DNA from: a virus
Length of the DNA stretch: 64,000 bases
Reading direction: 5' to 3' (one strand)
IMG/VR virus record: IMGVR_UViG_3300042371_001161
Coordinates: 1-64,000 of that record
A model generated the notes under the pieces. The model was given only the letters and a program-made list of their open reading frames with translations. It was not told the origin of the DNA and did not search any database. Position 1 is the stretch's first letter. Each line of letters starts with the position of its first letter. Shown here in pieces: positions 1 to 64,000 of this stretch. The position numbers and the translations under genes were made by a program.

Positions 1-1136
1 GCATCGGCGACCAAGTCGTCAACAGCTTCTGCGAGTTCGTTATTAGATATGGGCGTATCAAAAATGTCCTCGACGGCAGTGTCGGCGGCATCCTGAACAT
101 CTTCTGGAACTTCTATCGGCGGTTCGCTCGTCGTTGGCGTTGTTTCGGGTGGTTCTGTTGGTTTAGGTATCGTTTCTTCAACTGTTTCTTCTGGTGTTGT
201 TGTTCCAACTGGAACCTCCACTTCCGTGGTTGTTGTGGTTTCGGGTTCTGGTTCTGGTTCTGGCTCTGTAGTGGTTGTAACTATTTCTGGTTCTGGTTCA
301 GTAGTAGTTGTGGGTTCTGGCTCTGGCTCGGTAGTAGTTGTGGGTTCTGGCTCTGGCTCGGTAGTAGTTGTAGTACTGGTCGTGGTAGTTACGGCGGTTG
401 TTTCAGAAACCTCATTACTCCAACCTGAATAAACCGAGACAGAATCATTGTCGGCACGAACCTTAAATTGATAGGTGGTTCCTGGTTCTAGATTTTCAAC
501 AACTGCAGATGTGTCCGTAGATGAGATTGCCCAGCCAGAAACCCAATTGTCATTGGAGAAAAAAATGGCATATCTCTCCACTTGGATATTTGACTGTTCC
601 GGAGCGTTCCACGACAAATAAACTTTATTTTCATTACTGGATGTGACTATTAGGTTTTCTGGACTATTTAAATACGGAGCGATAGTCGTAGTGGTAGTGC
701 TAGTGGTGGTTGTGCTGGTACTGGTTGTGGATGGGGTGTTGGTCGGCGTTAAGTCTGATTCGACTACGTAAGATGTTCCATACCACCTCGTAGGGTCCCC
801 GCAGCAAACGCCCGTACGGATGCGATAGGTCCCAGTTGCTTGTACGTTATAAGAGATGTATGAATCAAGACCGTAAAAGTCGTCGTTTGAAGCCAATTCC
901 GTATTATTACTGTCATACAGCCATAGCTGGCTGTCAATACCGTATTGCTGAGCGTAGGTTCTTACGGTAAATGTAGTTCCGGCTTGCAGCTCATAATAAT
1001 AGTCATTGGCGCCATCGGTTGTTAGAGTGCTGGCCTTTAATGGGCTCGAAAAAAAAGAAACAACCGAAAAAATCAAAATAGGTATTATCGCCCATGTGCT
1101 GGGTCGTGGTCTTATATATCTGTTGCCAATTCTCAA
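1..1136 (-). CDS. Secreted PPC/FN3 protein with Thr-Glu-Pro-rich stalk (3' end missing)
   Basis: Open minus-strand frame of 378 codons that runs off the left edge. I chose the TTG at 1136 because a purine-rich GGAGAGGA lies about 7-10 bases upstream and it gives a good signal peptide (basic start, hydrophobic core around residues 18-30, small residues near 35). Residues ~40-131 resemble a bacterial pre-peptidase C-terminal (PPC) beta-sandwich; after a Thr/Ser linker, residues ~158-238 form one fibronectin type III domain (WNAP early, then NLEPGTTYQFKVRA). Residues ~248-316 are runs of TTT alternating with EPEPEP, and the rest is an acidic tail. An exported, probably surface-attached protein is inferred; the function is unknown. 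In a phage it could be a lysogenic-conversion or host-derived protein. No virion role can be shown. Confidence 0.75.
   Translation of the reverse strand, partial: MRIGNRYIRPRPSTWAIIPILIFSVVSFFSSPLKASTLTTDGANDYYYELQAGTTFTVRTYAQQYGIDSQLWLYDSNNTELASNDDFYGLDSYISYNVQATGTYRIRTGVCCGDPTRWYGTSYVVESDLTPTNTPSTTSTSTTTTSTTTTTIAPYLNSPENLIVTSSNENKVYLSWNAPEQSNIQVERYAIFFSNDNWVSGWAISSTDTSAVVENLEPGTTYQFKVRADNDSVSVYSGWSNEVSETTAVTTTTSTTTTTEPEPEPTTTTEPEPEPTTTTEPEPEIVTTTTEPEPEPEPETTTTTEVEVPVGTTTPEETVEETIPKPTEPPETTPTTSEPPIEVPEDVQDAADTAVEDIFDTPISNNELAEAVDDLVAD
220..400. repeat. Low-complexity coding repeat (TTT-EPEPEP)
   Basis: In-frame repeat within the minus-strand gene at the left edge: short Glu-Pro runs separated by three to five Thr. 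Units near 301-370 are almost identical at the DNA level, so expansion or contraction by slippage is likely. The plus-strand open frame here (Val and Ser-Gly runs) is only its antisense shadow. Confidence 0.85.
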
Positions 1137-1193
1137 TCCCTGTCCTCTCCCGACAGAAACAATTTTACAGCATGCTATTTATAATGTGTGCAA

Positions 1194-2468
1194 TTAAATA
1201 TCCCTCTTGGGAATGTTTCTTTGTTCAATAGGGCTCAGTCTGCCTTTATGCTGAACATCTATGTCTTTTCTGACCCACGTCATCCCGTATGGCGTGTCTA
1301 GATTCTCAACTCCAACTCTCATCATCAGGCGTTCCGCCATTGATTGAAACGAAGGGTCGTCACTTAAATTGAGATACGAGTTATGAAACCACGGAAGGTC
1401 ATAGAAAGCTGGAGAATTAACAAGAAGACACCCGGCCGTAGTCCAGTGCTCTTCAATTGGGGGGCTTTCGCTTATTACTTTTCCAGACAAACAATAAGCC
1501 CCAACATTTGCCCCAACAAGAGGTCTGTCTACTTCAAGCATTTTTTCAACAATCTCTACTGTTAGCTGTATGTCTGAGTCGACATATAGGATTGCTTGAT
1601 AATTAACTACCCCAATGTTCCTTTCGGCGCAGTCTTCTCCCCAGTGGTGACCAGAGGTGACCCTATGTCTTTGAGCAAATTCTCGGATTAGGTTACGACC
1701 AGTTTCTATGCGAATCCATCTATTGCCGGACGTGACTTCTGCCTGCATGTCGTTTATCGAGTAGGTCCAGTAGTCGCCATTGACTTCGCGAAGTGCAGCA
1801 ACGACTTCGTGGAATGGTTCAACGCCGCGCACATCTGTCTCAAGTGCGGCAAACCATTTAACGTTTGGAAACTTTTCGATGATTTGAGCCCTGTTTGAAA
1901 GCCAGTCCAAGTGTTCTCTAGCCTCGCACTTCCATGGGACTAGAGGGGTTCCGATGACAAAATGCTTGCTGTAATCTATTGATTTTAATACCGAGGAAAT
2001 GTGAGGTGCTGGTTCCGGATTTTTTAACTTCGATACAAAATCTGAACAAACTCCAGCATATTGAATCTCCCATCCTGGAGTTAGTTCTGACCAGTTCGCT
2101 TCAGGCATCACCTTTATACATTTTGCAGAGGTGTATTTTTTTCCTGGATAGGACCACACATATCCCGTGCTTGTTAGTGTGTAATCGTCTACGTTATGAA
2201 AAAAACAATTCAAACCATTTCTCATAGCAAAACTTAATGCGTCAGTGTTTTTGCAATGAACCCATATTTGGGTTGTTCTGTCAACCAGCCACTCGGCTGG
2301 GACTTGGTGCTGGGGCCAGTCATGGCCAAGAAATATTCCAGATTCATTAATCCATAAATCAACCTCAACATCAAAGCCTTGCGCTATTGCTTGCTCAATG
2401 TAGTCTGGCTGATTTTCAAATTCAGGATTAGGCCCGTTAAGGTTTCCGCGATGTGATATGTAAATCAT
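1194..2468 (-). CDS. GDPD-like domain fused to GT-A glycosyltransferase
   Basis: 424 residues with two parts. Residues 1 to ~150 look like the TIM-barrel glycerophosphodiester phosphodiesterase/PI-PLC group: a start with ISHRGN, then FDVEVDLW and GIFLGHDWP, the positions where this fold carries its active-site His and metal-binding acids. From ~155 on there is a GT-A-type glycosyltransferase with ILYVDSDIQLT, a DxD-like metal and sugar-nucleotide site. It is the last gene of an overlapping minus-strand cassette: its ATG overlaps the TGA of the methyltransferase before it (ATGA), with AGG a few bases upstream. A role in building or trimming a phosphate-linked glycan is inferred from the fusion. 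Substrate unknown. Confidence 0.75.
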   Translation of the reverse strand: MIYISHRGNLNGPNPEFENQPDYIEQAIAQGFDVEVDLWINESGIFLGHDWPQHQVPAEWLVDRTTQIWVHCKNTDALSFAMRNGLNCFFHNVDDYTLTSTGYVWSYPGKKYTSAKCIKVMPEANWSELTPGWEIQYAGVCSDFVSKLKNPEPAPHISSVLKSIDYSKHFVIGTPLVPWKCEAREHLDWLSNRAQIIEKFPNVKWFAALETDVRGVEPFHEVVAALREVNGDYWTYSINDMQAEVTSGNRWIRIETGRNLIREFAQRHRVTSGHHWGEDCAERNIGVVNYQAILYVDSDIQLTVEIVEKMLEVDRPLVGANVGAYCLSGKVISESPPIEEHWTTAGCLLVNSPAFYDLPWFHNSYLNLSDDPSFQSMAERLMMRVGVENLDTPYGMTWVRKDIDVQHKGRLSPIEQRNIPKRDI

Positions 2469-3172
2469 TTTTCAACCTGAATCCATATCCAGTTTCTGTG
2501 ATTGTCTCCAGGACCGGTATCTCTGATATCTGACTTGTAGTTGGTATACCCAATCTCGTCAACGAGGTCCTTTTGTATATCTGCTTCTTCTGTAATGCTT
2601 ACATCTGCATGCCCGTTAGTGCTTGCCGCATCAAATATGTCATCGAAATATCCAGCAGTAGGAATTCCGTCTTTGCCCCCGTGTCCCATTTGGAAGCAAA
2701 GCTTTCCTCCCGGTTTTAGGACTCGATAAATATCTTTAAGAATATTAAATCTAATCTCGTGAGAACAAATATGTTGAAAGCAAATAACAGCGAAAACAAC
2801 GTCATAGGTGTTTTCTTCTATCATCGATAAGTTGTCACCACTTGTGACGTAAAGGTTTGAGTTAAAAATATTGTTGTGTTCTAGGTTTATCTTTGCTTTA
2901 TCAATATTGATATCGGAGATGTCTATTCCGTCGATTCTTGCAAAACGGTTAGAAAACTTCACAAGGTTTCTTCCCGGGCCACACCCGTACTCGAGGGCAA
3001 TTAGACCATTTGTATCAAAGTCCTTAAACAAAACAGTGTCATAGTCTGCCCAGTTGTTGTGGGCATCGTACGAACCAACGACAGGGTCTCTGAAAGACAA
3101 CGACCACTGACTCGCATATTCGTCATAATACTTATTTTGCATGGACAGGTAGTCCGTTTTTGTCTTTTTCAC
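2465..3172 (-). CDS. Class I SAM-dependent methyltransferase
   Basis: 235 residues. The Rossmann motif I, LEYGCGPGRNL, is followed by an acidic strand end (IDGIDIS) and a later motif (DVVFAVICFQH), all typical of small-molecule methyltransferases; LKPGGKLCFQMG matches the post-motif III loop. The start is GTG at 3172, overlapping the TGA of the previous gene (GTGA) with GGAG eight bases upstream; an ATG ten codons in is an alternative. Placed between sugar-activating and glycosyltransferase genes, it probably methylates a sugar or a nucleotide sugar. The acceptor cannot be told from sequence. Confidence 0.82.
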   Translation of the reverse strand: MKKTKTDYLSMQNKYYDEYASQWSLSFRDPVVGSYDAHNNWADYDTVLFKDFDTNGLIALEYGCGPGRNLVKFSNRFARIDGIDISDINIDKAKINLEHNNIFNSNLYVTSGDNLSMIEENTYDVVFAVICFQHICSHEIRFNILKDIYRVLKPGGKLCFQMGHGGKDGIPTAGYFDDIFDAASTNGHADVSITEEADIQKDLVDEIGYTNYKSDIRDTGPGDNHRNWIWIQVEK

Positions 3173-4542
3173 TTATGGTTCTCCAAGTAATAGTTGAGGT
3201 CTTCCGGTGTTCCGATTCCCCACATCTCGGAAACTTCTTTAATTCGTATTTTCTTTCCGTCTTGAATTGCTTCATTAAATACGGGGCAAACATAGAACTC
3301 ATTGTTGGTTCTTATGTTTTTTTCAATCATTTGATTTGCGTATTTAACATAGTCAGAGCCATGCTTCCAGTAGTAAACCCCTACCGTGGCATTGTCTGAT
3401 ATTGGATTTTTTTCAGCAACTTCATCAACAAACCCGTCTTCCCCTATTTTTGCATAAGACCACTTTGGGTGAGTTGCTTTAAACGTAAGTATTCCGCCGT
3501 CAATTTCATCTGCATCAAACGCGTATAGGCACTCATTGCTGTTCCACTCGATTAACTGGTCAGAGTTTGCCATAAGAAGAGGGGCGTCATTGTCTATAAG
3601 GTCAGAAGCGAGAAGGGTCGTGCATGCTGCCCCTTCTGTCATTCCGTCAACAATTACTATTTCGCATCCAGGTTTAATAATGCTCAATACTTGCTTGAGG
3701 TTGTATTTTTCGTAATGCTCTTTCTGTACAAGAAATATGAAATGGGCATCAATATTAAGATTATCGACCACCATCTGAATCATTGGCTTGCCGTGAACCT
3801 CGATGAGAGGCTTGGGAAATGTGTATCCAGCCTGGGAGAAACGTGAACCAGCTCCAGCCATAGGAATAAGAACGTTCATCTTTTCGTTCTTCCACGCAAC
3901 ATTTGTTCTTTGGCTTGCATTAATTTCTGATGCCATTCGTAATAATCTTTCTTTATCTAGGCTGTATGAGTCTTTTATTGCATAGAGGTGAGCCCCAGAA
4001 GCGTTAGCTCCCTCTCTACCTATGTGCGAGTCTTCAACAATTATCGTTGAAGAAGGAGTTGCACTGCAGTTAATCATGCACTGCCAGTACATTTCTGGGT
4101 GAGGCTTATGATGTTTTACATCTTCGTTACTCATGATGTGGCTAACCATGTGCAGGACGCCTATGGCGTTGAGAGCAGTAATTACTGTTTCACGAATAGC
4201 ATTGCTCGCAACGGCTATTTTCCAGCCATCCGCTTTTAGGGTTTGCATTATGTCTATTGCGTTTGCGTTTTTTGGCAATAAGCTCAATATTTCAATAGTT
4301 GACTTTTGCTTGTTTTCCCACACTTCTGAATGGGAATCTTTTGGAAGCCCTTTCATAGAGGTGAGCATTTCTAGTTTCTTTGTAGTTCCAAGTCCATCAA
4401 AGGTAGATAAATGTTCACTGCGAGAGATAACGAACTCTTCTCCAACCAGAGATAGGGCTTTATTTAGCGATTCGTAATGAACATCGCGTGAATCTATAAG
4501 CACTCCATCTAGGTCAAATATAATCAGTTTTTGACTTTTCAT
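3169..4542 (-). CDS. Bifunctional HAD phosphatase / nucleotidyltransferase
   Basis: 457 residues, clearly two enzymes. Residues 1 to ~210 are a HAD-superfamily phosphatase (motif I IIFDLDGVLIDS, an ASNAIRE motif II region, IIVEDSHIG as motif IV). From about residue 222 there is a sugar-phosphate nucleotidyltransferase (MNVLIPMAGAGSRF, then FPKPLIEVHGKP; the GxGxR and PKP motifs bind the NTP and the sugar phosphate). The pair would let one protein prepare a sugar phosphate and activate it as an NDP-sugar for the neighbouring glycosyltransferases. It overlaps the neighbouring gene by four bases (ATGA). Sugar identity unknown. Confidence 0.85.
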   Translation of the reverse strand: MKSQKLIIFDLDGVLIDSRDVHYESLNKALSLVGEEFVISRSEHLSTFDGLGTTKKLEMLTSMKGLPKDSHSEVWENKQKSTIEILSLLPKNANAIDIMQTLKADGWKIAVASNAIRETVITALNAIGVLHMVSHIMSNEDVKHHKPHPEMYWQCMINCSATPSSTIIVEDSHIGREGANASGAHLYAIKDSYSLDKERLLRMASEINASQRTNVAWKNEKMNVLIPMAGAGSRFSQAGYTFPKPLIEVHGKPMIQMVVDNLNIDAHFIFLVQKEHYEKYNLKQVLSIIKPGCEIVIVDGMTEGAACTTLLASDLIDNDAPLLMANSDQLIEWNSNECLYAFDADEIDGGILTFKATHPKWSYAKIGEDGFVDEVAEKNPISDNATVGVYYWKHGSDYVKYANQMIEKNIRTNNEFYVCPVFNEAIQDGKKIRIKEVSEMWGIGTPEDLNYYLENHK

Positions 4543-5192
4543 TGGGATTCCGGGCCGGCATGTCTATGCCATTTATTGTGTCTAACAACGCTTCCACCAT
4601 TACATTTCATGACGTACTTGTTACGCACCCTCATAGACCATTCGACATCTTCTTCTTCATTCCAACCCCGAGACTCATCAAGAGGCTCTTCTTGTAGAAC
4701 GTGTTTTTTAACTATAAAGAATCCGCCAGAGATATACATGTATTGGGTTTGCGACCAGTCGTCGTAGTCGAGTGACCATGCCCTGCCGTGGTCTGGCTTA
4801 TCCCAAAGAGACCAATCCATCGGGTTTCTGGCTCCGGTAATCAAATACTGAGGGCATGAACATATTTCCCAGTCTGTACCAAAAGATTTAAAATTCACAT
4901 ACCAGTCTTTATCAAAAACGTGATAGTCATGCATTAATACAATATTTTCGTATTTTGCTTCAGCGGCAAGAATGTTCTTTTTTCTTGTTATCCATTTAGA
5001 TTTTTGTGATTCGTCAAAATCGATTACCCTCAAGTCTTCGGCGGAATTAGAAAATTCATTGCCACCCCCGCCAATCAAGAGAATTTCATATTCGGGAATG
5101 GACAAATTCCTTATTGAATTAATTATTTCATCAAGTCTTTGACGGTCTTCAAATCCCGTAACTATCCCAAAAGTCCACCGAATATCATTCAC
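4539..5192 (-). CDS. GT-A family glycosyltransferase
   Basis: 217 residues that start directly with a GT-2-like strand (WTFGIVTGF) and continue with EYEILLIGGGG, ENIVLMHDYHVF (in place of the DxD segment), then a late EEEDVEWSMRVR stretch typical of the acceptor/catalytic acid region. The start is GTG at 5192, two bases after the stop of the upstream glycosyltransferase. It has no signal peptide or membrane segment, so it acts in the cytoplasm. Like the other four genes of this cassette it probably builds a glycan for the virion or for the host surface. Confidence 0.8.
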   Translation of the reverse strand: MNDIRWTFGIVTGFEDRQRLDEIINSIRNLSIPEYEILLIGGGGNEFSNSAEDLRVIDFDESQKSKWITRKKNILAAEAKYENIVLMHDYHVFDKDWYVNFKSFGTDWEICSCPQYLITGARNPMDWSLWDKPDHGRAWSLDYDDWSQTQYMYISGGFFIVKKHVLQEEPLDESRGWNEEEDVEWSMRVRNKYVMKCNGGSVVRHNKWHRHAGPESQ

Positions 5193-5194
5193 GG

Positions 5195-6289
5195 CTAAAT
5201 ATTGTCCTTGATGAACTTCATCGTTGCGTCCCAGTCATCACCACGAGCATCCATGGAAAAATCTTTTGCAATCTCGTAATTTTTGTCAGCTTCGTTTCGT
5301 CTCGCGGTGACGTCAATTAGTTGGTCTAAATGGTGCATCCATTCGTCTTTTGTGTTTGCAATTCGACCTACTCCCTTGTCTGCTAAATATTGATATTCGG
5401 GAGAATATGAAGAAACAAAGGGAATGCCGGCCGCCACATACTCAAGACCCTTGATGAAGGATTTTGCGTGATTGAATTCAATATTATTCAAAGGAACAAT
5501 TCCAATATCAATTTGTTTAAATAAATTGGGGTATTGGTAAATTGGGGCCATGGATGTAATTTTAGAATACTTTTCATCAATTCCTAAAAGCTCATGTGCC
5601 AGCGGCGCACTTGGGTTGTGTCCAGAATGTTGAAAAAAAAGTTTTCTGCTTTGAATGTATTTGCCCATAAACTTATTGAGCTGCTCAAGGTCGTTGGAGC
5701 GCCAATGAGTTGCTCCGACCCATCCGATACGAGGACGTTTGTTAACTGTTATTTGCTTTCGCGTCCATCGATGAAGGTCGATGCCGTTGCGCACCATGAA
5801 AACATTGTTGCGTTTTTTGCTGTAATATTCAAACAGGAACGGTGTTGACGTGATTATGGCGTCGGCAGCCATAATTATCTGTGCGTATATCTCTCTATTT
5901 GAATCTGGGTTAGTTTTTGGGTCAGTTGCCGCATAAGCCCTATTCGATTCCGACAGCCCGTCGTGCCAATCGTCAACATCTACGACGATTTTTTGCCCCA
6001 TTGCTTGAGCCTTAAATACTGATTCGAGTACTTCTTTCTGCATTAAAAGCTTCAGGACAATAATGTCCCATCCGTGGACAGACCGACCGTCTTCTGTGAG
6101 CATCCCAAATCCGCGTTGTTCGTTATATCCCGGGAATCCAACAGCACTAAACCACCCTCTTTTGTTCAGTTCATCAGAAGGGAGCTTACACCTGTACCAT
6201 GCGCACCCATTCGGCTGTAGAGGGTCTGTGCCCCAACACCAATCATGGGTGAGGAATGCAATCGTTGGTTTTTGGGTTCGGCGTTTCAT
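5195..6289 (-). CDS. GT-B family glycosyltransferase (group 1)
   Basis: 364 residues. The N-terminal half has a Rossmann-like start (TIAFLTHDWCWG), and IVVDVDDWHD and AADAIITSTPFL occupy the usual N-domain strands. The C-terminal half carries RPRIGWVGATHW at its start and KGLEYVAAGIPFVSS, the C-domain helix of GT-4-type enzymes that contacts the sugar nucleotide. First gene of the minus-strand sugar cassette, so any promoter lies in the divergent gap to its right. The ATG at 6289 has no strong ribosome binding site. Substrate unknown. Confidence 0.82.
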   Translation of the reverse strand: MKRRTQKPTIAFLTHDWCWGTDPLQPNGCAWYRCKLPSDELNKRGWFSAVGFPGYNEQRGFGMLTEDGRSVHGWDIIVLKLLMQKEVLESVFKAQAMGQKIVVDVDDWHDGLSESNRAYAATDPKTNPDSNREIYAQIIMAADAIITSTPFLFEYYSKKRNNVFMVRNGIDLHRWTRKQITVNKRPRIGWVGATHWRSNDLEQLNKFMGKYIQSRKLFFQHSGHNPSAPLAHELLGIDEKYSKITSMAPIYQYPNLFKQIDIGIVPLNNIEFNHAKSFIKGLEYVAAGIPFVSSYSPEYQYLADKGVGRIANTKDEWMHHLDQLIDVTARRNEADKNYEIAKDFSMDARGDDWDATMKFIKDNI

Positions 6290-6466
6290 ATAGGTCTTGA
6301 CTCAGACTAATAAAAAACGGTCACACGACCCCGTCAAGAAATATTGAGAATTTAATCATGTTTTCAAACAGAGATATCATCAAGCGGTTCAAATACTTGG
6401 CCATATTTGAGTGATATTTAATCTACAATCAATAGTGAAACTGCTTTTTGGGAGGCTCTAGGCGCG
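6290..6466. promoter_or_regulatory. Divergent intergenic region with weak promoter candidates
   Basis: 177 bases between the minus-strand sugar cassette and the plus-strand fibre genes. On the minus strand TTGACG (6337-6332) is followed after 19 bases by TATTAG (6312-6307), a fair -35 with a poorer -10. On the plus strand there is a -10-like TACAAT (6424-6429) with no properly spaced -35, and GGAGG 11 bases before the ATG at 6467. Some promoter must lie here because the genes diverge; exact elements are uncertain. Confidence 0.35.
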
Positions 6467-6850
6467 ATGTTGGCAGGAAATTATAACTTAACGTGTCAAC
6501 AGGGCTCAACCTTTACTCGATTAATAGAAATTGAGCAGCCCGACCTCACAACTGACCCGACCGGGAACACATTTGAGCCTTATAATTTGTCCGGATTTAC
6601 GGCCAGAATGCAGGTACGTAGAACCATAGACTCGGCAAGCGTCTTACTGCACCTCACTACGGCAAACGGGGCACTGACAATCAACCCTTCAGGGGCCGCC
6701 ACAAATCAAATATATATTAACGTCAGTGCTTCGGTTACGGCTTCGGTCTCTACCAGCGGCGTCTATGACCTGGAGATAGTTAGCTCGACAGGGACTGTTA
6801 CTAGAGTTCTTCAGGGGGAGTTTAATTTGAGTCCAGAAGTGACGCGATGA
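6467..6850 (+). CDS. Small virion protein, baseplate/fibre attachment type
   Basis: 127 residues. The pattern (CQQGSTFTRLIEI, then NLSGFTARMQVRR, TTANGALTI, a threonine-rich strand and a final LQGEFNLSPEVTR) is one seen widely in phage genomes next to tail fibres, where such small beta-rich proteins are thought to be virion components. No enzyme motif. It opens the plus-strand fibre block and overlaps the next gene by four bases (ATGA). Start ATG at 6467 with GGAGG upstream. I cannot assign a precise position in the virion. Confidence 0.65.
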   Translation: MLAGNYNLTCQQGSTFTRLIEIEQPDLTTDPTGNTFEPYNLSGFTARMQVRRTIDSASVLLHLTTANGALTINPSGAATNQIYINVSASVTASVSTSGVYDLEIVSSTGTVTRVLQGEFNLSPEVTR

Positions 6851-7218
6851 GTAATGTCCCGAATAATGTAATCGTCAATCAGGATGCTCCCAATCAGGTG
6901 GTTGTCAACCAATCCGCCCCTAATAATGTCATTATTAATGAGGATTCTGCCAATCAAGTAATCGTCAATCAGGATGCCCCAAATCAGGTTGTTGTTAGAT
7001 TATCCGCTCCTGCTTCCTCGAACACTAGGCGATACGTCCATATCCAGGAGCAGGCCTCGTCAACATGGACCATTGCGCATACTCTTGGCGGCAGGCCTTC
7101 AGTAACCGTTGTCGATTCTGCTGGGACCGTGGTCTACGGTGAGGTACAATATTTATCAGACACTCAGGTTTCAGTGCTATTTAGTGCTGGATTTTCAGGG
7201 TACGCATACCTTACATAA
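6847..7218 (+). CDS. Repeat-containing tail fibre component
   Basis: 123 residues in two parts. Residues 1-50 are five imperfect ten-residue repeats of the form NNVIVNQDAP / NQVVVNQSAP, which would stack as a regular beta structure. From ~60 to the end is a small beta domain (YVHIQEQASSTWTIAHTLGG... to FSGYAYL) that is common at the C-termini of phage tail fibres; a similar domain closes the next gene product. Overlaps the previous gene by four bases. Probably a short fibre or a collar of the fibre complex; the exact role is inferred. Confidence 0.65.
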   Translation: MSNVPNNVIVNQDAPNQVVVNQSAPNNVIINEDSANQVIVNQDAPNQVVVRLSAPASSNTRRYVHIQEQASSTWTIAHTLGGRPSVTVVDSAGTVVYGEVQYLSDTQVSVLFSAGFSGYAYLT

Positions 7219-7227
7219 GGACTCACT

Positions 7228-8832
7228 ATGGCTCAGAAGTTTCTTACAAATATTGACCTCAATAAAAATGCGGTAGTTAACGCCAGTTTTGAGGTCCTTA
7301 CTACCGACCCCTCAACCGAGCTTTTTGATGGCCGGATGTACTTCAATAGTGTCGATGGCGTCATTAAAATCTATGATTCAACTGCCGCTGCGTGGCGAAA
7401 AGTCGTTGCTGGCATTGGTGCGGCTGCTGGCGTAATAGCCGCGGGCACTCACGCCACAGCCCTAACGATAAGTGATTCCGGTGGGCAAATTTCAATTACC
7501 CCAAATCTTGCAACTTCTGCAAGTGCTGGTCTTTTCTCTGCAACGGATTTCACCAAACTTGCCGACGCTACCGCAGATGCAACTGCATCCAAGTTGGTTA
7601 TGCGTGATGCAAGCGGTCAGGCTAAAATCGCCACCCCTACAGATGCAGCACATATTGCCACCAAGGGGTATGTTGATGCCGCCCGTCAGGGCTTGGACGT
7701 AAAGCAATCGGTCAGAGTTGCCTCTGCTACTCCAGTAGCAATCGCCAACGGTCTTGAAGCCGGCGACACAATTGATGGAGTGACGCTTGCCGAGGGCGAC
7801 CGAGTCCTTCTTATGGGCCAAACCTCTGCATCAGAGAACGGAATTTATGTTGCCGTCGCTTCTGGTGCTGCTTCTCGCTCGTCTGACGCAAATGGTACGG
7901 CCGATACCGGCGAGCTCAAGCCAGGAACATTCACTTTCGTTGAAGAAGGTACTGACAACTCCGACAAGGGATTTGTTATCTCGACTAACGGAACCATCAC
8001 TGTCGGCTCTACTGCTATTGCTTTCACGCAGTTCTCCGGCGCAGGCTCGTTTACAGCAGGTAATGGTCTTTCCCAGAGCGGAAACACAATCAATGTCAAC
8101 GTCACCTCTAACAGAACAGCAATTACCGAAGATGCGATTGACATTTCAGCCAACTATGTTGGTCAGTCTTCAATCACGACACTTGGCATAATTGGTACAG
8201 GAACGTGGCAAGGCAATGTCATTGCTGGTCAGTACGGTGGTACTGGAGTAGCCAACACCGGCAAAACCATCACTTTGGGTGGAAACCTCACCACCTCTGG
8301 AGCACACGCTACTACGCTCACCACGACCGGCACTACGGGCGTAACTCTACCCACAACGGGAACCCTCTCTACCTTAGATGGTACTGAGACCCTTACCAAC
8401 AAAACGCTCACTGCTCCAGCATTGGGAACGCCTGTATCGGGAGTTCTCACTAACGCAACTGGACTCCCATTAACAACTGGCGTTACTGGAACGCTTCCTA
8501 TTGCCAATGGTGGTACTAACGCAACGACCGTAGCAGATGCCCGAGCGAACCTTGGCATCAAGACATCCGCTGGTGCCGCATCCACAACCACTTCAGCGCT
8601 TGCTCGAATTGCCGCCCAACCTTGTGCTGCAACAGTAGAAGGCAACCCAGCTTCGGTTACGACCGTCGAACACAAGTTCAATACAAAGAATGTTATTGTT
8701 CAGGTTTTTCAAGTGTCTACTGGTGAAACAGTCAACTGTGATGTCGTTCGTTCCACCGATGATGCAGTCGTGGTAACAATTAACGGAACCTCTATCACCC
8801 TGGACGAGTTCCGTATTGTCGTAACAGGCTAA
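7228..8832 (+). CDS. Tail fibre protein
   Basis: 534 residues, rich in Thr, Gly, Ala and Ser, with no enzyme motif. It opens with MAQKF, shared with the collagen-like fibre two genes on, followed by a domain that reads [15 protein letters not shown] and [10 protein letters not shown], both frequent near the N-terminus of phage fibres. The middle has Gly/Thr strand repeats (for example [18 protein letters not shown] and [12 protein letters not shown]) widely found in phage fibres. The last ~60 residues resemble the end of the preceding protein. AAGGA lies six bases upstream of the ATG. Confidence 0.8.
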
Positions 8833-8870
8833 GCAACCATAAGAACTACTCCAGAAAACAGAGGAAAACT

Positions 8871-9059
8871 ATGAAAATCACAGCAGAACACAAAGCTATG
8901 GCAGCATCTTACGCACGAAGCGTGCTTGGAGCAGCAGTGGCTGTTTACGTATCAACAGGAGATGTCAAGATGGCAGCCAATGCTCTCTGGGCAGCAGCGT
9001 TGCCTGTTATTCTTCGTTACTTCAATCCAAAAGATATGGCTTTCGGCAAGAAAGCTTAA
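8871..9059 (+). CDS. Holin-like small membrane protein
   Basis: 62 residues with one clear hydrophobic segment (about 17-27) and a second, weaker one (about 38-49), separated by a short turn (STGDVKMA), and a lysine-containing end. Small proteins of this shape with ARSVLGAAVAVY-type first helices are often found among phage tail fibre genes and annotated as holins. AGAGGAAAACT precedes the ATG. There is no lysin immediately next to it, so the holin call rests on size, topology and place only. Confidence 0.5.
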   Translation: MKITAEHKAMAASYARSVLGAAVAVYVSTGDVKMAANALWAAALPVILRYFNPKDMAFGKKA

Positions 9060-9087
9060 TTAATCGGCCCTGAGGGGCTCGACATAA

Positions 9088-12113
<3,026 letters not shown>

Positions 12114-12114
<1 letters not shown>

Positions 12115-12482
12115 TGCCCTTGACACAGAAAAGACTTGTCGGACCAGCAGCATTTGCTACGTCTGCAGCAGATATATACACCGTGCCATATAATGCTGGA
12201 TACGTAACGACGGTTGTAATTAAAGAAATTATTTTGTGCAACACGTCTGCTTCCGCACAAACAGTAACGCTATATCTAAAGCCATACGGAGTAACTGTAG
12301 CAAGTTCGCACATTTTTATTAACTCGCTAACACTTGCAGCTAACGAAACAGTGACATTGTCAACTTCAATGGTATTAACAAATAATAATAATACTGCCGG
12401 AGATACATATTCAGATAAAATACGAGGACTAGCAAGCGCAGTAACCGTCAACTATATTTTGAATGGATACGAGGAATACTAA
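12114..12482 (+). CDS. Small beta-rich fibre-associated protein
   Basis: 122 residues of alternating hydrophobic and Thr/Ser strands (VTTVVIKEIILCNTSASAQT, then VTLYLKPYG, LAANETVTLSTS) with no catalytic motif. Small jelly-roll-like virion proteins of this type occur next to phage fibres. The stop of the collagen-like gene and this start share one base (TAATG), with GGAGG ten bases before, so the two are translationally coupled and may be in one fibre. I do not recognise the family by name. Confidence 0.65.
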
Positions 12483-12483
12483 A

Positions 12484-13302
12484 ATGGGAAAGTTCATTTT
12501 TACGAATGGAGGTGGTCTGAGCATTGCTTCTGGACCATCAACAACGTCAAAAGCGAACTCCAATTTGACCGGCTTTCTTGACGCACCAGACCCAGTTTAC
12601 GGTTCTGCTGCGCACGGAACGGCAACGCTAAACACAACAACTGGCGCTGCGGGAACGTATTCAGTAGCTGCAACTTCGTTAGGACTCACGTACTCCGCTG
12701 GTCCGCCAATTGTGTTCACCATGACGCAGGACATATTTGCATTTAATTTGATAATTGCAGACAACGTTAGATTAAATCCAGCAGGGTATAGAATTTTTGT
12801 TCAAAATGTTTTAACGCTTGGTGATGGTTCAATCATTGGCCACACCGCAGGATTTTCAACCGATGGTTCCATTAAGCAAGGAGGTGCAGCAGCCAGCGCG
12901 GCATTAGTGCATAGTCTCGGCGGCTCGAGTGCAACGGCTGGAGCAGCTGCACCAACCGCACCTACGGGTGGGACCGACTACTATAAGCAACCTTTTCAAG
13001 CAATCAAGGGCTATTCGATTACGGCAACGTCAACTACTCCGTCACCTCTACGTGGAGGAGCTGGGGGCGCAACGGGAGCGGGCGGCGGAGTAATAATTTT
13101 AGCAGCGCGATATATCGGTCTTTCTAGTGGCACGGCAACTGCATCTATTAAAGCGCCTGGCACTTCTGGCACAGGCGGAGGAGGCGGTGGAGTAATTATT
13201 GTTGTTTCATCCGCTGGAGCTTTGCCTGCCAACGTATCAACAGACGTTACTGGTGGAACTAGCTGCAATGCGGGTACATATATCTATTCGCAGGTAGTAT
13301 AA
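12484..13302 (+). CDS. Gly-rich adhesin-like fibre protein
   Basis: 272 residues from the ATG at 12484, chosen over an upstream start at 12463 because GAGGA sits eight bases before it and the upstream start lies inside the previous gene. The middle is a beta-solenoid-like stretch (NLIIADNVRLNPAGYRIFVQ). The C-terminal third is studded with Gly clusters alternating with short hydrophobic strands (GGGVIILAARYIGL, then a run of six Gly before VIIV). Gly-rich motifs of this kind form polyglycine-II sandwiches in the gp38 adhesins of some T-even phages, so receptor binding at a fibre tip is a reasonable inference. The next gene encodes a relative with the same plan. Confidence 0.65.
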   Translation: MGKFIFTNGGGLSIASGPSTTSKANSNLTGFLDAPDPVYGSAAHGTATLNTTTGAAGTYSVAATSLGLTYSAGPPIVFTMTQDIFAFNLIIADNVRLNPAGYRIFVQNVLTLGDGSIIGHTAGFSTDGSIKQGGAAASAALVHSLGGSSATAGAAAPTAPTGGTDYYKQPFQAIKGYSITATSTTPSPLRGGAGGATGAGGGVIILAARYIGLSSGTATASIKAPGTSGTGGGGGGVIIVVSSAGALPANVSTDVTGGTSCNAGTYIYSQVV

Positions 13303-13303
13303 A

Positions 13304-14947
13304 ATGGCGATTAAAAGAACAAACAGACCTATTGTTCAAAGAGAAGGCGGAGACGCCATCTTTGGGGAAGGCACAGACAGCGACGTCACCATAGCTAGTG
13401 GAACTACGACCTTAACCAAGGACATGTACTACAACAACCTGACGGTCAACTCTGGCGCAACGTTGTTTACAAATGGCTTTCGTGTATTTGTGAAAGGAAC
13501 TTTCACAAACAACGGAACAGTCGGGATGCCCACCGCAACTGAACACTCTGTGGCAGACGGCAGCGGCACGATTGCCGGAAGACAGAACGCCCTTAACCCA
13601 GCAAAAGCGTGGGGCACAAGTACAGACCCATTGTCAGTTACAGATATTTATGACCTAGATGATGCAGTATCTGGCTGGTTTATTACTGCCGCTGGAACAA
13701 TTACCAAAATTGGCGGAGGTTCACTAGGTACTGCCGGCGCTGCTGGAACAACTCTTGCAAACCCAGGAGCAGGTGGAGCTGGCAACGCCGGAACCTTCCC
13801 TGGAGCCTCGACGGGGCAAGCCGGTGGCGCGGGAAACGCAGGCAATCCTGGAAACCCCGCAGTTCCTGGTGCTGGCGGCGCGGGTGGTCTTGGCGGCGGA
13901 TTAGTTATTATATTCGCTAAAACAATTGCTGGTTCTGGGACTATAGTAAGTCAAGGACGCGCCGGGTCTGCTGGGAGTTCGCCTACGCCAGGTGCCTCTG
14001 GCAACTTGGGCAACTCGGCGCCCGGCATAACTGGCTACCATACTTCAGGTTCTTACCACCACCCCGCAGGGTCAACAGGGCCAAACCCTGGTGCAGGAAA
14101 CCCACACCCGGCAGGCCATAATCCCCACGTCGCAGGGAACCCGCACCCAGCAGGGCATAATCCTCATTCGCCAGGAAACCCGCACCCGGCTGGGCATAAT
14201 CCACATGTTGCAGGGAATCCCCACCCAGCAGGACATAATCCGCACGTTGCAGGAAACTATCATGGGTCAGGCACGCACACCAGTGCGCACAACCCCAATA
14301 CGCATACTTATTGGTCAAACCACAACGCAACATACAACGGCAACCATGTCCCCGCGCTGCACTTTGCACACGGAAATACTGGCACTGGCGGACTTGCGAA
14401 TCACAATGGGACAGTAAACAAAGGCGGAAATCACAACCCTGGCAGTGGTCACTCGCCTGCGGTCCATAATCCTGGCAATCACAATAGTGGGCACGGCAGC
14501 CACCACCACCCGGCGGGCCATAATCCTCACGTTGCAGGGAACCCGCACCCGGCGGGCCATAATCCTCACGTTGCAGGGAACCCGCACCCAGCAGGGCATA
14601 ACCCCCATGTCCCAGGAAATCCGCATCCGGCAGGGCATAACCCCCATGTCCCAGGAAATCCCCACGCAGCAGGACATAACTCGGGAACGCACCCGCACAC
14701 TGCAGCAACGGTCAACTCTTCAACAGGTGCGGTGACGAGCAATAAAGCTGCCGCCCCCACCAGTACTGCCACCAATGCAAACTACACGGGCGGAACTGGA
14801 GGTTCAGCTGGCACAGCTGGAACAGCTAACCCAGGAGCTCCTGGGGCTACGGGTTCAACTGGTGGAATAGTTGTTGTAGCTAGAAACACTGGCAACGCCG
14901 CAAGTCAAATTGGACATTCGAATTATTCTAAAGTAATAGACATATAA
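13304..14947 (+). CDS. His-rich repeat fibre protein
   Basis: 547 residues. Residues 1 to ~235 match the plan of the preceding protein (beta-solenoid start, LTVNSGATLFTNGFRVFVKG, then Gly-rich strands with GGGLVIIFAK). Residues ~250-465 are a His/Gly/Pro/Asn stretch built mostly from a 13-residue unit GNPHPAGHNPHVA, with about 47 His. The last ~75 residues return to Ala/Gly-rich sequence ending in TGGIVVVARNTG. The ATG at 13304 has AGGT nine bases upstream. The His lattice could bind Zn, Ni, Cu or Fe, or serve as a substrate for the oxygenases encoded next door; neither is shown. A virion adhesin is the likeliest role. Confidence 0.75.
   Translation: MAIKRTNRPIVQREGGDAIFGEGTDSDVTIASGTTTLTKDMYYNNLTVNSGATLFTNGFRVFVKGTFTNNGTVGMPTATEHSVADGSGTIAGRQNALNPAKAWGTSTDPLSVTDIYDLDDAVSGWFITAAGTITKIGGGSLGTAGAAGTTLANPGAGGAGNAGTFPGASTGQAGGAGNAGNPGNPAVPGAGGAGGLGGGLVIIFAKTIAGSGTIVSQGRAGSAGSSPTPGASGNLGNSAPGITGYHTSGSYHHPAGSTGPNPGAGNPHPAGHNPHVAGNPHPAGHNPHSPGNPHPAGHNPHVAGNPHPAGHNPHVAGNYHGSGTHTSAHNPNTHTYWSNHNATYNGNHVPALHFAHGNTGTGGLANHNGTVNKGGNHNPGSGHSPAVHNPGNHNSGHGSHHHPAGHNPHVAGNPHPAGHNPHVAGNPHPAGHNPHVPGNPHPAGHNPHVPGNPHAAGHNSGTHPHTAATVNSSTGAVTSNKAAAPTSTATNANYTGGTGGSAGTAGTANPGAPGATGSTGGIVVVARNTGNAASQIGHSNYSKVIDI
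14086..14690 (+). repeat. 39-base His-rich coding repeats
   Basis: Two clusters of a 39-base in-frame repeat (about 14086-14270 and 14505-14690), each unit encoding GNPHPAGHNPHVA with small changes (HSPG, HVPG, HAAG). A non-repetitive but still His-rich spacer lies between. The units are contiguous and keep frame, so this is a protein repeat and not a CRISPR array. Confidence 0.92.
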
Positions 14948-14953
14948 CATAGC

Positions 14954-14983
14954 TTGATAAGCAATGCAAAAAAATGATAACAT
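14954..14983 (+). promoter_or_regulatory. Candidate promoter of the modification island
   Basis: TTGATA (14954-14959), an 18-base spacer and TAACAT (14978-14983) preceded by TGA, which makes an extended -10. Predicted start near 14990, with AAGGAG then leading into the ATG at 15010. It sits in the only real gap between the fibre genes and the island, where a separate promoter would be expected. Confidence 0.5.
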
Positions 14984-15009
14984 GGACAAAACTACAATAA
15001 GGAGTGGAA

Positions 15010-15258
15010 ATGGCTTTATTTGATTCATTAACTAAAGAAATGAAATTGCAAGCAATAGAGATGCGAATCATGTCCCTAACTACGCAACTTTACGGTCTTT
15101 TAATTGCCGTAGGACTTGACCCAGAAGAAGTAAATCTAGATACTTTAAATCCTGAAACCGACCTCGATGAAAGATACTTGGGTTATGCCTCGGAAATTGT
15201 TCTGCTCAAAGGACAAATTAGTCATGCAGAAGAAATGCGCGAGAGAGTTGCTGCGTGA
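15010..15258 (+). CDS. Small helical protein, paralogue A, before an oxygenase
   Basis: 82 residues from the ATG at 15010 (AAGGAG five bases upstream; a GTG two codons earlier is less likely). Almost wholly helical, with a central LYGLLIAVGLDPEEV segment and an acidic second half. The 79-residue protein at 19247 has the same arrangement (IYLLALLSGMDPDTL), so the two are paralogues, and both come directly before a 2-oxoglutarate oxygenase gene. The stop overlaps the GTG of the next gene (GTGA), implying coupled translation. It may be a partner or carrier subunit for the oxygenase. Family not recognised. Confidence 0.65.
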   Translation: MALFDSLTKEMKLQAIEMRIMSLTTQLYGLLIAVGLDPEEVNLDTLNPETDLDERYLGYASEIVLLKGQISHAEEMRERVAA

Positions 15259-15845
15259 AAAAAACAGAACGAGCTATTGGCATCATCGAGTACAGTGATG
15301 TTTTTGATGCCGAAAAGTTCATTCCCATGCTCGAGCAAGAATGTAGCCAAGCCTGGGGATATTTGCATTGGGAAAGGTCAACCGTAGGCGACGGCTTCGT
15401 CGCGCCCATAAGAACATCTATGAGCTGCGAACTAAGTCCTCTAGGTGTTGAAGACATAGCCGTAGAGAGAGTGATTCCTCTTGCAAAATCATGGCTAAAC
15501 CTCTGGAAGGATATAGACCCAACTGTCTGGGACTACCGTAGTCAATTTGAATTAGACCTTGAAACCGACGAAGGTTACAGGGTTCTTAAATACGGCGGTG
15601 GGGCGGGATACAAAGCTCATCACGACCACTTTCGTAGCAACTCAAGAAGTATTAGTCTGGTGGCTTTTTTGAACGATGGATATAGTGGAGGCGAGCTAGT
15701 ATTCCCGCGTTTTGATGTGACAATTACACCCAAGGCTGGAAGTCTAGTAATATTTCCTTCCAATTTTCCGTACATACATATAGCTCAGCCTGTTGGAAAA
15801 GATGATGAAACAATCAAATACTCTTTGGTGACGTGGTTTAGATGA
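15255..15845 (+). CDS. 2-oxoglutarate/Fe(II) oxygenase, prolyl-4-hydroxylase-like
   Basis: 196 residues with the complete iron site of the family: H122-x-D124 in YKAHHDHF, a distal H175 in YIHIAQPV and K188 where 2-oxoglutarate would be held. FLNDGYSGGELVFP and TPKAGSLVIFPSN are the usual strands between. The family hydroxylates prolyl and other side chains in proteins. The closest potential substrates in this genome are the collagen-like and His-rich fibres encoded just upstream, but free amino acids or metabolites are also possible. GTG start at 15255, coupled by overlap to the small protein before it and by ATGA to the one after. Confidence 0.85.
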   Translation: MKKTERAIGIIEYSDVFDAEKFIPMLEQECSQAWGYLHWERSTVGDGFVAPIRTSMSCELSPLGVEDIAVERVIPLAKSWLNLWKDIDPTVWDYRSQFELDLETDEGYRVLKYGGGAGYKAHHDHFRSNSRSISLVAFLNDGYSGGELVFPRFDVTITPKAGSLVIFPSNFPYIHIAQPVGKDDETIKYSLVTWFR

Positions 15846-16009
15846 ATCCAGAAGAAGTCTACGCAAACATCGAAAACAACGAAGGCTTAGTTTTTGATGC
15901 GCTAGATGGAAGATACAAAATGATTGGGCAAACAGACAGCAAGTGCCCCACATGGATTGATTTGCCAATTCTTTCTGATTTAGAAGAAAAGAAAAAGTAT
16001 GACTTATAA
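15842..16009 (+). CDS. 55-residue hypothetical protein
   Basis: A short frame from ATG 15842 to TAA 16009, acidic, with no known motif (starts MNPEEVYANIENNEG, ends EEKKKYDL). Support comes from coupling: its ATG overlaps the stop of the oxygenase (ATGA), and it ends 11 bases inside the next gene, so it fills an otherwise empty 150-base gap in a densely packed run. Function unknown. Confidence 0.55.
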   Translation: MNPEEVYANIENNEGLVFDALDGRYKMIGQTDSKCPTWIDLPILSDLEEKKKYDL

Positions 16010-16268
16010 TCTTGAACAAGATTTTTTATACAATCAAAACAACCTATTCGCCACATTGGAAACAATTGGCTTGGATTGTGAATTAATAGACACCTACACG
16101 TTGGGTCAAGTTTTAGAGCAATGTACGGCAGTGTATGGTTCGTCAGAATACGACAAAAGCTCTGCATCAGAAGGCGAGCGTTACGCATCATTGCGTCGAG
16201 CACAAATAAATGTTCGCAGATTCTGGTATTATTACACGCTTTTGAAATGGAGAATGCAAAATGTTTAA
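15999..16268 (+). CDS. Small helical hypothetical protein
   Basis: 89 residues, helical, with a Tyr/Trp-rich end (RRFWYYYTLLKWRM). Its layout (a helical pair, a polar middle, then a basic helix) recalls the two small proteins at 15010 and 19247, though sequence similarity is weak. It overlaps the short frame before it by 11 bases and the next gene by eight. Likely an accessory protein of the island; no function can be read from it. Confidence 0.6.
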   Translation: MTYNLEQDFLYNQNNLFATLETIGLDCELIDTYTLGQVLEQCTAVYGSSEYDKSSASEGERYASLRRAQINVRRFWYYYTLLKWRMQNV

Positions 16269-16983
16269 GCAGAATCCAAATTTATACGATATTAGTTTAC
16301 TAAGTAAGTTATTGAGCAACGCTCCTGGGGCCGACTATAGCGTTCAGGAAATATCTGCCTTTTGTCAAAGTGCCCTATCGGAAGAGTTGGAATCTGGAGT
16401 CGACAGAAGCCGTCAGGCAATTGGATTTTTAACTACTTTAAATTATTTAGAATACTTATCGCCGTCAGATAGCGTTTCACATGACGTGGCCGCTATGCAC
16501 TTTTTGATGGTCGAAATGCTCGTAGCCTTGCTGAAGCCTTCAAAAATATTACTTGCGCCATTTGTCTACAAGGGCCTTGACGCTAATTATCCTCTTTTTG
16601 CAGAGAATGACGTTTCTGAAGTGCACGTAATGAACCTGCCAGTTCTTGATTACATTGAACGCTATTGGGGTATTAATGTTTCTGACGAGCAGACCATTCG
16701 CATGCAGGACATCCAAGATGGCAACTTTGATAATGACTACAACCTTATTGTTACCTACTTGGAAAACTTTTGCCATGACGACCAAATGCTAAACGGCATA
16801 GTGGACCATCTGGCTAGTGGTGGTGCGCTGTTACTAATGGCAACCAATGACCTCGGCAGCCTGTACGTTAATCAGGAAGCCCATCCATACTATCAGCCTC
16901 ACCAGATTATGTCTCAAAGAGAAGATGTGCTAACTTTTCATTTACCTTTTGCACTTGGGTACACATTGGTAATTAAAAAATGA
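16261..16983 (+). CDS. Methyltransferase-like protein (Rossmann fold, degenerate)
   Basis: 240 residues. The first ~90 are helical, as in many O-methyltransferases. Then come a strand and acid series, a NDYNLIVTYLENFC segment and LASGGALLLMATND, which match motif II and the post-III loop of SAM methyltransferases. The Gly-rich motif I is not clear, with LLAPFVYKGLDANY in its place, so SAM binding is uncertain. The gene overlaps both neighbours (eight bases before, four bases with the halogenase gene). It may methylate the same target as the halogenase or have become a scaffolding protein. Confidence 0.5.
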   Translation: MFKQNPNLYDISLLSKLLSNAPGADYSVQEISAFCQSALSEELESGVDRSRQAIGFLTTLNYLEYLSPSDSVSHDVAAMHFLMVEMLVALLKPSKILLAPFVYKGLDANYPLFAENDVSEVHVMNLPVLDYIERYWGINVSDEQTIRMQDIQDGNFDNDYNLIVTYLENFCHDDQMLNGIVDHLASGGALLLMATNDLGSLYVNQEAHPYYQPHQIMSQREDVLTFHLPFALGYTLVIKK

Positions 16984-18455
16984 ACCAAAAGAAAATAATT
17001 GTTGTTGGTTCAGGTACTGCAGGACTAGTGACTGCATTGATAATTAAATCAGTAATGCCGGCGTACGAAGTAATTATTGTGTCCTCTAGTAAGAGAGGCA
17101 TCATTGGGGTCGGCGAAGGCTCAACCGAGCATTGGCAGTTATTCCAAAACATAGTAGGCATAGATGTTGATGACATGGTGAGAAACGCAGACATCACACA
17201 TAAGTACGGTATCCGTTATGAAAATTGGACCAATCATACCCCTGATTATTTTCATAGCGTAGGAGGTACGGGCTTGCAGAGCAATACTTTTTGGGGAAGC
17301 TATGCTTACGCTTTAGAAAATGATTTACTACTGACTAACACTTTCTCTTGGCGGGGATTAGTCGACAACATGGTAGTTGATAATGGGCCGGACGTACACC
17401 GTGGAACAAATCAGTATCATTTCGACACTTTCAAATTAAATAAATATCTAACAAATATAGCTGCAAGTAAGGGAATTGTATTTATAGACGACGAAGTTGC
17501 AGACGTTTCTGTTGAAAAAAATGGTTTTATTGGTAGTGTCTTTCTGAAAAGCGCACAAAAAGACATTTGTGGTGATTTTTTTATAGACGCAACTGGGTTT
17601 CATAGAGAGATACTAAGCAAGATAGCTGATAAGACTTTTATTTCTTATCGTAAGTTCTTGCCTTGCGACAAGGCCATTGCATTTCCCACGGAGTCAGAAG
17701 AATCTGGGCAAATAAGGCCATATACGAGAGCACGGGCACTCAAGAATGGCTGGATGTGGGAAATACCAACTCAATCTCGTCGTGGCAACGGTTATGTTTT
17801 TGCATCTGATTTCTGCTCACCAGAACAAGCTATTGAGGAAGCTTCAGAAGCGCACGGTTTCCAAGTGGAGCCAGCTAAAGTTGTCGACTTTAATTCTGGA
17901 TATTTTAAGGAAACATGGAAGAATAATTGTGTCGCCGTTGGCTTGGCAGCGGGTTTTGTCGAACCCCTGGAGGCCACTTCTATTTCTACGACTATCCAAC
18001 AGGCAAGATTGATTTGTTCATATTTGCCGACATTCTCAGAAGAGAGAATGTATGGCATTAAAGAATATCATCGTGTAGTCGATTCAATAATGGAAAATAT
18101 TCTATGCATGATTTCTTTGCACTATATGTCCGACAGAACAGATTCAGAAATGTGGAGAGCACAGAGTAAATCAGAAAAGCCAGAGCTTCTGCAACATCTG
18201 TTAAATATTTGGAACGAAAGATGCCCAGAAAGTCACGACGTACCTTTTACTGGATTTGAGCTCTTTACTGCGGCGCACTTGTGGCACGTAGCTCAAGGGC
18301 AGGGCGTCCTGAATAAGCAAGTTGCCAGCATACAGCTTGATGCATATGCGTCAAGAAAAAATACTAGTGAAGACATATCCAACTATTCAAAATCATTACT
18401 CAAGCAAAGGTTGATAGGTCATGCGCAAGCGCTCAAGAACACTCGAAATAGTTAG
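16980..18455 (+). CDS. Flavin-dependent halogenase (tryptophan halogenase family)
   Basis: 491 residues with the diagnostic features: an FAD-binding GSGTAG at residues 10-15, GVGEGSTEHW after it, the catalytic lysine region at K75 in THKYGIRYENW, and the W-x-W-x-I-P motif at 258-263 (WMWEIP). LAAGFVEPLEATSI near 330 is the usual C-terminal flavin loop. The family oxidises chloride, bromide or iodide with FADH2 and O2 and halogenates aromatic rings; a partner flavin reductase is needed and none is visible here. Viral members exist (VirX1 of a cyanophage). The gene overlaps both neighbours, so it belongs to the island operon. Substrate unknown. Confidence 0.88.
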   Translation: MNQKKIIVVGSGTAGLVTALIIKSVMPAYEVIIVSSSKRGIIGVGEGSTEHWQLFQNIVGIDVDDMVRNADITHKYGIRYENWTNHTPDYFHSVGGTGLQSNTFWGSYAYALENDLLLTNTFSWRGLVDNMVVDNGPDVHRGTNQYHFDTFKLNKYLTNIAASKGIVFIDDEVADVSVEKNGFIGSVFLKSAQKDICGDFFIDATGFHREILSKIADKTFISYRKFLPCDKAIAFPTESEESGQIRPYTRARALKNGWMWEIPTQSRRGNGYVFASDFCSPEQAIEEASEAHGFQVEPAKVVDFNSGYFKETWKNNCVAVGLAAGFVEPLEATSISTTIQQARLICSYLPTFSEERMYGIKEYHRVVDSIMENILCMISLHYMSDRTDSEMWRAQSKSEKPELLQHLLNIWNERCPESHDVPFTGFELFTAAHLWHVAQGQGVLNKQVASIQLDAYASRKNTSEDISNYSKSLLKQRLIGHAQALKNTRNS

Positions 18456-19236
18456 TCCAAGAATTTTCAACGACATCCCTAAATTAAAAAAGGGTGAAGT
18501 ATTGTTGGCTCCAGATTCAAGACTTTTAATGGACGACTCGTGTAGACCATACGAAAACTTAGGTAATTGGCCAGAATGGTGGAAGGCACTTAATGGCAAT
18601 GATGCCAGTCTAAAGCGGTGTTCTGGGACGTCAGATTACTTATCAACTGGATTTACAATACCTCTCTGGGCAAAGCTAGAATTTCGCCCTTCATTAGATT
18701 CGCAGAATTGGGATGTAAGATTTGACCTTGCTGGCCACATGGGGAATTTTGGTATTGAAAGTTTTTCATATAATCAAACTGGCAAATGCCCAGTGTCAGA
18801 AATTCGCGCAAGGAAAGAGTCAGGCTACGTAAAAATCGTTAACCCATGGGTGATTAAAACACCTCCAGGTTGGTCGTCACTATTCTTGCCGCCACTATGG
18901 AATCCAAACCCCAACTACACAATTCTGCCTGCAGTGGTCAATACCGATTACTATCACACGGCGAATATCGTAATAAATGTTTTGACTAACGAGCCATTTG
19001 AAATAGAAATAGGAGAACCAATGTGGCATGTTATTCCGTTCCAAAGGAGTAGGTCCAACACTATTGTCTGGGGAGACGAGAGCGCTCATCAACTCTTGCA
19101 TCGAAGAGGTTTTGGTGGAGTCTTCATGCCTCAGAGGCAGAAGAGTAAGTACAAAAAACTGGAACGAGATATTGATGCATCGCTAGATGCCGAAGACCCC
19201 TCAATCTTAGATAAAATTCTAAGACGTAATAGATAG
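18421..19236 (+). CDS. Jelly-roll-like protein of the halogenase island
   Basis: 271 residues. TPPGWSSLFLPPLWNPNP followed by AVVNTDYYH and FEIEIGEPMWHVIPF is the pattern of a group of cupin-like proteins of unknown function (DUF6065-type, from memory) found beside oxygenases and glycosyltransferases in phages. The last ~45 residues are helical and charged. It overlaps the halogenase by 35 bases. It might bind the sugar or peptide substrate of the island. I cannot name a reaction. Confidence 0.55.
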   Translation: MRKRSRTLEIVSPRIFNDIPKLKKGEVLLAPDSRLLMDDSCRPYENLGNWPEWWKALNGNDASLKRCSGTSDYLSTGFTIPLWAKLEFRPSLDSQNWDVRFDLAGHMGNFGIESFSYNQTGKCPVSEIRARKESGYVKIVNPWVIKTPPGWSSLFLPPLWNPNPNYTILPAVVNTDYYHTANIVINVLTNEPFEIEIGEPMWHVIPFQRSRSNTIVWGDESAHQLLHRRGFGGVFMPQRQKSKYKKLERDIDASLDAEDPSILDKILRRNR

Positions 19237-19246
19237 GAAATTTATT

Positions 19247-19486
19247 ATGGAATTCAGCATAACAGTCGCTCAAAAGCAACTAGCCCTTCAGACAGCGCGT
19301 AGACGATTGGAATCAGAGATATACTTACTAGCGTTGCTTTCAGGCATGGACCCCGATACGTTGGAAGTAGTTGATGAAAAGTTTACGTGGCAACCGGATG
19401 CTTCTATGCCAATTTTCGTTGATTCAACACAGAGAAGGCTGAGGAATGTTCTAGACATTTATGAAACCTTATTGGAAAAATTGTAA
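19247..19486 (+). CDS. Small helical protein, paralogue B, before an oxygenase
   Basis: 79 residues. The core ARRRLESEIYLLALLSGMDP matches the core of the 82-residue protein at 15010, and the second half (STQRRLRNVLDIYETLLEKL) is a heptad-like helix. AGGAAA lies six bases upstream of the ATG. It comes directly before a second 2-oxoglutarate oxygenase gene, repeating the pairing seen at 15010-15845. This arrangement looks like a duplicated two-gene unit. Confidence 0.62.
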   Translation: MEFSITVAQKQLALQTARRRLESEIYLLALLSGMDPDTLEVVDEKFTWQPDASMPIFVDSTQRRLRNVLDIYETLLEKL

Positions 19487-19500
19487 TACTGGAGTTGGTG

Positions 19501-20184
19501 ATGAATAGCAAGCCTAGATTTTTCTGGCCATGTGGAAAGTCGTCGGCCATCATGGTTGCCGAATCCATCATTGAAGAAGAACTATGTCAAAGCATAATTA
19601 GTGAGTGCAAAACTCACTACGACAAACTATTCTCTCCAGGTCCAGTCATTAGTGGAATTTTTCCCGATATCAAGTCAAGCATGGATATGAGTTGGTCGGA
19701 CGGAGAAGTAATTAGGCTTGGCGCCCCATCTATGCCATTTCTTAATTATGAAGGTCAGGTAGTAGACGCGTTATTTAGTTCTATTGAATACTACAGAGAA
19801 ACCTTTAGATGGCTATGGGAATGGCCGGGCCTGTCGGATACTGGGTTTAGACTGCAGCATTATCGCAAGAACAGTGGGTTTTATCGAGAGCACATAGACG
19901 GCGGGCCAGGGCCTGGCGTGGCTGCAGACAGAATGCTTGGGGCTATCATCTACCTAAATACAGTGGAAACTGGCGGGGAAACCTATTTCCGCGAGCATGA
20001 CCTAAAAATTCCAGCAAAAGCAGGCTCAATAGCTTTGTTCCCCGCGTATTGGACGCACCCACATCAGGGTTGTGTTCCTATATCCGATGATAAATGGATT
20101 GTAAGTACGTTCGTTGTTAAAAAAACAGAAGAACAAGAAAACACAACAAAGAGCACCCCAATGCCACAGCTTGATAATGAATGA
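19501..20184 (+). CDS. 2-oxoglutarate/Fe(II) oxygenase
   Basis: 227 residues from the ATG at 19501 (GGAG six bases upstream; two weaker in-frame starts just before it are less likely). The iron site is H131-x-D133 in YREHIDGG with a distal His in WTHPHQG (186 or 188), and K198 is the likely 2-oxoglutarate anchor. IIYLNTVETGGETYF and AKAGSIALFPA are standard prolyl-4-hydroxylase-type strands. The protein ends in a polar tail after residue 207. It overlaps the next gene by eight bases. Substrate unknown; the fibre proteins upstream are candidates. Confidence 0.85.
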   Translation: MNSKPRFFWPCGKSSAIMVAESIIEEELCQSIISECKTHYDKLFSPGPVISGIFPDIKSSMDMSWSDGEVIRLGAPSMPFLNYEGQVVDALFSSIEYYRETFRWLWEWPGLSDTGFRLQHYRKNSGFYREHIDGGPGPGVAADRMLGAIIYLNTVETGGETYFREHDLKIPAKAGSIALFPAYWTHPHQGCVPISDDKWIVSTFVVKKTEEQENTTKSTPMPQLDNE

Positions 20185-20800
20185 ATTTTATGACCACGAA
20201 TCTGGTAGGACGCTGCAAGAAAGACCAGAAGCCTACATTTTAGATAAAGTTTTTGACCCAGAATATTTTTCTGAACTAAAAGAATCGCTCGCGCTAATTA
20301 GAGAAAATAATGTTCTTCCGTATACCTTGGAGCTTGGGCGGAGCGGTATAAATACATTAGATAAGAGCTTTGGAGCCGATGTTCTTAATGGCGCTTTTGA
20401 TAAGGTCGTCGCAACGGCGCGTTCTATTTTTGGTCAAGACGTGAAGCCAACTTATGCCCTATGGGTGGCCTATAGGGGCTTTCGGGCTAGTCTTCCACGT
20501 CATATAGATGATAATGCTTGCACCTATACGATTGACTTATGCATGTCCTATGAGACACAGTGGCCCATTTGTATCGAAGGGAAAGAGCTACTTCTTGAAC
20601 CAAATCAAGCTGCAGTATATTACGGCGAAGACCAGTACCACTGGAGGGGTGAATTCCCTAGCCCGTTAAAAAATGAAGTGCAAATGATTTTTTTCCATTT
20701 TGCTGAGCCAGACCACTGGTTCTTCACTAAGGGTCCGCAGCACAAGCAGGAAATAGTTCGTATAAAAGAAGAACATCAAAGAAGGAACGGTATAAAGTAA
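20177..20800 (+). CDS. 2-oxoglutarate/Fe(II) oxygenase-like protein
   Basis: 207 residues from the ATG at 20177; an upstream start at 20114 would lie deep in the previous gene and adds only a basic low-complexity leader. PRHIDDNACTYTIDLC gives H109-x-D111 and GEDQYHWRG gives a distal H155, which together make a plausible iron site, but the 2-oxoglutarate anchor is not obvious. The protein is less typical than the other two of the island. It could hydroxylate an amino acid, peptide or sugar. Confidence 0.65.
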   Translation: MNEFYDHESGRTLQERPEAYILDKVFDPEYFSELKESLALIRENNVLPYTLELGRSGINTLDKSFGADVLNGAFDKVVATARSIFGQDVKPTYALWVAYRGFRASLPRHIDDNACTYTIDLCMSYETQWPICIEGKELLLEPNQAAVYYGEDQYHWRGEFPSPLKNEVQMIFFHFAEPDHWFFTKGPQHKQEIVRIKEEHQRRNGIK

Positions 20801-20805
20801 GTTAC

Positions 20806-21102
20806 ATGAGTAAAGTTGTTCAGTTCAGTCAAAAGATAGTCGATGCTGTCAAAATGATGTCCAAGAAAGAATATTGGAATCGTCCCAATGCCGTCGAGGC
20901 GTGGGGTTTTGCAACAAAGATTCTCATTATTTTTCCTGGCCTACTTCTGGGCAAGCAGTGGTGGTGGCTGTACATTTTCGCCATTATTTCGAGTACGGCG
21001 CTAATTTGGTCATCTACTAAGAAAACACTGCCGACTATTATTCTATTCAACGTTGCCTGGGTCATCTTAGCAACTGCTTCGATTGTGAAGCATTTCGTAT
21101 GA
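20806..21102 (+). CDS. Small membrane protein
   Basis: 98 residues. Three hydrophobic segments are visible after a ~30-residue cytoplasm-like start: around 33-47, 53-67 and 76-92, the first two separated by GKQWWW. No signal peptidase site. It lies between the last oxygenase and a methyltransferase and overlaps the latter by four bases (ATGA). It could be a membrane anchor for the island enzymes, a lipid-sugar handling protein or a holin-like protein; nothing in the sequence decides. Confidence 0.6.
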   Translation: MSKVVQFSQKIVDAVKMMSKKEYWNRPNAVEAWGFATKILIIFPGLLLGKQWWWLYIFAIISSTALIWSSTKKTLPTIILFNVAWVILATASIVKHFV

Positions 21103-21716
21103 GACTACACACGCAATATTCATACAACGAAGAGTTCTCCAAAAAACTTGCTTTTGAATTTACTGTTGTAGGTTCAGATAAATCATCACATCATGGGTAC
21201 GAGGATGTGTATTCACACCTGTTGTCCGGTATGTCTCCGAAATCCTTTTTGGAGATTGGTCTTTTTCTTGGAGAGACTCGCAGTACTGACCTCTTTGCTT
21301 GGGAGCAGATGTTTCCTGACGCAAAAATTTATGGAGCAGACATAAAGTCTCACCTACTTTTCAAGAGTGGGAATATTCAGACATTCTTTGTTGACCAGTC
21401 GCGACCGGAAACTTTCTTGGACTTAAAGAACTCGATTGGCAACAAGGTTGACATCATTCTGGACGACGCTTCGCATGTTTTTGATTTGACAATTTCCACA
21501 TTTGAAAACATGTTTGATTTCCTTGAAGATGATGGCATTTATCTCATAGAGGATATCCTTTACGAGAACTACAACATGGATAGTTGGGAACAGCGCTCAT
21601 CTGAATTGAAAGAATATTTTGACAAAACTGGCCTTTCTTACGACATGTATGCAACATCAAAAATTCATTCCTGTGTAGATAGTGTTGTTTTGGCGGTATC
21701 AAAGGAGAAACAATGA
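21099..21716 (+). CDS. Class I methyltransferase, antibiotic O-methyltransferase-like
   Basis: 205 residues. The start DKSSHHGYEDVYSHLL and SFLEIGLFLGETRS form the combined acceptor and motif I region seen in the mycinamicin/cephamycin type of O-methyltransferase. DAKIYGADIK is motif II and VDIILDDASHVFD is the metal-binding acid and His region. Those enzymes methylate sugar hydroxyls or phenolic groups, which would fit a sugar on a glycan or a halogenated aromatic ring. Overlaps both neighbours by four bases, so it is in the island operon. Confidence 0.8.
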   Translation: MRLHTQYSYNEEFSKKLAFEFTVVGSDKSSHHGYEDVYSHLLSGMSPKSFLEIGLFLGETRSTDLFAWEQMFPDAKIYGADIKSHLLFKSGNIQTFFVDQSRPETFLDLKNSIGNKVDIILDDASHVFDLTISTFENMFDFLEDDGIYLIEDILYENYNMDSWEQRSSELKEYFDKTGLSYDMYATSKIHSCVDSVVLAVSKEKQ

Positions 21717-22771
21717 GATTCCATGTTGTGGGCCTCCCGCATACAAACACCACTGAAGATTTTACGGCTTGCGCATATACAGAGAAAGTCCGTAAGTTCT
21801 GCATCATGATGAAAGACCTTGGGCATACGGTCTTTTTGTATGGTGGCGAGTTCAACGAAGCCCCCTGTGACGAGCAGGTAATGTGCATTACTGAGGAACA
21901 GCGATTAAAAGCCGTGGGCAACAATCACTACTCCGCCGCATCGTTTGATTGGAACCTACCCCATTGGGTCGAGTTCAATAACAATGTCATTAAAGGCATT
22001 CATGAGCGCCTAGAGCACAAAGATTTTATTTGCCTTATCGCAGGCTATGCCTCTAAGCCAATTGCTGACGCATTCCCCAATGAACTAAGCGTGGAATTCG
22101 GAATAGGTTACGGTGGTTCATTCTCTGAATACAAAGTTTTTGAATCATATGCGTGGATGCACGCTTGCTATGGTTCCAAGGTCACCGACCCACATACATT
22201 GGATGGCAAGTTTTATCACGCCGTAATACCGAGTTATATCGATATTCAAGATTTCCCATTACAAAACGAACCAGACGACTACTATCTTTACATTGGGCGT
22301 CTCACAGAACGCAAGGGTTACATGATAGCTGCAGAGGTCTGCGAATATCTTGGCAAGCGCCTGATTATTGCAGGGCAGGGCACACCACCTAGGTACGGAG
22401 AATACGTCGGGGTAGTAGGAACGGAGGAACGAGCCAAGCTGATGGGTGGAGCAATTGCCACTTTTGCGCCAACTATTTATGTTGAGCCTTTTGGAACCGT
22501 TGCCATAGAAGCAATGGCCTGTGGTTCTCCAGTTATTTCCACCGACTGGGGTGCTTTCACCGAGACAGTTCTTGATGGATTGACAGGATTTAGATGTCAC
22601 ACAATGCAGGAATTCGCGGATGCTACCGAGAAAGTCAAGACTCTTGATAGGTCACTAATCAGCGCTTACGCAAAGGGGCGTTATGGACTGGACACTGTCG
22701 GGCTCATGTACGAAAAGTATTTTACTCGTTTGCAGGGTCTTTGGGGCAAGGGCTTTTACGAACTTTCGTAA
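21713..22771 (+). CDS. GT-B family glycosyltransferase (group 1, GT4-like)
   Basis: 352 residues. The C-domain is typical: YLYIGRLTERKGY, LIIAGQG and the catalytic EPFGTVAIEAMACGSPVI with the E-x7-E pattern. The N-domain starts with FHVVGLPHTNT and includes KDLGHTVFLYGG. Last gene of the island, overlapping the methyltransferase by four bases and ending eight bases from the converging gene at 22780. It probably adds a sugar to a virion protein, a lipid or a surface glycan. Confidence 0.85.
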   Translation: MRFHVVGLPHTNTTEDFTACAYTEKVRKFCIMMKDLGHTVFLYGGEFNEAPCDEQVMCITEEQRLKAVGNNHYSAASFDWNLPHWVEFNNNVIKGIHERLEHKDFICLIAGYASKPIADAFPNELSVEFGIGYGGSFSEYKVFESYAWMHACYGSKVTDPHTLDGKFYHAVIPSYIDIQDFPLQNEPDDYYLYIGRLTERKGYMIAAEVCEYLGKRLIIAGQGTPPRYGEYVGVVGTEERAKLMGGAIATFAPTIYVEPFGTVAIEAMACGSPVISTDWGAFTETVLDGLTGFRCHTMQEFADATEKVKTLDRSLISAYAKGRYGLDTVGLMYEKYFTRLQGLWGKGFYELS

Positions 22772-22779
22772 TCTACGAA
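22765..22779. terminator. Short palindrome at a convergent gene junction
   Basis: TTCGTA-ATC-TACGAA (22765-22779) covers the stop of the glycosyltransferase and lies right where plus- and minus-strand operons meet. The six-base stem has a three-base loop, and there is no clear T run, so this is only a candidate bidirectional terminator. Confidence 0.25.
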
Positions 22780-22998
22780 TTACCACTTATCTATTGGGCA
22801 AGATGCATCAAGAAGTTTGACTTTAAGATGCATGAAACACCCACATTTTGCGCATTGTTTTGATATGGAGATGAACATTGGGCATTCAACACATATTGCA
22901 TATCGCTCATCTTGCATGGCCTTGTCGGCATGAGCGGTGCCCTTACGGAAAAAATCTAAAGGGCTTGATTTTCTGTTTTGTCCAGTATTGTCTCGCAT
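22780..22998 (-). CDS. Small zinc-ribbon-like protein
   Basis: 72 residues with five Cys in the C-terminal half arranged as C-x2-C then C-x2-C-x-C, and a sixth near the end (CVECP, CAKCGCFM, SCPIDKW). This pattern is common in small phage proteins and would bind zinc. The N-terminal 30 residues are basic and polar. It is the last gene of the minus-strand tail operon. Function unknown. Confidence 0.7.
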   Translation of the reverse strand: MRDNTGQNRKSSPLDFFRKGTAHADKAMQDERYAICVECPMFISISKQCAKCGCFMHLKVKLLDASCPIDKW

Positions 22999-23010
22999 GA
23001 TGGCTTAAGT

Positions 23011-23331
23011 CTATTCTATTTCTGCTTCAGCGTCGTCTGCTTGTTCCGGTGGGATTATAATTTCCTCTAAACCCAATCCCTCTTCTTGATAATCAAATTC
23101 AACACCATTCCAAGCCACTCCGGGCGAAACTGGCGGGTGGTCGATGATAGTTGCGGTACCGTCGAACAACGTAATGAAGGTATCGTAATCGGGCACGCTA
23201 ACTGCGATGCATCCTTCGTAATCGGCTGCTTTATACATCGAGAAGACAACAACACCATCGGAAATTATCACCTTGGAAAATTCTGGGGCTGGATTTTCTG
23301 AATTATCATAATCAAACATGATTGTTGGCAT
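23011..23331 (-). CDS. Hypothetical protein with acidic tail
   Basis: 106 residues. The first 60 alternate in strands (TIMFDYDNSE, VVVFSMYKAADY); the last ~30 are dominated by Glu/Asp. No recognised domain. It sits between the FN3 fibre gene and the zinc-ribbon gene and probably shares their transcript. It could be a chaperone or capping protein for the fibre, given its place, but this is a guess. Confidence 0.6.
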   Translation of the reverse strand: MPTIMFDYDNSENPAPEFSKVIISDGVVVFSMYKAADYEGCIAVSVPDYDTFITLFDGTATIIDHPPVSPGVAWNGVEFDYQEEGLGLEEIIIPPEQADDAEAEIE

Positions 23332-23340
23332 GGTTTTCCT

Positions 23341-26181
23341 TTAAATTGAGTTTGCGGTTCTTTGTGTATAAACCACTATTGCTTTGACGTTTATTATTCG
23401 GTTGGTGTTATAGGTGCTAGCCGGAACGCCGTAGCCTTCTACGGATATTTTTTGATTATCATTTCCGAAGGCATAACTTGAGTTGTCATCCCCACCAGGA
23501 TTCCAGTATTCGCCTGCATAGATTGCGGTTTCACCGTATCCGCCACCAGTAACTGCACGTAGAGGTGCGAGGTCATAGAGAGCAATAGACCCCCGTACAC
23601 TAGCGGTGGTATTCCCGTGGATGCGCACGACAGGGTTTCTTTCTACGGAAACTGTATTGTAATTTGTTACGGGAATGTTTGTATAAAGCGCCACTAGGGT
23701 AACGTTCTGATTACTGGTACCCGACCAGTTGAAAAATTTCTTGCCCATTGTAGTACTGGTTACTGTTTGTACGTCAGTGGCGAAGGTGTTGTTTTCGGTA
23801 TAGGTGTAATGGTTGACGGATGCGCTCGTTGTGAAAGTCGTTGTTGCAGATTGAACATACTGTCCAGCTGTATTATGAACTCTCATGAAACATTCAACGG
23901 CGACACTGGTGCCAATATTCTGGGTGTCGCCGAATGCGTTAACAAAAGTATAAAATATTGTTCCGGCAGCAACGTTTGAAGTGGTCTCAACTACCTCGGT
24001 AGGATTATATGTTCCCGTGACCTTGAAGTGGATAGAAGCTTTAGAAAAATTTAGACAATCAGTAGGGTCGAATGAAACCTGGACAGGCCTCTTGCCCCAT
24101 GTGCCGGAGTTTGTAGTCGAAGGATAGCCAGCTGCTACAGATAACGTAGGGGCAGTAACCGCAAATGACGGAGTTCGTGTTGTTGCGTAGTCGGAGTACG
24201 TGCCGTCACCGGCTGCGTTTTTGGCTCTAACTCTCGCCTTATATTCTTTTCCGATGGTTAGTCCTGTAAATTTCTTCGTTCTTATAGTCGAACCAGCGTT
24301 AAAGAGTGTTGTTGTTCCGGCGGCTATGTCAAGTAGTTCAACATCGTATCCCGTTATTGCGCTGCCGCCAGTTGCTGGGGCAACCCATGTGACCTCGTAG
24401 AATTGGTCGCCAGAACTCGAGGTCGGCGTGGCTGGAGCGTCAGGTATCGTGTATGGGGTTCCGCTCGCCGAAGCAGTGGCGCCTGCTCCTGCGGCGTTTA
24501 CGACTCTCACTCTTGTTGAATATGTATTACTAGGTATCAGTCCAGTGACTGTCTTAGTTACTGCTGTGCTAGTGCTGAGATTTCCGTTTACAGCAGTAAA
24601 GGAACCGAAAGAAGTTCCACCAGAAGAGTAGGCCCCACTAGTGGAGCCGTTAAACAACGTGAAATAGAATTGGGTTGCTGAAAAAGCAACAACTTCCGCC
24701 GTCCTATCGAATGAACTTGGCGTCACGCCAGTAACGGTAACCACCTCACCTGTTGAATACCCATGAGCTGTTCCTGTTGTGTAGAGCGTCAGACCATAGA
24801 CGTCCACATAAATAGCTCCTGATATAAACCGGTTTCCATCATTGTGAGTAATGTATTCGTAACCTGTGATTTGGCTGCCGCCATTGGAGGCTGGGGTAGT
24901 GAAGTCGAGAACCAGAGAACTGCTTCCGGCAGTTGCGGTGAATCCGGTGGGAGCATTTGGAACCGTATATGGAGTTCCGCTGCTCGAGGCGGCCGCGCCT
25001 GCTCCTGCGGCGTTTACTACTCTTACTCTCGTCTGGAAAGTTGTACCAGCTGTGAGGCCAGTGACTGTCCTTGTTACCGCCGTGCTGGTACTGAGGTTTC
25101 CACTGACAAGGACATAGGTAGTGCCCCCATTGGTACTGTACTCGTAGCCGGTAATTTGACTACCGCCGTTAGATGCTGGAGTAGTGAAGGCAAGAATTAG
25201 CTCACTGCTTCCTGCAGTTGTAGTGAATGAGGTGGGAGCGTTCGGAACGGTGTATGGAGTTCCACTGCTTGAAGCAGCAGTGCCTGCCCCTCTAGCGTTT
25301 ACTACTCTCACTCTTGTCTGGAAAGTCGTACCGGGCGTGAGGCCAGCAACTGTCCTGGTCACTGCCGTGCTGGTACTCAGGTCTCCGCTGACCAAAACAT
25401 AGGTCGTACCGCCGTCAGTGCTGTATTCGTAGCCAGTGATTTGGCTTCCGCCATTTGATGCTGGGGTGGTGAAAGCGAGAATCAGGGAACTACTTCCGGC
25501 GGTTGTGGTGAACGAGGTAGGAACGTTCGGAACTGTAAATGGAACAATTGCCGATGAATTGGCAGATACGGTGCCATTTCCTGCAACCGTTACGGCATAA
25601 ACTCTAAAGATGTATGAAGTGCCGTTAGTTAAGCCGGTCACCGTAATAGACGTCGCAGTTGATGTACCGTCAGTAAATGCTGTCCAAGACGAGCCTGAGT
25701 TGGAAGAATACTCTACGACATAGTCGGTGATGCTCCTTCCTCCATTAGAGGAAGGTGCACTGTAGGCGACCGTAACGCTGCCGCTTGATGGGGACGTAAC
25801 TGAAGTTATAGTTGGGGCACCAGAGATGGTGAATGGGGTCGTATTTGTTGACAATACAGCAGATTCGAGGCCGGCAGAAATGGCGTTTACCGCTCTTATT
25901 TTAACGTAATATTGTTGTCCGTTGGTGAGTCCACCGATAGTGATAGGGGACGTGGTGTCGGCTGGGTCGAGGGATGTAAACGCCGAGAACGTGGTGCCAT
26001 CAGTAGACAAAGAGTATTGATAGTTAACGATGTCTCCACCACCACTAAAGGTGGGGTCAGTGAAGGATATCGCTAACTGTTGATTACCCTCAAGCGAGGA
26101 CAGAGAGGTTGATTCAGAAGGCGTTCCGCCAATTCCAAAAAATCCTCTAGTCGCAGAGCTTCTTCCACCAATAAAAGGCAT
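23341..26181 (-). CDS. Tail fibre with six FN3 domains
   Basis: 946 residues. After a short Gly/Ser leader there are six fibronectin type III domains (about 20-115, 116-215, 216-310, 311-405, 406-580, 581-675), each with the ITGYEYS / TTFQTRVRVVNAAGAG pattern. The fifth is interrupted by an ~80-residue insert (24600-24846) reading HGYSTGEVVTVTGV. Residues 680-946 form a different, receptor-domain-like end (NTNRIINVKAIVVYTQRT close). Domains 3 to 5 are nearly identical. FN3 domains in phage virions are thought to help weak binding to surface glycans. Placed at the far end of the tail operon, so it is likely a distal fibre or spike. Confidence 0.82.
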   Translation of the reverse strand: MPFIGGRSSATRGFFGIGGTPSESTSLSSLEGNQQLAISFTDPTFSGGGDIVNYQYSLSTDGTTFSAFTSLDPADTTSPITIGGLTNGQQYYVKIRAVNAISAGLESAVLSTNTTPFTISGAPTITSVTSPSSGSVTVAYSAPSSNGGRSITDYVVEYSSNSGSSWTAFTDGTSTATSITVTGLTNGTSYIFRVYAVTVAGNGTVSANSSAIVPFTVPNVPTSFTTTAGSSSLILAFTTPASNGGSQITGYEYSTDGGTTYVLVSGDLSTSTAVTRTVAGLTPGTTFQTRVRVVNARGAGTAASSSGTPYTVPNAPTSFTTTAGSSELILAFTTPASNGGSQITGYEYSTNGGTTYVLVSGNLSTSTAVTRTVTGLTAGTTFQTRVRVVNAAGAGAAASSSGTPYTVPNAPTGFTATAGSSSLVLDFTTPASNGGSQITGYEYITHNDGNRFISGAIYVDVYGLTLYTTGTAHGYSTGEVVTVTGVTPSSFDRTAEVVAFSATQFYFTLFNGSTSGAYSSGGTSFGSFTAVNGNLSTSTAVTKTVTGLIPSNTYSTRVRVVNAAGAGATASASGTPYTIPDAPATPTSSSGDQFYEVTWVAPATGGSAITGYDVELLDIAAGTTTLFNAGSTIRTKKFTGLTIGKEYKARVRAKNAAGDGTYSDYATTRTPSFAVTAPTLSVAAGYPSTTNSGTWGKRPVQVSFDPTDCLNFSKASIHFKVTGTYNPTEVVETTSNVAAGTIFYTFVNAFGDTQNIGTSVAVECFMRVHNTAGQYVQSATTTFTTSASVNHYTYTENNTFATDVQTVTSTTMGKKFFNWSGTSNQNVTLVALYTNIPVTNYNTVSVERNPVVRIHGNTTASVRGSIALYDLAPLRAVTGGGYGETAIYAGEYWNPGGDDNSSYAFGNDNQKISVEGYGVPASTYNTNRIINVKAIVVYTQRTANSI
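24849..25536 (-). repeat. Near-identical FN3-coding repeats
   Basis: Two complete repeats of about 285 bases each and the start of a third encode FN3 domains 3 to 5 of the long fibre. DNA similarity is high throughout, including synonymous positions, which points to recent duplication or gene conversion. Confidence 0.8.
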
Positions 26182-26197
26182 ACCTTATTCCCCGCTA

Positions 26198-27289
26198 CTA
26201 CGCGAACTTCGATTGACTTGCAAAAACGGTATAAGTACTGGTCGCGGTTTTAATCATCACAAACGTGTACGCATCAAACGCATTGCTGCCACTACCGTTA
26301 GGAAACGATAGCCCACCAAACCACTTGACAGTCTGTACGACCCCGTCAATAGAGACGGCCGTCGGTCTGGCTGTAGTGCTGCCAGAATTAATTAGGACAA
26401 CCGCAGTAATGGATTGATTATCGGCCATCGTAGCGTTAAGCGTTGTTGATGCATTCCCTCTGAAGTCGAGCGAGCATGAGGCACTAGTGGAAGTCGGGTA
26501 AAAATGAATTGCGCCATCTAGCATGTTGATGTTTAGTGCCCCAGTCGCCTGACCCAAGGACTGTACGGTTTCTAGGACTTCGGAAAACGTAGACGTACCC
26601 GTAACCGTTGAGTTGCCCGCAACCGTTGAGTTGCCCGTAACTGCAACGTTGGCAGAAGCTGAGACGTTACCTGTGACCGCAAAGGTTCCAGCAACTGCAA
26701 TGTTTGTATCTAGTTTGGCAGAAGTGACCGCGCCAGCCCCAATTTTTGCGGCAGTAACGGAACCACTGTCAAGTTTGGCTTCAACTATTCCCGCGTCCTT
26801 GACTCTTAAAGTATCTGCATTTACCTCAATTGTGGAGCTGTCGACGTTTACGGCAAGAGCGGTGCCGTTGCCTCCAGAAAGTCCGCTTCCTGCAACTGAA
26901 GTAGTTAGCTTGGCCTCGGTGATTGTGTTGTCTGCAATGTCCGCAGCAATAACCGTTCCAGCCGCAATCTTGGCACTCGTAATTGAGTTGTCTGCAATCT
27001 TTACGGTCGTGATGGTGCCATCGCCCACCACGAACTGCGATGAGTCTATCCATGCGGAACCGCTCCAGTACTGCACTACATTGTCATTTTTGAGATAACA
27101 AAATTTACCTTCCGATAGGAGCGGTCTTCCATTTCCTCCAGCTGATGTCGGAATGCCATCACCGAAAGCGTTATCTCGTGCAGTTCCGCTATCAAAAACA
27201 CTAATTACCTGGTCCATTAGGTATGTGTTAATTTCACTCGCGTATGCAACTTCGCCAGAGACAAAAAGTTTTACTCCTGAGCCTGCCAT
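26198..27289 (-). CDS. Tail fibre / collar protein
   Basis: 363 residues. The N-terminus (SGVKLFVSGEVAYASEINTYL) is the standard start of many phage virion proteins attached to a baseplate. Residues ~70-200 consist of repeats such as SITSAKIAAGTV, DNTITEAKL and GSVTAAKI, which form a shaft, then TGNSTVAGNSTVTG repeats. The last ~120 residues are a beta domain (NQSITAVVLINSG, then FDAYTFVMIKTATST). Strong AGGAG eight bases before the ATG. Probably a fibre that docks on the baseplate next to the gpI-like protein. Confidence 0.75.
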   Translation of the reverse strand: MAGSGVKLFVSGEVAYASEINTYLMDQVISVFDSGTARDNAFGDGIPTSAGGNGRPLLSEGKFCYLKNDNVVQYWSGSAWIDSSQFVVGDGTITTVKIADNSITSAKIAAGTVIAADIADNTITEAKLTTSVAGSGLSGGNGTALAVNVDSSTIEVNADTLRVKDAGIVEAKLDSGSVTAAKIGAGAVTSAKLDTNIAVAGTFAVTGNVSASANVAVTGNSTVAGNSTVTGTSTFSEVLETVQSLGQATGALNINMLDGAIHFYPTSTSASCSLDFRGNASTTLNATMADNQSITAVVLINSGSTTARPTAVSIDGVVQTVKWFGGLSFPNGSGSNAFDAYTFVMIKTATSTYTVFASQSKFA

Positions 27290-27327
27290 GTTATTCTCCT
27301 GAATCTTTCATTGTTAATTTTATCATT

Positions 27328-28551
27328 TCATCCAAAGGTCATGGAGTCGAATCTGCCAAGAACTGGGTCGTCAATAGTAAAGTTAAATTGGTTAACGGTT
27401 TCTTGAGAAATTAAGTAGCCCATTGGTTTGGCCCAATTGACAGACTGCATGACAAGTTCGCTCACCTGATTGGCGTTGGCATCTGGGGTTTCATTAGCCA
27501 AGGTGCGAATATGTATTGCGAATGGGTCATTTTCATATCTTGGGGTCAATGAAACTGAAAAAGTGCTCTGGGCACCATTCTCGGTATAAGAAAGAACCTG
27601 CTTGGCGGCCTCAATCATTGCCTCCCTTGACCCAGCAGCGCGTCCATAATAACCCTTGGACAACTGCCATTCAATAAAATCCCTACGGATGCTTTCGTTC
27701 CCAAAGAAGGCGGTCCCGTTTGAGTAATAAATATTTTGGCGAATAAAATCGCCAGAAAACTGAGAAAGCCATGGGACATACCTGTTTTTAACCGAACGAG
27801 GCGAGACAAGAGAACTTTGCGCCCAATATGCAACTGTAAGATTTTCGTATAGTAGCTGACTGCCTTCTATTCCATACATGAGACCATATTCTGCGAATAC
27901 CTCGCCCGCAGCAGATGTTAACATATCTAGCAATCTAAAGAATGGGTATGAAGGCTGGCTTTGCAGTGAATCTATTTCAAAATAAAAATCTGGTAAAAAA
28001 TTTCTAGCCGTACCCAGAAATGAATTTTCAAATAAAGCCAAATCGTGGATTAGGTGCGGCATTGTCATGTGTGCTGTCTGGCCACCAAGAAGCCCAGAAA
28101 TCGTAATTTGTATAGTTGCGGTATGATTTGCTTCGTCATCTGGAACAACCGCCCTATTGGTATGAACAGCGTTATATGAGCCACTTGAGTAAGTTTTTAA
28201 GTAGGGCTCATATGTGGCGGATGCTGAATCTATATAAAGAAGCGAACTCACTGTAATTGGCGCATTTGCCTTAATTCGCATATTCGCAGACAAGACACGA
28301 CTATTGTCATCCAAGGTTAGTGGTATATCTGCAAGGGTTAGCACTACATCTTGTACTTCTCCCTCAGAGCCTGCCGCAAGCGCCAGAGTATAGCGACTAT
28401 CGACTACAAAATCCGTACTACTAATCATTATGGATGCATTAGTGGCTGTCCAATCATACTCAACAGCAGCAAGGCCTATAGGTGTTCCGTCTAGAGAGGA
28501 GAATCTACGTAAGGCATTGCCATCTGATAGGAGGTTTACTGTGGTTGCCAT
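27328..28551 (-). CDS. Baseplate wedge / tail protein I-like
   Basis: 407 residues. The order gp25-like, gpJ-like, this protein, then fibres is the one seen in P2-type baseplates, where the gene after J encodes tail protein I. Its middle third (residues ~190-300: PSYPFFRLLDMLTSAAGEVF, YVPWLSQFSG, FIEWQLSKGYYGR) matches the character of tail protein I, with an N-terminal beta domain added. It would link the wedge to the fibres. The assignment rests on position and pattern more than on a signature. Confidence 0.65.
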   Translation of the reverse strand: MATTVNLLSDGNALRRFSSLDGTPIGLAAVEYDWTATNASIMISSTDFVVDSRYTLALAAGSEGEVQDVVLTLADIPLTLDDNSRVLSANMRIKANAPITVSSLLYIDSASATYEPYLKTYSSGSYNAVHTNRAVVPDDEANHTATIQITISGLLGGQTAHMTMPHLIHDLALFENSFLGTARNFLPDFYFEIDSLQSQPSYPFFRLLDMLTSAAGEVFAEYGLMYGIEGSQLLYENLTVAYWAQSSLVSPRSVKNRYVPWLSQFSGDFIRQNIYYSNGTAFFGNESIRRDFIEWQLSKGYYGRAAGSREAMIEAAKQVLSYTENGAQSTFSVSLTPRYENDPFAIHIRTLANETPDANANQVSELVMQSVNWAKPMGYLISQETVNQFNFTIDDPVLGRFDSMTFG

Positions 28552-28552
28552 A

Positions 28553-30232
28553 TTATTGAGTCACATCTACTGTCGTGTATGTAAAGCTAATATCCTCAAT
28601 GGATATAATTGGCAAAGAACCCTTGTATCTAAATAGAAGGTCGTCTTCGTATTGCGGCAACCATCCATCTTCGATAGGTGTTAAAGTCAAGGAGTTGACG
28701 TACACAACTCCTGGAATATTGCTAATTAAGGAAACTATTTGATTATGTCGTATTCTGTCAACATTGAGAGGAAAATTCACTGGGCTGAGGTAATCCACGA
28801 GCGTGTCCTCTATCGTTTGAGCAAGAGAATCTTGGTCGTATCGTTGACTTATGGAAATAGTTCCACTAAGTTGAAGTGTTACAAAAGCTGGGTCAACGAC
28901 ATTAATTGTCAATCCAGCAACAGATTTTGATTGTATGTCAGTCAGTATGTTAACTTTTTGCGTCTCCGTCAACAGCGTATTGTTTCCGTAAGCAACAACG
29001 CTCACAAACCCTGAAACATCCTGTCCGGCGTATGCGGAACCACTGATGGTTGCGCTGGCCGACGTGCCAGTCTTGGCAAATCTAAACGTCGTGTCCGTTG
29101 GGACGTGAGTAATAGTGTGCTGACCGCTAAACGAATTTAATCTAACTTTTGTCAAAGCGCCACTGAATGTCGCTGAACCTGATGTTGAGTCTGATACCGT
29201 GAACGTCGTTACGGTTGGAACTGTGTTAATTGTAAATGTTCCGTTGTAACCAGTTGTTAGTCCGACGCCCTCTACGGTTACCGATTGACCGGCCAACAAA
29301 GCATGACTAGTACTTGTTGTATACGTTATGAGAGTGCCGTTACCTGAGGCTGAAGTAATTGTCGAGCCGTTAAAGTCCATTTCAACAACATCCCCAACCA
29401 CGAACAGGTGTGGGGCTGCGGTTGTTATCGTTGCGACAGAACTTTGCACCTGTGTCTGAATGACGCCAATTGAACGATTGACAGTCAAGTCTCCACTATC
29501 AAGGTCGCCATCTGTTAAGTCGTATGTTTTTGCACGTGAGATTATTCCTGGATAGGTAGTCAAGAGATAGGCGTCAACCTGTGATGCTCGGACTAGTGCT
29601 GATGTGAGCGAACGCAGATACGTGGTGGCTTTGGACAGGTAGTCGATGTCTCCGTCGGCGTTGATTCCGTTAGAAAAACTCGATGGAGTGGCAATAACGG
29701 CGGATACGATGTCGGTCCCAGAGGAGATGATATTTAACTCAGTCCCAGAAGCTAGAGGCGGGATGACACCAGGGTCAAGCGATATAACTTTAGCCACTCC
29801 TGATGGATATTCACCCAACTCTGGGTCAACTCCTTCTATTTCGAGAGCAAAAAGCAACACAAATGCGTACTGTTGGGCCTCGTCTTCAAAAAGTGCGTCG
29901 TACGAAAAAGTCGTTCCAGCAGGGATGGTTCCTCCACTATAGGAACCTAGTGTGATTTCGACATTTACTTCTGCAGGGGTCGCTTCTTGACGCTGATACC
30001 CAAGCATTGTGACTATTCCGGCCATAAGTCTGTCTGGCAAGCGATTAATTGCATTTATGTTTAGGGCGCTAATATATGCTGCGGCTTGAAAAATCGCGTC
30101 TTCTGGAGTCCCAACGCGCAGATTGAAGTCGGGCATAGTTAGACGCCCTAGTTCGATGGCGTCAGTGTAAATATCACCTGGCTCTTTGTCAAAGATTGCT
30201 AAGTTAATGTATTCTGAAAAATCTACCGGCAT
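28553..30232 (-). CDS. Baseplate J-like protein
   Basis: 559 residues. The N-terminal ~120 (AIFQAAAYISALNINAINRL, then RLMAGIVTMLGYQR, and AEVNVEITLGSYSGGTIPAGT) and the C-terminal part (LVDYLSPVNFPLNVDRIR, IPGVVYVNSLTLTP) are typical of the gpJ / Mu gp47 family that forms the wedge of contractile tails. Residues ~255-410 are an insert with two or three units of the kind HALLAGQSVTVEGVG, probably exposed Ig-like decoration. Starts with ATG after GAGGAAGG. Confidence 0.85.
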   Translation of the reverse strand: MPVDFSEYINLAIFDKEPGDIYTDAIELGRLTMPDFNLRVGTPEDAIFQAAAYISALNINAINRLPDRLMAGIVTMLGYQRQEATPAEVNVEITLGSYSGGTIPAGTTFSYDALFEDEAQQYAFVLLFALEIEGVDPELGEYPSGVAKVISLDPGVIPPLASGTELNIISSGTDIVSAVIATPSSFSNGINADGDIDYLSKATTYLRSLTSALVRASQVDAYLLTTYPGIISRAKTYDLTDGDLDSGDLTVNRSIGVIQTQVQSSVATITTAAPHLFVVGDVVEMDFNGSTITSASGNGTLITYTTSTSHALLAGQSVTVEGVGLTTGYNGTFTINTVPTVTTFTVSDSTSGSATFSGALTKVRLNSFSGQHTITHVPTDTTFRFAKTGTSASATISGSAYAGQDVSGFVSVVAYGNNTLLTETQKVNILTDIQSKSVAGLTINVVDPAFVTLQLSGTISISQRYDQDSLAQTIEDTLVDYLSPVNFPLNVDRIRHNQIVSLISNIPGVVYVNSLTLTPIEDGWLPQYEDDLLFRYKGSLPIISIEDISFTYTTVDVTQ

Positions 30233-30248
30233 TTTGTGCAGCCTTCCT

Positions 30249-30551
30249 CTATATATCTAATTCAAATGAAACGGAAACTTTGCTAGAGCCGTTTACTGAT
30301 TCTTGGTCAAGTATTTCTATATTTGTTATTATTACTTCTGGAACAAACTGGGAAGCGTTAAGGACAAATATGCTTTTATTTATCAAACGGAATGATGGGT
30401 CATATGCCCCAAATTGGGGGCTCATGGGGTGGGTTCCAGGCTCGGTGAGCATAGACACTGAAAGCAACTGCGAATAGTAATCCGTCGTTGCTTCATCTAG
30501 TTTTGCTAGGCCAGTAGAATCAAATTTAATTGGGAATTTAATTGCTTGCAT
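30249..30551 (-). CDS. gp25/gpW-like baseplate protein
   Basis: 100 residues from the ATG at 30551, which has AGGA seven bases upstream; a TTG at 30578 without a binding site is less likely. [16 protein letters not shown] at the start, PGTHPMSPQFGAYDPS in the middle (compare the RPxxPxFG signature of the family) and VIITNIEILDQES fit the lysozyme-like gp25 group that initiates sheath assembly. It sits just before the gpJ-like gene, as in most contractile tails. Confidence 0.82.
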   Translation of the reverse strand: MQAIKFPIKFDSTGLAKLDEATTDYYSQLLSVSMLTEPGTHPMSPQFGAYDPSFRLINKSIFVLNASQFVPEVIITNIEILDQESVNGSSKVSVSFELDI

Positions 30552-30633
30552 ATTCAATCCTGTCTTTAAACTTTTCAATTACCCGAACAAGATGCTCAGC
30601 AATTTTTGGTACTATCAAACAAATAGTTTTCAT
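30538..30633 (-). CDS. Possible 31-residue coupled leader protein
   Basis: A short frame from ATG 30633 to TAA 30538 encoding a basic helical peptide ([15 protein letters not shown] start). The ATG overlaps the TGA of the spike gene (ATGA) and its end overlaps the start of the gp25-like gene, so it would couple translation of the two across a gap that otherwise is empty. No family is recognised; it may be just a coupling device or an accident. Confidence 0.35.
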
Positions 30634-31640
30634 GAGAATCTCCGCACGGGACGGACATAGATTGCGCTGTTCTTGGTGTAGAGGCCCTCATTGCCGTAGA
30701 AGAAGTTCTGGTTCCACGCAGAGGTGGCGCTGAACTCAGAAGAAGTCCAATAGTAGTCAGCCACAAAATCACCAACACCTAGTTGAAGATATAGAACCCC
30801 ATAGATAGTTTTCATCTCTGCGATACTCCCGAGATACCAGTCCGACTGACCGCCAGAAACCAAATCATCACAGTATTTTGCAGCAGAAGTTGCTGGATTT
30901 GTATGCCCTTGGGCAACCATGTCAATGGTGTTTTGATAGCCAGCGCCCAATGCTTTTGAGTCCGCACCGGTAACTGCTATGCTCTGATAGTTTACGGGAC
31001 TTGATGGTGCCCAGCCTCTCTGTACTTGGGTAGAGACTGGGGCTACTTCAAGGTATGTGAATCCGTCGTACTCGTCATATCTGTCAACAAAGAAGATTAT
31101 CCCCCCACCTGGTCCAGTATCGCCGACCTTGTATGTAAATGTTGGAGCAGCTCCAGTTGGTCCTGTTGCGCCCGTATTGCCCGTTGGTCCTGTTGCGCCC
31201 GTATTGCCCGTTGGTCCTGTTGCGCCCGTATTGCCCGTTGGTCCTGTTGCCCCAGTCAGGCCAGTTGGTCCAGCTAGTCCAGTGGGTCCGGCGGGCCCAG
31301 TAGGTCCGGTAGGTCCGGGGTTGTTGCTTATAGATTCAAGTAGGGCATCGTATTGAGCAATCGTTGGGTGCTTGTCGGAGCGGACTCCGGCCGAGCCGTA
31401 TACGATTAGCTCTGTAAAGAATTCATCAGAAAAACCACACTTCACGGAATCCCCGACCGAAAAGTGCGAATTAGGGGTTGTGTTTAGTGGCATTACTTTC
31501 TCGAAAGTTGAGCCGAGCTCCATGACTCTGACCGACACGAAACCTTTTGCGTCCACGGACTTAACTATGCCAGTATAGAACCTACCCGGGACAAGCGGGT
31601 GGGACGATGATTTGTTCCTGCTGACTATATCTGGACGCAT
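30630..31640 (-). CDS. Baseplate spike with collagen stalk and lectin-like tip
   Basis: 336 residues, three parts. Residues ~15-95 look like the OB-fold of gpV/gp5-type spikes ([20 protein letters not shown], then [11 protein letters not shown]). Residues ~108-165 are a Gly-X-Y stretch ([21 protein letters not shown]) that would form a triple helix, consistent with a trimer. The last ~160 residues match the Lcl/DUF1566 C-type-lectin-like domain ([30 protein letters not shown], and IYVRPVRRF at the end). It would put a binding domain at the tip of the tail. AAGG eight bases upstream of the ATG. Confidence 0.75.
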
Positions 31641-31681
31641 ATTAATAACCTTACTATTTTGAATGGATTAGCCATTGCTAC

Positions 31682-33403
31682 TTACCAATTACTATCGGAA
31701 CCGCCTGGAGTATTGACTAGTTTCTTTTCATTAAAATTGGGTGTCTTTATCAGCAATACCCACGCTGACTGAATACTCAATAGGTGTCCATAGTCGCGAG
31801 CGTTTCTGACGGCGTCTTCAAATGTGTTCCCGCGCAAAACACCCAAATGTTTGGCCGCGCCTGCAAATCCACCATCAGCGTTGTACCTAGCTATGATTTC
31901 GTCGTTTGTCTTCATGACCGAAGTGCCATTTTGGGTAAAAACACTCGGCAAAAGAATGGCCCTATACTCTGAGCCAGCCTGAACAACATGCGTTATGGAA
32001 TGAATGGTTCGCCACTCGATTACTTCATTTTTCTTGTTTCTTACCACAAAAATAGGGCGATTATAAAGGTCAAGATTTCCCGTAATTATTAGCGAATTAT
32101 AATCATTGGTGCTTGCTGGCATCGGCCCTTTTTCCGCTGCGTACGTTCTAGATATGTTCGCGTAAGGCATTTCTGGATATCTATACACATTGTTCGCATC
32201 GGGCAAATTTGCTCCAGTAATTCTTTTATCAGCAAAGGAGAATTTTATTTCCGGCATGTTTAATATTGCATTTTGCTCAGCAGTCGTCTTTATTTTTTCT
32301 CCTGCTATAAATGTTTGCTGATAAGTGACGCCAATCGGCAGTAGCTCAATTTTTTCTTTTTCTTCGTCACGTGTCAATGTTCTGAAACCTACAGACACGG
32401 GGTCTGGCGTCATTTCGTTAAATGACACAGATTCAACAATGTAATACCCAGACATGTCAGGCACATTGCCAACATAGGCGGTCATTCCTGGCCGTATTTG
32501 TGTGCCGTTGAAACGCTCGACCGAGCAACTGCCTTCTGCCGCATACGGGTCGTTGGCTTTTTTTGTAATGGTTGGCCGTTCCATCAGTCTAAAATACCCC
32601 GATTTCCCGACGTAATCCGGTCCGCTATTTGGCCACTGGAGCGGTATGAATCTCAGGGTGAATGGTGTGCTTTTTGTTTTCTTGGCCTTTGGGTCAAATC
32701 CTGAAAGGTCTACCGTAGTTGTACTTGTCCCCCACTTACTTAGTAAATATTTCTCAGAAGCAAATACTAGAATTCCGTCCACTTCAAACAAAACAAACTT
32801 TGCGTCACCAGCCATTCTTGTCATGACATCCCATAGGGATTCGGTTTGTTTCGAGCCGCTTGCCTTGGTCGTGCCTTTTCCTTTGGCCGTTTGCTCGCAA
32901 TAAAAATCTAATCCATATTTTTTTGCAGCATTAATAATATATTGACTACCGCTTCCCGGTATTGAGCCAGGCTGCTTGTCTCGTTTCATTTGCTGTATGG
33001 CCTTGGAATAGCACTTCAATGAGTACACGGCGCTTCCACCCGGACCCTGAGATACGCTTACATCGGATATTTCAAAAAGCTGTTGTATCGGCTTAATGCC
33101 CCCTGTGCGTGCGTTAATCTGGCCAAGCGTTTGTGTCTCGTAAATGACGTCGCGCCCAAGTATGAAGTAATTCTTTTTAGCCATCTGCAAATCAACATCT
33201 ATGACATCAAAAGATAATTCAGATGCCATAGAAATTGAATAATTAATACTTGCTCTAGTTACTCGTGACGATACGTCGTCGTAAGCTTTATCCGAAAGAC
33301 TTGCAATAATTATTTTGCGTTTATACCTGTCCGGCGACCTAGATATTCTGCCGTATTCATCTGTGGCCGTCTGAGGGGCAAATATTGTATCTGGCGTGTT
33401 CAT
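31682..33403 (-). CDS. Baseplate hub protein, gpD-like
   Basis: 573 residues. N-terminal strands (TRASINYSISMASELSFDVID), the cross-over (LFEISDVSVSQG) and the SLKCYSKAIQQMKRDK region, followed by MTRMAGDAKFVLFE and RPGMTAYVGNVPDMSGYYIVESVSF, correspond to the hub of contractile tails (late control gene D, T4 gp27). Residues ~390-540 are an extra domain with no clear match. Next to the gpV-like spike and after the tube-type protein, as the order requires. It closes the tube end and holds the spike. Confidence 0.78.
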   Translation of the reverse strand: MNTPDTIFAPQTATDEYGRISRSPDRYKRKIIIASLSDKAYDDVSSRVTRASINYSISMASELSFDVIDVDLQMAKKNYFILGRDVIYETQTLGQINARTGGIKPIQQLFEISDVSVSQGPGGSAVYSLKCYSKAIQQMKRDKQPGSIPGSGSQYIINAAKKYGLDFYCEQTAKGKGTTKASGSKQTESLWDVMTRMAGDAKFVLFEVDGILVFASEKYLLSKWGTSTTTVDLSGFDPKAKKTKSTPFTLRFIPLQWPNSGPDYVGKSGYFRLMERPTITKKANDPYAAEGSCSVERFNGTQIRPGMTAYVGNVPDMSGYYIVESVSFNEMTPDPVSVGFRTLTRDEEKEKIELLPIGVTYQQTFIAGEKIKTTAEQNAILNMPEIKFSFADKRITGANLPDANNVYRYPEMPYANISRTYAAEKGPMPASTNDYNSLIITGNLDLYNRPIFVVRNKKNEVIEWRTIHSITHVVQAGSEYRAILLPSVFTQNGTSVMKTNDEIIARYNADGGFAGAAKHLGVLRGNTFEDAVRNARDYGHLLSIQSAWVLLIKTPNFNEKKLVNTPGGSDSNW

Positions 33404-33404
33404 G

Positions 33405-34958
33405 TTACAAGAAGACTATGGGATAGAGCGCAGACCAGTTAACCTGGCTTCCCTTACAGGCCGAAGGTGGAATTTTAAAGCCTTTGCCAAGTTCGTCGGT
33501 AGCTCTTCGAATGCATAGCTCTAAGTCGGTAGGTTTCCGAGGCGGGGGCGTTGGGATGATGGGGTCTTTCTTGAGTAGTGGCATAAATATTAATTGGTCC
33601 TCATTCATCCTTACTTCTTGAATTGTTATACTCACTGTTGCTCTACTAATGCTGCCTTGAGCGCTGTCACTAGAGCTCGAGCCGCCAGGGGTCCTTTGTA
33701 TTGAGTTGAATGACATCTCGGCAATCGCCCACTGGCGATATTTGACAGTAGAACTATTTGTTATTCCGCTAAATAGTGAATCGAAATTAGTAAATACGAC
33801 CAACTCTGGTGTTTCTGCCATTTGTTTAAGCAACCTGAGTTTATGTTCGCAAGAATCATAAAGACTTGACACGTAAGAAGGTTGACTGTCGACGACAAAT
33901 TCAAACGATATTTTCATAAGTTTGTTGTTTTTGTAATCGACAAGAGGGAAGTTCGCAACTCTTTCAATGTCAGTCCATGTTACGCCTATGTTCGAATAAG
34001 AAACATTATTGGGCTTTAAAGTAAATTCATACGTAAGAGCAGTTGTATTATCGGCCGTTCGTTGAATCATCGTAGGAAGGTTTTCGGGGGCTGTGGTGGC
34101 GATGGCGGCTTGTCCGCTGCTCACTCGTGCCCCGACATTCATGGAAGTAACGACAGTCGCCCTGCTTCTTTGTCCAAGTACATCTCTGTAACCATTGCTA
34201 TTTTGTGCACCAGAAACGACGCTGGATGATTGATTAATAGAAGAACCCGATATTGCCTTCTTGGTGAGGGAGGCAATGGTGGCCTCTGCTGCCTTGGTAG
34301 ACAATCCCGTAGATTGAAGTAACTTTATTTGTGCAAATGTAAAGTTTTCAAGATTCATATCTTTTGCATCGCCGATAAATTCATTCCAGCGCGACTGTGA
34401 GGGTTCGTCGAAGTCTGGCAGTTCCTGTAATGTTGGCGTATTTTCAAGGAGAAAAAATCTACGTAAAAGTGGGTGATACCAGTACTGCACCCAGTTGACG
34501 CTGTCCGTATCGTCAAACTTGCGCCACTTCGTTATTCTTGTTGACTTATATGGGTTCAGGGATAGGTCCGAGACGAGCTCATACCAGTCAAAAGTGTATG
34601 TTGTCGCTACGTATATTGTATTACCCCATACGATTTTTTCCCCAGATGGGACACTGTCATATTTTGCTGTTCTGGGGTTGGAATAAGATATCTCTTTTGC
34701 GCGAACCTCTTGGTCGTCGGACCACCCAAATTCATCACTTACCTCATATGGAATGAAATCGTAATCCGACACAGCCACGCCCTGAAAGGGAAACCAATAT
34801 GTGTCATCCGAAACTAAAACAAAATCTGCTGGAAAAATTGGATATTGAGTATTCGTAATTTGCTTGTATCTTTTTTTTATTGGATAGTTTTTACGTAAAC
34901 TACTATTACTAGAGTCCGTGTATCCCACTGTATGATAGTGAATGCTTCCTACTGCCAT
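33405..34958 (-). CDS. Tail protein, probably tube-end / LysM-type adaptor (CIS tube-like)
   Basis: 517 residues. The first 240 are rich in Tyr, Trp and Asp, unusual and unrecognised, with a QAQ-type helical stretch after. Residues ~310-450 (LTYEFTLKPNNVSYSNIGVTW, then FPLVDYKNNKLMKISFEFVV) resemble the tube-end proteins found between tape measure and hub in contractile injection systems and XkdP-type phage tails; no LysM repeat is visible. The ATG shares a base with the tape-measure stop (TAATG), with AAGGAG eight bases upstream. Assignment is by pattern and position. Confidence 0.5.
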   Translation of the reverse strand: MAVGSIHYHTVGYTDSSNSSLRKNYPIKKRYKQITNTQYPIFPADFVLVSDDTYWFPFQGVAVSDYDFIPYEVSDEFGWSDDQEVRAKEISYSNPRTAKYDSVPSGEKIVWGNTIYVATTYTFDWYELVSDLSLNPYKSTRITKWRKFDDTDSVNWVQYWYHPLLRRFFLLENTPTLQELPDFDEPSQSRWNEFIGDAKDMNLENFTFAQIKLLQSTGLSTKAAEATIASLTKKAISGSSINQSSSVVSGAQNSNGYRDVLGQRSRATVVTSMNVGARVSSGQAAIATTAPENLPTMIQRTADNTTALTYEFTLKPNNVSYSNIGVTWTDIERVANFPLVDYKNNKLMKISFEFVVDSQPSYVSSLYDSCEHKLRLLKQMAETPELVVFTNFDSLFSGITNSSTVKYRQWAIAEMSFNSIQRTPGGSSSSDSAQGSISRATVSITIQEVRMNEDQLIFMPLLKKDPIIPTPPPRKPTDLELCIRRATDELGKGFKIPPSACKGSQVNWSALYPIVFL

Positions 34959-37900
34959 TATCGACGCTCCTTTTCTGAACGTTCCCTATCCTGTAATTTT
35001 GCCATAACCATCTGAGCTATAGCTTCTGGCGAGCTATTTCCGCCGTTTACCTCGATTGAGTAGTAGTTGTTAGTACTACCTCCACCGCTAGTAGCGGATG
35101 AGATTGGTCGCGCGACTGACGTGTCTCCGACTCCAGGGCCGGGAACGACGTGTAGATGGCGGTTTGCCGCACTTCCGTGGAACTCTGCGAATCCACCATT
35201 TGCATGAACCAACTTCGAGTATTGTCCAAGATTTTGACCAACAAGGTCGTACGCCGAGCCAGTGGCATGGTCGGAACTTGGTGAACCAAGAGCATAATTT
35301 CGCAAGCTAGACGTAACTGTTCTCTTGCCAGTTAGCTGGCCATTCATGGCGGCATGTCGGCTCATTGTTTGAGAAAGTTTGCTTGTGGAAGTATCTCCGA
35401 TAGCGCCTCCGCGAGGGGTAGAGGTATCGGGTGGAGCGAGGGTCTTTCCATCGTCGCTCATAACTAGGCCGTTCCTCCACCAGTCCGGCATTTCGCCTAG
35501 CGGAGCCGTAAAGAAACCTTCCATATTCGTATTAAATATTTTGATTGCCTCTTCCAGTCCTGTCGCCGCGGTGCCCATGTTTGTAGCCGCTGTTGCAATG
35601 TCGTCCAATGCAACCGTGTTTTCTTTTGCCAAACCTAACTCACCCATCCCATAGCCAGACAATGCGCTTTGGGCTCCGAGCGCCGGATTGTAGGCGCTTT
35701 CCAACCCTAATGTTCCGGTTGGAATCGCCCCTGCCCCGCCCTTGGGCGCATTTAGCAATCGTTGACGTAAGCCATCTTTGTCGTCGTAGGTTAAATCATA
35801 GTCCTTAATATCACCTAAGAGTTTAAGGAATTGTTCTGGGTTATTTTGAAGTAGCGTTGTTAGTTGCGACTCCAAAACCCCTTCTTCAATTTTCAGATTT
35901 CCATGCTCTTCGCTTGACAGAATGGTTCGAAGTTGCTCCGAGGCTGCACCTACCGCTCCTTTTTCCATGTCTCGCACCGACGCCTGATATATCGGGTCAT
36001 TTACGAATGTTTCGCCTTGTCCAGCGAGCTCAGCACCGGGAGCAAATATTTTCCCATCGGCATTCTTTCCGCCAAAAAGGTCAATGAATCCTTGGTACGC
36101 CATGATGCCGTCACCACCGGCAACTTGTAATAATTGATTAAATGCAGGCTCCATATGCGCACGCATTGCGGTTGTTTTTTCGTCAGCGGTCGTACTAGGG
36201 TCCCTCATTATGTCGCCCAGTTGCCTCAAATTTGAATCAAGAGCGTATGTTGCCTCTTCCTTCTCTCGTTGCGTCTTGAAGGCGTTGGCGCCAGAAAGGA
36301 CAATATCAGCTATTAGGTCGTTTAATTCTGCTCCGGTCTTTTTCAGGGAGCCTGAGAACTTTAAAAGAAGGTCGTTGTATTTTATTGTTGGGTCATACAG
36401 GTCGACGCCAAGCGTTTTTGCCAGCTGCTCTAGCTCTGCTCCGCTCTTACCCGTAGCTCGTGATAATGCGCCGATTCTTTCGGTGTTTTGTTTGTCTATT
36501 CTCGACAACTGCGCTTCGATGAGCGGGTCTGATGTTTTCATGATATGTCGGATAGAGTTGGTTGCTCTGGCTTTTAGAGCGTCTCTCTCCTCTGATGTTA
36601 ATTTTTTACCTGAATCTGTTTTGAAGTATTCGTCGAGTATGCCTTTGGCGTCATTAAATTCTGTTTTCCCATTACTCTCGTAACTTCCGCCACCAGCTGC
36701 AATGGCTGCCGTAATATCCCTATTAAACTGACCTAAAGTTTTTCCAAAGCTTGTCCCCAGGCCCACCATTGCGGCATCTCGGCCCTTGAGGCTTCCGCCA
36801 CCTTTTACTGTTTCTGCATTTCTCTGAAACTGCCGACCCGCTTTCTGGAGGTCAATCATGAAGAAGCTAGCCATGCTGGCGTCTATAATCTTTTTGGCCT
36901 TTTTTAACTTCTCTTTACCAGCATTCACCGCACCCATAATGCCTCCAACAAGAAGGCCCACTCCAGCACCTATCGCCGCGCCATAAGGTCCGAACATTGC
37001 GCCTGCGGCTGCTCCACCGGCTGCTCCAGCGAGTGCTCCAGCCTTCACTGACGTTGCCTTGAGCGCGGAGCCGATTCCTGCAACGGCAGCACCCAACATG
37101 GGGTTCACTTGCGCAACCATTCCGCCTAGCGCAATTGCTCCTTGCATTTCTTCAGGGGCGTATTGGCTTGCCAGTCCTAGTCCCATACCGACGCCCATTT
37201 TCGCGCCCATACTGTTGTTAAACTTTTTTACTCCTCCGCCAAATTTGCTATCATTTCGTGAAATTCTGTTCATATCGCGACGATAAGACAGTCTTCCTCC
37301 AAGCTTCTTTAGGCCTCCTTGCTTATCGCTTTCGCCCCTTCTGGCTAGCAAAGCCCCACGTGCCGTACCTAAATCCTTGTACTCGCCCTTCTCTGCATCC
37401 CATGCCCCAGAGTTCATCTGAGCGAAACCGCCGCGAATGGCGCCAAAGCCACGTCTAGCGAGGTATTGCCCCCTATCGGCGACTCCTACGGCCTTTAGCG
37501 CGCCACGCTTTGCGCTGTTGGCAAGACCTTGCCCGATGCTTACCGTACGACCGTCATTCTTGAATTCTGCGGTCGAGCCTTTCTTCGCCATTATTGCTTT
37601 GACTAGTAGTTTTCTATCGGCGAAAGTATCACTCATTCTGGGTGCACCTGGTCCTTGCTGACCACCCCCCATTACTCCGCCGATTTGAGTACCAACAATC
37701 CCTTTTTGTGTAGCTATTTGTCGCAGCTCATCCATTGAGCGGGCATTGAGAGATTGAGTGGCCCTAAATTTTGCGCTCAGTGGGAGGTTGACATTAGGAT
37801 TGACCGGCTTGGTCGTGCCGTCTGGATTTGTTATCTGACCCCTGTCCGCGTAAGGGTCTCTAGCGCGAGCTCCAGTGGCCGCATATACAACCCCACGGCC

Positions 37901-39817
37901 AATTCTGCTATCTATTTCTTTGCGTTTTACAATTCTGCCATCTATTCCGCTAAGAGCAACCTGATGTCGACTACCAGCTTTTGCGCTTCCAAAAAACTTC
38001 GAGTTCGGGTCGTTTGAAATAGCACGGAATTTTGAACCAGTGACCGACCCAGGCATGATTACTGGACTCGTCGCCGGATATCCGCTAGAAAGGGCCCCTC
38101 CGCCGCCCCCACCACGACCTGAGGCCAGCGATGACGTTGGGCCAGCCGGACCAAGATTTTTGCCACCAATAGAAACATTTTGAGCGTTAACGCTCATGGT
38201 CTTGACAGTTTGAACCCCTGGCATTAAACGGCCCTTTACGCCGCTCATTTTTTTACCTATAATCGAGAATGCCAGCAATGGTGCAAGGGCCGAAGCTAGT
38301 CCTCCGCCAGCCCCACCACTAAACATTTTGGAAATCATATTGAAGACGCTTGTTAGTCCAGATACTAAGTCACTCAAAAAGGGGAGCATATCCATGAACA
38401 TCTTTTTAAGATTCATGAAGAATTTTGATAAAGAATCGATGAGCTCCCCAACACGTTCGCCGAATTCTGCAACTTCATTTTTGTTTTCAACAAGAAGGTC
38501 CTTGAATAAGGTCAGGTTTCCGGCACCTCGTTTAATTGCCTCCCACACTGGAGTAAAAGCTTTATAAAGCACCTTTGCGCCATCTATGAGTGGGCGAGTT
38601 TGCTCAAGGACCATATCCCAACCACGCTTGAATTTAGAGAACCAATCTCCAATTCTGTCGAACATGCCTAACGCGCCAGGGAGGTATTCGCGAATCATTT
38701 TCACGAGCCAATTAGATGCTTTTTCTATTCCGCCAGCAAAGCCGTCGATTATGCCCGTCGCCCCAAAACTATATGAAATAGCGCCCATTATGCGCTGCAA
38801 GTCTCTGCGTATTGTCCCGAATACCCTCTCAAATGAAGCCTTGAGTGGCTCCAAGAACTGGTCGCCAAAATCAGCAAACTCGCCACGCAATCGACTAAAG
38901 TAGCCCTTCATCTGGGAGATTAAAGTACCGTTTACGGCTTCAAACTGACCAGCGACACCGCCTTTGTCCGCCAACTGCCCGGACATCAGAAGTTCTTTAA
39001 ATTGTTCCTTGGTTTTTATGGTTGTCCCTTTTAGGGCTTTTTCCATTTCTGGGCCAAGTTTTTTAGCTTCTGTTATTACGTCAGAAATACTCTTTTTACT
39101 GTTAGAAAGATTTTCGATAACAATAGATACTTGTTCTAGGCCCTTTGCGGGGTCTTGGCCCGCTGAACCAAAGTCCATCAAAGCCTTGATTGATGCACCG
39201 CTTTTATTTATTTGTGCGGTATTCATCGACTTGGACATGGTTCCGTAAGCCTTGTTGAGTGCTTCGACTCCGAGAGTCGCCAGACTTGCGTCGCTCTGTA
39301 GGTTCCGCATGCCCATTCTTGTCTGATTCATCGCTGAACCAAATGCAGGGGCTCCCTTGCCTCTGTAGGCATAAATGGCGGCCTGCTGCTCCCTGATAGC
39401 GGCGCTCGCTGCCGATATTGCGACGACTACCCCCGCCGCACCAGCAGAAAGCATTTGCATCGCCCCCCTATATGCTTTGACAAGTAATTGCCCAGCTGCA
39501 AATAGTGCGTGGACTCCTATCATCGCAGCTCCAAGGGCTGCCATTTCTATAACGACACCCTTGATAGCCATACCGAGGAACTTAGTGAGCCCTTTTCCTG
39601 CCATTTTGGCGCCAGCATCTATGGCGTCGAAACTGCGTTTCCAGCCTTTTGTGGTATTTGCTAGTTTACTACCCGATTGTTGAGCGAGAGCTTCGCCCCT
39701 GCCGCTGGAAAGTTTTTTTACTCTTTTTTCTAGTAATGAAAGCTGAGCTATTGCTTTAGTGAGCTCCCTAGTTTGGGCCTCAAACTTAATTTTAATATCA
39801 ACTATTTCATCAGCCAT
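34958..39817 (-). CDS. Tape measure protein with M15-like peptidase domain
   Basis: 1619 residues, the largest complete protein of the tail operon. Long helical stretches dominate. Hydrophobic segments lie at ~85-140 (VIEMAALGAAMIGVHALFAA) and ~880-970 (Ala/Gly-rich, AAIGAGVGLLVGGIMGAV). A C-terminal domain near residues 1495-1575 carries SSDHATGSAYDL and RHLHVVPG, the S-x-H-x6-D and H-x-H zinc pattern of D-Ala-D-Ala carboxypeptidase-type (M15) enzymes. The protein sets tail length and probably enters the cell envelope, where the peptidase would cut peptidoglycan. GGAG six bases before the ATG. Confidence 0.85.
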   Translation of the reverse strand: MADEIVDIKIKFEAQTRELTKAIAQLSLLEKRVKKLSSGRGEALAQQSGSKLANTTKGWKRSFDAIDAGAKMAGKGLTKFLGMAIKGVVIEMAALGAAMIGVHALFAAGQLLVKAYRGAMQMLSAGAAGVVVAISAASAAIREQQAAIYAYRGKGAPAFGSAMNQTRMGMRNLQSDASLATLGVEALNKAYGTMSKSMNTAQINKSGASIKALMDFGSAGQDPAKGLEQVSIVIENLSNSKKSISDVITEAKKLGPEMEKALKGTTIKTKEQFKELLMSGQLADKGGVAGQFEAVNGTLISQMKGYFSRLRGEFADFGDQFLEPLKASFERVFGTIRRDLQRIMGAISYSFGATGIIDGFAGGIEKASNWLVKMIREYLPGALGMFDRIGDWFSKFKRGWDMVLEQTRPLIDGAKVLYKAFTPVWEAIKRGAGNLTLFKDLLVENKNEVAEFGERVGELIDSLSKFFMNLKKMFMDMLPFLSDLVSGLTSVFNMISKMFSGGAGGGLASALAPLLAFSIIGKKMSGVKGRLMPGVQTVKTMSVNAQNVSIGGKNLGPAGPTSSLASGRGGGGGGALSSGYPATSPVIMPGSVTGSKFRAISNDPNSKFFGSAKAGSRHQVALSGIDGRIVKRKEIDSRIGRGVVYAATGARARDPYADRGQITNPDGTTKPVNPNVNLPLSAKFRATQSLNARSMDELRQIATQKGIVGTQIGGVMGGGQQGPGAPRMSDTFADRKLLVKAIMAKKGSTAEFKNDGRTVSIGQGLANSAKRGALKAVGVADRGQYLARRGFGAIRGGFAQMNSGAWDAEKGEYKDLGTARGALLARRGESDKQGGLKKLGGRLSYRRDMNRISRNDSKFGGGVKKFNNSMGAKMGVGMGLGLASQYAPEEMQGAIALGGMVAQVNPMLGAAVAGIGSALKATSVKAGALAGAAGGAAAGAMFGPYGAAIGAGVGLLVGGIMGAVNAGKEKLKKAKKIIDASMASFFMIDLQKAGRQFQRNAETVKGGGSLKGRDAAMVGLGTSFGKTLGQFNRDITAAIAAGGGSYESNGKTEFNDAKGILDEYFKTDSGKKLTSEERDALKARATNSIRHIMKTSDPLIEAQLSRIDKQNTERIGALSRATGKSGAELEQLAKTLGVDLYDPTIKYNDLLLKFSGSLKKTGAELNDLIADIVLSGANAFKTQREKEEATYALDSNLRQLGDIMRDPSTTADEKTTAMRAHMEPAFNQLLQVAGGDGIMAYQGFIDLFGGKNADGKIFAPGAELAGQGETFVNDPIYQASVRDMEKGAVGAASEQLRTILSSEEHGNLKIEEGVLESQLTTLLQNNPEQFLKLLGDIKDYDLTYDDKDGLRQRLLNAPKGGAGAIPTGTLGLESAYNPALGAQSALSGYGMGELGLAKENTVALDDIATAATNMGTAATGLEEAIKIFNTNMEGFFTAPLGEMPDWWRNGLVMSDDGKTLAPPDTSTPRGGAIGDTSTSKLSQTMSRHAAMNGQLTGKRTVTSSLRNYALGSPSSDHATGSAYDLVGQNLGQYSKLVHANGGFAEFHGSAANRHLHVVPGPGVGDTSVARPISSATSGGGSTNNYYSIEVNGGNSSPEAIAQMVMAKLQDRERSEKERR

Positions 39818-39882
39818 TTGGCACTCCGTGTGAGTTTTAAGTCACGTGAGTGTAAGGCTGCCAAGCTATGGGGGCTCCACCC

Positions 39883-40059
39883 CTAAGTCTTCGGCTTGCG
39901 CTCTTGCTCTTCGCGGTCGTTACTTATAACTTTAGCACAGGCAAGAAGTAGTAACCAGTCATTATCGTCTACGTCCATTAATTCCAATGGACTAACGTGA
40001 AATAACTCGCCTAATCTTGCCGCAGATATAAGTGTGGAATCTTCAACTAGTTCGTCGAA
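39883..40059 (-). CDS. -1 frame extension of the tail assembly chaperone
   Basis: In the -1 frame relative to the chaperone, an open reading stretch runs from a TGA near 40110 to the TAG at 39885-39883. From 40059 it encodes FDELVEDSTLISAARL and ends in EEQERKPKT, with the acidic, Leu-rich character of chaperone extensions. It has no start codon or ribosome binding site of its own before the overlap. In phages such as lambda (gpG-gpGT) the gene just before the tape measure uses a -1 frameshift, so this is most likely the T-like part. The slip site is not canonical; it must lie in 40110-40047. Confidence 0.6.
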   Translation of the reverse strand, partial: FDELVEDSTLISAARLGELFHVSPLELMDVDDNDWLLLLACAKVISNDREEQERKPKT

Positions 40060-40598
40060 GACTCCTTCGTAGGGTCCACAGCAGCAACCGTGTCTGAGTA
40101 TCCAGCGGAGTCAAGGATTGCCAAAGCTGCGGATTCAACATGTGGGTCAACGCCAAACATCGCCCGAACTGCATCCGGAACCGGCTTCATCGACTCGGTC
40201 ATTTCGAGAATTTGAGGATGGGCAAAATTGAGATTATTGCCGTTTTCGTCAAAAATCTCTTCATCATCAATGCAGATACCTATGGTGGTGTGGCCGATAA
40301 CTAGACAAGCAAACTTGAGCGAGTCAAGTCCATTTCTTGAATCTTCACCAGCATTTTTGCGCCAGTTCTTCATCTGCGATTGAGTGATATTGGGGCTCAC
40401 TTTGAGGCTTACACCCGGGCGTTCTGTCACCTGAATGTGGACTACGGACCGCTCAACCTTTTTCTTGACAATGTTTCTCAGCTTTTCAAGCTGGGTCTCT
40501 TCCTTGGCGGCAGGCAACAAGGAATCACGATGAGTTGACTTCTTGTTGCTTTTTCCGTCGTCGGCTTCTTCAGTTACGTATAGTGAATTTTCGCTCAT
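40047..40598 (-). CDS. Tail assembly chaperone (G-like)
   Basis: 183 residues between tube protein and tape measure, where the tail assembly chaperone is expected. It is polar at the start, then has a beta and helical mix (SLKFACLVIGHTTIGICIDDEE), and ends in NPTKESS-type sequence. The -1 frame past its end continues as a second open stretch to 39883, supporting the call. The chaperone coats the tape measure during tail assembly and is absent from the virion. The ATG has only a weak binding site. Confidence 0.65.
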   Translation of the reverse strand: MSENSLYVTEEADDGKSNKKSTHRDSLLPAAKEETQLEKLRNIVKKKVERSVVHIQVTERPGVSLKVSPNITQSQMKNWRKNAGEDSRNGLDSLKFACLVIGHTTIGICIDDEEIFDENGNNLNFAHPQILEMTESMKPVPDAVRAMFGVDPHVESAALAILDSAGYSDTVAAVDPTKESSTN

Positions 40599-40637
40599 AG
40601 AGCAAAAACTATCACATAATTAACCGACTCTATGCAA

Positions 40638-41141
40638 CTAGCTTAAAGTTGGTGCGTTTACGTCCGAGATAGCAAAGGTCAAGGCGAATGTCGCCGGAGC
40701 ACCCGAAGAAGAGTCACCTTCTGGTTCGGTCATTCCCACCAACAAAGCATTGGAGTAAATTCTGTCGTTTGTGGGGTCTTTGATGTCGCAGCTATAAACA
40801 GATACCGTAATGTTGTAGTAACCGGTACCTACATATTTGCGCAGGCCCTGCAGCTTGGCGCCAATGCCAGCAGCAGTATCGGCGCTGGTCATATCGTCGT
40901 CGTAGTGTGCCGTCAGTGTAATGTCGCCTATTTCAGATGGAGCGCAGAGAACTGTAGGTCGAGCACTGCCACCTTCGTAGATTTTTTCTACAGAGGCGGT
41001 GATTTCTCCACCCGACACCTGGGCAAAGCGAAGATTACCCCACTTGGGAAGGTTCACCTGCACGTTGGTCTGCTGCTTGCCGTTAATGAAAGTGCTTGGA
41101 ACTATTGTTGCAAGTACTTGTCTCTGTGATACTTTTGCCAT
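40638..41141 (-). CDS. Tail tube protein
   Basis: 167 residues with the fold pattern of contractile-tail tubes: a start with STFINGKQQ, a strand reading KWGNLRFAQVSGGEITASVEK at around 30-52, and a long loop before ALTFAISDV at the end. It directly follows the sheath gene, which is the constant order of sheath then tube. It would form the inner channel of stacked hexamers. AAGGAAG lies eight bases upstream of the ATG. Confidence 0.8.
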   Translation of the reverse strand: MAKVSQRQVLATIVPSTFINGKQQTNVQVNLPKWGNLRFAQVSGGEITASVEKIYEGGSARPTVLCAPSEIGDITLTAHYDDDMTSADTAAGIGAKLQGLRKYVGTGYYNITVSVYSCDIKDPTNDRIYSNALLVGMTEPEGDSSSGAPATFALTFAISDVNAPTLS

Positions 41142-41157
41142 TAGCTACTTCCTTCGA

Positions 41158-42621
41158 TTAAACCACTGTTGAAGTGAGGTTAGACTTTACGATATCGATT
41201 TCAATTCTGTCACCAATGCTGCTGACACGGACACCGACTCTGGCTTTCACCAAACCATTTGCCAACTGTGAGGTTGGGTTGATTGAGGAATCGCACTTCA
41301 CGATGTATCCGTTATCTAGCTCACGGCCGTTGGCATCAAATGCTGGGTAAAGAGCACCGAGGTTGCGCATTACCGACAGGATTGACACAAGGCGTGACTC
41401 GATGTCAGCGAAAATGGTGTTTCTTCCATCGATTGAGCTGAACACCACATCTTCAAGCGACCGGTAGCACTCTGTAACGATTGAGTTAACAACATCCTGT
41501 TGCGTGATATAGCGGAAGTTGTCGTTATCGGAAGAGAGCGAACGGGCTCCATACACGCGAATCGTGTTTTGAATCACTCGAATTGCGTTTACGTTGCCTT
41601 CGTCAAGGTCGTCACCGACAACCTTGCTAATGTCAGTCTTGATGCCGGTCACAAACTTGGCCGCTGAAACAATTCCTGCGGCTGGAAGATGTGGTCCGGT
41701 CCCATTATGGGCAACGGCGCGCTTTGCAGCGATATATCCAACTGGTGGAATGAATCGTCCTATGCCAGGCACGCTAGTGGGAACTAAAACCCACGGATGG
41801 TACAGTGCCGCATGCTCTGAGCCTTCTCCCGTTTGAAGTGAGAGTGCCTTTTCCTTCATGGCGGTAGCAGTTGCGTCTTCTGTTCCAAACAAAATTGCGA
41901 TTCTGCTATTTGCGTTTGCGTGGTCGATGAGGGCTTCAGCCACAGTGTCGCCGCTATCCTCTGGGCAAACAACAGCGCCCGAGCCGAGAGCGTCATTGAA
42001 CAACGTAAGCTGAGCGATGTATTCAGCAGAAGTTACGGTGTCATTGTTGTCGTCGCCTGTTCCCAACGCCGTTTCTGCAAGTACTACCGGCTTCAGGGCC
42101 GTACCACCAGAAGCAACCGCTGCTGTCACATAGCGAGCAGCAACCGCACTTAGGTTAATTCGTCCGACTGCCTGTGATACTGTCGTTACGCTTCCAGTTG
42201 TGTATTTCAAAACGCCGTCGTAGTAAATATCAACTTTGAAGGTTGTTGCGGTTGGGTGCGTTACAGCAACTCCGACGTCCGCGCTCCAAGCGCCTGCGCC
42301 ATTTGCCGTCAACGTAATTGCGGCGGCGGAGGCTGGACCATTCAAAGTCAACGAGCCGACTGTTGCTGATGCACCAACGGCGCGCGCAATGAAAGCTCGC
42401 GTTCCACCTTCCTCGAAAAATGTCTCCACCGTTGGGTGGGTGTACGAGGACGTCAGAAATCCACCGAAAATGTCTTCGAAGTCACTAAGACTCTCGACAA
42501 GTACGGCTTCGTCCGATGGACCACGCTCTGTTTTGCCAACAATGAACAGCTGCGAAGATTCGCGCACCGTTGCCGTTGATGGACCAGTTCTAACTGAAGT
42601 TGAAATGACTACGCCAGGCAT
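41158..42621 (-). CDS. Contractile tail sheath protein
   Basis: 487 residues. The start GVVISTSVRTGPSTATVRES, the SLSDFEDIFGGFLTSSYTHP segment and the later VAEALIDHANANSR and IRVYGARSL with TQQDVVNSIVTE are diagnostic for the sheath family. The C-terminal ~120 residues (TQQDVVNSIV onward, ending in IEIDIVKSN) form the conserved domain that joins to the tube and to the next ring. It sets the phage as having a contractile tail. GTGAGG lies five bases upstream of the ATG. Confidence 0.93.
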   Translation of the reverse strand: MPGVVISTSVRTGPSTATVRESSQLFIVGKTERGPSDEAVLVESLSDFEDIFGGFLTSSYTHPTVETFFEEGGTRAFIARAVGASATVGSLTLNGPASAAAITLTANGAGAWSADVGVAVTHPTATTFKVDIYYDGVLKYTTGSVTTVSQAVGRINLSAVAARYVTAAVASGGTALKPVVLAETALGTGDDNNDTVTSAEYIAQLTLFNDALGSGAVVCPEDSGDTVAEALIDHANANSRIAILFGTEDATATAMKEKALSLQTGEGSEHAALYHPWVLVPTSVPGIGRFIPPVGYIAAKRAVAHNGTGPHLPAAGIVSAAKFVTGIKTDISKVVGDDLDEGNVNAIRVIQNTIRVYGARSLSSDNDNFRYITQQDVVNSIVTECYRSLEDVVFSSIDGRNTIFADIESRLVSILSVMRNLGALYPAFDANGRELDNGYIVKCDSSINPTSQLANGLVKARVGVRVSSIGDRIEIDIVKSNLTSTVV

Positions 42622-42726
42622 AGAACCTCACTGTTTCGCATAGGGAATCCTGTTTGTGATTTCAATTGTACAGATGGGATTCTATTATTTTGTGCAACTA
42701 TGAATTGAACTTTTAAAACAATATTT
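42622..42726 (-). promoter_or_regulatory. Leader of the sheath gene with an inverted repeat
   Basis: 105-base gap between the tail completion gene and the sheath gene. It holds an interrupted inverted repeat: ATAGGGAATCC (42640-42650) against GGATTCTAT (42677-42685), a nine-base stem with a two-base bulge and a 26-base loop. Because the sheath and tube are needed in many copies, a separate promoter or an mRNA-stabilising hairpin here would make sense, but no good -35/-10 pair is visible. Confidence 0.3.
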
Positions 42727-43335
42727 TCAGTAATCAAGGGACGGCATCTCCTGACCAACACCAGTAGGGGTGGTCTCGACCTCTACTTCTGAGACAACAC
42801 CCAATGCTTCTCGAGCGACAACCTCGTCCATTTCTAGCGTGTAGGCAATGTATGCCCCTGCCATCATTCGGTCGCCCTTGAGTAGGGTTATGTCTGAATA
42901 CTCTTCCCGGAAGCTATTTTCGCTGATAAGAGCCCTAAAAGACGTTCGTGAGTCGTGGGCCTTGAGGCAAGGGTAGTCAAGAAGGGCGCTCCTAGTTACC
43001 GTCGTCAATCTATCTCTCATTAAAGTTGTTGCTTCGTTTCCTTCGTCTCGCACCCATAGATAGGTCCGCATGGAGTAGCTGACGCGATAAAGAGGGTCGG
43101 TTTGGTCGTAACCTATTCTTTCAAGTCCATTCATGGAGAGCGCGACGGTAATAACCGAGGGCCATTCATCTATCGCCATTGGCTCGTAACCTATGTACTG
43201 ACCGGGGTCCGGAAGCTTTGTGCTATCGAGGTTCCAGCCGTTTCTGTACCGAATGAGGCGAATCGGAAGGTCGGCGGTCAAATAGTCATTGACATATTTT
43301 TTAGCAAAATGCGAGCCATTCATTAAGTAGGTCAT
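42727..43335 (-). CDS. Tail completion / terminator protein
   Basis: 202 residues just upstream of the sheath gene, after the virion morphogenesis gene, which is where tail terminators lie. LPIRLIRYRNGWNLD, the DEWPSVITVALS strand, and YRVSYSMRTYLWVRDEGNEATTLM followed by RDRLTTVTRSALL fit that family's pattern of a small domain followed by a helix. It would cap the tail and allow joining to the head. The ATG overlaps the previous stop by four bases. Confidence 0.65.
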   Translation of the reverse strand: MTYLMNGSHFAKKYVNDYLTADLPIRLIRYRNGWNLDSTKLPDPGQYIGYEPMAIDEWPSVITVALSMNGLERIGYDQTDPLYRVSYSMRTYLWVRDEGNEATTLMRDRLTTVTRSALLDYPCLKAHDSRTSFRALISENSFREEYSDITLLKGDRMMAGAYIAYTLEMDEVVAREALGVVSEVEVETTPTGVGQEMPSLDY

Positions 43336-43832
43336 GCCAGCTTGCTCCCCTGGACGATGTACTGCGTTGCTTTTTTATTAATGTCTTTGTCAAAACTATT
43401 GGGAACGAACAGTATCTTGCGAGCAGGCATGTCCTGGGTTCCATACTGATGAAATTTTGCAATTGGGCTATCAACCACAAAAGTTGCTTCCATGTCACTA
43501 ATTGAGTTCTTGGGGCTAGACCCAATGCCGGCAACGCTGCGAAACAGCTTTCCAGTTAATACCAAGGGCGGAGCCCCAGGTGCGTTACGGAACTTCCACG
43601 ACTCATACTCTTCATCAAGTGGTGGCCATGCACCCTTGAGCATCGCCTTGGCGGAAAGGGCACCCATGGTGGTGAAATTCTTAGAATATGCTCTTTCTAA
43701 ATAACCCTTAGCCCAATTCAAAACAGGCCGCATTGATTTAGCCCTGTCTTTCATGTTTCCTAAGCGGTCCTTTGCGTCCTCGCCGTGGAAATCAGTATCT
43801 CCAATATAAACTACTATGCCGCTTCTGGACAT
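43332..43832 (-). CDS. Virion morphogenesis protein (HK97 gp10 / Mu gpG type)
   Basis: 166 residues. The trail WPPLDEEYESWK, LVLTGKLFRSVAG, KFHQYGTQDMPARKILFVP is the signature of phage virion morphogenesis proteins (P2 gpS / Mu gpG). They act in tail completion or head-tail joining. Located between the connector and tail completion genes, overlapping the latter by four bases. Good family match. Confidence 0.8.
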   Translation of the reverse strand: MSRSGIVVYIGDTDFHGEDAKDRLGNMKDRAKSMRPVLNWAKGYLERAYSKNFTTMGALSAKAMLKGAWPPLDEEYESWKFRNAPGAPPLVLTGKLFRSVAGIGSSPKNSISDMEATFVVDSPIAKFHQYGTQDMPARKILFVPNSFDKDINKKATQYIVQGSKLA

Positions 43833-43834
43833 AA

Positions 43835-44479
43835 TTAAGCCCGAACGCGACGGTATTTGCGCAATGAAGAAAGTTCCGAATCAAGGAAGCCCGTAACAAG
43901 CGGACCGGTATTTCTTGTTGTGATGTCTTTGACTCCAACCACGTCATCGTGCATGTTTTGCATTTCACGTGATGCTGCTCTAAGTATCATTAGCTTGAAG
44001 ACGGGTATTGATGGACCATCCAATCCAGCGGTATACGTAATGGTTATTAGGTCATCCGAATATCCGTGGTAGTAATCAATCCCGTATGTTCGCGTAACGT
44101 AGTCGGTATCTTCAATAAGTACTCTTTCCGTGCCAAAAAGTGGCTTTACCTTAACCTCTGATATTGAAGCAATTGGGGTATTTCTAAAGTAAATAGCGGG
44201 TGGCGGTGTCGCCCACGCAACTATGTCGGTGTATGAACCTTTAGTGAAAGAAGAATTATAACTGGTGTTGTCTGCTGTTAAAAATGTCCCCATTGGGGTG
44301 CCATTGTGATTGGAGTCCAGACGGTGCTCTTCTACATATTCGCCGACCTCTATCGGGCGACGTAGGAATGATTCGAGCTCGCTTTGAAGACCGGCGAGGA
44401 CCATGACGGCGGCATCTTCCTGACGTGCCGACAGCTTGATATCCATATATACCTTGACATCATTAACTGAGACAATCAT
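43835..44479 (-). CDS. Head-tail connector (gp6-like)
   Basis: 214 residues from the ATG at 44479, which has GGGAG five bases upstream; a TTG ten codons earlier has no binding site. VSVNDVKVYMDIKLSARQEDAAVMVLAGLQSELESFLRRP at the start is the helix-rich pattern of the gp6-like adaptor, and LFGTERVLIEDTDYVTRTYG plus a LDGPSIPVFKLMILRAASREM helix continue it. It forms a ring below the portal. First gene of this tail block, next to the divergent small-gene pair. Confidence 0.75.
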   Translation of the reverse strand: MIVSVNDVKVYMDIKLSARQEDAAVMVLAGLQSELESFLRRPIEVGEYVEEHRLDSNHNGTPMGTFLTADNTSYNSSFTKGSYTDIVAWATPPPAIYFRNTPIASISEVKVKPLFGTERVLIEDTDYVTRTYGIDYYHGYSDDLITITYTAGLDGPSIPVFKLMILRAASREMQNMHDDVVGVKDITTRNTGPLVTGFLDSELSSLRKYRRVRA

Positions 44480-44563
44480 CGTCACTCCCGTGATAAAGCG
44501 ATTTTGCAAATAAATGCTTCATCAAATTCTAACACCTAGTTAACTTGTGGGAGGAGAGAAGGG

Positions 44564-44592
44564 TTGACCGAGCAACGGAATTGGTGTAGATT
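44564..44592 (+). promoter_or_regulatory. Candidate leaderless promoter
   Basis: TTGACC (44564-44569), a 17-base spacer and TAGATT (44587-44592). The predicted transcription start, about seven bases after the -10, falls on the ATG at 44599, and there is no ribosome binding site right before the ATG. This is the arrangement of leaderless genes, which are common in Actinobacteria. It would drive the two small plus-strand genes alone. Confidence 0.6.
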
Positions 44593-44598
44593 CATGCC

Positions 44599-44901
44599 AT
44601 GTCGGGAAAAAGTAAATTCGATACAATTATTGACATTAAGGGAGATGACCTTAAGTCAATAAATATGGAGATTCTTGGAAGAATAACTAGGGTTATTTTT
44701 TTCCTGTTCATGCCCGACGGTCAGCCAATGAGCGACTCGGACATAGATGAACTGATGGACGAGTCTTTTGGCCTTGCCTCGCTCTTGATGGCCGTGGCAG
44801 GGATGCGGGTGGTTGGGGAGAATATTAACGGCGACTACGTTGTGAAATTCAAGCCATATAAGTCACTAGAACACTTTGAAAAGGAGAATGAATCCAAATG
44901 A
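44599..44901 (+). CDS. Small acidic protein, paralogue 1 of an inserted pair
   Basis: 100 residues, acidic, helical. MEILGRITRVIFFLFMPDG and LLMAVAGMRVVGENINGDYVVKF match segments of the 136-residue protein that follows (VLKVLFFWVNERE and MMAATGMKIIGKDETGKYVA). It is encoded against the direction of all structural genes around it and has its own leaderless-looking promoter, like a moron. It overlaps the next gene by four bases. No known family; exclusion or anti-host function is possible but not shown. Confidence 0.7.
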   Translation: MSGKSKFDTIIDIKGDDLKSINMEILGRITRVIFFLFMPDGQPMSDSDIDELMDESFGLASLLMAVAGMRVVGENINGDYVVKFKPYKSLEHFEKENESK

Positions 44902-45308
44902 AAACAGAAATTACGATTACAGAATATTTTTCCAACGAAGAAACCAAGCGGGCAGCAAATGTTGAAGTTTTGCAAAATGTCCTAAAGGTCCTTTTTTTCT
45001 GGGTAAACGAAAGAGAAGAAAACATCTTTGACGAAGAAGGCGAAGTCAATGAGGATGCAATGAGTGATTACACGGATTTTCTATGGTCCATCACTTGCTC
45101 CATGATGGCCGCTACAGGTATGAAGATTATTGGTAAAGACGAAACGGGAAAGTACGTAGCAACGCTAGAACCGAGACCGTCCGTCAAAGAGTTCCTCATT
45201 AAGGAAGATATTGCCACAGAAGAAGACATTCACTGGGATGACATCCTGGAAGACTTTGAGCCAGATAGTGGCTTCGAAAGACATGATGACTATTTAATGA
45301 GGAACTAA
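44898..45308 (+). CDS. Small acidic protein, paralogue 2 of an inserted pair
   Basis: 136 residues. The middle matches the previous protein (the FF motif, then GM-x-I-G-K-x-E-x-G-K-Y, then PRPSVKEF against PYKSLEHF), with an added C-terminal acidic tail (EEDIHWDDILEDFEP). The ATG overlaps the previous stop (ATGA), so they are co-translated. The two may form a heterodimer. I do not recognise the fold. Confidence 0.7.
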   Translation: MKTEITITEYFSNEETKRAANVEVLQNVLKVLFFWVNEREENIFDEEGEVNEDAMSDYTDFLWSITCSMMAATGMKIIGKDETGKYVATLEPRPSVKEFLIKEDIATEEDIHWDDILEDFEPDSGFERHDDYLMRN

Positions 45309-45324
45309 ATCGGCGCGAAGAAGT

Positions 45325-46071
45325 TTATTTCTTCTTGCCTTTTTTGCTTCCGCCTTTTGCAAGTTTGTCAGCTTCACGCCTGCCCGCGGCTGCTCGTTCC
45401 GCTGGAGTTTTTGCCCGTTGCGCCGCCTTTTGGTTTGATTTAGCCTTAGGTGGACGAATTGGTCCACCTACACGCTTAATGCGACCTGCAGCGGCCTTCC
45501 CTCCTCTTGGTCTGTTGAGAATATCGCTGCTGCCTTCACGCGTTCTTGCTATGTTCAATTTATCAACCTGAGATAAGAAGTTGCCTGGCTTTGTGGTCCC
45601 CTTTGCAATGGGGTCTCTGCCAAACTTTGCTCCATTTTTATTCATTCTTCTTTGAGCTCGGCCTTCAAGTTCCCGGAATCTCTTTGACCTGGTGCGACCC
45701 GCGTACCATGAATCGGCTGGGGCGCCTACGCCACCAGGCTTGCGACCACTAGTGTCGCCACGGTCTGCAAACTCTTTACTGACGGACTTTTTCATGGTTC
45801 CGCCAGTTCTCCAACTTTTTGCAGCCTTGCTTCGTGACTTGGAACCACCGTATCTGGCCATTTCTGCCAAATCGCCAAGCTTGCCTTTATCGAAGTTTTC
45901 GGGCTTTACACCAAAAATGTCTTCTGCAATCTGTTTATATTTATCAAGTTTTTTGCGGTCCCGGGTGTCTACCTTCACTCCCTTGCGCAGCTTTGCTTGC
46001 GTTTCCTTGACAAAATCGGTAATATGTGCGGCGTCATCACTAATGTCTGGGCCGTAGCGTACTCCTGGCAT
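45325..46071 (-). CDS. Basic Lys/Arg-rich hypothetical protein
   Basis: 248 residues. After an acidic ~30-residue start, the rest is very rich in Lys, Arg and Gly, ending in a Lys-rich run (KGGSKKGKKK). It looks largely unstructured and would bind DNA or RNA, or act as a packaged cargo. AGGAG five bases before the ATG. It is convergent with the inserted small-gene pair. No known family is seen; the basic character is the only functional hint. Confidence 0.65.
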   Translation of the reverse strand: MPGVRYGPDISDDAAHITDFVKETQAKLRKGVKVDTRDRKKLDKYKQIAEDIFGVKPENFDKGKLGDLAEMARYGGSKSRSKAAKSWRTGGTMKKSVSKEFADRGDTSGRKPGGVGAPADSWYAGRTRSKRFRELEGRAQRRMNKNGAKFGRDPIAKGTTKPGNFLSQVDKLNIARTREGSSDILNRPRGGKAAAGRIKRVGGPIRPPKAKSNQKAAQRAKTPAERAAAGRREADKLAKGGSKKGKKK

Positions 46072-46118
46072 AAAAGCTCCTATAGTCTTTGTTCAAATAT
46101 ACCAGAAAATACTTTTAT

Positions 46119-46676
46119 CTATCTGTCGGAATTGGGTGGTCTTTCTATTGAAAGCACTTCTGGGGGCACAGAATTCGGAGGAGCCTCTATCGGAACCCAT
46201 GCTCTAGCGTAATTGTGTTCTTTTATTTTTCTGACTTTGAACAGATTTCCGTCAAGCATTAATGCAAGTTCTTCTGCTCGCATGCAGAGAATGTCCTGGA
46301 AATCGGATGCGCCGTACTTTCCGGAACGCCTGACGGACCTGATGATTTTAGAAGCTTTCTCCGCAATCACGTGTGAATGCCCTCGATTTAGGCGAAGGTG
46401 CATCATCATCGCGTCAACCTGGTCGACGTCATGAAAAACTACTGGAATTTTCCCCTCGGTCTTTTTTAAAATCTGCGGAATACTGGTTGCCAAAATAAAA
46501 CGCTCGGAACCATCAATTATCTCCCCGGTAGATAAGCGAGCATGTATCGGTTGAATGAATCCAAGCTCAGATAGCGATGCTGAAATTATTAACATCTCCG
46601 GACGCAGGGTGTACGTAGCTCGCCACTCAGGAGTAGATAAGCGCGATGGCTCTACGTATTCAATATTAATATTCAT
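46119..46676 (-). CDS. ParB/Srx-like nuclease-domain protein (IbrB-like)
   Basis: 185 residues. The ParB-like fold appears at residues ~15-110: ISASLSELGFIQPIHARL, GEIIDGSERFILA, then VDAMMMHLRLNRGHSH. ELGFIQPI and DGSERF are its core motifs. In E. coli the ParB-like IbrB is encoded beside the PAPS-reductase-like IbrA; here the ParB-like gene overlaps the PAPS-reductase-like gene by 11 bases. No helix-turn-helix is present, so a classical partition role is unlikely. A role in DNA modification or transcription control is inferred from the pairing. Confidence 0.7.
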   Translation of the reverse strand: MNINIEYVEPSRLSTPEWRATYTLRPEMLIISASLSELGFIQPIHARLSTGEIIDGSERFILATSIPQILKKTEGKIPVVFHDVDQVDAMMMHLRLNRGHSHVIAEKASKIIRSVRRSGKYGASDFQDILCMRAEELALMLDGNLFKVRKIKEHNYARAWVPIEAPPNSVPPEVLSIERPPNSDR

Positions 46677-47805
46677 ATATGTCTGCTCTCTCTAGTTCTA
46701 CTGCCCTGACAGTGTGCGCCTTTGTCTTGGGTCCAACTGGTGTTGGAGAGTTAACGTCAATGTCGTTCAGCATCAAATTTCTTATAAGCCAGCTAACTGG
46801 GTACCCGTGTGGGTCTGATAGGTGCTTTTTTCTAAACTTAGAAACATAAGCACGGGCTTCCGTTTGACGTCGTTCGCCCACCAAGTATTGTTCGATGAAA
46901 CTTGATGCACCATCAAATCCAAACTGAGAGTAGATATCAATCAGCTTCTCCGAGTCAAACTCTGGCCAAAGTCTGCGTTGTGCGTCTATGTATGGGAAGC
47001 ACTCGTAAAGCCTGTCGTAGAATTCTGGTTCCGTAGCAATAACGTCTCCAATCCGCCTTATTGCAGTCGCATGCAAGGGGATTCCAACTCGCGTGTTGCT
47101 TCCGGTGATTGTTGCGAGGTCATAGTACTTGCAGTATTCTGCGTCGTGTTCCTCGATGATGAATTTAAAAACATCATCCGTATTCCAGTCATATATGACT
47201 TTGGCGAACTTGAGTGGTATTCCCTTTTTTAACTTGTACGGCGTATTTATGTAATTCTCGTGAAGTTTCTGAACAATCGACCTGTATCTAACCATCGACT
47301 CGCTTGCTCTGACTCCAGTCAGAAAGGCAACATTTCCTTTTTTGCCCTGCATTGTGTAGTAATCGGTCTGTTCAGGCAATGAAACGCTGTGACTTAGTCC
47401 AAAATTCTTGCCGCTGATTGCCCATGGGGGCATCGGTCGCACCCACCTGCCTTGTTCAAATCTTTCTTGACTCCACAGGAGGGTCGTTATCCTGTAACCA
47501 AGAACCCAAATTTCTGCTGGATATGGCAAGCAGTACCACTCCATGTCAACCCAATCGTAGTTGCGGACCCTCTCTACGTAGTCCATGACGACAGGGCTCA
47601 CCATTTCTTCGTCGCGGAAAATCACCTTAACAGGGCCTAGGCCACGCTCTTCGTGGACCTCCTTGGCAAGGAGAAGAACGGCGGTTGAGTCTTTGCCGCC
47701 AGAAAATTGAACACACACCGTGTCAAAGGTGTCGTATACGTGACGTATTCTTTGACGAGCAGCGTCAACGCAGCTCATATCCAAGAACAGGCGTTGACGA
47801 GTCAT
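46666..47805 (-). CDS. PAPS-reductase-like PP-loop protein (IbrA/DndC type)
   Basis: 379 residues. The PP-loop is VQFSGGKDSTAVLLLA at residues ~32-47, followed by VKVIFRDEEMVSP and a conserved W/Y/P-rich region (WVDMEWYCLPYPAEIW). Members of this family (IbrA, DndC) use ATP to activate a substrate, for instance in DNA phosphorothioation. Cys positions for a reductase centre are few, so simple sulphate reduction is unlikely. Overlaps the ParB-like gene and shares a base with the gene before it (TAATG). Phage copies beside ParB-like genes have been seen often. Confidence 0.78.
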   Translation of the reverse strand: MTRQRLFLDMSCVDAARQRIRHVYDTFDTVCVQFSGGKDSTAVLLLAKEVHEERGLGPVKVIFRDEEMVSPVVMDYVERVRNYDWVDMEWYCLPYPAEIWVLGYRITTLLWSQERFEQGRWVRPMPPWAISGKNFGLSHSVSLPEQTDYYTMQGKKGNVAFLTGVRASESMVRYRSIVQKLHENYINTPYKLKKGIPLKFAKVIYDWNTDDVFKFIIEEHDAEYCKYYDLATITGSNTRVGIPLHATAIRRIGDVIATEPEFYDRLYECFPYIDAQRRLWPEFDSEKLIDIYSQFGFDGASSFIEQYLVGERRQTEARAYVSKFRKKHLSDPHGYPVSWLIRNLMLNDIDVNSPTPVGPKTKAHTVRAVELERADIYEY

Positions 47806-48005
47806 TAGTTTTTGTGCATTTTGTTGAGGCGGAGTATTTCTGTCCTGAGTTCGTTATTCTCATTTAGAGCTCTCTCGGCAACAGCCTTCCAATATGCGGA
47901 GTCCGCTATGTGCTTGTCCATGATGTCCAATATCTTCGGACAGTCATTCTTGGAGACCCTAGCCACTTGTAGTAGATGTCTGTATACCTGTTCTTGTTGG
48001 TCCAT
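47805..48005 (-). CDS. Small helical protein
   Basis: 66 residues, helical, ending in a coiled-coil-like stretch (ALNENNELRTEILRLNKMHKN). No family recognised. Its stop shares a base with the PAPS-reductase start (TAATG), and GAGG lies eight bases before its own ATG, with the ParB-like gene just upstream, so it is within that set. Could be a structural subunit or accessory. Confidence 0.55.
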   Translation of the reverse strand: MDQQEQVYRHLLQVARVSKNDCPKILDIMDKHIADSAYWKAVAERALNENNELRTEILRLNKMHKN

Positions 48006-48006
48006 A

Positions 48007-48888
48007 TTAAACCTCTATGTGTTGATTAATAAAATCTATCAGCTTCTCAGCGGTAGTTGCTCCGACTACTGCGGGGTCGGATTTTATCCACTTCAAAAAT
48101 TCATACCATCTAGCCTGCTGTGTCGTGTCGTCAAATACAATTGTGCACTGAACGACGGCTCGTGGGGCCGAACCCGGAGAGACGGTCGTCGAGCCACGTT
48201 TGACGGCATCATTTTGGTCGAAGCCTGAACGTATTTCAATGTGTTGCTTGCCATCTTCCGTATGGGTAACGTTCACCATATTACGGTCTAGTTCTGGCGC
48301 AGTAGGTGATGCGTTTGTGCTTGTTTTGTTCTCTCCATAATTGTCATAGTCGTCATAACTGTCAAATTTTGCAACAACAGTAAATCCGTTGTCTGAAGAC
48401 CCAGTGATAGTCGGTGGAATAAATCCAGCCCCAGGCTCTATTACTCTATTGTCCTCACGAATGAGTTTTTGTTCTATTTCGGCAGTGTAAAATTCATCCC
48501 ATCCGAGTCCGTTGATGAGCTCCGGGTAGATATCTGCCAGTTCAAGTATTACTTCATTCAATAACTCTGGCTCGGTATATCCAAGCTCCATCGTTCTGTT
48601 GTCTGCAAGTGCAAAGGCAATAGCTCGCTCGCCATCAACCGCAAAGCTGACGGCTGCTATTTTGTCCCAGCCCAACCTTTTTGCTGCCTCTAGCTGGTGA
48701 TTTCCAGCGATAACTGTCGCCGTTCCATCATCGTTGGGTCGAACAACTATTGGTTTGATTTGTCCAAATTCGCGATACGAAGCCATAATTGCTCCTACGT
48801 CACCGCGTCTGGGGTTTGATTCTAATGGCAGCAGCGTCTCGATGTCTACGGCCATTTGAATGAGTGATTCGTGAATTCCATGAGTCAT
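48007..48888 (-). CDS. ParB-like protein with C-terminal extension
   Basis: 293 residues. Residues ~12-110 are a ParB N-terminal domain (LESNPRRGDVGAIMASYREFGQIKPIVV, then VIAGNHQLEAAKRLG, AIAFALADNRTMELG). AGNHQLEA is the version of the GxxR box here. The C-terminal half is acidic and Asp/Tyr-rich (SYDDYDNYGE) and ends in a domain reading CTIVFDDTTQQARWYEFLKW. Phage versions of this domain often lie beside DNA modification or transfer genes. Partner of the PAPS-reductase-like protein is inferred from neighbourhood. Confidence 0.75.
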   Translation of the reverse strand: MTHGIHESLIQMAVDIETLLPLESNPRRGDVGAIMASYREFGQIKPIVVRPNDDGTATVIAGNHQLEAAKRLGWDKIAAVSFAVDGERAIAFALADNRTMELGYTEPELLNEVILELADIYPELINGLGWDEFYTAEIEQKLIREDNRVIEPGAGFIPPTITGSSDNGFTVVAKFDSYDDYDNYGENKTSTNASPTAPELDRNMVNVTHTEDGKQHIEIRSGFDQNDAVKRGSTTVSPGSAPRAVVQCTIVFDDTTQQARWYEFLKWIKSDPAVVGATTAEKLIDFINQHIEV

Positions 48889-48892
48889 AGTT

Positions 48893-49228
48893 CTATACCT
48901 GATTTCTAACGTTGGCGTTTAGTGTTCGTATTGCATCCATGGATGAGCGAACGGAAAGAAGCTTTTCTCTTTTAGATTTAACAAGAGCTTCGGCACACTT
49001 GTATTCAAAGTACTCCTGGTCAAGCTTGTAATCCGCCCACGCTTCTCTCTCTTTTATAGACCCCTTGGCAGACAGATATTCGCGAGCCCAATTGGCTTTA
49101 TAGAGAGCTTCTTTTTTTGCCATATCCATAGATAGAGATTCAAATTGCTCTGTCTCTTCTTCAAGCATATCCATCAACCGGAGCAACTCCTGCTCAATAT
49201 CAATTTGGCTAATTGGCGTTGTTCTCAT
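48893..49228 (-). CDS. Coiled-coil hypothetical protein
   Basis: 111 residues, almost all helical and charged (QELLRLMDMLEEETEQFES, then AEALVKSKREKLLSVRSSM), which should form a long coiled coil. Phage proteins of this shape are frequently encoded beside recombination genes. GAGAGG lies nine bases before the ATG. Function unknown. Confidence 0.6.
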   Translation of the reverse strand: MRTTPISQIDIEQELLRLMDMLEEETEQFESLSMDMAKKEALYKANWAREYLSAKGSIKEREAWADYKLDQEYFEYKCAEALVKSKREKLLSVRSSMDAIRTLNANVRNQV

Positions 49229-49229
49229 A

Positions 49230-49757
49230 CTAAGAAACCTCTCTCATTCCCTCGATAGGGGACCAGTCTACTTTTATTAAAGCCTCTAATTGCTCTTTAG
49301 TCCAAGATTCCTTTGATTCTCCGATATAAGCAAGGCCCATCTGCCGGAGTATCCATGCATCGCATTCGTCATCTGCTCCAGCACCCAAAAAAGTGAGTCC
49401 GGTCTTGGCAGAAATAGCCGAAATAACCTCAGTCTTCCCGGCATTGCCCTTACCGGTGGCAAACTTCGCCCTACAGGTAGGTGGGACCTCTACATAGGGG
49501 GTTCCCATCTCCCACAACTTCATTCTCACAACGCCCCCCATTTCACCAATACTGTGTGCCTGGCTGTTGCGCGAGGCAAAAGAATAGCCCTCAATTATGA
49601 CTGCTTCTATCGAGTGGGTGGTAATTATTTTAATAATCTCGTCAGAAACCTTAGACAGTCTTTCAGCCCCTTTTAGCTTCAGGGCGATTATTCCAGTTTC
49701 TCCTTCTACACAGTAACCGGTAGATGTAAGAGAAAGGTCAAGCCCAAGCAAACGCAC
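49230..49757 (-). CDS. RuvC-like Holliday junction resolvase
   Basis: 175 residues from a GTG at 49757. The RNase-H-like acids are in place: D6 in LLGLDLSLTSTGY, E near 60 in AVIIEGYSF, and the acidic cluster GAGADDECDAW near the C-terminus. The phage needs such an enzyme to resolve branched DNA before packaging. Fits with the Rad52-like and Cas4-like genes in the same operon. A terminator-like hairpin lies upstream, followed by a TATAGT box that could serve a leaderless transcript. Confidence 0.82.
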   Translation of the reverse strand: MRLLGLDLSLTSTGYCVEGETGIIALKLKGAERLSKVSDEIIKIITTHSIEAVIIEGYSFASRNSQAHSIGEMGGVVRMKLWEMGTPYVEVPPTCRAKFATGKGNAGKTEVISAISAKTGLTFLGAGADDECDAWILRQMGLAYIGESKESWTKEQLEALIKVDWSPIEGMREVS

Positions 49758-49772
49758 AATTAGGGACTATAG

Positions 49773-49818
49773 CAAATACAAAGGCGGGCAGTGGCTCACC
49801 ATTGAACAACTACCCGCC
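49773..49818 (-). terminator. Candidate intrinsic terminator
   Basis: On the minus strand the arms 49818-49809 and 49792-49783 form a ten-base, GC-rich stem with one mismatch and a 16-base loop, followed by TTTGTATTT (49782-49774). It lies between the HNH gene and the RuvC-like gene. A TATAGT box follows at 49771-49766, so one transcript may end and another start here. Confidence 0.5.
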
Positions 49819-49874
49819 CGTGCACCTATTTGGGTCCTCAGGTAGCGATTTCTGAAGATAACTAAATAATACAC

Positions 49875-50228
49875 TCACTCCCATGAGTGTTTGGCCAACC
49901 CAAGCGAAAAAGCAAGGGCCGGTTCGTTGCCGATTCTTGAGTGACACTTTCTGCACACGGTAACGAGATTTTCTTCTTCAAGTATTGAGCCACCCTGCGA
50001 GCGACGAACGAGCTCATGCACATCGACACTATTGCGATGAATAAAAACATGCAATCCATCATTCTTGGCAAAAACTGGGCAGGCAAAACAAAGTGGGAAA
50101 TCAGACAGCATTCGAGCAACAATCTTGCGGCGCTCAACGTATATTTCTTCAGTTTTTTGGCTACGTTTGGCTATTTTCTTTGTACTGCGTTTGAGCGGCG
50201 TTCGTTTAATTGGCTTATTGGGCTTCAT
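49875..50228 (-). CDS. HNH endonuclease
   Basis: 117 residues. The core is VDVHELVRRSQGG, then EEENLVTVCRKCHSRI, with the catalytic His in the first motif, Asn and the last His in the second, and two Cys pairs (CFACP, CRKC) for structural zinc. The first ~40 residues are basic. Phage HNH enzymes of this size may be packaging co-factors for the terminase, homing enzymes or host-DNA nucleases; the terminase is not adjacent, so the job cannot be fixed. Confidence 0.78.
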   Translation of the reverse strand: MKPNKPIKRTPLKRSTKKIAKRSQKTEEIYVERRKIVARMLSDFPLCFACPVFAKNDGLHVFIHRNSVDVHELVRRSQGGSILEEENLVTVCRKCHSRIGNEPALAFSLGLAKHSWE

Positions 50229-50245
50229 TAAGTATGAATATTACA

Positions 50246-50788
50246 TCATAAATTGTCATTATTAATGTCCCCGAAAGTCCATTTACCATCAAGGCAATCC
50301 CATAGCGAACGGTCGATGGCCGTATCTTCAAGGTCAAACTCTTCTAATAAGTTTTTGTGCGCAATGATTGCCCTGCGGTAAAAGTCAACTTCCTTCCACC
50401 CGTCGTTATTACTGGTTTCCCCTGTGTCAATCATTAGGCAGACGTCGTCAAGACGGCGGTCTACGTGATATTTGAATCTCTTGATTCGGGTTGCTTTTTC
50501 ACCATAGTAACGAAGTGCTTCCGTCGTTAGTTTCCCACCTTTGGCACCAAGAGAAGAATAACGCTGCTGGTCTGATTCACTATCTGCCTCTATTGAGTCA
50601 ATTTGTCTTTGTAGGTTGTCCGAAAGAGCTATAAGAGCACGCTTCCATCTATCCCAATGTTCTGGATTTTGAAGTTCTTCGCGTTCTTGAAGTGAAGTTT
50701 TGTTTTTTACTTCTTCGGCAACCATTCTTGCAAAGGCGTCGTCGTTCCATTTTGTATTCATTGTTTTATTAATCTGTGATGTCTCCAT
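50246..50788 (-). CDS. Hypothetical helical protein
   Basis: 180 residues from the ATG at 50788; a start further upstream would lie inside the Cas4-like gene, and an ATG at 50761 remains possible. Helical and charged (ARMVAEEVKNKTSLQERE), with a conserved-looking RYYGEKATRIKRFKYHVDRRL stretch in the middle and a Trp-rich acidic end. No known family seen. It follows the recombination genes and may act with them. Confidence 0.6.
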   Translation of the reverse strand: METSQINKTMNTKWNDDAFARMVAEEVKNKTSLQEREELQNPEHWDRWKRALIALSDNLQRQIDSIEADSESDQQRYSSLGAKGGKLTTEALRYYGEKATRIKRFKYHVDRRLDDVCLMIDTGETSNNDGWKEVDFYRRAIIAHKNLLEEFDLEDTAIDRSLWDCLDGKWTFGDINNDNL

Positions 50789-50801
50789 TAGGGCCTGCAA
50801 C

Positions 50802-51593
50802 TTATTTCCAGGCTGGGCAAATTGACTTGAAGCCGCACCAATTGCAAAGAATTGACTTGTTTGGCTCAAAATGACCCTGAGCAATTCTCAGGTCGATGCC
50901 GGCTTTAACCTCAGCAATGACAGAAGCAACATTTGCAATGTCTTCTTCGGTTACTCGTTTTTCAAATCTGACGCCGTCTTTTAGATAAAGCAATTCAATC
51001 TCAAAGTTTTTTGCCTCTATTCCGGCACTTCCTAGAAGTTGAGTGTAAATTATTAATTGGAAATACTTATCATCAACATACTGTTTTTTGGGAGTTTTCC
51101 CGGTTTTGTAATCACAAACCTTGGCCGTATCTCCATCCACATGAAGGCGGTCTATGTATCCGTGGAGCTTCACTCCAGAGATTTCCCCCTCTACATGCTC
51201 TTCAATCGCCCATGGCTGAACCTCCATAGGTTGCTCTAGGGCCCAAACATTTTCAACACACCACCAAGCGGTCCACCTAAAAAGTTTGATTTCTTTTTCT
51301 GAACGAATAATGGTTTTTACCATTTCTTCCCATTTTGACTCCCACAGGTCGCGAGCAATCAATCTCGCAGTGTCTTGAGTTCTTTGCTCAGGAGGAAGGG
51401 CGTACATTGTTTCGAGAATCTCATGCACGAAATTTCCAAGCATTGTGGATTCAGTGGGAGAATCTTGCAAGCCATCAATTTTAGTGAACTTAAACTTTAA
51501 TGGACACTGACGGAATGTTCCAATTGAAGACGGTGAAAGCATGTTTGGGGCTTTCATGACAACCGACTGTTCACTTGTCATTTGGTGACTCAA
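50802..51593 (-). CDS. Cas4/RecB-like PD-(D/E)XK exonuclease
   Basis: 263 residues. The nuclease core shows LSPSSIGTFRQCPLKFKF at the start, GNFVHEILE, then LHGYIDRLHVDG, VCDYKTGKTPK, and QLIIYTQL. The D and the E-x-K-like DYKTG lie as in RecB-type enzymes. Cys in FRQCP plus CNWCGFKSICP at the end make a four-Cys site for an iron-sulphur cluster, as in Cas4 and AddB. It probably resects DNA ends for the Rad52-like annealing protein whose gene overlaps its start by 23 bases. Confidence 0.85.
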   Translation of the reverse strand: MSHQMTSEQSVVMKAPNMLSPSSIGTFRQCPLKFKFTKIDGLQDSPTESTMLGNFVHEILETMYALPPEQRTQDTARLIARDLWESKWEEMVKTIIRSEKEIKLFRWTAWWCVENVWALEQPMEVQPWAIEEHVEGEISGVKLHGYIDRLHVDGDTAKVCDYKTGKTPKKQYVDDKYFQLIIYTQLLGSAGIEAKNFEIELLYLKDGVRFEKRVTEEDIANVASVIAEVKAGIDLRIAQGHFEPNKSILCNWCGFKSICPAWK

Positions 51594-52269
51594 TAATTGT
51601 CGCTCCGAAAGATAAACGCATTGCTTCTACTATGAGAGCCTTAATTTCTTCTTCTGTCACTGTAGTGCGGGTCGGCTTTGGCTTTCCAGAAGAGTATTTC
51701 GCCCAAAAGTCATTTAGGGACTCTTTTTGCTCTTTGTCAAGAGTCTTTGTGACGCCTACAAAGTTGTTCCATTCTTCGTCCAATTCAGAAGATGGTTCAA
51801 TATTGGGGCTCGGCTCAACGTGAGGCATGGATGCGCCAATTGCGTCTTCGGCATCCATGGCATCGGAAGAGCGTGCTAGATAAAGTCCGACACCAAGTAG
51901 CTGTGCTGCTTTTTTAAGGGCATCCGAGACTGCTCCCTTGAAATCGTTGCCAAGGTCAACAGGCTTATTGTCTTTTCTCTGACGCTTTACTGACTGTCCA
52001 CCGAAGCCGTGCTTAGTTATCGTGCATCCATCAATCGTTGCCGTAAGGGAAACGTGCGCAATTATTTCGTCGGTATCGATTAAATCACGAGCAACAGAAA
52101 TGATTTCGAATGACCAGTTGCTCATTCCCAGCACCTTATTTAGGCGATTTATAACTTCACTAATTGGCAGATAAATTAACTCAACACCACTTTTTATGAG
52201 TGTTCGTTCCATTTCTTCTGGAAACGGCTCCGCCAAGAGACGGGCGATATCGTTGCTGTTCTGTGTCAT
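51571..52269 (-). CDS. Rad52/Rad22-like single-strand annealing protein
   Basis: 232 residues. Residues ~25-140 carry the Rad52-like core (LPISEVINRLNKVLGMSNWSFEI, then TITKHGFGGQSVK, and DFKGAVSDALKKAAQLLGVGLYLA). The last ~80 residues are an acidic tail. The protein would anneal single strands in phage recombination, working with the Cas4-like nuclease and the RuvC-like resolvase. The overlap of 23 bases with the nuclease gene supports a functional pair. Confidence 0.83.
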   Translation of the reverse strand: MTQNSNDIARLLAEPFPEEMERTLIKSGVELIYLPISEVINRLNKVLGMSNWSFEIISVARDLIDTDEIIAHVSLTATIDGCTITKHGFGGQSVKRQRKDNKPVDLGNDFKGAVSDALKKAAQLLGVGLYLARSSDAMDAEDAIGASMPHVEPSPNIEPSSELDEEWNNFVGVTKTLDKEQKESLNDFWAKYSSGKPKPTRTTVTEEEIKALIVEAMRLSFGATIIESPNDK

Positions 52270-52280
52270 TTTTCCTCTAT

Positions 52281-52775
52281 TCAGTTTTTCGGTTTACGGA
52301 CAATAATGCTGGTTTTGAGCTCGCCGACTTCGCTAAAGCTATCGGCGTTAATCCCAATTTTGTTCAGTTCTTTAATTCGCCAATACGAAGGGGCGCAGTA
52401 TGTAAGCATTTCTTCTGCTATTTGTTTTGGAGATTTTGTAACTTCGCCAGTATCCATATCAACCGACATTTTTACGATACGGTCCGCAACGGCAGAACCC
52501 AGGTCTAGGTGCTTCCAGCCCTTTCGGTCATAGGAAGATTTCTTTTCAATGGTTGTGCCATCTGGAAGGAGGAGCGTGTCAGAAGCGCCCATAATGTCAG
52601 CAAAAAGATTTGCAAATTGTTCGTAGACAACAGACATGTCTCGTTTGAGGAAGTTTAACTCTGCAAGAACTTCTCCAGCTTCTTCTGCTGTTGGGTCCCC
52701 TGCAAGGAATGACGAAACATGTCCGTCAAGCTCTAAAATAGCCGAACGGAGTTCCTGGATTTTTTCTAAGCTCAT
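52281..52775 (-). CDS. Hypothetical protein of the recombination operon
   Basis: 164 residues. Helical first 70 residues (KIQELRSAILELDGHVSSFL), then a more compact part reading LLLPDGTTIEKKSSYDRKGWKHLDLG. Proteins with this last motif occur next to recombination genes in phages of Actinobacteria; from memory, without a family name. AAAGGGA lies six bases before the ATG. Function unknown. Confidence 0.55.
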   Translation of the reverse strand: MSLEKIQELRSAILELDGHVSSFLAGDPTAEEAGEVLAELNFLKRDMSVVYEQFANLFADIMGASDTLLLPDGTTIEKKSSYDRKGWKHLDLGSAVADRIVKMSVDMDTGEVTKSPKQIAEEMLTYCAPSYWRIKELNKIGINADSFSEVGELKTSIIVRKPKN

Positions 52776-52812
52776 ATTGGTCCCTTTAGTATGTGTCTAA
52801 TTGCTTGCTAGT

Positions 52813-54126
52813 TTAGAGGAGTATAGAAGCTTTCCTGCGTCTAGGCAACCCCAAGCCGGTAAGAAAAGTAAAAGCCCCAACAGCGGAGTCTACTTGGTCG
52901 TCGTGATTAGCGGACTCGGGGAAAGATGAAAATTCATCAAGGAAATCTGTGAGCCATGGAGCCCTAACTAGGCGAACATTCCCGTTTGCAGCAGATGCAG
53001 CGAATGGACGCGCTCTCGTGACCTTGTCTCCGGTTGGCCTCATAGCTCCAAAATCGTACCCAGGAACCACATATCTGGCGTACTGGTCAACTAGCGCCTT
53101 GCCAGATGAACCAGGCTCCTGCTCCATCCTGACGGCCACTCCGTATCCGTCCTCTGCCGCCGTCTGGGCAATTAGTTGTTCTACTTTCTCGCCCCTTACT
53201 CGTGCTTTTTTGATGTCAAGAATGTACGAAACGCCACCGTCGAACATCATGAGGGTTCCGACTGTCCAGTCAGGGTCAGGGTATGACGCGGTGGGCTCGG
53301 ATGCTGCAAGGTCCCAGAATCTAACGACTCTGGCAGAATTGGTTATGACGGGGATTTCGCTGGGGTCAATAATTATGAAAGATTCGCGGTCAAAAAGGCT
53401 ACCGAGGGTCGTCGACCACCAGTCGCCTTCTTCTAGACGTCGCCGTTCAACGGGGTCTAGGGCAGACAGGGCCTGCCTATATGAATCTGCATCAATTCCT
53501 GGGTTGTCTTTAAGCGTGGATGGAACAAAGACCCGTCCAGTCTCTCTGCCCTCTACGATGAACCGCTGACGAACCCAATTCGGAGCAGGGTTGGATGCCG
53601 CCCTCATCCGAAGCGGAATCTGCGCCAAAGGACCACTTGCGGGACGACGCAGACGAGAGAAAAGGTATCTATAGTCGGATTCTCGGATTTCTGTAACTTC
53701 GTCCATCCCTATGAACTGAAACTCAGAACCTTTGTATCTCAGATAGTCGTTAACGTTATTTAGGTAGCCGAATGAAATGCGAGCCCCAGATGGGAAGGTG
53801 GCCACGAAACTATTGTTATTCCAGTGAACATCGTCATAGTTACTCATCCACGATTTAAAGCGGTCCATCAAGGCACCTGGCAGAGAGAGGTCGGCAAATG
53901 TTCTACGGAAGAGGATTGCTGAATAGCCAGGGACATCCACATACTGTAGGGCGGCCATCAAAAGGGCTGAGGACTTGCCTCCACCAGCCGCCCCACCAAA
54001 GAGACCTTCAAGGCAGTTTGTCCTCAAAAAAACTTTTTGATTCAAAGATGGCTCTTCTGGGCAAAAAGGAGGCAGCTTGGGGCTCAGATACTCTAGAACT
54101 TCTTCCCAGTTAGATTTTGATGCCAT
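52813..54126 (-). CDS. Terminase large subunit
   Basis: 437 residues. Walker A is GGAAGGGKSS at residues 44-53 and Walker B is FIGMDEVTE around 138-146, with a following coupling motif (AASNPAP). The nuclease half has RFWDLAAS, a second acid in VRMEQEPGSSGKAL, and the final HDDQVDS, the three metal-binding acids. It packages DNA through the portal. It is encoded on the strand opposite to the portal, 69 bases from the divergent small membrane protein. No small terminase subunit is evident. Confidence 0.93.
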   Translation of the reverse strand: MASKSNWEEVLEYLSPKLPPFCPEEPSLNQKVFLRTNCLEGLFGGAAGGGKSSALLMAALQYVDVPGYSAILFRRTFADLSLPGALMDRFKSWMSNYDDVHWNNNSFVATFPSGARISFGYLNNVNDYLRYKGSEFQFIGMDEVTEIRESDYRYLFSRLRRPASGPLAQIPLRMRAASNPAPNWVRQRFIVEGRETGRVFVPSTLKDNPGIDADSYRQALSALDPVERRRLEEGDWWSTTLGSLFDRESFIIIDPSEIPVITNSARVVRFWDLAASEPTASYPDPDWTVGTLMMFDGGVSYILDIKKARVRGEKVEQLIAQTAAEDGYGVAVRMEQEPGSSGKALVDQYARYVVPGYDFGAMRPTGDKVTRARPFAASAANGNVRLVRAPWLTDFLDEFSSFPESANHDDQVDSAVGAFTFLTGLGLPRRRKASILL

Positions 54127-54195
54127 AAGTTAACGTAACCAATCAAATAGCGCCCATGGTGCCCGAGGGCCAACTTCTGCGCTACTGTATCTTAC

Positions 54196-54462
54196 ATGCC
54201 ACCAGCATCAGAGAACATAAAAAAACAACGCAAAAAATCACCCGGAAGACTTAGGGTGGTATTATTATCTCCAGTTTTATTCCTCAAAAAAACAAAATCT
54301 TCACTAGCAGCCAAGGCGAACAGAGGAACTTTCGCAAATTTGTTAATGGTTTGCTTTATAATGTTCTGTAGTATTGGTACAGGTATGATATTCATGCCTG
54401 CCGGTTGGGTGGTTGCTGGTGTTTGTTGCGGACTTTTCGCTTTGTTATTGGGCCTCGGGTAG
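54196..54462 (+). CDS. Small membrane protein before the portal
   Basis: 88 residues. A basic start (KKQRKKSPGRLR), then two close hydrophobic segments (~48-63 and ~68-87). It has no ribosome binding site; a -10-like TATCTT lies three bases before the ATG, so a leaderless start is possible, though no -35 is visible. Being encoded next to the portal it may be a holin, a superinfection protein or an anchor for assembly. None is supported by motif. Confidence 0.5.
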   Translation: MPPASENIKKQRKKSPGRLRVVLLSPVLFLKKTKSSLAAKANRGTFANLLMVCFIMFCSIGTGMIFMPAGWVVAGVCCGLFALLLGLG

Positions 54463-54469
54463 GTAGCGC

Positions 54470-56581
54470 ATGCGTTGGAACCCGTCTCAAAATAAAAATA
54501 TAATCCCCCCGTCCCGCAAGGACCTGGGCTATGGAGCTCCGGTATCCATAAACCCGTCCCTAGCAGGGAAAGCGTATAAGGATGGATGGGACATTGAACG
54601 CGCCTATCGCGAGGGAATGTCCAAGATTACTTGGGTCAATAGATGTATTGATGCGATTGCTGGAAATCAGGCTCGCCTTCCAATTATTCTTAGGAAAGAC
54701 AACTCTAATCAGGGGGAAATAGTTCGCGGCCGCGAGGCCAACAGGTCTACCCTCTTAGAGCTCTTGAATAATAAGGCGAATGTAGGAGAAAACTCTTTTA
54801 TTTTCCGATACAGATTGTCGGCTCAGCTGATGCTCGGTACTCGAGGGGCATTCGTAGAGAAAATTAGAGGACGGGATGGGGGAATTATTGCCCTCAACCT
54901 TCTTCCACCTCAATCAACGGCACCAATACCGGACCCCAAAAAGTTCGTATCAGGGTACGAAGTACAAATGCCCTACGGAGAAAAGCAGTTCTTAAAGCCA
55001 GAAGATGTTTGCTGGATAAGGAGACCGCACCCTCTCGACCCTTATCTGTCCCTTACGCCACTGGAAGCGGCTGGGGTTGCCATTGAGATAGAAAACCTAG
55101 CCAAAATCTACAACCGCAACTACCTGCTTAATGATGGTCGTCCTGGCGGCATTTTGGTTGTTCGTGGAGAGATGGAAGAAGACGATAAGGAGGAGCTTAG
55201 AAATAGGTTCCGCGGCAATCTGGCAAGGGCTGGTCATACAACAGTTATTGCTGCCGATGACGGTGTTGATTTCGTCGATACTTCGGCCAATCCGCGCGAT
55301 GCGGCATATGTTCAGATGCGTCAAATAACAAAAGAAGAAATTCTGTCAGCATTTGGTGTTCCTGAATCCGTCATAGGAAACGCTTCTGGAAGAACATTCA
55401 GTAATGCCGGAGAAGAAATCCGTGTTTTTTGGATGGAAACAATGCTCCCCCATCTTGAGCCAATCGCCAGAGCTCTTGATGAACTCGATGACAAGTATTA
55501 TCTAGATTTTGACACGTCAGAAGTCCCAATTCTTATGCTCTACAAGCAGGAAAGAGACAGGTACCTGTTGCAGGAGTTCCAGACTGGCTTAATTAGTGCA
55601 AACGAGTATAGAATCGGTTCTTCTCGTAAAGAAGTTGAGGCAGACCTCGCAGACTCCTTGCTCCAGAACCCCAATCTCATTCCGATTGCTAACACCAAGA
55701 AGAAAATGGAAGAAGGCCAGACTGAAGTCCCAGGTATGCCAGGAATGCCTCCGGGAATGCCAGGAATGCCGCCGGGAATGCCGGGAATGCCTCCAGGTGT
55801 GCCAGGAATGCCCCCAGGACCAGTTCCGCCGGGCGGCGAACCTGTACCGCTGGACGTCAATACGATGGCTGGGGCACTTGCGGAGTCCGCAGCCAGTGGC
55901 CAGCTTGCGCAAACAACAACCCCACCAGAGGCCTTTGGAGGCGGCGTACAGGCTCCAATGCCCCCAGGACCTATGTCCGTGGCATCGTCGCCGGATAACG
56001 AGATACAGGTAAAGTCCACGGAAGAAAAACAAGAGACCAAAGACGCAATTGACCGCAATGAACAGGCGATAGAGCGATGGACGAACATTCTAGCTCGTGG
56101 CATGGAGAGAGTTATTGAGCGCCAGCAACGAGTAGTTCTTGAAAAGGCAAGCGGGACAAAATCAAGGAAAGCCCTAATGCACGGCACGCTTGATATTGAA
56201 TCCGTATTGTCAATAGATACGTGGAACAAGCAGTTCGATGAGGATATTCGTCCTGTTGTGTCATCAATTATTAATGATTCTTTTGAATCGAGAGTTAATG
56301 ACGCATCCACAAACGGTCTCAAAATCAAAGCCTTGCCAGCAAAAGATGTTCGAGCAATGGTTGATGCACATACATTGAGAATTAAGAAAATTAACGAGTC
56401 TCATTTCAATGAAATTAACTCTTTAATGCTCAAATCTTTCGTGTATGCGGATGAAGAAAAACGGTTTAGTTTCTTTCGCGATGGTCTCGTAGAAATGTTC
56501 ACGGATTTTTTTGCGCACCAACAAGAATTACTGGCAGAGCGCGAGACAAGGTCGGCATGGAGTTTCGGCCAGACAGTTTAA
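54470..56581 (+). CDS. Portal protein with Met-Gly-Pro linker and C-terminal extension
   Basis: 703 residues. Residues ~45-400 are an HK97-type portal (AYREGMSKITWVNRCIDAIAG, LEAAGVAIEIENLAKIYNRN, GAFVEKIRGRDG, then FGVPESVIG and FSNAGEEIRVFWMETMLPHL). Next is a linker of GMPPGMPGMPP repeats (~420-450), and the last ~170 residues are an unusual helical domain (ERWTNILARGMERVIERQQRV). Typical portals end near 400-450, so this is long. AGG lies seven bases before the ATG, eight after the previous stop. The extra domain may bind scaffold, capsid or cargo. Confidence 0.9.
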   Translation: MRWNPSQNKNIIPPSRKDLGYGAPVSINPSLAGKAYKDGWDIERAYREGMSKITWVNRCIDAIAGNQARLPIILRKDNSNQGEIVRGREANRSTLLELLNNKANVGENSFIFRYRLSAQLMLGTRGAFVEKIRGRDGGIIALNLLPPQSTAPIPDPKKFVSGYEVQMPYGEKQFLKPEDVCWIRRPHPLDPYLSLTPLEAAGVAIEIENLAKIYNRNYLLNDGRPGGILVVRGEMEEDDKEELRNRFRGNLARAGHTTVIAADDGVDFVDTSANPRDAAYVQMRQITKEEILSAFGVPESVIGNASGRTFSNAGEEIRVFWMETMLPHLEPIARALDELDDKYYLDFDTSEVPILMLYKQERDRYLLQEFQTGLISANEYRIGSSRKEVEADLADSLLQNPNLIPIANTKKKMEEGQTEVPGMPGMPPGMPGMPPGMPGMPPGVPGMPPGPVPPGGEPVPLDVNTMAGALAESAASGQLAQTTTPPEAFGGGVQAPMPPGPMSVASSPDNEIQVKSTEEKQETKDAIDRNEQAIERWTNILARGMERVIERQQRVVLEKASGTKSRKALMHGTLDIESVLSIDTWNKQFDEDIRPVVSSIINDSFESRVNDASTNGLKIKALPAKDVRAMVDAHTLRIKKINESHFNEINSLMLKSFVYADEEKRFSFFRDGLVEMFTDFFAHQQELLAERETRSAWSFGQTV
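55733..55830 (+). repeat. Met-Pro-Gly coding repeats in the portal linker
   Basis: Short in-frame repeats encoding GMPGMPPGMPGMPP. Nearly the same linker vocabulary (MAMPGMPPNEP) appears in the protease-like gene 1.7 kb on (about 57500-57540), suggesting a shared type of flexible linker within the head module. Confidence 0.85.
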
Positions 56582-56707
56582 AGAAATTACTATTTCAGTA
56601 AAATAAATAATATTTTCTTTAAACAAATAACTTTGGTGATAGTTGCACCGGACAGACTTCTAAATCGCTTATTATTTTCAATAGACACGACGTGAAGGGT
56701 CTATCGA
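56582..56707 (+). promoter_or_regulatory. AT-rich gap before the giant gene
   Basis: 126 bases between portal and the protease-helicase gene. It contains TTGCAC at 56643-56648 and a -10-like TATTAT at 56670-56675, but the spacing (21) is long, so this is only a weak promoter candidate. AAGGG lies eight bases before the ATG at 56708. Nothing else is seen. Confidence 0.25.
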
Positions 56708-59700
56708 ATGCCATCAGAATTGTTTGAATATAAGTCGTCTACGCTCGGGCACTCCGACTCCATCAATTTGGATGAAGCGCAGGGAATTGTCGAATGCTTC
56801 GTGGCTGGCATCGGCAACAAGGACTCTGTGGGCGACATCGTTGCCACTGGAGCATTCACGAAGAGCCTCCAACGCCGTAAGCCGCGCGTTGTCTGGGGAC
56901 ACAGTTGGAATGACCCCATTGGCAAGGTTCTAGAGATTTACGAAGTTCCGAACACGGATAATCGCCTTCCTATGAAAATGAAGATGGCCGGAATTGGTGG
57001 CCTGTTCGCTCGAGTTCAGTTCAATCTCAATTCAGAAAAAGGTCGCGAAGCATTCGCCATGGTCGCCTTCTTTGGCGAAGAGCAGGAGTGGTCGATTGGT
57101 TACAAGACACTTCGAGCTCAGTTTGACCAGAAATCCCAAGCAAATATCATTTATGAACTTGAGTTATATGAGGTATCTCCGGTTCTGCATGGCGCAAACC
57201 AGCTAACTGGGACTATTTCCGTTAAGTCCGAAGAGTTGTCCGGTGGAATCTTGATGTCCATGATGAACGAAGAAAACCCAATTGACAAGGCAGAGATAGA
57301 AAAGCAGCTTGCTGCAATTTTGGGCGCAAAAGTATCTTTAATGGAAGTTAACGACGAAGAGATTACGTTTGCGCGAAGAATGGACAACGGAGAAGTTGGC
57401 CGCTACAAGTGTGGATTCAGCAATAATCGCGGACATTATATGTTCGGTGCGCCGCGCCCCATTGTTGTAATGCCCGTGCGTAAGCCCATTGCTCCTGTAA
57501 GCGCAATGCCAATGGCGATGCCAGGTATGCCCCCAAATGAGCCACAAAGAATTGTTCGGCCTTCTCAAATGCCATCAATCCCAGTTGCTATTAAGCCAGG
57601 CGAAAACGGCAACCAGATAGTTCCTTTGCCACCAGTGCAATACGAAAACGATAATGGAAGTCGATTTGACCCAAGTAATCTTGACCAAGAAGAAGCTGAC
57701 TTAAGAGATGCTCTTTTAAAAATCGTAAAGCGTCACGGAAAGTTTAACGAAGATTCCGAGGGAGTATGGGCAGCGTATACCCCTGCTGCACAAAATGAAG
57801 TTGCCGGAATCGGCGTCAAGTGCTCCAACTGCGTCTTTTATCAGGGTGGAAGCGCCTGCAAGATAATCGACATGGAAGTAGAACCTGAAGGTAAGTGTCG
57901 TTTTGCCGTCATCCCAAAGGGCGTTGTCAAGGGAGCCGGCTCAAAAGCATATGAACTCGACGAGGAATTCGCCGAAGAAGATTACGTCGCTGACCTCGAG
58001 GTGAAATACCCCGGGGAATTAGCAGTTGCAGGACTTCGTGGAGTGGTCGGCAAGCGGAGAAAGAAGCGTCGGAGCTTTAAGTTCTTGAGTGAATTTGGTT
58101 CCAAGAGTGAAGATTTTGAAGACAAGCCATACTTACTTCCAGTTGTACCTCAGTTCGCGTTCCAAGTAAAACAAGTTCTTGACCCAATCTTTGATTACCA
58201 TGGTGTTGATTCTTACGTCGACACAAGCGGTATCTTCATGACTTCTGGCGTTACTTACGAATTGATTGAGGCAGTCGACAACGCTGTCGCAAATTTAAAA
58301 AAAAAATCCTTAAGTGAAAACAACCTAGAGTGGAAAGCAGCCGGGTATCGCCTCGGCAGAGCTATCAGCAGTCGATTAATTGACCGCCCAAACATCGGCG
58401 GAGGTCGTTCTCGCGGTCGTTTCTTCACATCTGTGGGTGCGGAAGACTTTGACCCATTCACTGCACGCGACTCCAACCTTAACGGCATCGTAGGAGAGGG
58501 ACTGTTCCTGCGTGGAGTTCCGCTTGCCGTAAATGACCCAACACCAGATGGTCCTGGCTCTATTCGTAACCCCAAGCCATCCCCCAGGCAGGTTGCGAAG
58601 CCGAATGCTGCAGCAATTTCTCGAGCGGAAATTCAAGTAGAGAAAATAACAAAACCTAAAGAGCGCCAGAAACTTTCCTCTGGAAGCGAGCTTGTAAATC
58701 TTCCGCGAATAGACGACCCGGATGTTGATTCGGCAGAAAAATATGGCGCAGCAGAGTCGCAGCGTGACGAGCTTCAAGGCGTTTTGGATGGAGCATCAGA
58801 TTCTGACCAAATAAAGAAGTTAAAGAAGGCCATTGCGGAAATCGACAAATACATGGAACGTGTCGAGAAGATGGCCGAAGGCGAAATGGCTGATACTGAA
58901 AAGCCAAAGAAAAAGCCCGTAAAGAAGCAGGTAGAAAAGACCAGTCAGGGTCTTTCAAGCGGCTACGGCAAGTATCTAAATAAGCCCGAGGCGAAGCGGA
59001 CGCAAGACGAGCGCCGCAAATATGACGGCCCCCTGTCCTCGCTTTCATCAGGAAAGTTGGCAGACAAGGCAGAGCTTCCCGAAGGCTCCAGCCAGCTTGA
59101 AGAGTTATACAAGGAAATGGCAAAAGATATTGTCGCTATTTTGCAGGAACTCGCCAACAATCCAGACGCATCAAAAAGATGGGAATTGCCATGGCGTAAT
59201 GCCGAGAATTATGCGCGGAATCCAACTAGTGACCGCATCTACCAAGGCATGAATCAGATGATTTTGTCCCTTACGGGCTCAGCTCGCGGCTACAAAATGA
59301 ATCGATGGGCCGGAGAGGGACAGTGGAAAAAGTTAGGCGGCAAAGTAAAACCGGGAGGCAGAAACAGGGGAGTGCAGGTTCTCGTTCCTCGTGAAGGACG
59401 AAGCTTTACTGATTCAACTGGCAAGCAAGTTGAAATGGGTCGCTACTATTCTGTTCAAACGGTATACAACGTCGATGAAATTGCAGGACTCCCAGAAAGT
59501 TTCTACGAGCTTGGTGATGTAGAAATAAACCAAGAGCAACGGTTGCAGGATATAGAAAATGTCATTAAGGAAATAGGTCCTTCTTTTGTCGAATCTCTAG
59601 GCTCGCAGGCTTTTTATCGCCCCGCCACCGACAAAATTCATATGCCTGCATTTGAACAGTTCAAGGATGCTTTGGCTTTTTATGGAACTGCAATGCATGA

Positions 59701-62700
59701 GACAATCCACTGGACATCGCATCCGAGTCGACTCGACAGAAAATTGGGGAAAACGTTTGGAGACGAAGATTACGCCTTTGAAGAACTTATTGCAGAAATA
59801 GGCTCCGCGTTTGCAATGGGCGCAATGGGCCTTGAACCAACGATACAAGAAAACCATTTGCTTTACCTAAGTAGCTGGATAAAGAAACTACAAAAAGACC
59901 CGCTAGCAATTCACCGGGCCATTCTGCAGGCGCAGAAAGCAAATGACTACATAATGGACCGCTCTGCCACAATGCGCAAGCTCGCAGGTATCCCTGACGG
60001 CGAACGCAAGGGCAAGGACTCGGGCTGGTTTGAAATACCAATGATTGCTGGATATCCGGGTGGAGAAAAAATAAAGTCACCAACAACAATCACGGGACCA
60101 ATGGAAGACCTGCTTGACATGGAGCAGTACGACGAACTTGTTCCGGATGCTCGAAATCTAAGTATCGAAGAGCGCGAAATGCGCTCCTTCCAGATTCATC
60201 CAAATGCTATACGCAGGAACAAAGACGGCGTAGTAATTACGCCATCTGGAGCTTTGGCAAGCGGCAAAAAGGCTGGCCCAATCAAGAGCAGGAAGGGCGC
60301 TCCCGACGTAGAGCGCACCGATGAAGATATTTCCATGAAGTTTGCGTTCGGCTTAAGTAATGAGCCAACAAACGAGCAGCGAGACATTATGGATGTTGTT
60401 ATGCGTCTTGTTCGTGAGAAAAACCCACAAATCATGTCTATTCTTGCTGGTGCAGGAACAGGAAAAACTACAACCCTGAAGAGTATTGCATGGGCGTTGG
60501 CTCGTGAATTCAACCTATGGCCAGAAGGCGACGAGCGTCGCAAAGAACAACTCAAGTATTTAGCAGATAGATATAAGATTGATTTTAGCAAGATGTCTTC
60601 AGAAGAAATTGCGTTAGCAGTAGCAAAACTTGCAAAAGACAACCCCATGGGCAATATGTATTACACGGTTTTTAACACAAAAAACCAGCATGAAGCCGAG
60701 AAAGAATTCCCTAAAAATACGGGTATAGCCACGACCGACAAGCTTTTTCTTTGGTCTCTAATGCTAGGTGGTGGCGACAAAAGATTTGGTCCTGCGTTCC
60801 GTAGAAAAATGGCAGTCCAGAAACTTAAAGCAGATAACTCAGCCGCCGGAAGCGGTAAAGATAATCCAAAATTTATAAGTAAAGAAAAAACTCCAGATGA
60901 ACCAAGGAGAATTGGTTCCGATTTTGTTCGCGAACATTTTGATGGCACGATTGAAACATTTGTAGGAGAGGAGCCTGGTTACAGGACCCTTGGTTGGCAG
61001 AGACTTGATGATGCCGTGGACTGGATTAAATTCCTTGGGATAGACAAATGGCCCGACCAGCAAACCAGAAGAAGAGACCGAGTACAGAAGGACTCCAAGG
61101 GCAGAACAGTCCGTGACGCCAACGGCAAAGAAGTTCGTGAACAATACGACGAGTCAATATTTATTCTCCCTGATGGAAGAGGAACAACACAAGTAACCAC
61201 TGAAGAAATGGCCGATATTCTCAGTAACGCTCTCGGAAGATGGGAAATATCAAAAGAAGAAAAAGCAGCAGCATGGATGTTTACGCCGTCGGCATATCGT
61301 GCAGAGGGCCGCACCACCCCTAAAGGCCAGGGAAAAGACATTCATGTCGTGGACACGGTCCTCACAGAGGACCAAGTACCCAAATTGTGGGTTGAGGCCC
61401 TCCAGCAAGCGATAGATGCAATGATGGACGGCAACAGCAACATGATTCCGCGAAGGGACTCTGTTCAAAAACTATGGCTACTTTCGAATCCGGACTTAAG
61501 AACCGACCCTGGCCTCATAACGCATTCTGAAAATCAAACAAGAAACAAAGTGCCGATACCGAATACATACAAAGTTGGAGACAAGTATGTTGACGAGAAC
61601 GGTGAAGAATGGATTGTGGCGGGAACCTCGCGAGATGGTTCAAGTAGCAAAGTAAAAGCAAGACTTGCCAAGCGGGTTGCCACTGTCGAGAATCCACTCA
61701 GCGCGTTCATGGTAGACGAGTCTCAAGACTCTAATGAAATTTTGGAAACCGTATTAGAAAACAATAGAAAAAATCTTCCAATAATTTTAGTGGGTGATGA
61801 TAGACAGGCTGTTTATGCTTTCCGCGATGCGAAGAACATACTTGATTCCCTTGATGCTGAATATTCGCTATCAATAACCGAATCATTTAGGTATGGACCA
61901 GTCGTCGCTCACTTAACCAACATGGCACTTGGTCGACAGAACCTCTACCTGAGAGGACAGGAAGTTCCGCAGTCAATGGACTGGAAGCATGTGAAGGGTC
62001 AGGCACAAGAGGTCATAAACATGTTGTTTGACCCAGTGCTTGCAAAAAAAGACAGAAAAGGCGCAAATCAAGTTCCAGAAATCAACGACAAAACACGCGC
62101 CCTGATTATCGACGATATTGAAAAAAGATTTTCAACACCAGATAAAAAAATTGAGATATCTGACAAGACCAGAGTTGCTCAGGATGCAATTCTAAAACAA
62201 CTACGCGACGAGCTCTACGATGAAAGAGAAGGAAAAATAGTCGACTTTGTTGAACTCGCCAATCAAGGCATCTTCCCAGACGCCATTTTAACAGGGACTA
62301 ATGCGGAAATTATAGACTGGGCCCTCAAGTTCATTGACCTAGTCATCAATAGGCCGAACGCCGAAAAAGACGAAAATGGATTCCCAAAAATACCAGAAGT
62401 AGTTATTCCAGCCAAAAAACATGAAGATTTGTTGGCATTTACTATTCAACTTGACTACATCATGAAAAGTCCAGAACAGCAAGCGGCATACGAAAAAATA
62501 TTTGGGGGACGTCCCCCTGAATCCCAGTGGCTTGGGCCAGTCTGGACACAGGGAAGACTTCAACAATTACTTAAACAATCCAGGTCCCAACAGCTAACCA
62601 CCGCATACAGACTCATAACGACAGCCCCACCAGGACAAGCGCCTCTTGGAACTCGCGGAATGCTCACCCTTCTTCGGGGTGAAAATATTGTTGAAGAAGT

Positions 62701-64000
62701 AAACGGCAAACAAAAAATTCGCACCGTTCCTGCGGTGCTATTGCCAGAAAGAAAAACTCAACAACTAAACAATTTTACTGGCGATGACTCAGACCCATCA
62801 AAAGGTGTCAGGGCAGTAGTTATGGGAATATCTCGCGGCACCAAAGCGGCAGAAGCAGAACAGGCGAGTGATAGTCAGCGTAAAAAAATAATTATAATTC
62901 CTCAACCAACTGGAGCCACCGATGGAAGGTCGGCTGTTTATGCACAGCTCGAAATTAATGGTGGTAGCAGTACGAAACCAGGAAAGCCAACCGGCAAAAT
63001 AATCATTACTGGAGATGGCGTTGATAGTAATCGGCCAAAAATCAACGATGATGGTTCTGAGTCAAGAAACAAGGCACCCAATCAAAGGGTTGGTAACGGT
63101 AGATTCAGAAGGAATCTCGAGAAAATAATTCAAAGATATGGACTTCAAGACAAGGTTAAGCCCAAAGAAGAGGCAGAGGGGGCCATGAAGGGAGGTTCTA
63201 AGCGTCGCCTGTATGACGGTTGGGTGATTGAAGGAGAAACTCTACAAGAAAGTTCGGACATATTGGAACTTCTCGGTCAGGCTCTTCGTGACGAAGCAAA
63301 GGAAGTTGGCGGAGATGTTCAAATAACCACGATGGCACTGAGCAAGGGGCGGGAATTCGACTATCTCGTTATGGCGGACGACATTGACGACCCTGATGAC
63401 TTATTGCCTCAAAGTACACCGAAGGGTGAGGCTTCCATAGGATGGATGCAGGCAACGAATCTCATACATGTAGGCCTTTCACGTGCTAAAAAAATGATAG
63501 ACCCAGGAGCAAAGACCTTTGCCTTTTATTTGCACGACCAGAAAACGAAGCCAGTTCGCGAAGCGATGGCTCAAGCCGTAAAAGATGGACACATCCCAGA
63601 AGGGCTCGACAGAGGAGCATTTGGCGATGAGGGCGGAATACCGCTGCCGGACTTCTATCAAAAACTAAACGCCATGCGCGTCGAAGATATCAATTTCGAC
63701 AACCTCCCTGCAAGGGGCGGCGCAAAACCAGACCCATCGACAGGCCTGTCAAGTGGAGCGGGTAGTGGCCCCAAAAATACACCAACTCGTCGCGACGGCA
63801 GACTCAATAGAAGAGGGTCGTCAGGCGGCAGTAGAATTTACGATGGCAGCGGAAGCGCACAAGAAATTGCTGGCATTCGCTTTAGGGGTGACTTAAAGTC
63901 GCCAAAAGAGCAAGCCAAGTTGAATTTCTCAATGAACGTGTGGAAGCGTTTCCGTGACGTCGGAATAGCAATAGATGTGGACGACGATGCATCAGAAACC
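56708..64000 (+). CDS. Prohead protease - ArdC/metallopeptidase - UvrD-like helicase giant protein (3' end missing)
   Basis: Unbroken frame of 2431 codons that runs past the right edge. Residues ~1-175 are an HK97-type prohead protease: SVGDIVATGAFTKSL, a catalytic-type His in VVWGHSWNDPIG, Ser in EWSIGYK, and YEVSPVLHGAN. C372, C375, C384 and C397 form a Cys cluster. After a helical and basic region, residues ~800-1020 are ArdC-like (WELPWRNAENYARNP) with a polyvalent-type zinc metallopeptidase, H997-ETIH and EELIAEIGSAF. From ~1220 a UvrD-like helicase follows: NEQRDIM Q-motif, AGAGTGKTT at 1247-1255, VDESQD at ~1669, LVGDDRQAVYAFR, TESFRYGP, then a ~480-residue insert, TMALSKGREFD at ~2207 and HVGLSRAKK at ~2254. 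Such combined DNA-transfer enzymes are known as polyvalent proteins. Fusion to the prohead protease suggests delivery in the capsid (inference). Confidence 0.9.
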   Translation, partial: MPSELFEYKSSTLGHSDSINLDEAQGIVECFVAGIGNKDSVGDIVATGAFTKSLQRRKPRVVWGHSWNDPIGKVLEIYEVPNTDNRLPMKMKMAGIGGLFARVQFNLNSEKGREAFAMVAFFGEEQEWSIGYKTLRAQFDQKSQANIIYELELYEVSPVLHGANQLTGTISVKSEELSGGILMSMMNEENPIDKAEIEKQLAAILGAKVSLMEVNDEEITFARRMDNGEVGRYKCGFSNNRGHYMFGAPRPIVVMPVRKPIAPVSAMPMAMPGMPPNEPQRIVRPSQMPSIPVAIKPGENGNQIVPLPPVQYENDNGSRFDPSNLDQEEADLRDALLKIVKRHGKFNEDSEGVWAAYTPAAQNEVAGIGVKCSNCVFYQGGSACKIIDMEVEPEGKCRFAVIPKGVVKGAGSKAYELDEEFAEEDYVADLEVKYPGELAVAGLRGVVGKRRKKRRSFKFLSEFGSKSEDFEDKPYLLPVVPQFAFQVKQVLDPIFDYHGVDSYVDTSGIFMTSGVTYELIEAVDNAVANLKKKSLSENNLEWKAAGYRLGRAISSRLIDRPNIGGGRSRGRFFTSVGAEDFDPFTARDSNLNGIVGEGLFLRGVPLAVNDPTPDGPGSIRNPKPSPRQVAKPNAAAISRAEIQVEKITKPKERQKLSSGSELVNLPRIDDPDVDSAEKYGAAESQRDELQGVLDGASDSDQIKKLKKAIAEIDKYMERVEKMAEGEMADTEKPKKKPVKKQVEKTSQGLSSGYGKYLNKPEAKRTQDERRKYDGPLSSLSSGKLADKAELPEGSSQLEELYKEMAKDIVAILQELANNPDASKRWELPWRNAENYARNPTSDRIYQGMNQMILSLTGSARGYKMNRWAGEGQWKKLGGKVKPGGRNRGVQVLVPREGRSFTDSTGKQVEMGRYYSVQTVYNVDEIAGLPESFYELGDVEINQEQRLQDIENVIKEIGPSFVESLGSQAFYRPATDKIHMPAFEQFKDALAFYGTAMHETIHWTSHPSRLDRKLGKTFGDEDYAFEELIAEIGSAFAMGAMGLEPTIQENHLLYLSSWIKKLQKDPLAIHRAILQAQKANDYIMDRSATMRKLAGIPDGERKGKDSGWFEIPMIAGYPGGEKIKSPTTITGPMEDLLDMEQYDELVPDARNLSIEEREMRSFQIHPNAIRRNKDGVVITPSGALASGKKAGPIKSRKGAPDVERTDEDISMKFAFGLSNEPTNEQRDIMDVVMRLVREKNPQIMSILAGAGTGKTTTLKSIAWALAREFNLWPEGDERRKEQLKYLADRYKIDFSKMSSEEIALAVAKLAKDNPMGNMYYTVFNTKNQHEAEKEFPKNTGIATTDKLFLWSLMLGGGDKRFGPAFRRKMAVQKLKADNSAAGSGKDNPKFISKEKTPDEPRRIGSDFVREHFDGTIETFVGEEPGYRTLGWQRLDDAVDWIKFLGIDKWPDQQTRRRDRVQKDSKGRTVRDANGKEVREQYDESIFILPDGRGTTQVTTEEMADILSNALGRWEISKEEKAAAWMFTPSAYRAEGRTTPKGQGKDIHVVDTVLTEDQVPKLWVEALQQAIDAMMDGNSNMIPRRDSVQKLWLLSNPDLRTDPGLITHSENQTRNKVPIPNTYKVGDKYVDENGEEWIVAGTSRDGSSSKVKARLAKRVATVENPLSAFMVDESQDSNEILETVLENNRKNLPIILVGDDRQAVYAFRDAKNILDSLDAEYSLSITESFRYGPVVAHLTNMALGRQNLYLRGQEVPQSMDWKHVKGQAQEVINMLFDPVLAKKDRKGANQVPEINDKTRALIIDDIEKRFSTPDKKIEISDKTRVAQDAILKQLRDELYDEREGKIVDFVELANQGIFPDAILTGTNAEIIDWALKFIDLVINRPNAEKDENGFPKIPEVVIPAKKHEDLLAFTIQLDYIMKSPEQQAAYEKIFGGRPPESQWLGPVWTQGRLQQLLKQSRSQQLTTAYRLITTAPPGQAPLGTRGMLTLLRGENIVEEVNGKQKIRTVPAVLLPERKTQQLNNFTGDDSDPSKGVRAVVMGISRGTKAAEAEQASDSQRKKIIIIPQPTGATDGRSAVYAQLEINGGSSTKPGKPTGKIIITGDGVDSNRPKINDDGSESRNKAPNQRVGNGRFRRNLEKIIQRYGLQDKVKPKEEAEGAMKGGSKRRLYDGWVIEGETLQESSDILELLGQALRDEAKEVGGDVQITTMALSKGREFDYLVMADDIDDPDDLLPQSTPKGEASIGWMQATNLIHVGLSRAKKMIDPGAKTFAFYLHDQKTKPVREAMAQAVKDGHIPEGLDRGAFGDEGGIPLPDFYQKLNAMRVEDINFDNLPARGGAKPDPSTGLSSGAGSGPKNTPTRRDGRLNRRGSSGGSRIYDGSGSAQEIAGIRFRGDLKSPKEQAKLNFSMNVWKRFRDVGIAIDVDDDASET
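58294..58306 (+). promoter_or_regulatory. Candidate slippery site inside the giant gene
   Basis: T TTA AAA in the reading frame is a canonical X XXY YYZ heptamer, and it runs into ten consecutive A (58297-58306) at codons 530-533. A shift of either sign meets a stop within about four codons (ATC CTT AAG TGA, or AAT CCT TAA). Slippage would thus release a ~535-residue prohead protease free of the metallopeptidase and helicase parts. No stimulatory hairpin was checked. Confidence 0.5.

What the first reader, a model, noticed from the sequence alone, without database searches (positions are those of the whole stretch)
16980..18455. Flavin-dependent halogenase in a phage genome
The conserved GSGTAG, K75 and WMWEIP motifs are intact, so it should be active. 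Viral halogenases are rare; the best-known is VirX1, a cyanophage enzyme with broad iodinating activity. Here the gene is in one operon with oxygenases and a glycosyltransferase, and no flavin reductase is visible, so it would depend on a host reductase.
Basis: partly seen in the sequence, partly recalled or inferred. Interest (0 to 1): 0.68.

Follow-up and report, generated by a model that had tools for sequence, protein, structure and literature searches.

The report
Halogenase tied to phage fibre tip
This phage carries an intact halogen-adding enzyme that, across many phages, is nearly always found beside a hypervariable histidine-rich tail-fibre-region protein, with a dedicated partner protein and oxygenases, which suggests that it chemically finishes the part of the virus that probably touches its host rather than making a drug-like molecule.

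Summary
The gene is real: 491 aa, Pfam Trp_halogenase 5.6e-100, with K75 and the FVEPLE glutamate E328 invariant in 107 viral sequences. 'Viral halogenases are rare' is wrong: 65 GenBank phage records and over 100 IMG/VR loci encode relatives. The new result is the neighbourhood. The halogenase (FDH) sits in a cassette: two Gly-rich fibre-tip-like proteins (one with a hypervariable His-rich region), 2OG oxygenases, FDH, then an overlapping dUTPase-fold partner (phrog_7084). From the tip protein, 53 of 53 loci with enough flank carry FDH and partner; from the partner, 78 of 80 carry FDH. The cassette is rearranged, inverted, duplicated, and apparently exchanged between phages with different terminases, FDH and tip together. 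Bacterial FDHs lack it. VirX1, in a separate clade, has the same partner family, follows Gly-rich tail-fibre genes and precedes 2OG oxygenases. Best explanation: a fibre-tip maturation module in which the FDH halogenates (or oxidatively crosslinks) Tyr, Trp or His of the tip, using a host flavin reductase. Linkage is shown; substrate and activity are inferred. All 51 His-rich segments have at least two Tyr, only 28 have Trp. No published proposal of this role was found.

The parts
9103..12114 (+). collagen-like tail fibre protein (GXT repeats)
   Evidence: phrog_5073 tail fiber 2e-180; low-complexity repeats, so the score is inflated by composition
12114..12482 (+). small conserved gene before the tip proteins (phrog_20100)
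   Evidence: present upstream of the tip gene in most loci
12463..13302 (+). Gly-rich fibre-tip-like protein 1 (no Pfam family)
   Evidence: conserved family A1/A3; AF2 pLDDT 88.5; no PDB fold match; matches viral collagen-like and Caudovirales proteins in BFVD at 1e-10 to 2e-5
13304..14947 (+). Gly-rich fibre-tip-like protein 2 with hypervariable His/Asn/Gly/Pro repeat region; candidate halogenation substrate
   Evidence: sequence and 51 non-redundant relatives: His 19.5%, Gly 15%, Asn 10%, Pro 9% in the His-rich segment
15255..15845 (+). 2OG-Fe(II) oxygenase 1
   Evidence: PF13640 3.4e-15; in 59 of 82 FDH loci
16261..16983 (+). poorly conserved, possibly methyltransferase-like protein of unknown function, overlaps FDH start (ATGA)
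   Evidence: no family match; 25-34% identity where FDH is 47-74%; fold assignment is inference from sequence only
16980..18455 (+). flavin-dependent halogenase (FDH)
18421..19236 (+). dUTPase-fold FDH partner (phrog_7084, weak DUF6065), overlaps FDH end by 35 bp
   Evidence: phrog_7084 4e-25; AF2 pLDDT 92.2; Foldseek dUTPases E 5e-5; profile vs dUTPase 0.0015; 70 of 80 relatives lie directly after an FDH
19495..20184 (+). 2OG-Fe(II) oxygenase 2
   Evidence: PF13640 9.5e-10
20186..20800 (+). phrog_2954/3531-like protein (labelled ferrochelatase; function unclear)
   Evidence: phrog_2954 3e-13
20806..21102 (+). 98-aa hydrophobic protein, present in many cassette loci
21099..21716 (+). methyltransferase
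   Evidence: Methyltransf_31 9e-5, below cut-off; phrog_21658 6.7e-13
21713..22771 (+). glycosyltransferase, not a conserved cassette member
   Evidence: Glycos_transf_1 1.6e-16; phrog_3408 1.9e-83

Best explanation
The gene is an active-type FDH that belongs to a mobile fibre-tip maturation module. Shown here: an intact FDH, its fixed dUTPase-fold partner, 2OG oxygenases and a hypervariable His-rich tip-like protein stay together across rearrangement, inversion, duplication and apparent exchange between phage backbones. Inferred: the tip protein is made late in infection; the 2OG oxygenases hydroxylate it (perhaps Pro, Asn or His); the FDH uses FADH2 from a host flavin reductase plus O2 and a halide to make hypohalite, which travels to K75 and, with E328, attacks an aromatic side chain (Tyr, Trp or His) of the tip. 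The partner presents the tip to the FDH or keeps the FDH on it. The result would be a chemically hardened, metal-binding or more hydrophobic receptor-contacting tip whose surface is diversified beyond the 20 amino acids. Probability about 0.9 that the FDH works functionally with the tip module, and about 0.5 that a tip protein is the direct substrate.
For: (1) Reciprocal linkage: from the tip protein, 53 of 53 loci with at least 6.5 kb downstream hold FDH and partner (49 same strand, 4 opposite). From the partner, 78 of 80 loci hold an FDH, 70 directly upstream and nearly all overlapping. Of 61 locus-borne rows of the 62-row FDH clade (the window is the other), 59 have the partner and 53 a tip. 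(2) The linkage survives different gene orders: usual; FDH and partner inverted on the other strand (L125-L128); OG-OG-FDH-OG2-MT-partner-tip-tip (L201, L205, L212, L213, L244); OG-partner-FDH (L222). (3) One phage, G005, has two cassettes, each tip with its own FDH and partner (L109/L110; two FDHs). (4) Apparent exchange as a unit: G001-G003 (179.6-193.9 kb) have a different terminase, not detectable with the window's at E 0.001, but a 72-74% FDH, 66-67% partner and 59-61% tip. G020 has a 92% terminase and 77% sheath but a 47% FDH, 42% partner and 57% tip. (5) VirX1 itself (Syn10 CPUG_00131) follows Gly-rich tail fiber assembly proteins (phrog_863 5e-67; PF21722), overlaps a phrog_7084 partner (1.8e-71) and precedes 2OG oxygenases; P-TIM40 and Sf-FR1 match this pattern. 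(6) In S-SRM01 the FDH lies between a tail fiber gene and one annotated gp37-gp38 adhesin tip complex, and in DSL-LC01 after collagen-like genes. (7) None of the 79 other loci of bacterial genomes (L250-L328) shows partner or tip. (8) K75 and E328 are invariant.
Against: No halogenated virion protein is known to me; nothing here tests activity or substrate. The tip assignment rests on position, composition and hypervariability; its fold has no PDB match. No aromatic residue at a fixed position or clear target motif was found in the His-rich region. Several cyanophage FDHs (P-SSM2, S-MbCM6, S-B64, HTVC008M, S-SSM7) are not next to fibre genes. L019 and L023 in the same clade have neither partner nor tip, and L046 has no tip. 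Locus counts include near-copies and the best 80 hits only.
Confidence: 0.55

Rival explanations
1. Same module, different chemistry: the FDH makes hypohalite that oxidises the tip and crosslinks it (Tyr-Tyr, Tyr-His), with no lasting C-X bond, so it works as a hardening oxidase.
For: All linkage evidence applies. Gly/His-rich tips with Tyr in every one (51 of 51) recall Nereis jaw proteins, described as halogenated, cross-linked, Gly/His-rich and Zn-binding (PMC13120676).
Against: K75, E328 and WxWxIP are kept as in true halogenases.
Confidence: 0.15
2. The FDH makes a halogenated small molecule or decorates a sugar or capsule, as proposed for cyanophages (antibiotic protection, PMC2984593; secondary metabolite or capsule decoration, PMC7824862).
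For: Published proposals. S-SSM7 FDH lies among carbamoyltransferases, heptose enzymes and a nucleotide-sugar epimerase. A glycosyltransferase and methyltransferase lie downstream here.
Against: Sugar and small-molecule genes are not conserved in these cassettes (GT in 9 of 82 loci), while tip and partner are. The cassette moves with the tip, not with metabolic genes.
Confidence: 0.15
3. The substrate is another virion protein, such as the collagen-like fibre, or a host surface molecule met by the tip.
For: A collagen-like gene lies upstream in the window and in many close loci, and in DSL-LC01.
Against: Collagen-like genes are missing near many cassettes (coll9103 matched in 23 of 82 loci) and the repeats shown contain few aromatics.
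Confidence: 0.1
4. Chance neighbours: a passenger gene kept by shared ancestry of related phages.
For: Many of the loci counted are close relatives of each other.
Against: Linkage persists with shuffled order, inverted strand, duplicated cassettes and different backbones, and the partner recurs in the separate VirX1 clade.
Confidence: 0.04

Closest known systems
VirX1 (cyanophage Syn10, PDB 6QGM)
   Same: Viral FDH with the catalytic Lys and Glu; lacks free-Trp binding motifs; followed by a phrog_7084 partner; after Gly-rich tail fibre genes, before 2OG oxygenases
   Different: Different, well-supported FDH clade; remote sequence (E 1.4e-39); no His-rich tip of this family; two FDHs in tandem
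Free-tryptophan halogenases PrnA, RebH, PyrH
   Same: Fold family, flavin motif, K and E, WxWxIP
   Different: ATFS.. and HPFE.. substrate motifs replaced by STEHWQ and HSVGG; no natural-product cluster
Class C indole/peptide FDHs (MibH, BrvH, Xcc4156)
   Same: Lack free-Trp motifs; MibH is known to act on a peptide (own knowledge)
   Different: Bacterial; FDH loci fetched from bacteria lack partner and tip
T-even and S16 gp38-type fibre-tip adhesins
   Same: Gly-rich, hypervariable protein at the end of the fibre gene cluster
   Different: No sequence or fold match in PDB; long His-rich region; modifying enzymes attached
dUTPase family
   Same: Partner has the fold
   Different: Extra N- and C-terminal parts, 271 aa; fixed linkage to FDH; catalytic motifs not established
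Nereis jaw Gly/His-rich halogenated proteins (Nvjp-1)
   Same: Gly/His-rich, halogenated, metal-binding contact material
   Different: Animal; no homology claimed; analogy only (PMC13120676)

Membership tests
Flavin-dependent halogenase (PF04820) | Family profile above curated cut-off | tested here: met
   335.8 bits against 21
Flavin-dependent halogenase (PF04820) | GxGxxG, WxWxIP, catalytic Lys and Glu | tested here: met
   E328 aligns with E353 of 8fov, K75 with K76
Flavin-dependent halogenase (PF04820) | Halogenating activity with FADH2, O2 and halide | not testable with these tools
   no biochemistry
Free-tryptophan halogenases | Trp-binding motifs ATFS(D/T).. and HPFE.. (PMC8269204) | tested here: not met
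   STEHWQ and HSVGG at the aligned places
VirX1 clade | Monophyly with VirX1 | tested here: not met
   window in a 62-row clade (100), VirX1 in another 13-row clade (100); quick tree
VirX1-type gene context | phrog_7084 partner directly after FDH, fibre genes before, 2OG oxygenases after | tested here: met
dUTPase (partner protein) | dUTPase fold | tested here: met
   local profile match
dUTPase (partner protein) | All catalytic motifs and activity | tested here: inconclusive
   the best profile matches cover only about 168-207
gp38-type fibre-tip adhesin | Polyglycine sandwich fold homologous to known gp38 | tested here: not met
   no PDB sequence or fold match for tip protein 1; tip protein 2 tested by sequence only

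The most novel reading that the evidence does not exclude
Phages encode a dedicated, horizontally exchanged system that halogenates their own receptor-binding tip protein (FDH plus dUTPase-fold partner plus 2OG oxygenases). It would be the first virion protein-halogenation system, and tip maturation would be the native job of VirX1 as well.
Probability: 0.42. Interest if true: 0.9.

Novelty: new variant of a known kind. Interest (0 to 1): 0.68.

Why it matters
The native substrate of viral halogenases, VirX1 included, is unknown; published guesses are antibiotics, metabolites or capsule. The cassette gives a concrete, testable answer (the fibre tip), names a partner protein that future assays should include, and predicts halogenated residues in virions of cultured phages. 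If true it adds protein halogenation to the ways phages diversify host recognition.

Tried and rejected
Trp as obligatory target in the His-rich tip region: rejected, 23 of 51 segments have none. A sequence motif around Tyr: no strong one found (YW pairs enriched about 5-fold but few). Glycosyltransferase as core member: rejected (9 of 82 loci). Tip protein as a known gp38 fold: no PDB match. Partner in cultured phages by simple tblastn: no match; it was found only by profile. Promoter and terminator scan: no more than chance. phrog_77 as a sheath control over 7 records gave nothing useful (it also rings in all 14 control genomes). VirX1 paper PMC6875430 is not held. Host assignment: not resolved; the terminase is only 43-44% like Methanothermobacter and Gordonia phage ones. 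No structure model of the FDH was made: the two jobs went to partner and tip, whose identity was less clear.

Full report
The observation. ORF 16980-18455 (+) is a complete 491-aa flavin-dependent halogenase: Pfam PF04820 at 5.6e-100, phrog_2928 at 1.2e-95, and 30 PDB FDH sequences, VirX1 among them at 1.4e-39. The quoted motifs are present. In an alignment of 107 viral sequences, K75 and E328 are invariant and the GxGxxG and WxWxIP motifs are largely kept. E328 and K75 align with E353 and K76 of a solved tryptophan 5-halogenase. The record is a 119,748-bp IMG/VR virus with tail sheath, portal, terminase and collagen-like fibre genes. Neither of two flavin reductase families (PF01613, PF03358) is found in it, though it may be incomplete.

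Not rare. tblastn finds relatives in 65 phage GenBank records. One scan of IMG/VR with six exact peptides finds 113. A review counts FDH genes in 20 of 153 cyanophages (PMC10452541).

The cassette. Annotating 80 related viral loci with window proteins shows a recurring order: small gene 12114, Gly-rich protein 12463, Gly-rich and His-rich protein 13304, 2OG oxygenase, optional 16261-type protein, FDH, phrog_7084 protein, second 2OG oxygenase. The 13304 family has conserved ends and a hypervariable central region of about 20% His with Gly, Asn and Pro repeats. In the window it and 12463 lie just downstream of the collagen-like tail fibre gene, where phages often keep fibre-tip adhesins. I infer, and have not shown, that they form the receptor-contacting tip.

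Reciprocal tests. Searching IMG/VR with the 12463 family alone returned 79 loci. All 53 with at least 6.5 kb downstream carry both FDH and partner, 49 on the same strand and 4 on the opposite strand. Searching with the partner alone returned 80 loci: 70 have an FDH directly upstream (nearly all overlapping), 8 have it elsewhere in the locus, one is cut off by the contig end, and one (L192) lacks it. In the FDH clade that holds the window gene, 59 of 61 other rows have the partner and 53 a tip. These counts include some near-copies and are limited to the best 80 hits per scan.

Why this is more than inherited order. Gene order differs between groups, including FDH and partner inverted next to the tips and a tip-last order, yet the set stays together. 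One phage carries two cassettes, each with its own FDH and partner. The cassette and the phage backbone have different histories. Three phages of 179.6-193.9 kb have a different terminase (a 635-639 aa open frame with a PF03237 match, not found with the window's terminase) but share the cassette at 72-74% (FDH), 66-67% (partner) and 59-61% (tip). A 158-kb phage shares the terminase at 92% and the sheath at 77% but the cassette only at 47%, 42% and 57%. This points to exchange of the cassette as a unit.

The partner. The 18421-19236 product overlaps the FDH by 35 bp. AlphaFold2 gives pLDDT 92. Foldseek finds dUTPases (E 5e-5), and the profile matches dUTPase sequences over part of its C-terminal half (0.0015). 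Whether it is an enzyme is unknown; its fixed place after the FDH suggests a partner or substrate carrier.

VirX1. The VirX1 gene is CPUG_00131 of Syn10. It is the second of two FDHs, preceded by Gly-rich tail fiber assembly proteins (phrog_863, PF21722), overlapped by a phrog_7084 protein and followed by 2OG oxygenases; syn9 is the same, and P-TIM40 and Sf-FR1 are alike. In the tree VirX1 and the window FDH lie in separate clades, both supported at 100 (quick method, no bootstrap). So the FDH-partner pairing near fibres occurs in two distant FDH lineages. Bacterial FDH loci fetched as outgroups (L250-L328) have neither partner nor tip; the one exception in that scan, L249, has two tips, two oxygenases, FDH and partner and is most likely a phage contig in a metagenome bin.

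Mechanism. From the established chemistry of the family: FADH2 from a host reductase, O2 and halide give hypohalite, which K75 and E328 direct to an electron-rich ring. The pocket is not that of a free-tryptophan FDH: motifs listed in PMC8269204 are replaced by STEHWQ and HSVGG. If the His-rich tip is the substrate, Trp is not required, since 23 of 51 segments lack it, while all have at least two Tyr and many His. An analogy, not a homology, is the Nereis jaw, whose Gly/His-rich protein is described as halogenated and crosslinked and where a related His-rich protein binds zinc (PMC13120676).

Prior claims. The held literature proposes antibiotic protection (PMC2984593), halogenated secondary metabolite or capsule decoration (PMC7824862), or altered host metabolites (PMC10452541). 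No paper linking phage halogenases to fibre proteins turned up; subscription journals are mostly not covered.

Limits. Activity, substrate and tip function are inferred. Several cyanophage FDHs are not near fibre genes, so the explanation is for the partner-bearing lineages, not for all viral FDHs.

Noticed in passing
L074-L079, L059, L069, L072: Viral loci with four halogenase genes in tandem (followed by a phrog_7084 protein in L075 and L077-L079); the copies fall in different FDH clades, as if each had its own target.
   Followed up: partly
L109, L110 (G005): One phage has two tip-FDH-partner cassettes in a row.
   Followed up: partly
window 16261-16983: Gene overlapping the FDH start is only 25-34% identical in relatives whose FDH is 47-74% identical; fast evolving, no family.
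   Followed up: no
L019, L023: FDHs of the same clade, 54-57% identical to the window's, with no partner and no tip in 14-17 kb.
   Followed up: no
window 46666-47805: Phosphoadenosine phosphosulfate reductase-like gene between ParB-like genes (phrog_2302 2e-76), a common auxiliary gene in phages.
   Followed up: no
window 52813-54126: Terminase whose best GenBank phage matches (43-44%) are Methanothermobacter and Gordonia phages, so the phage has no close cultured relative by this marker.
   Followed up: partly
L249: A 62-kb contig binned in a Gammaproteobacteria MAG carries the whole cassette; probably a phage contig in the bin.
   Followed up: no
L335 (Actinomycetia phage DSL-LC01): Lake phage with two collagen-like genes, one virion-structural gene, then halogenase, then glycosyltransferase, without the phrog_7084 partner.
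   Followed up: partly
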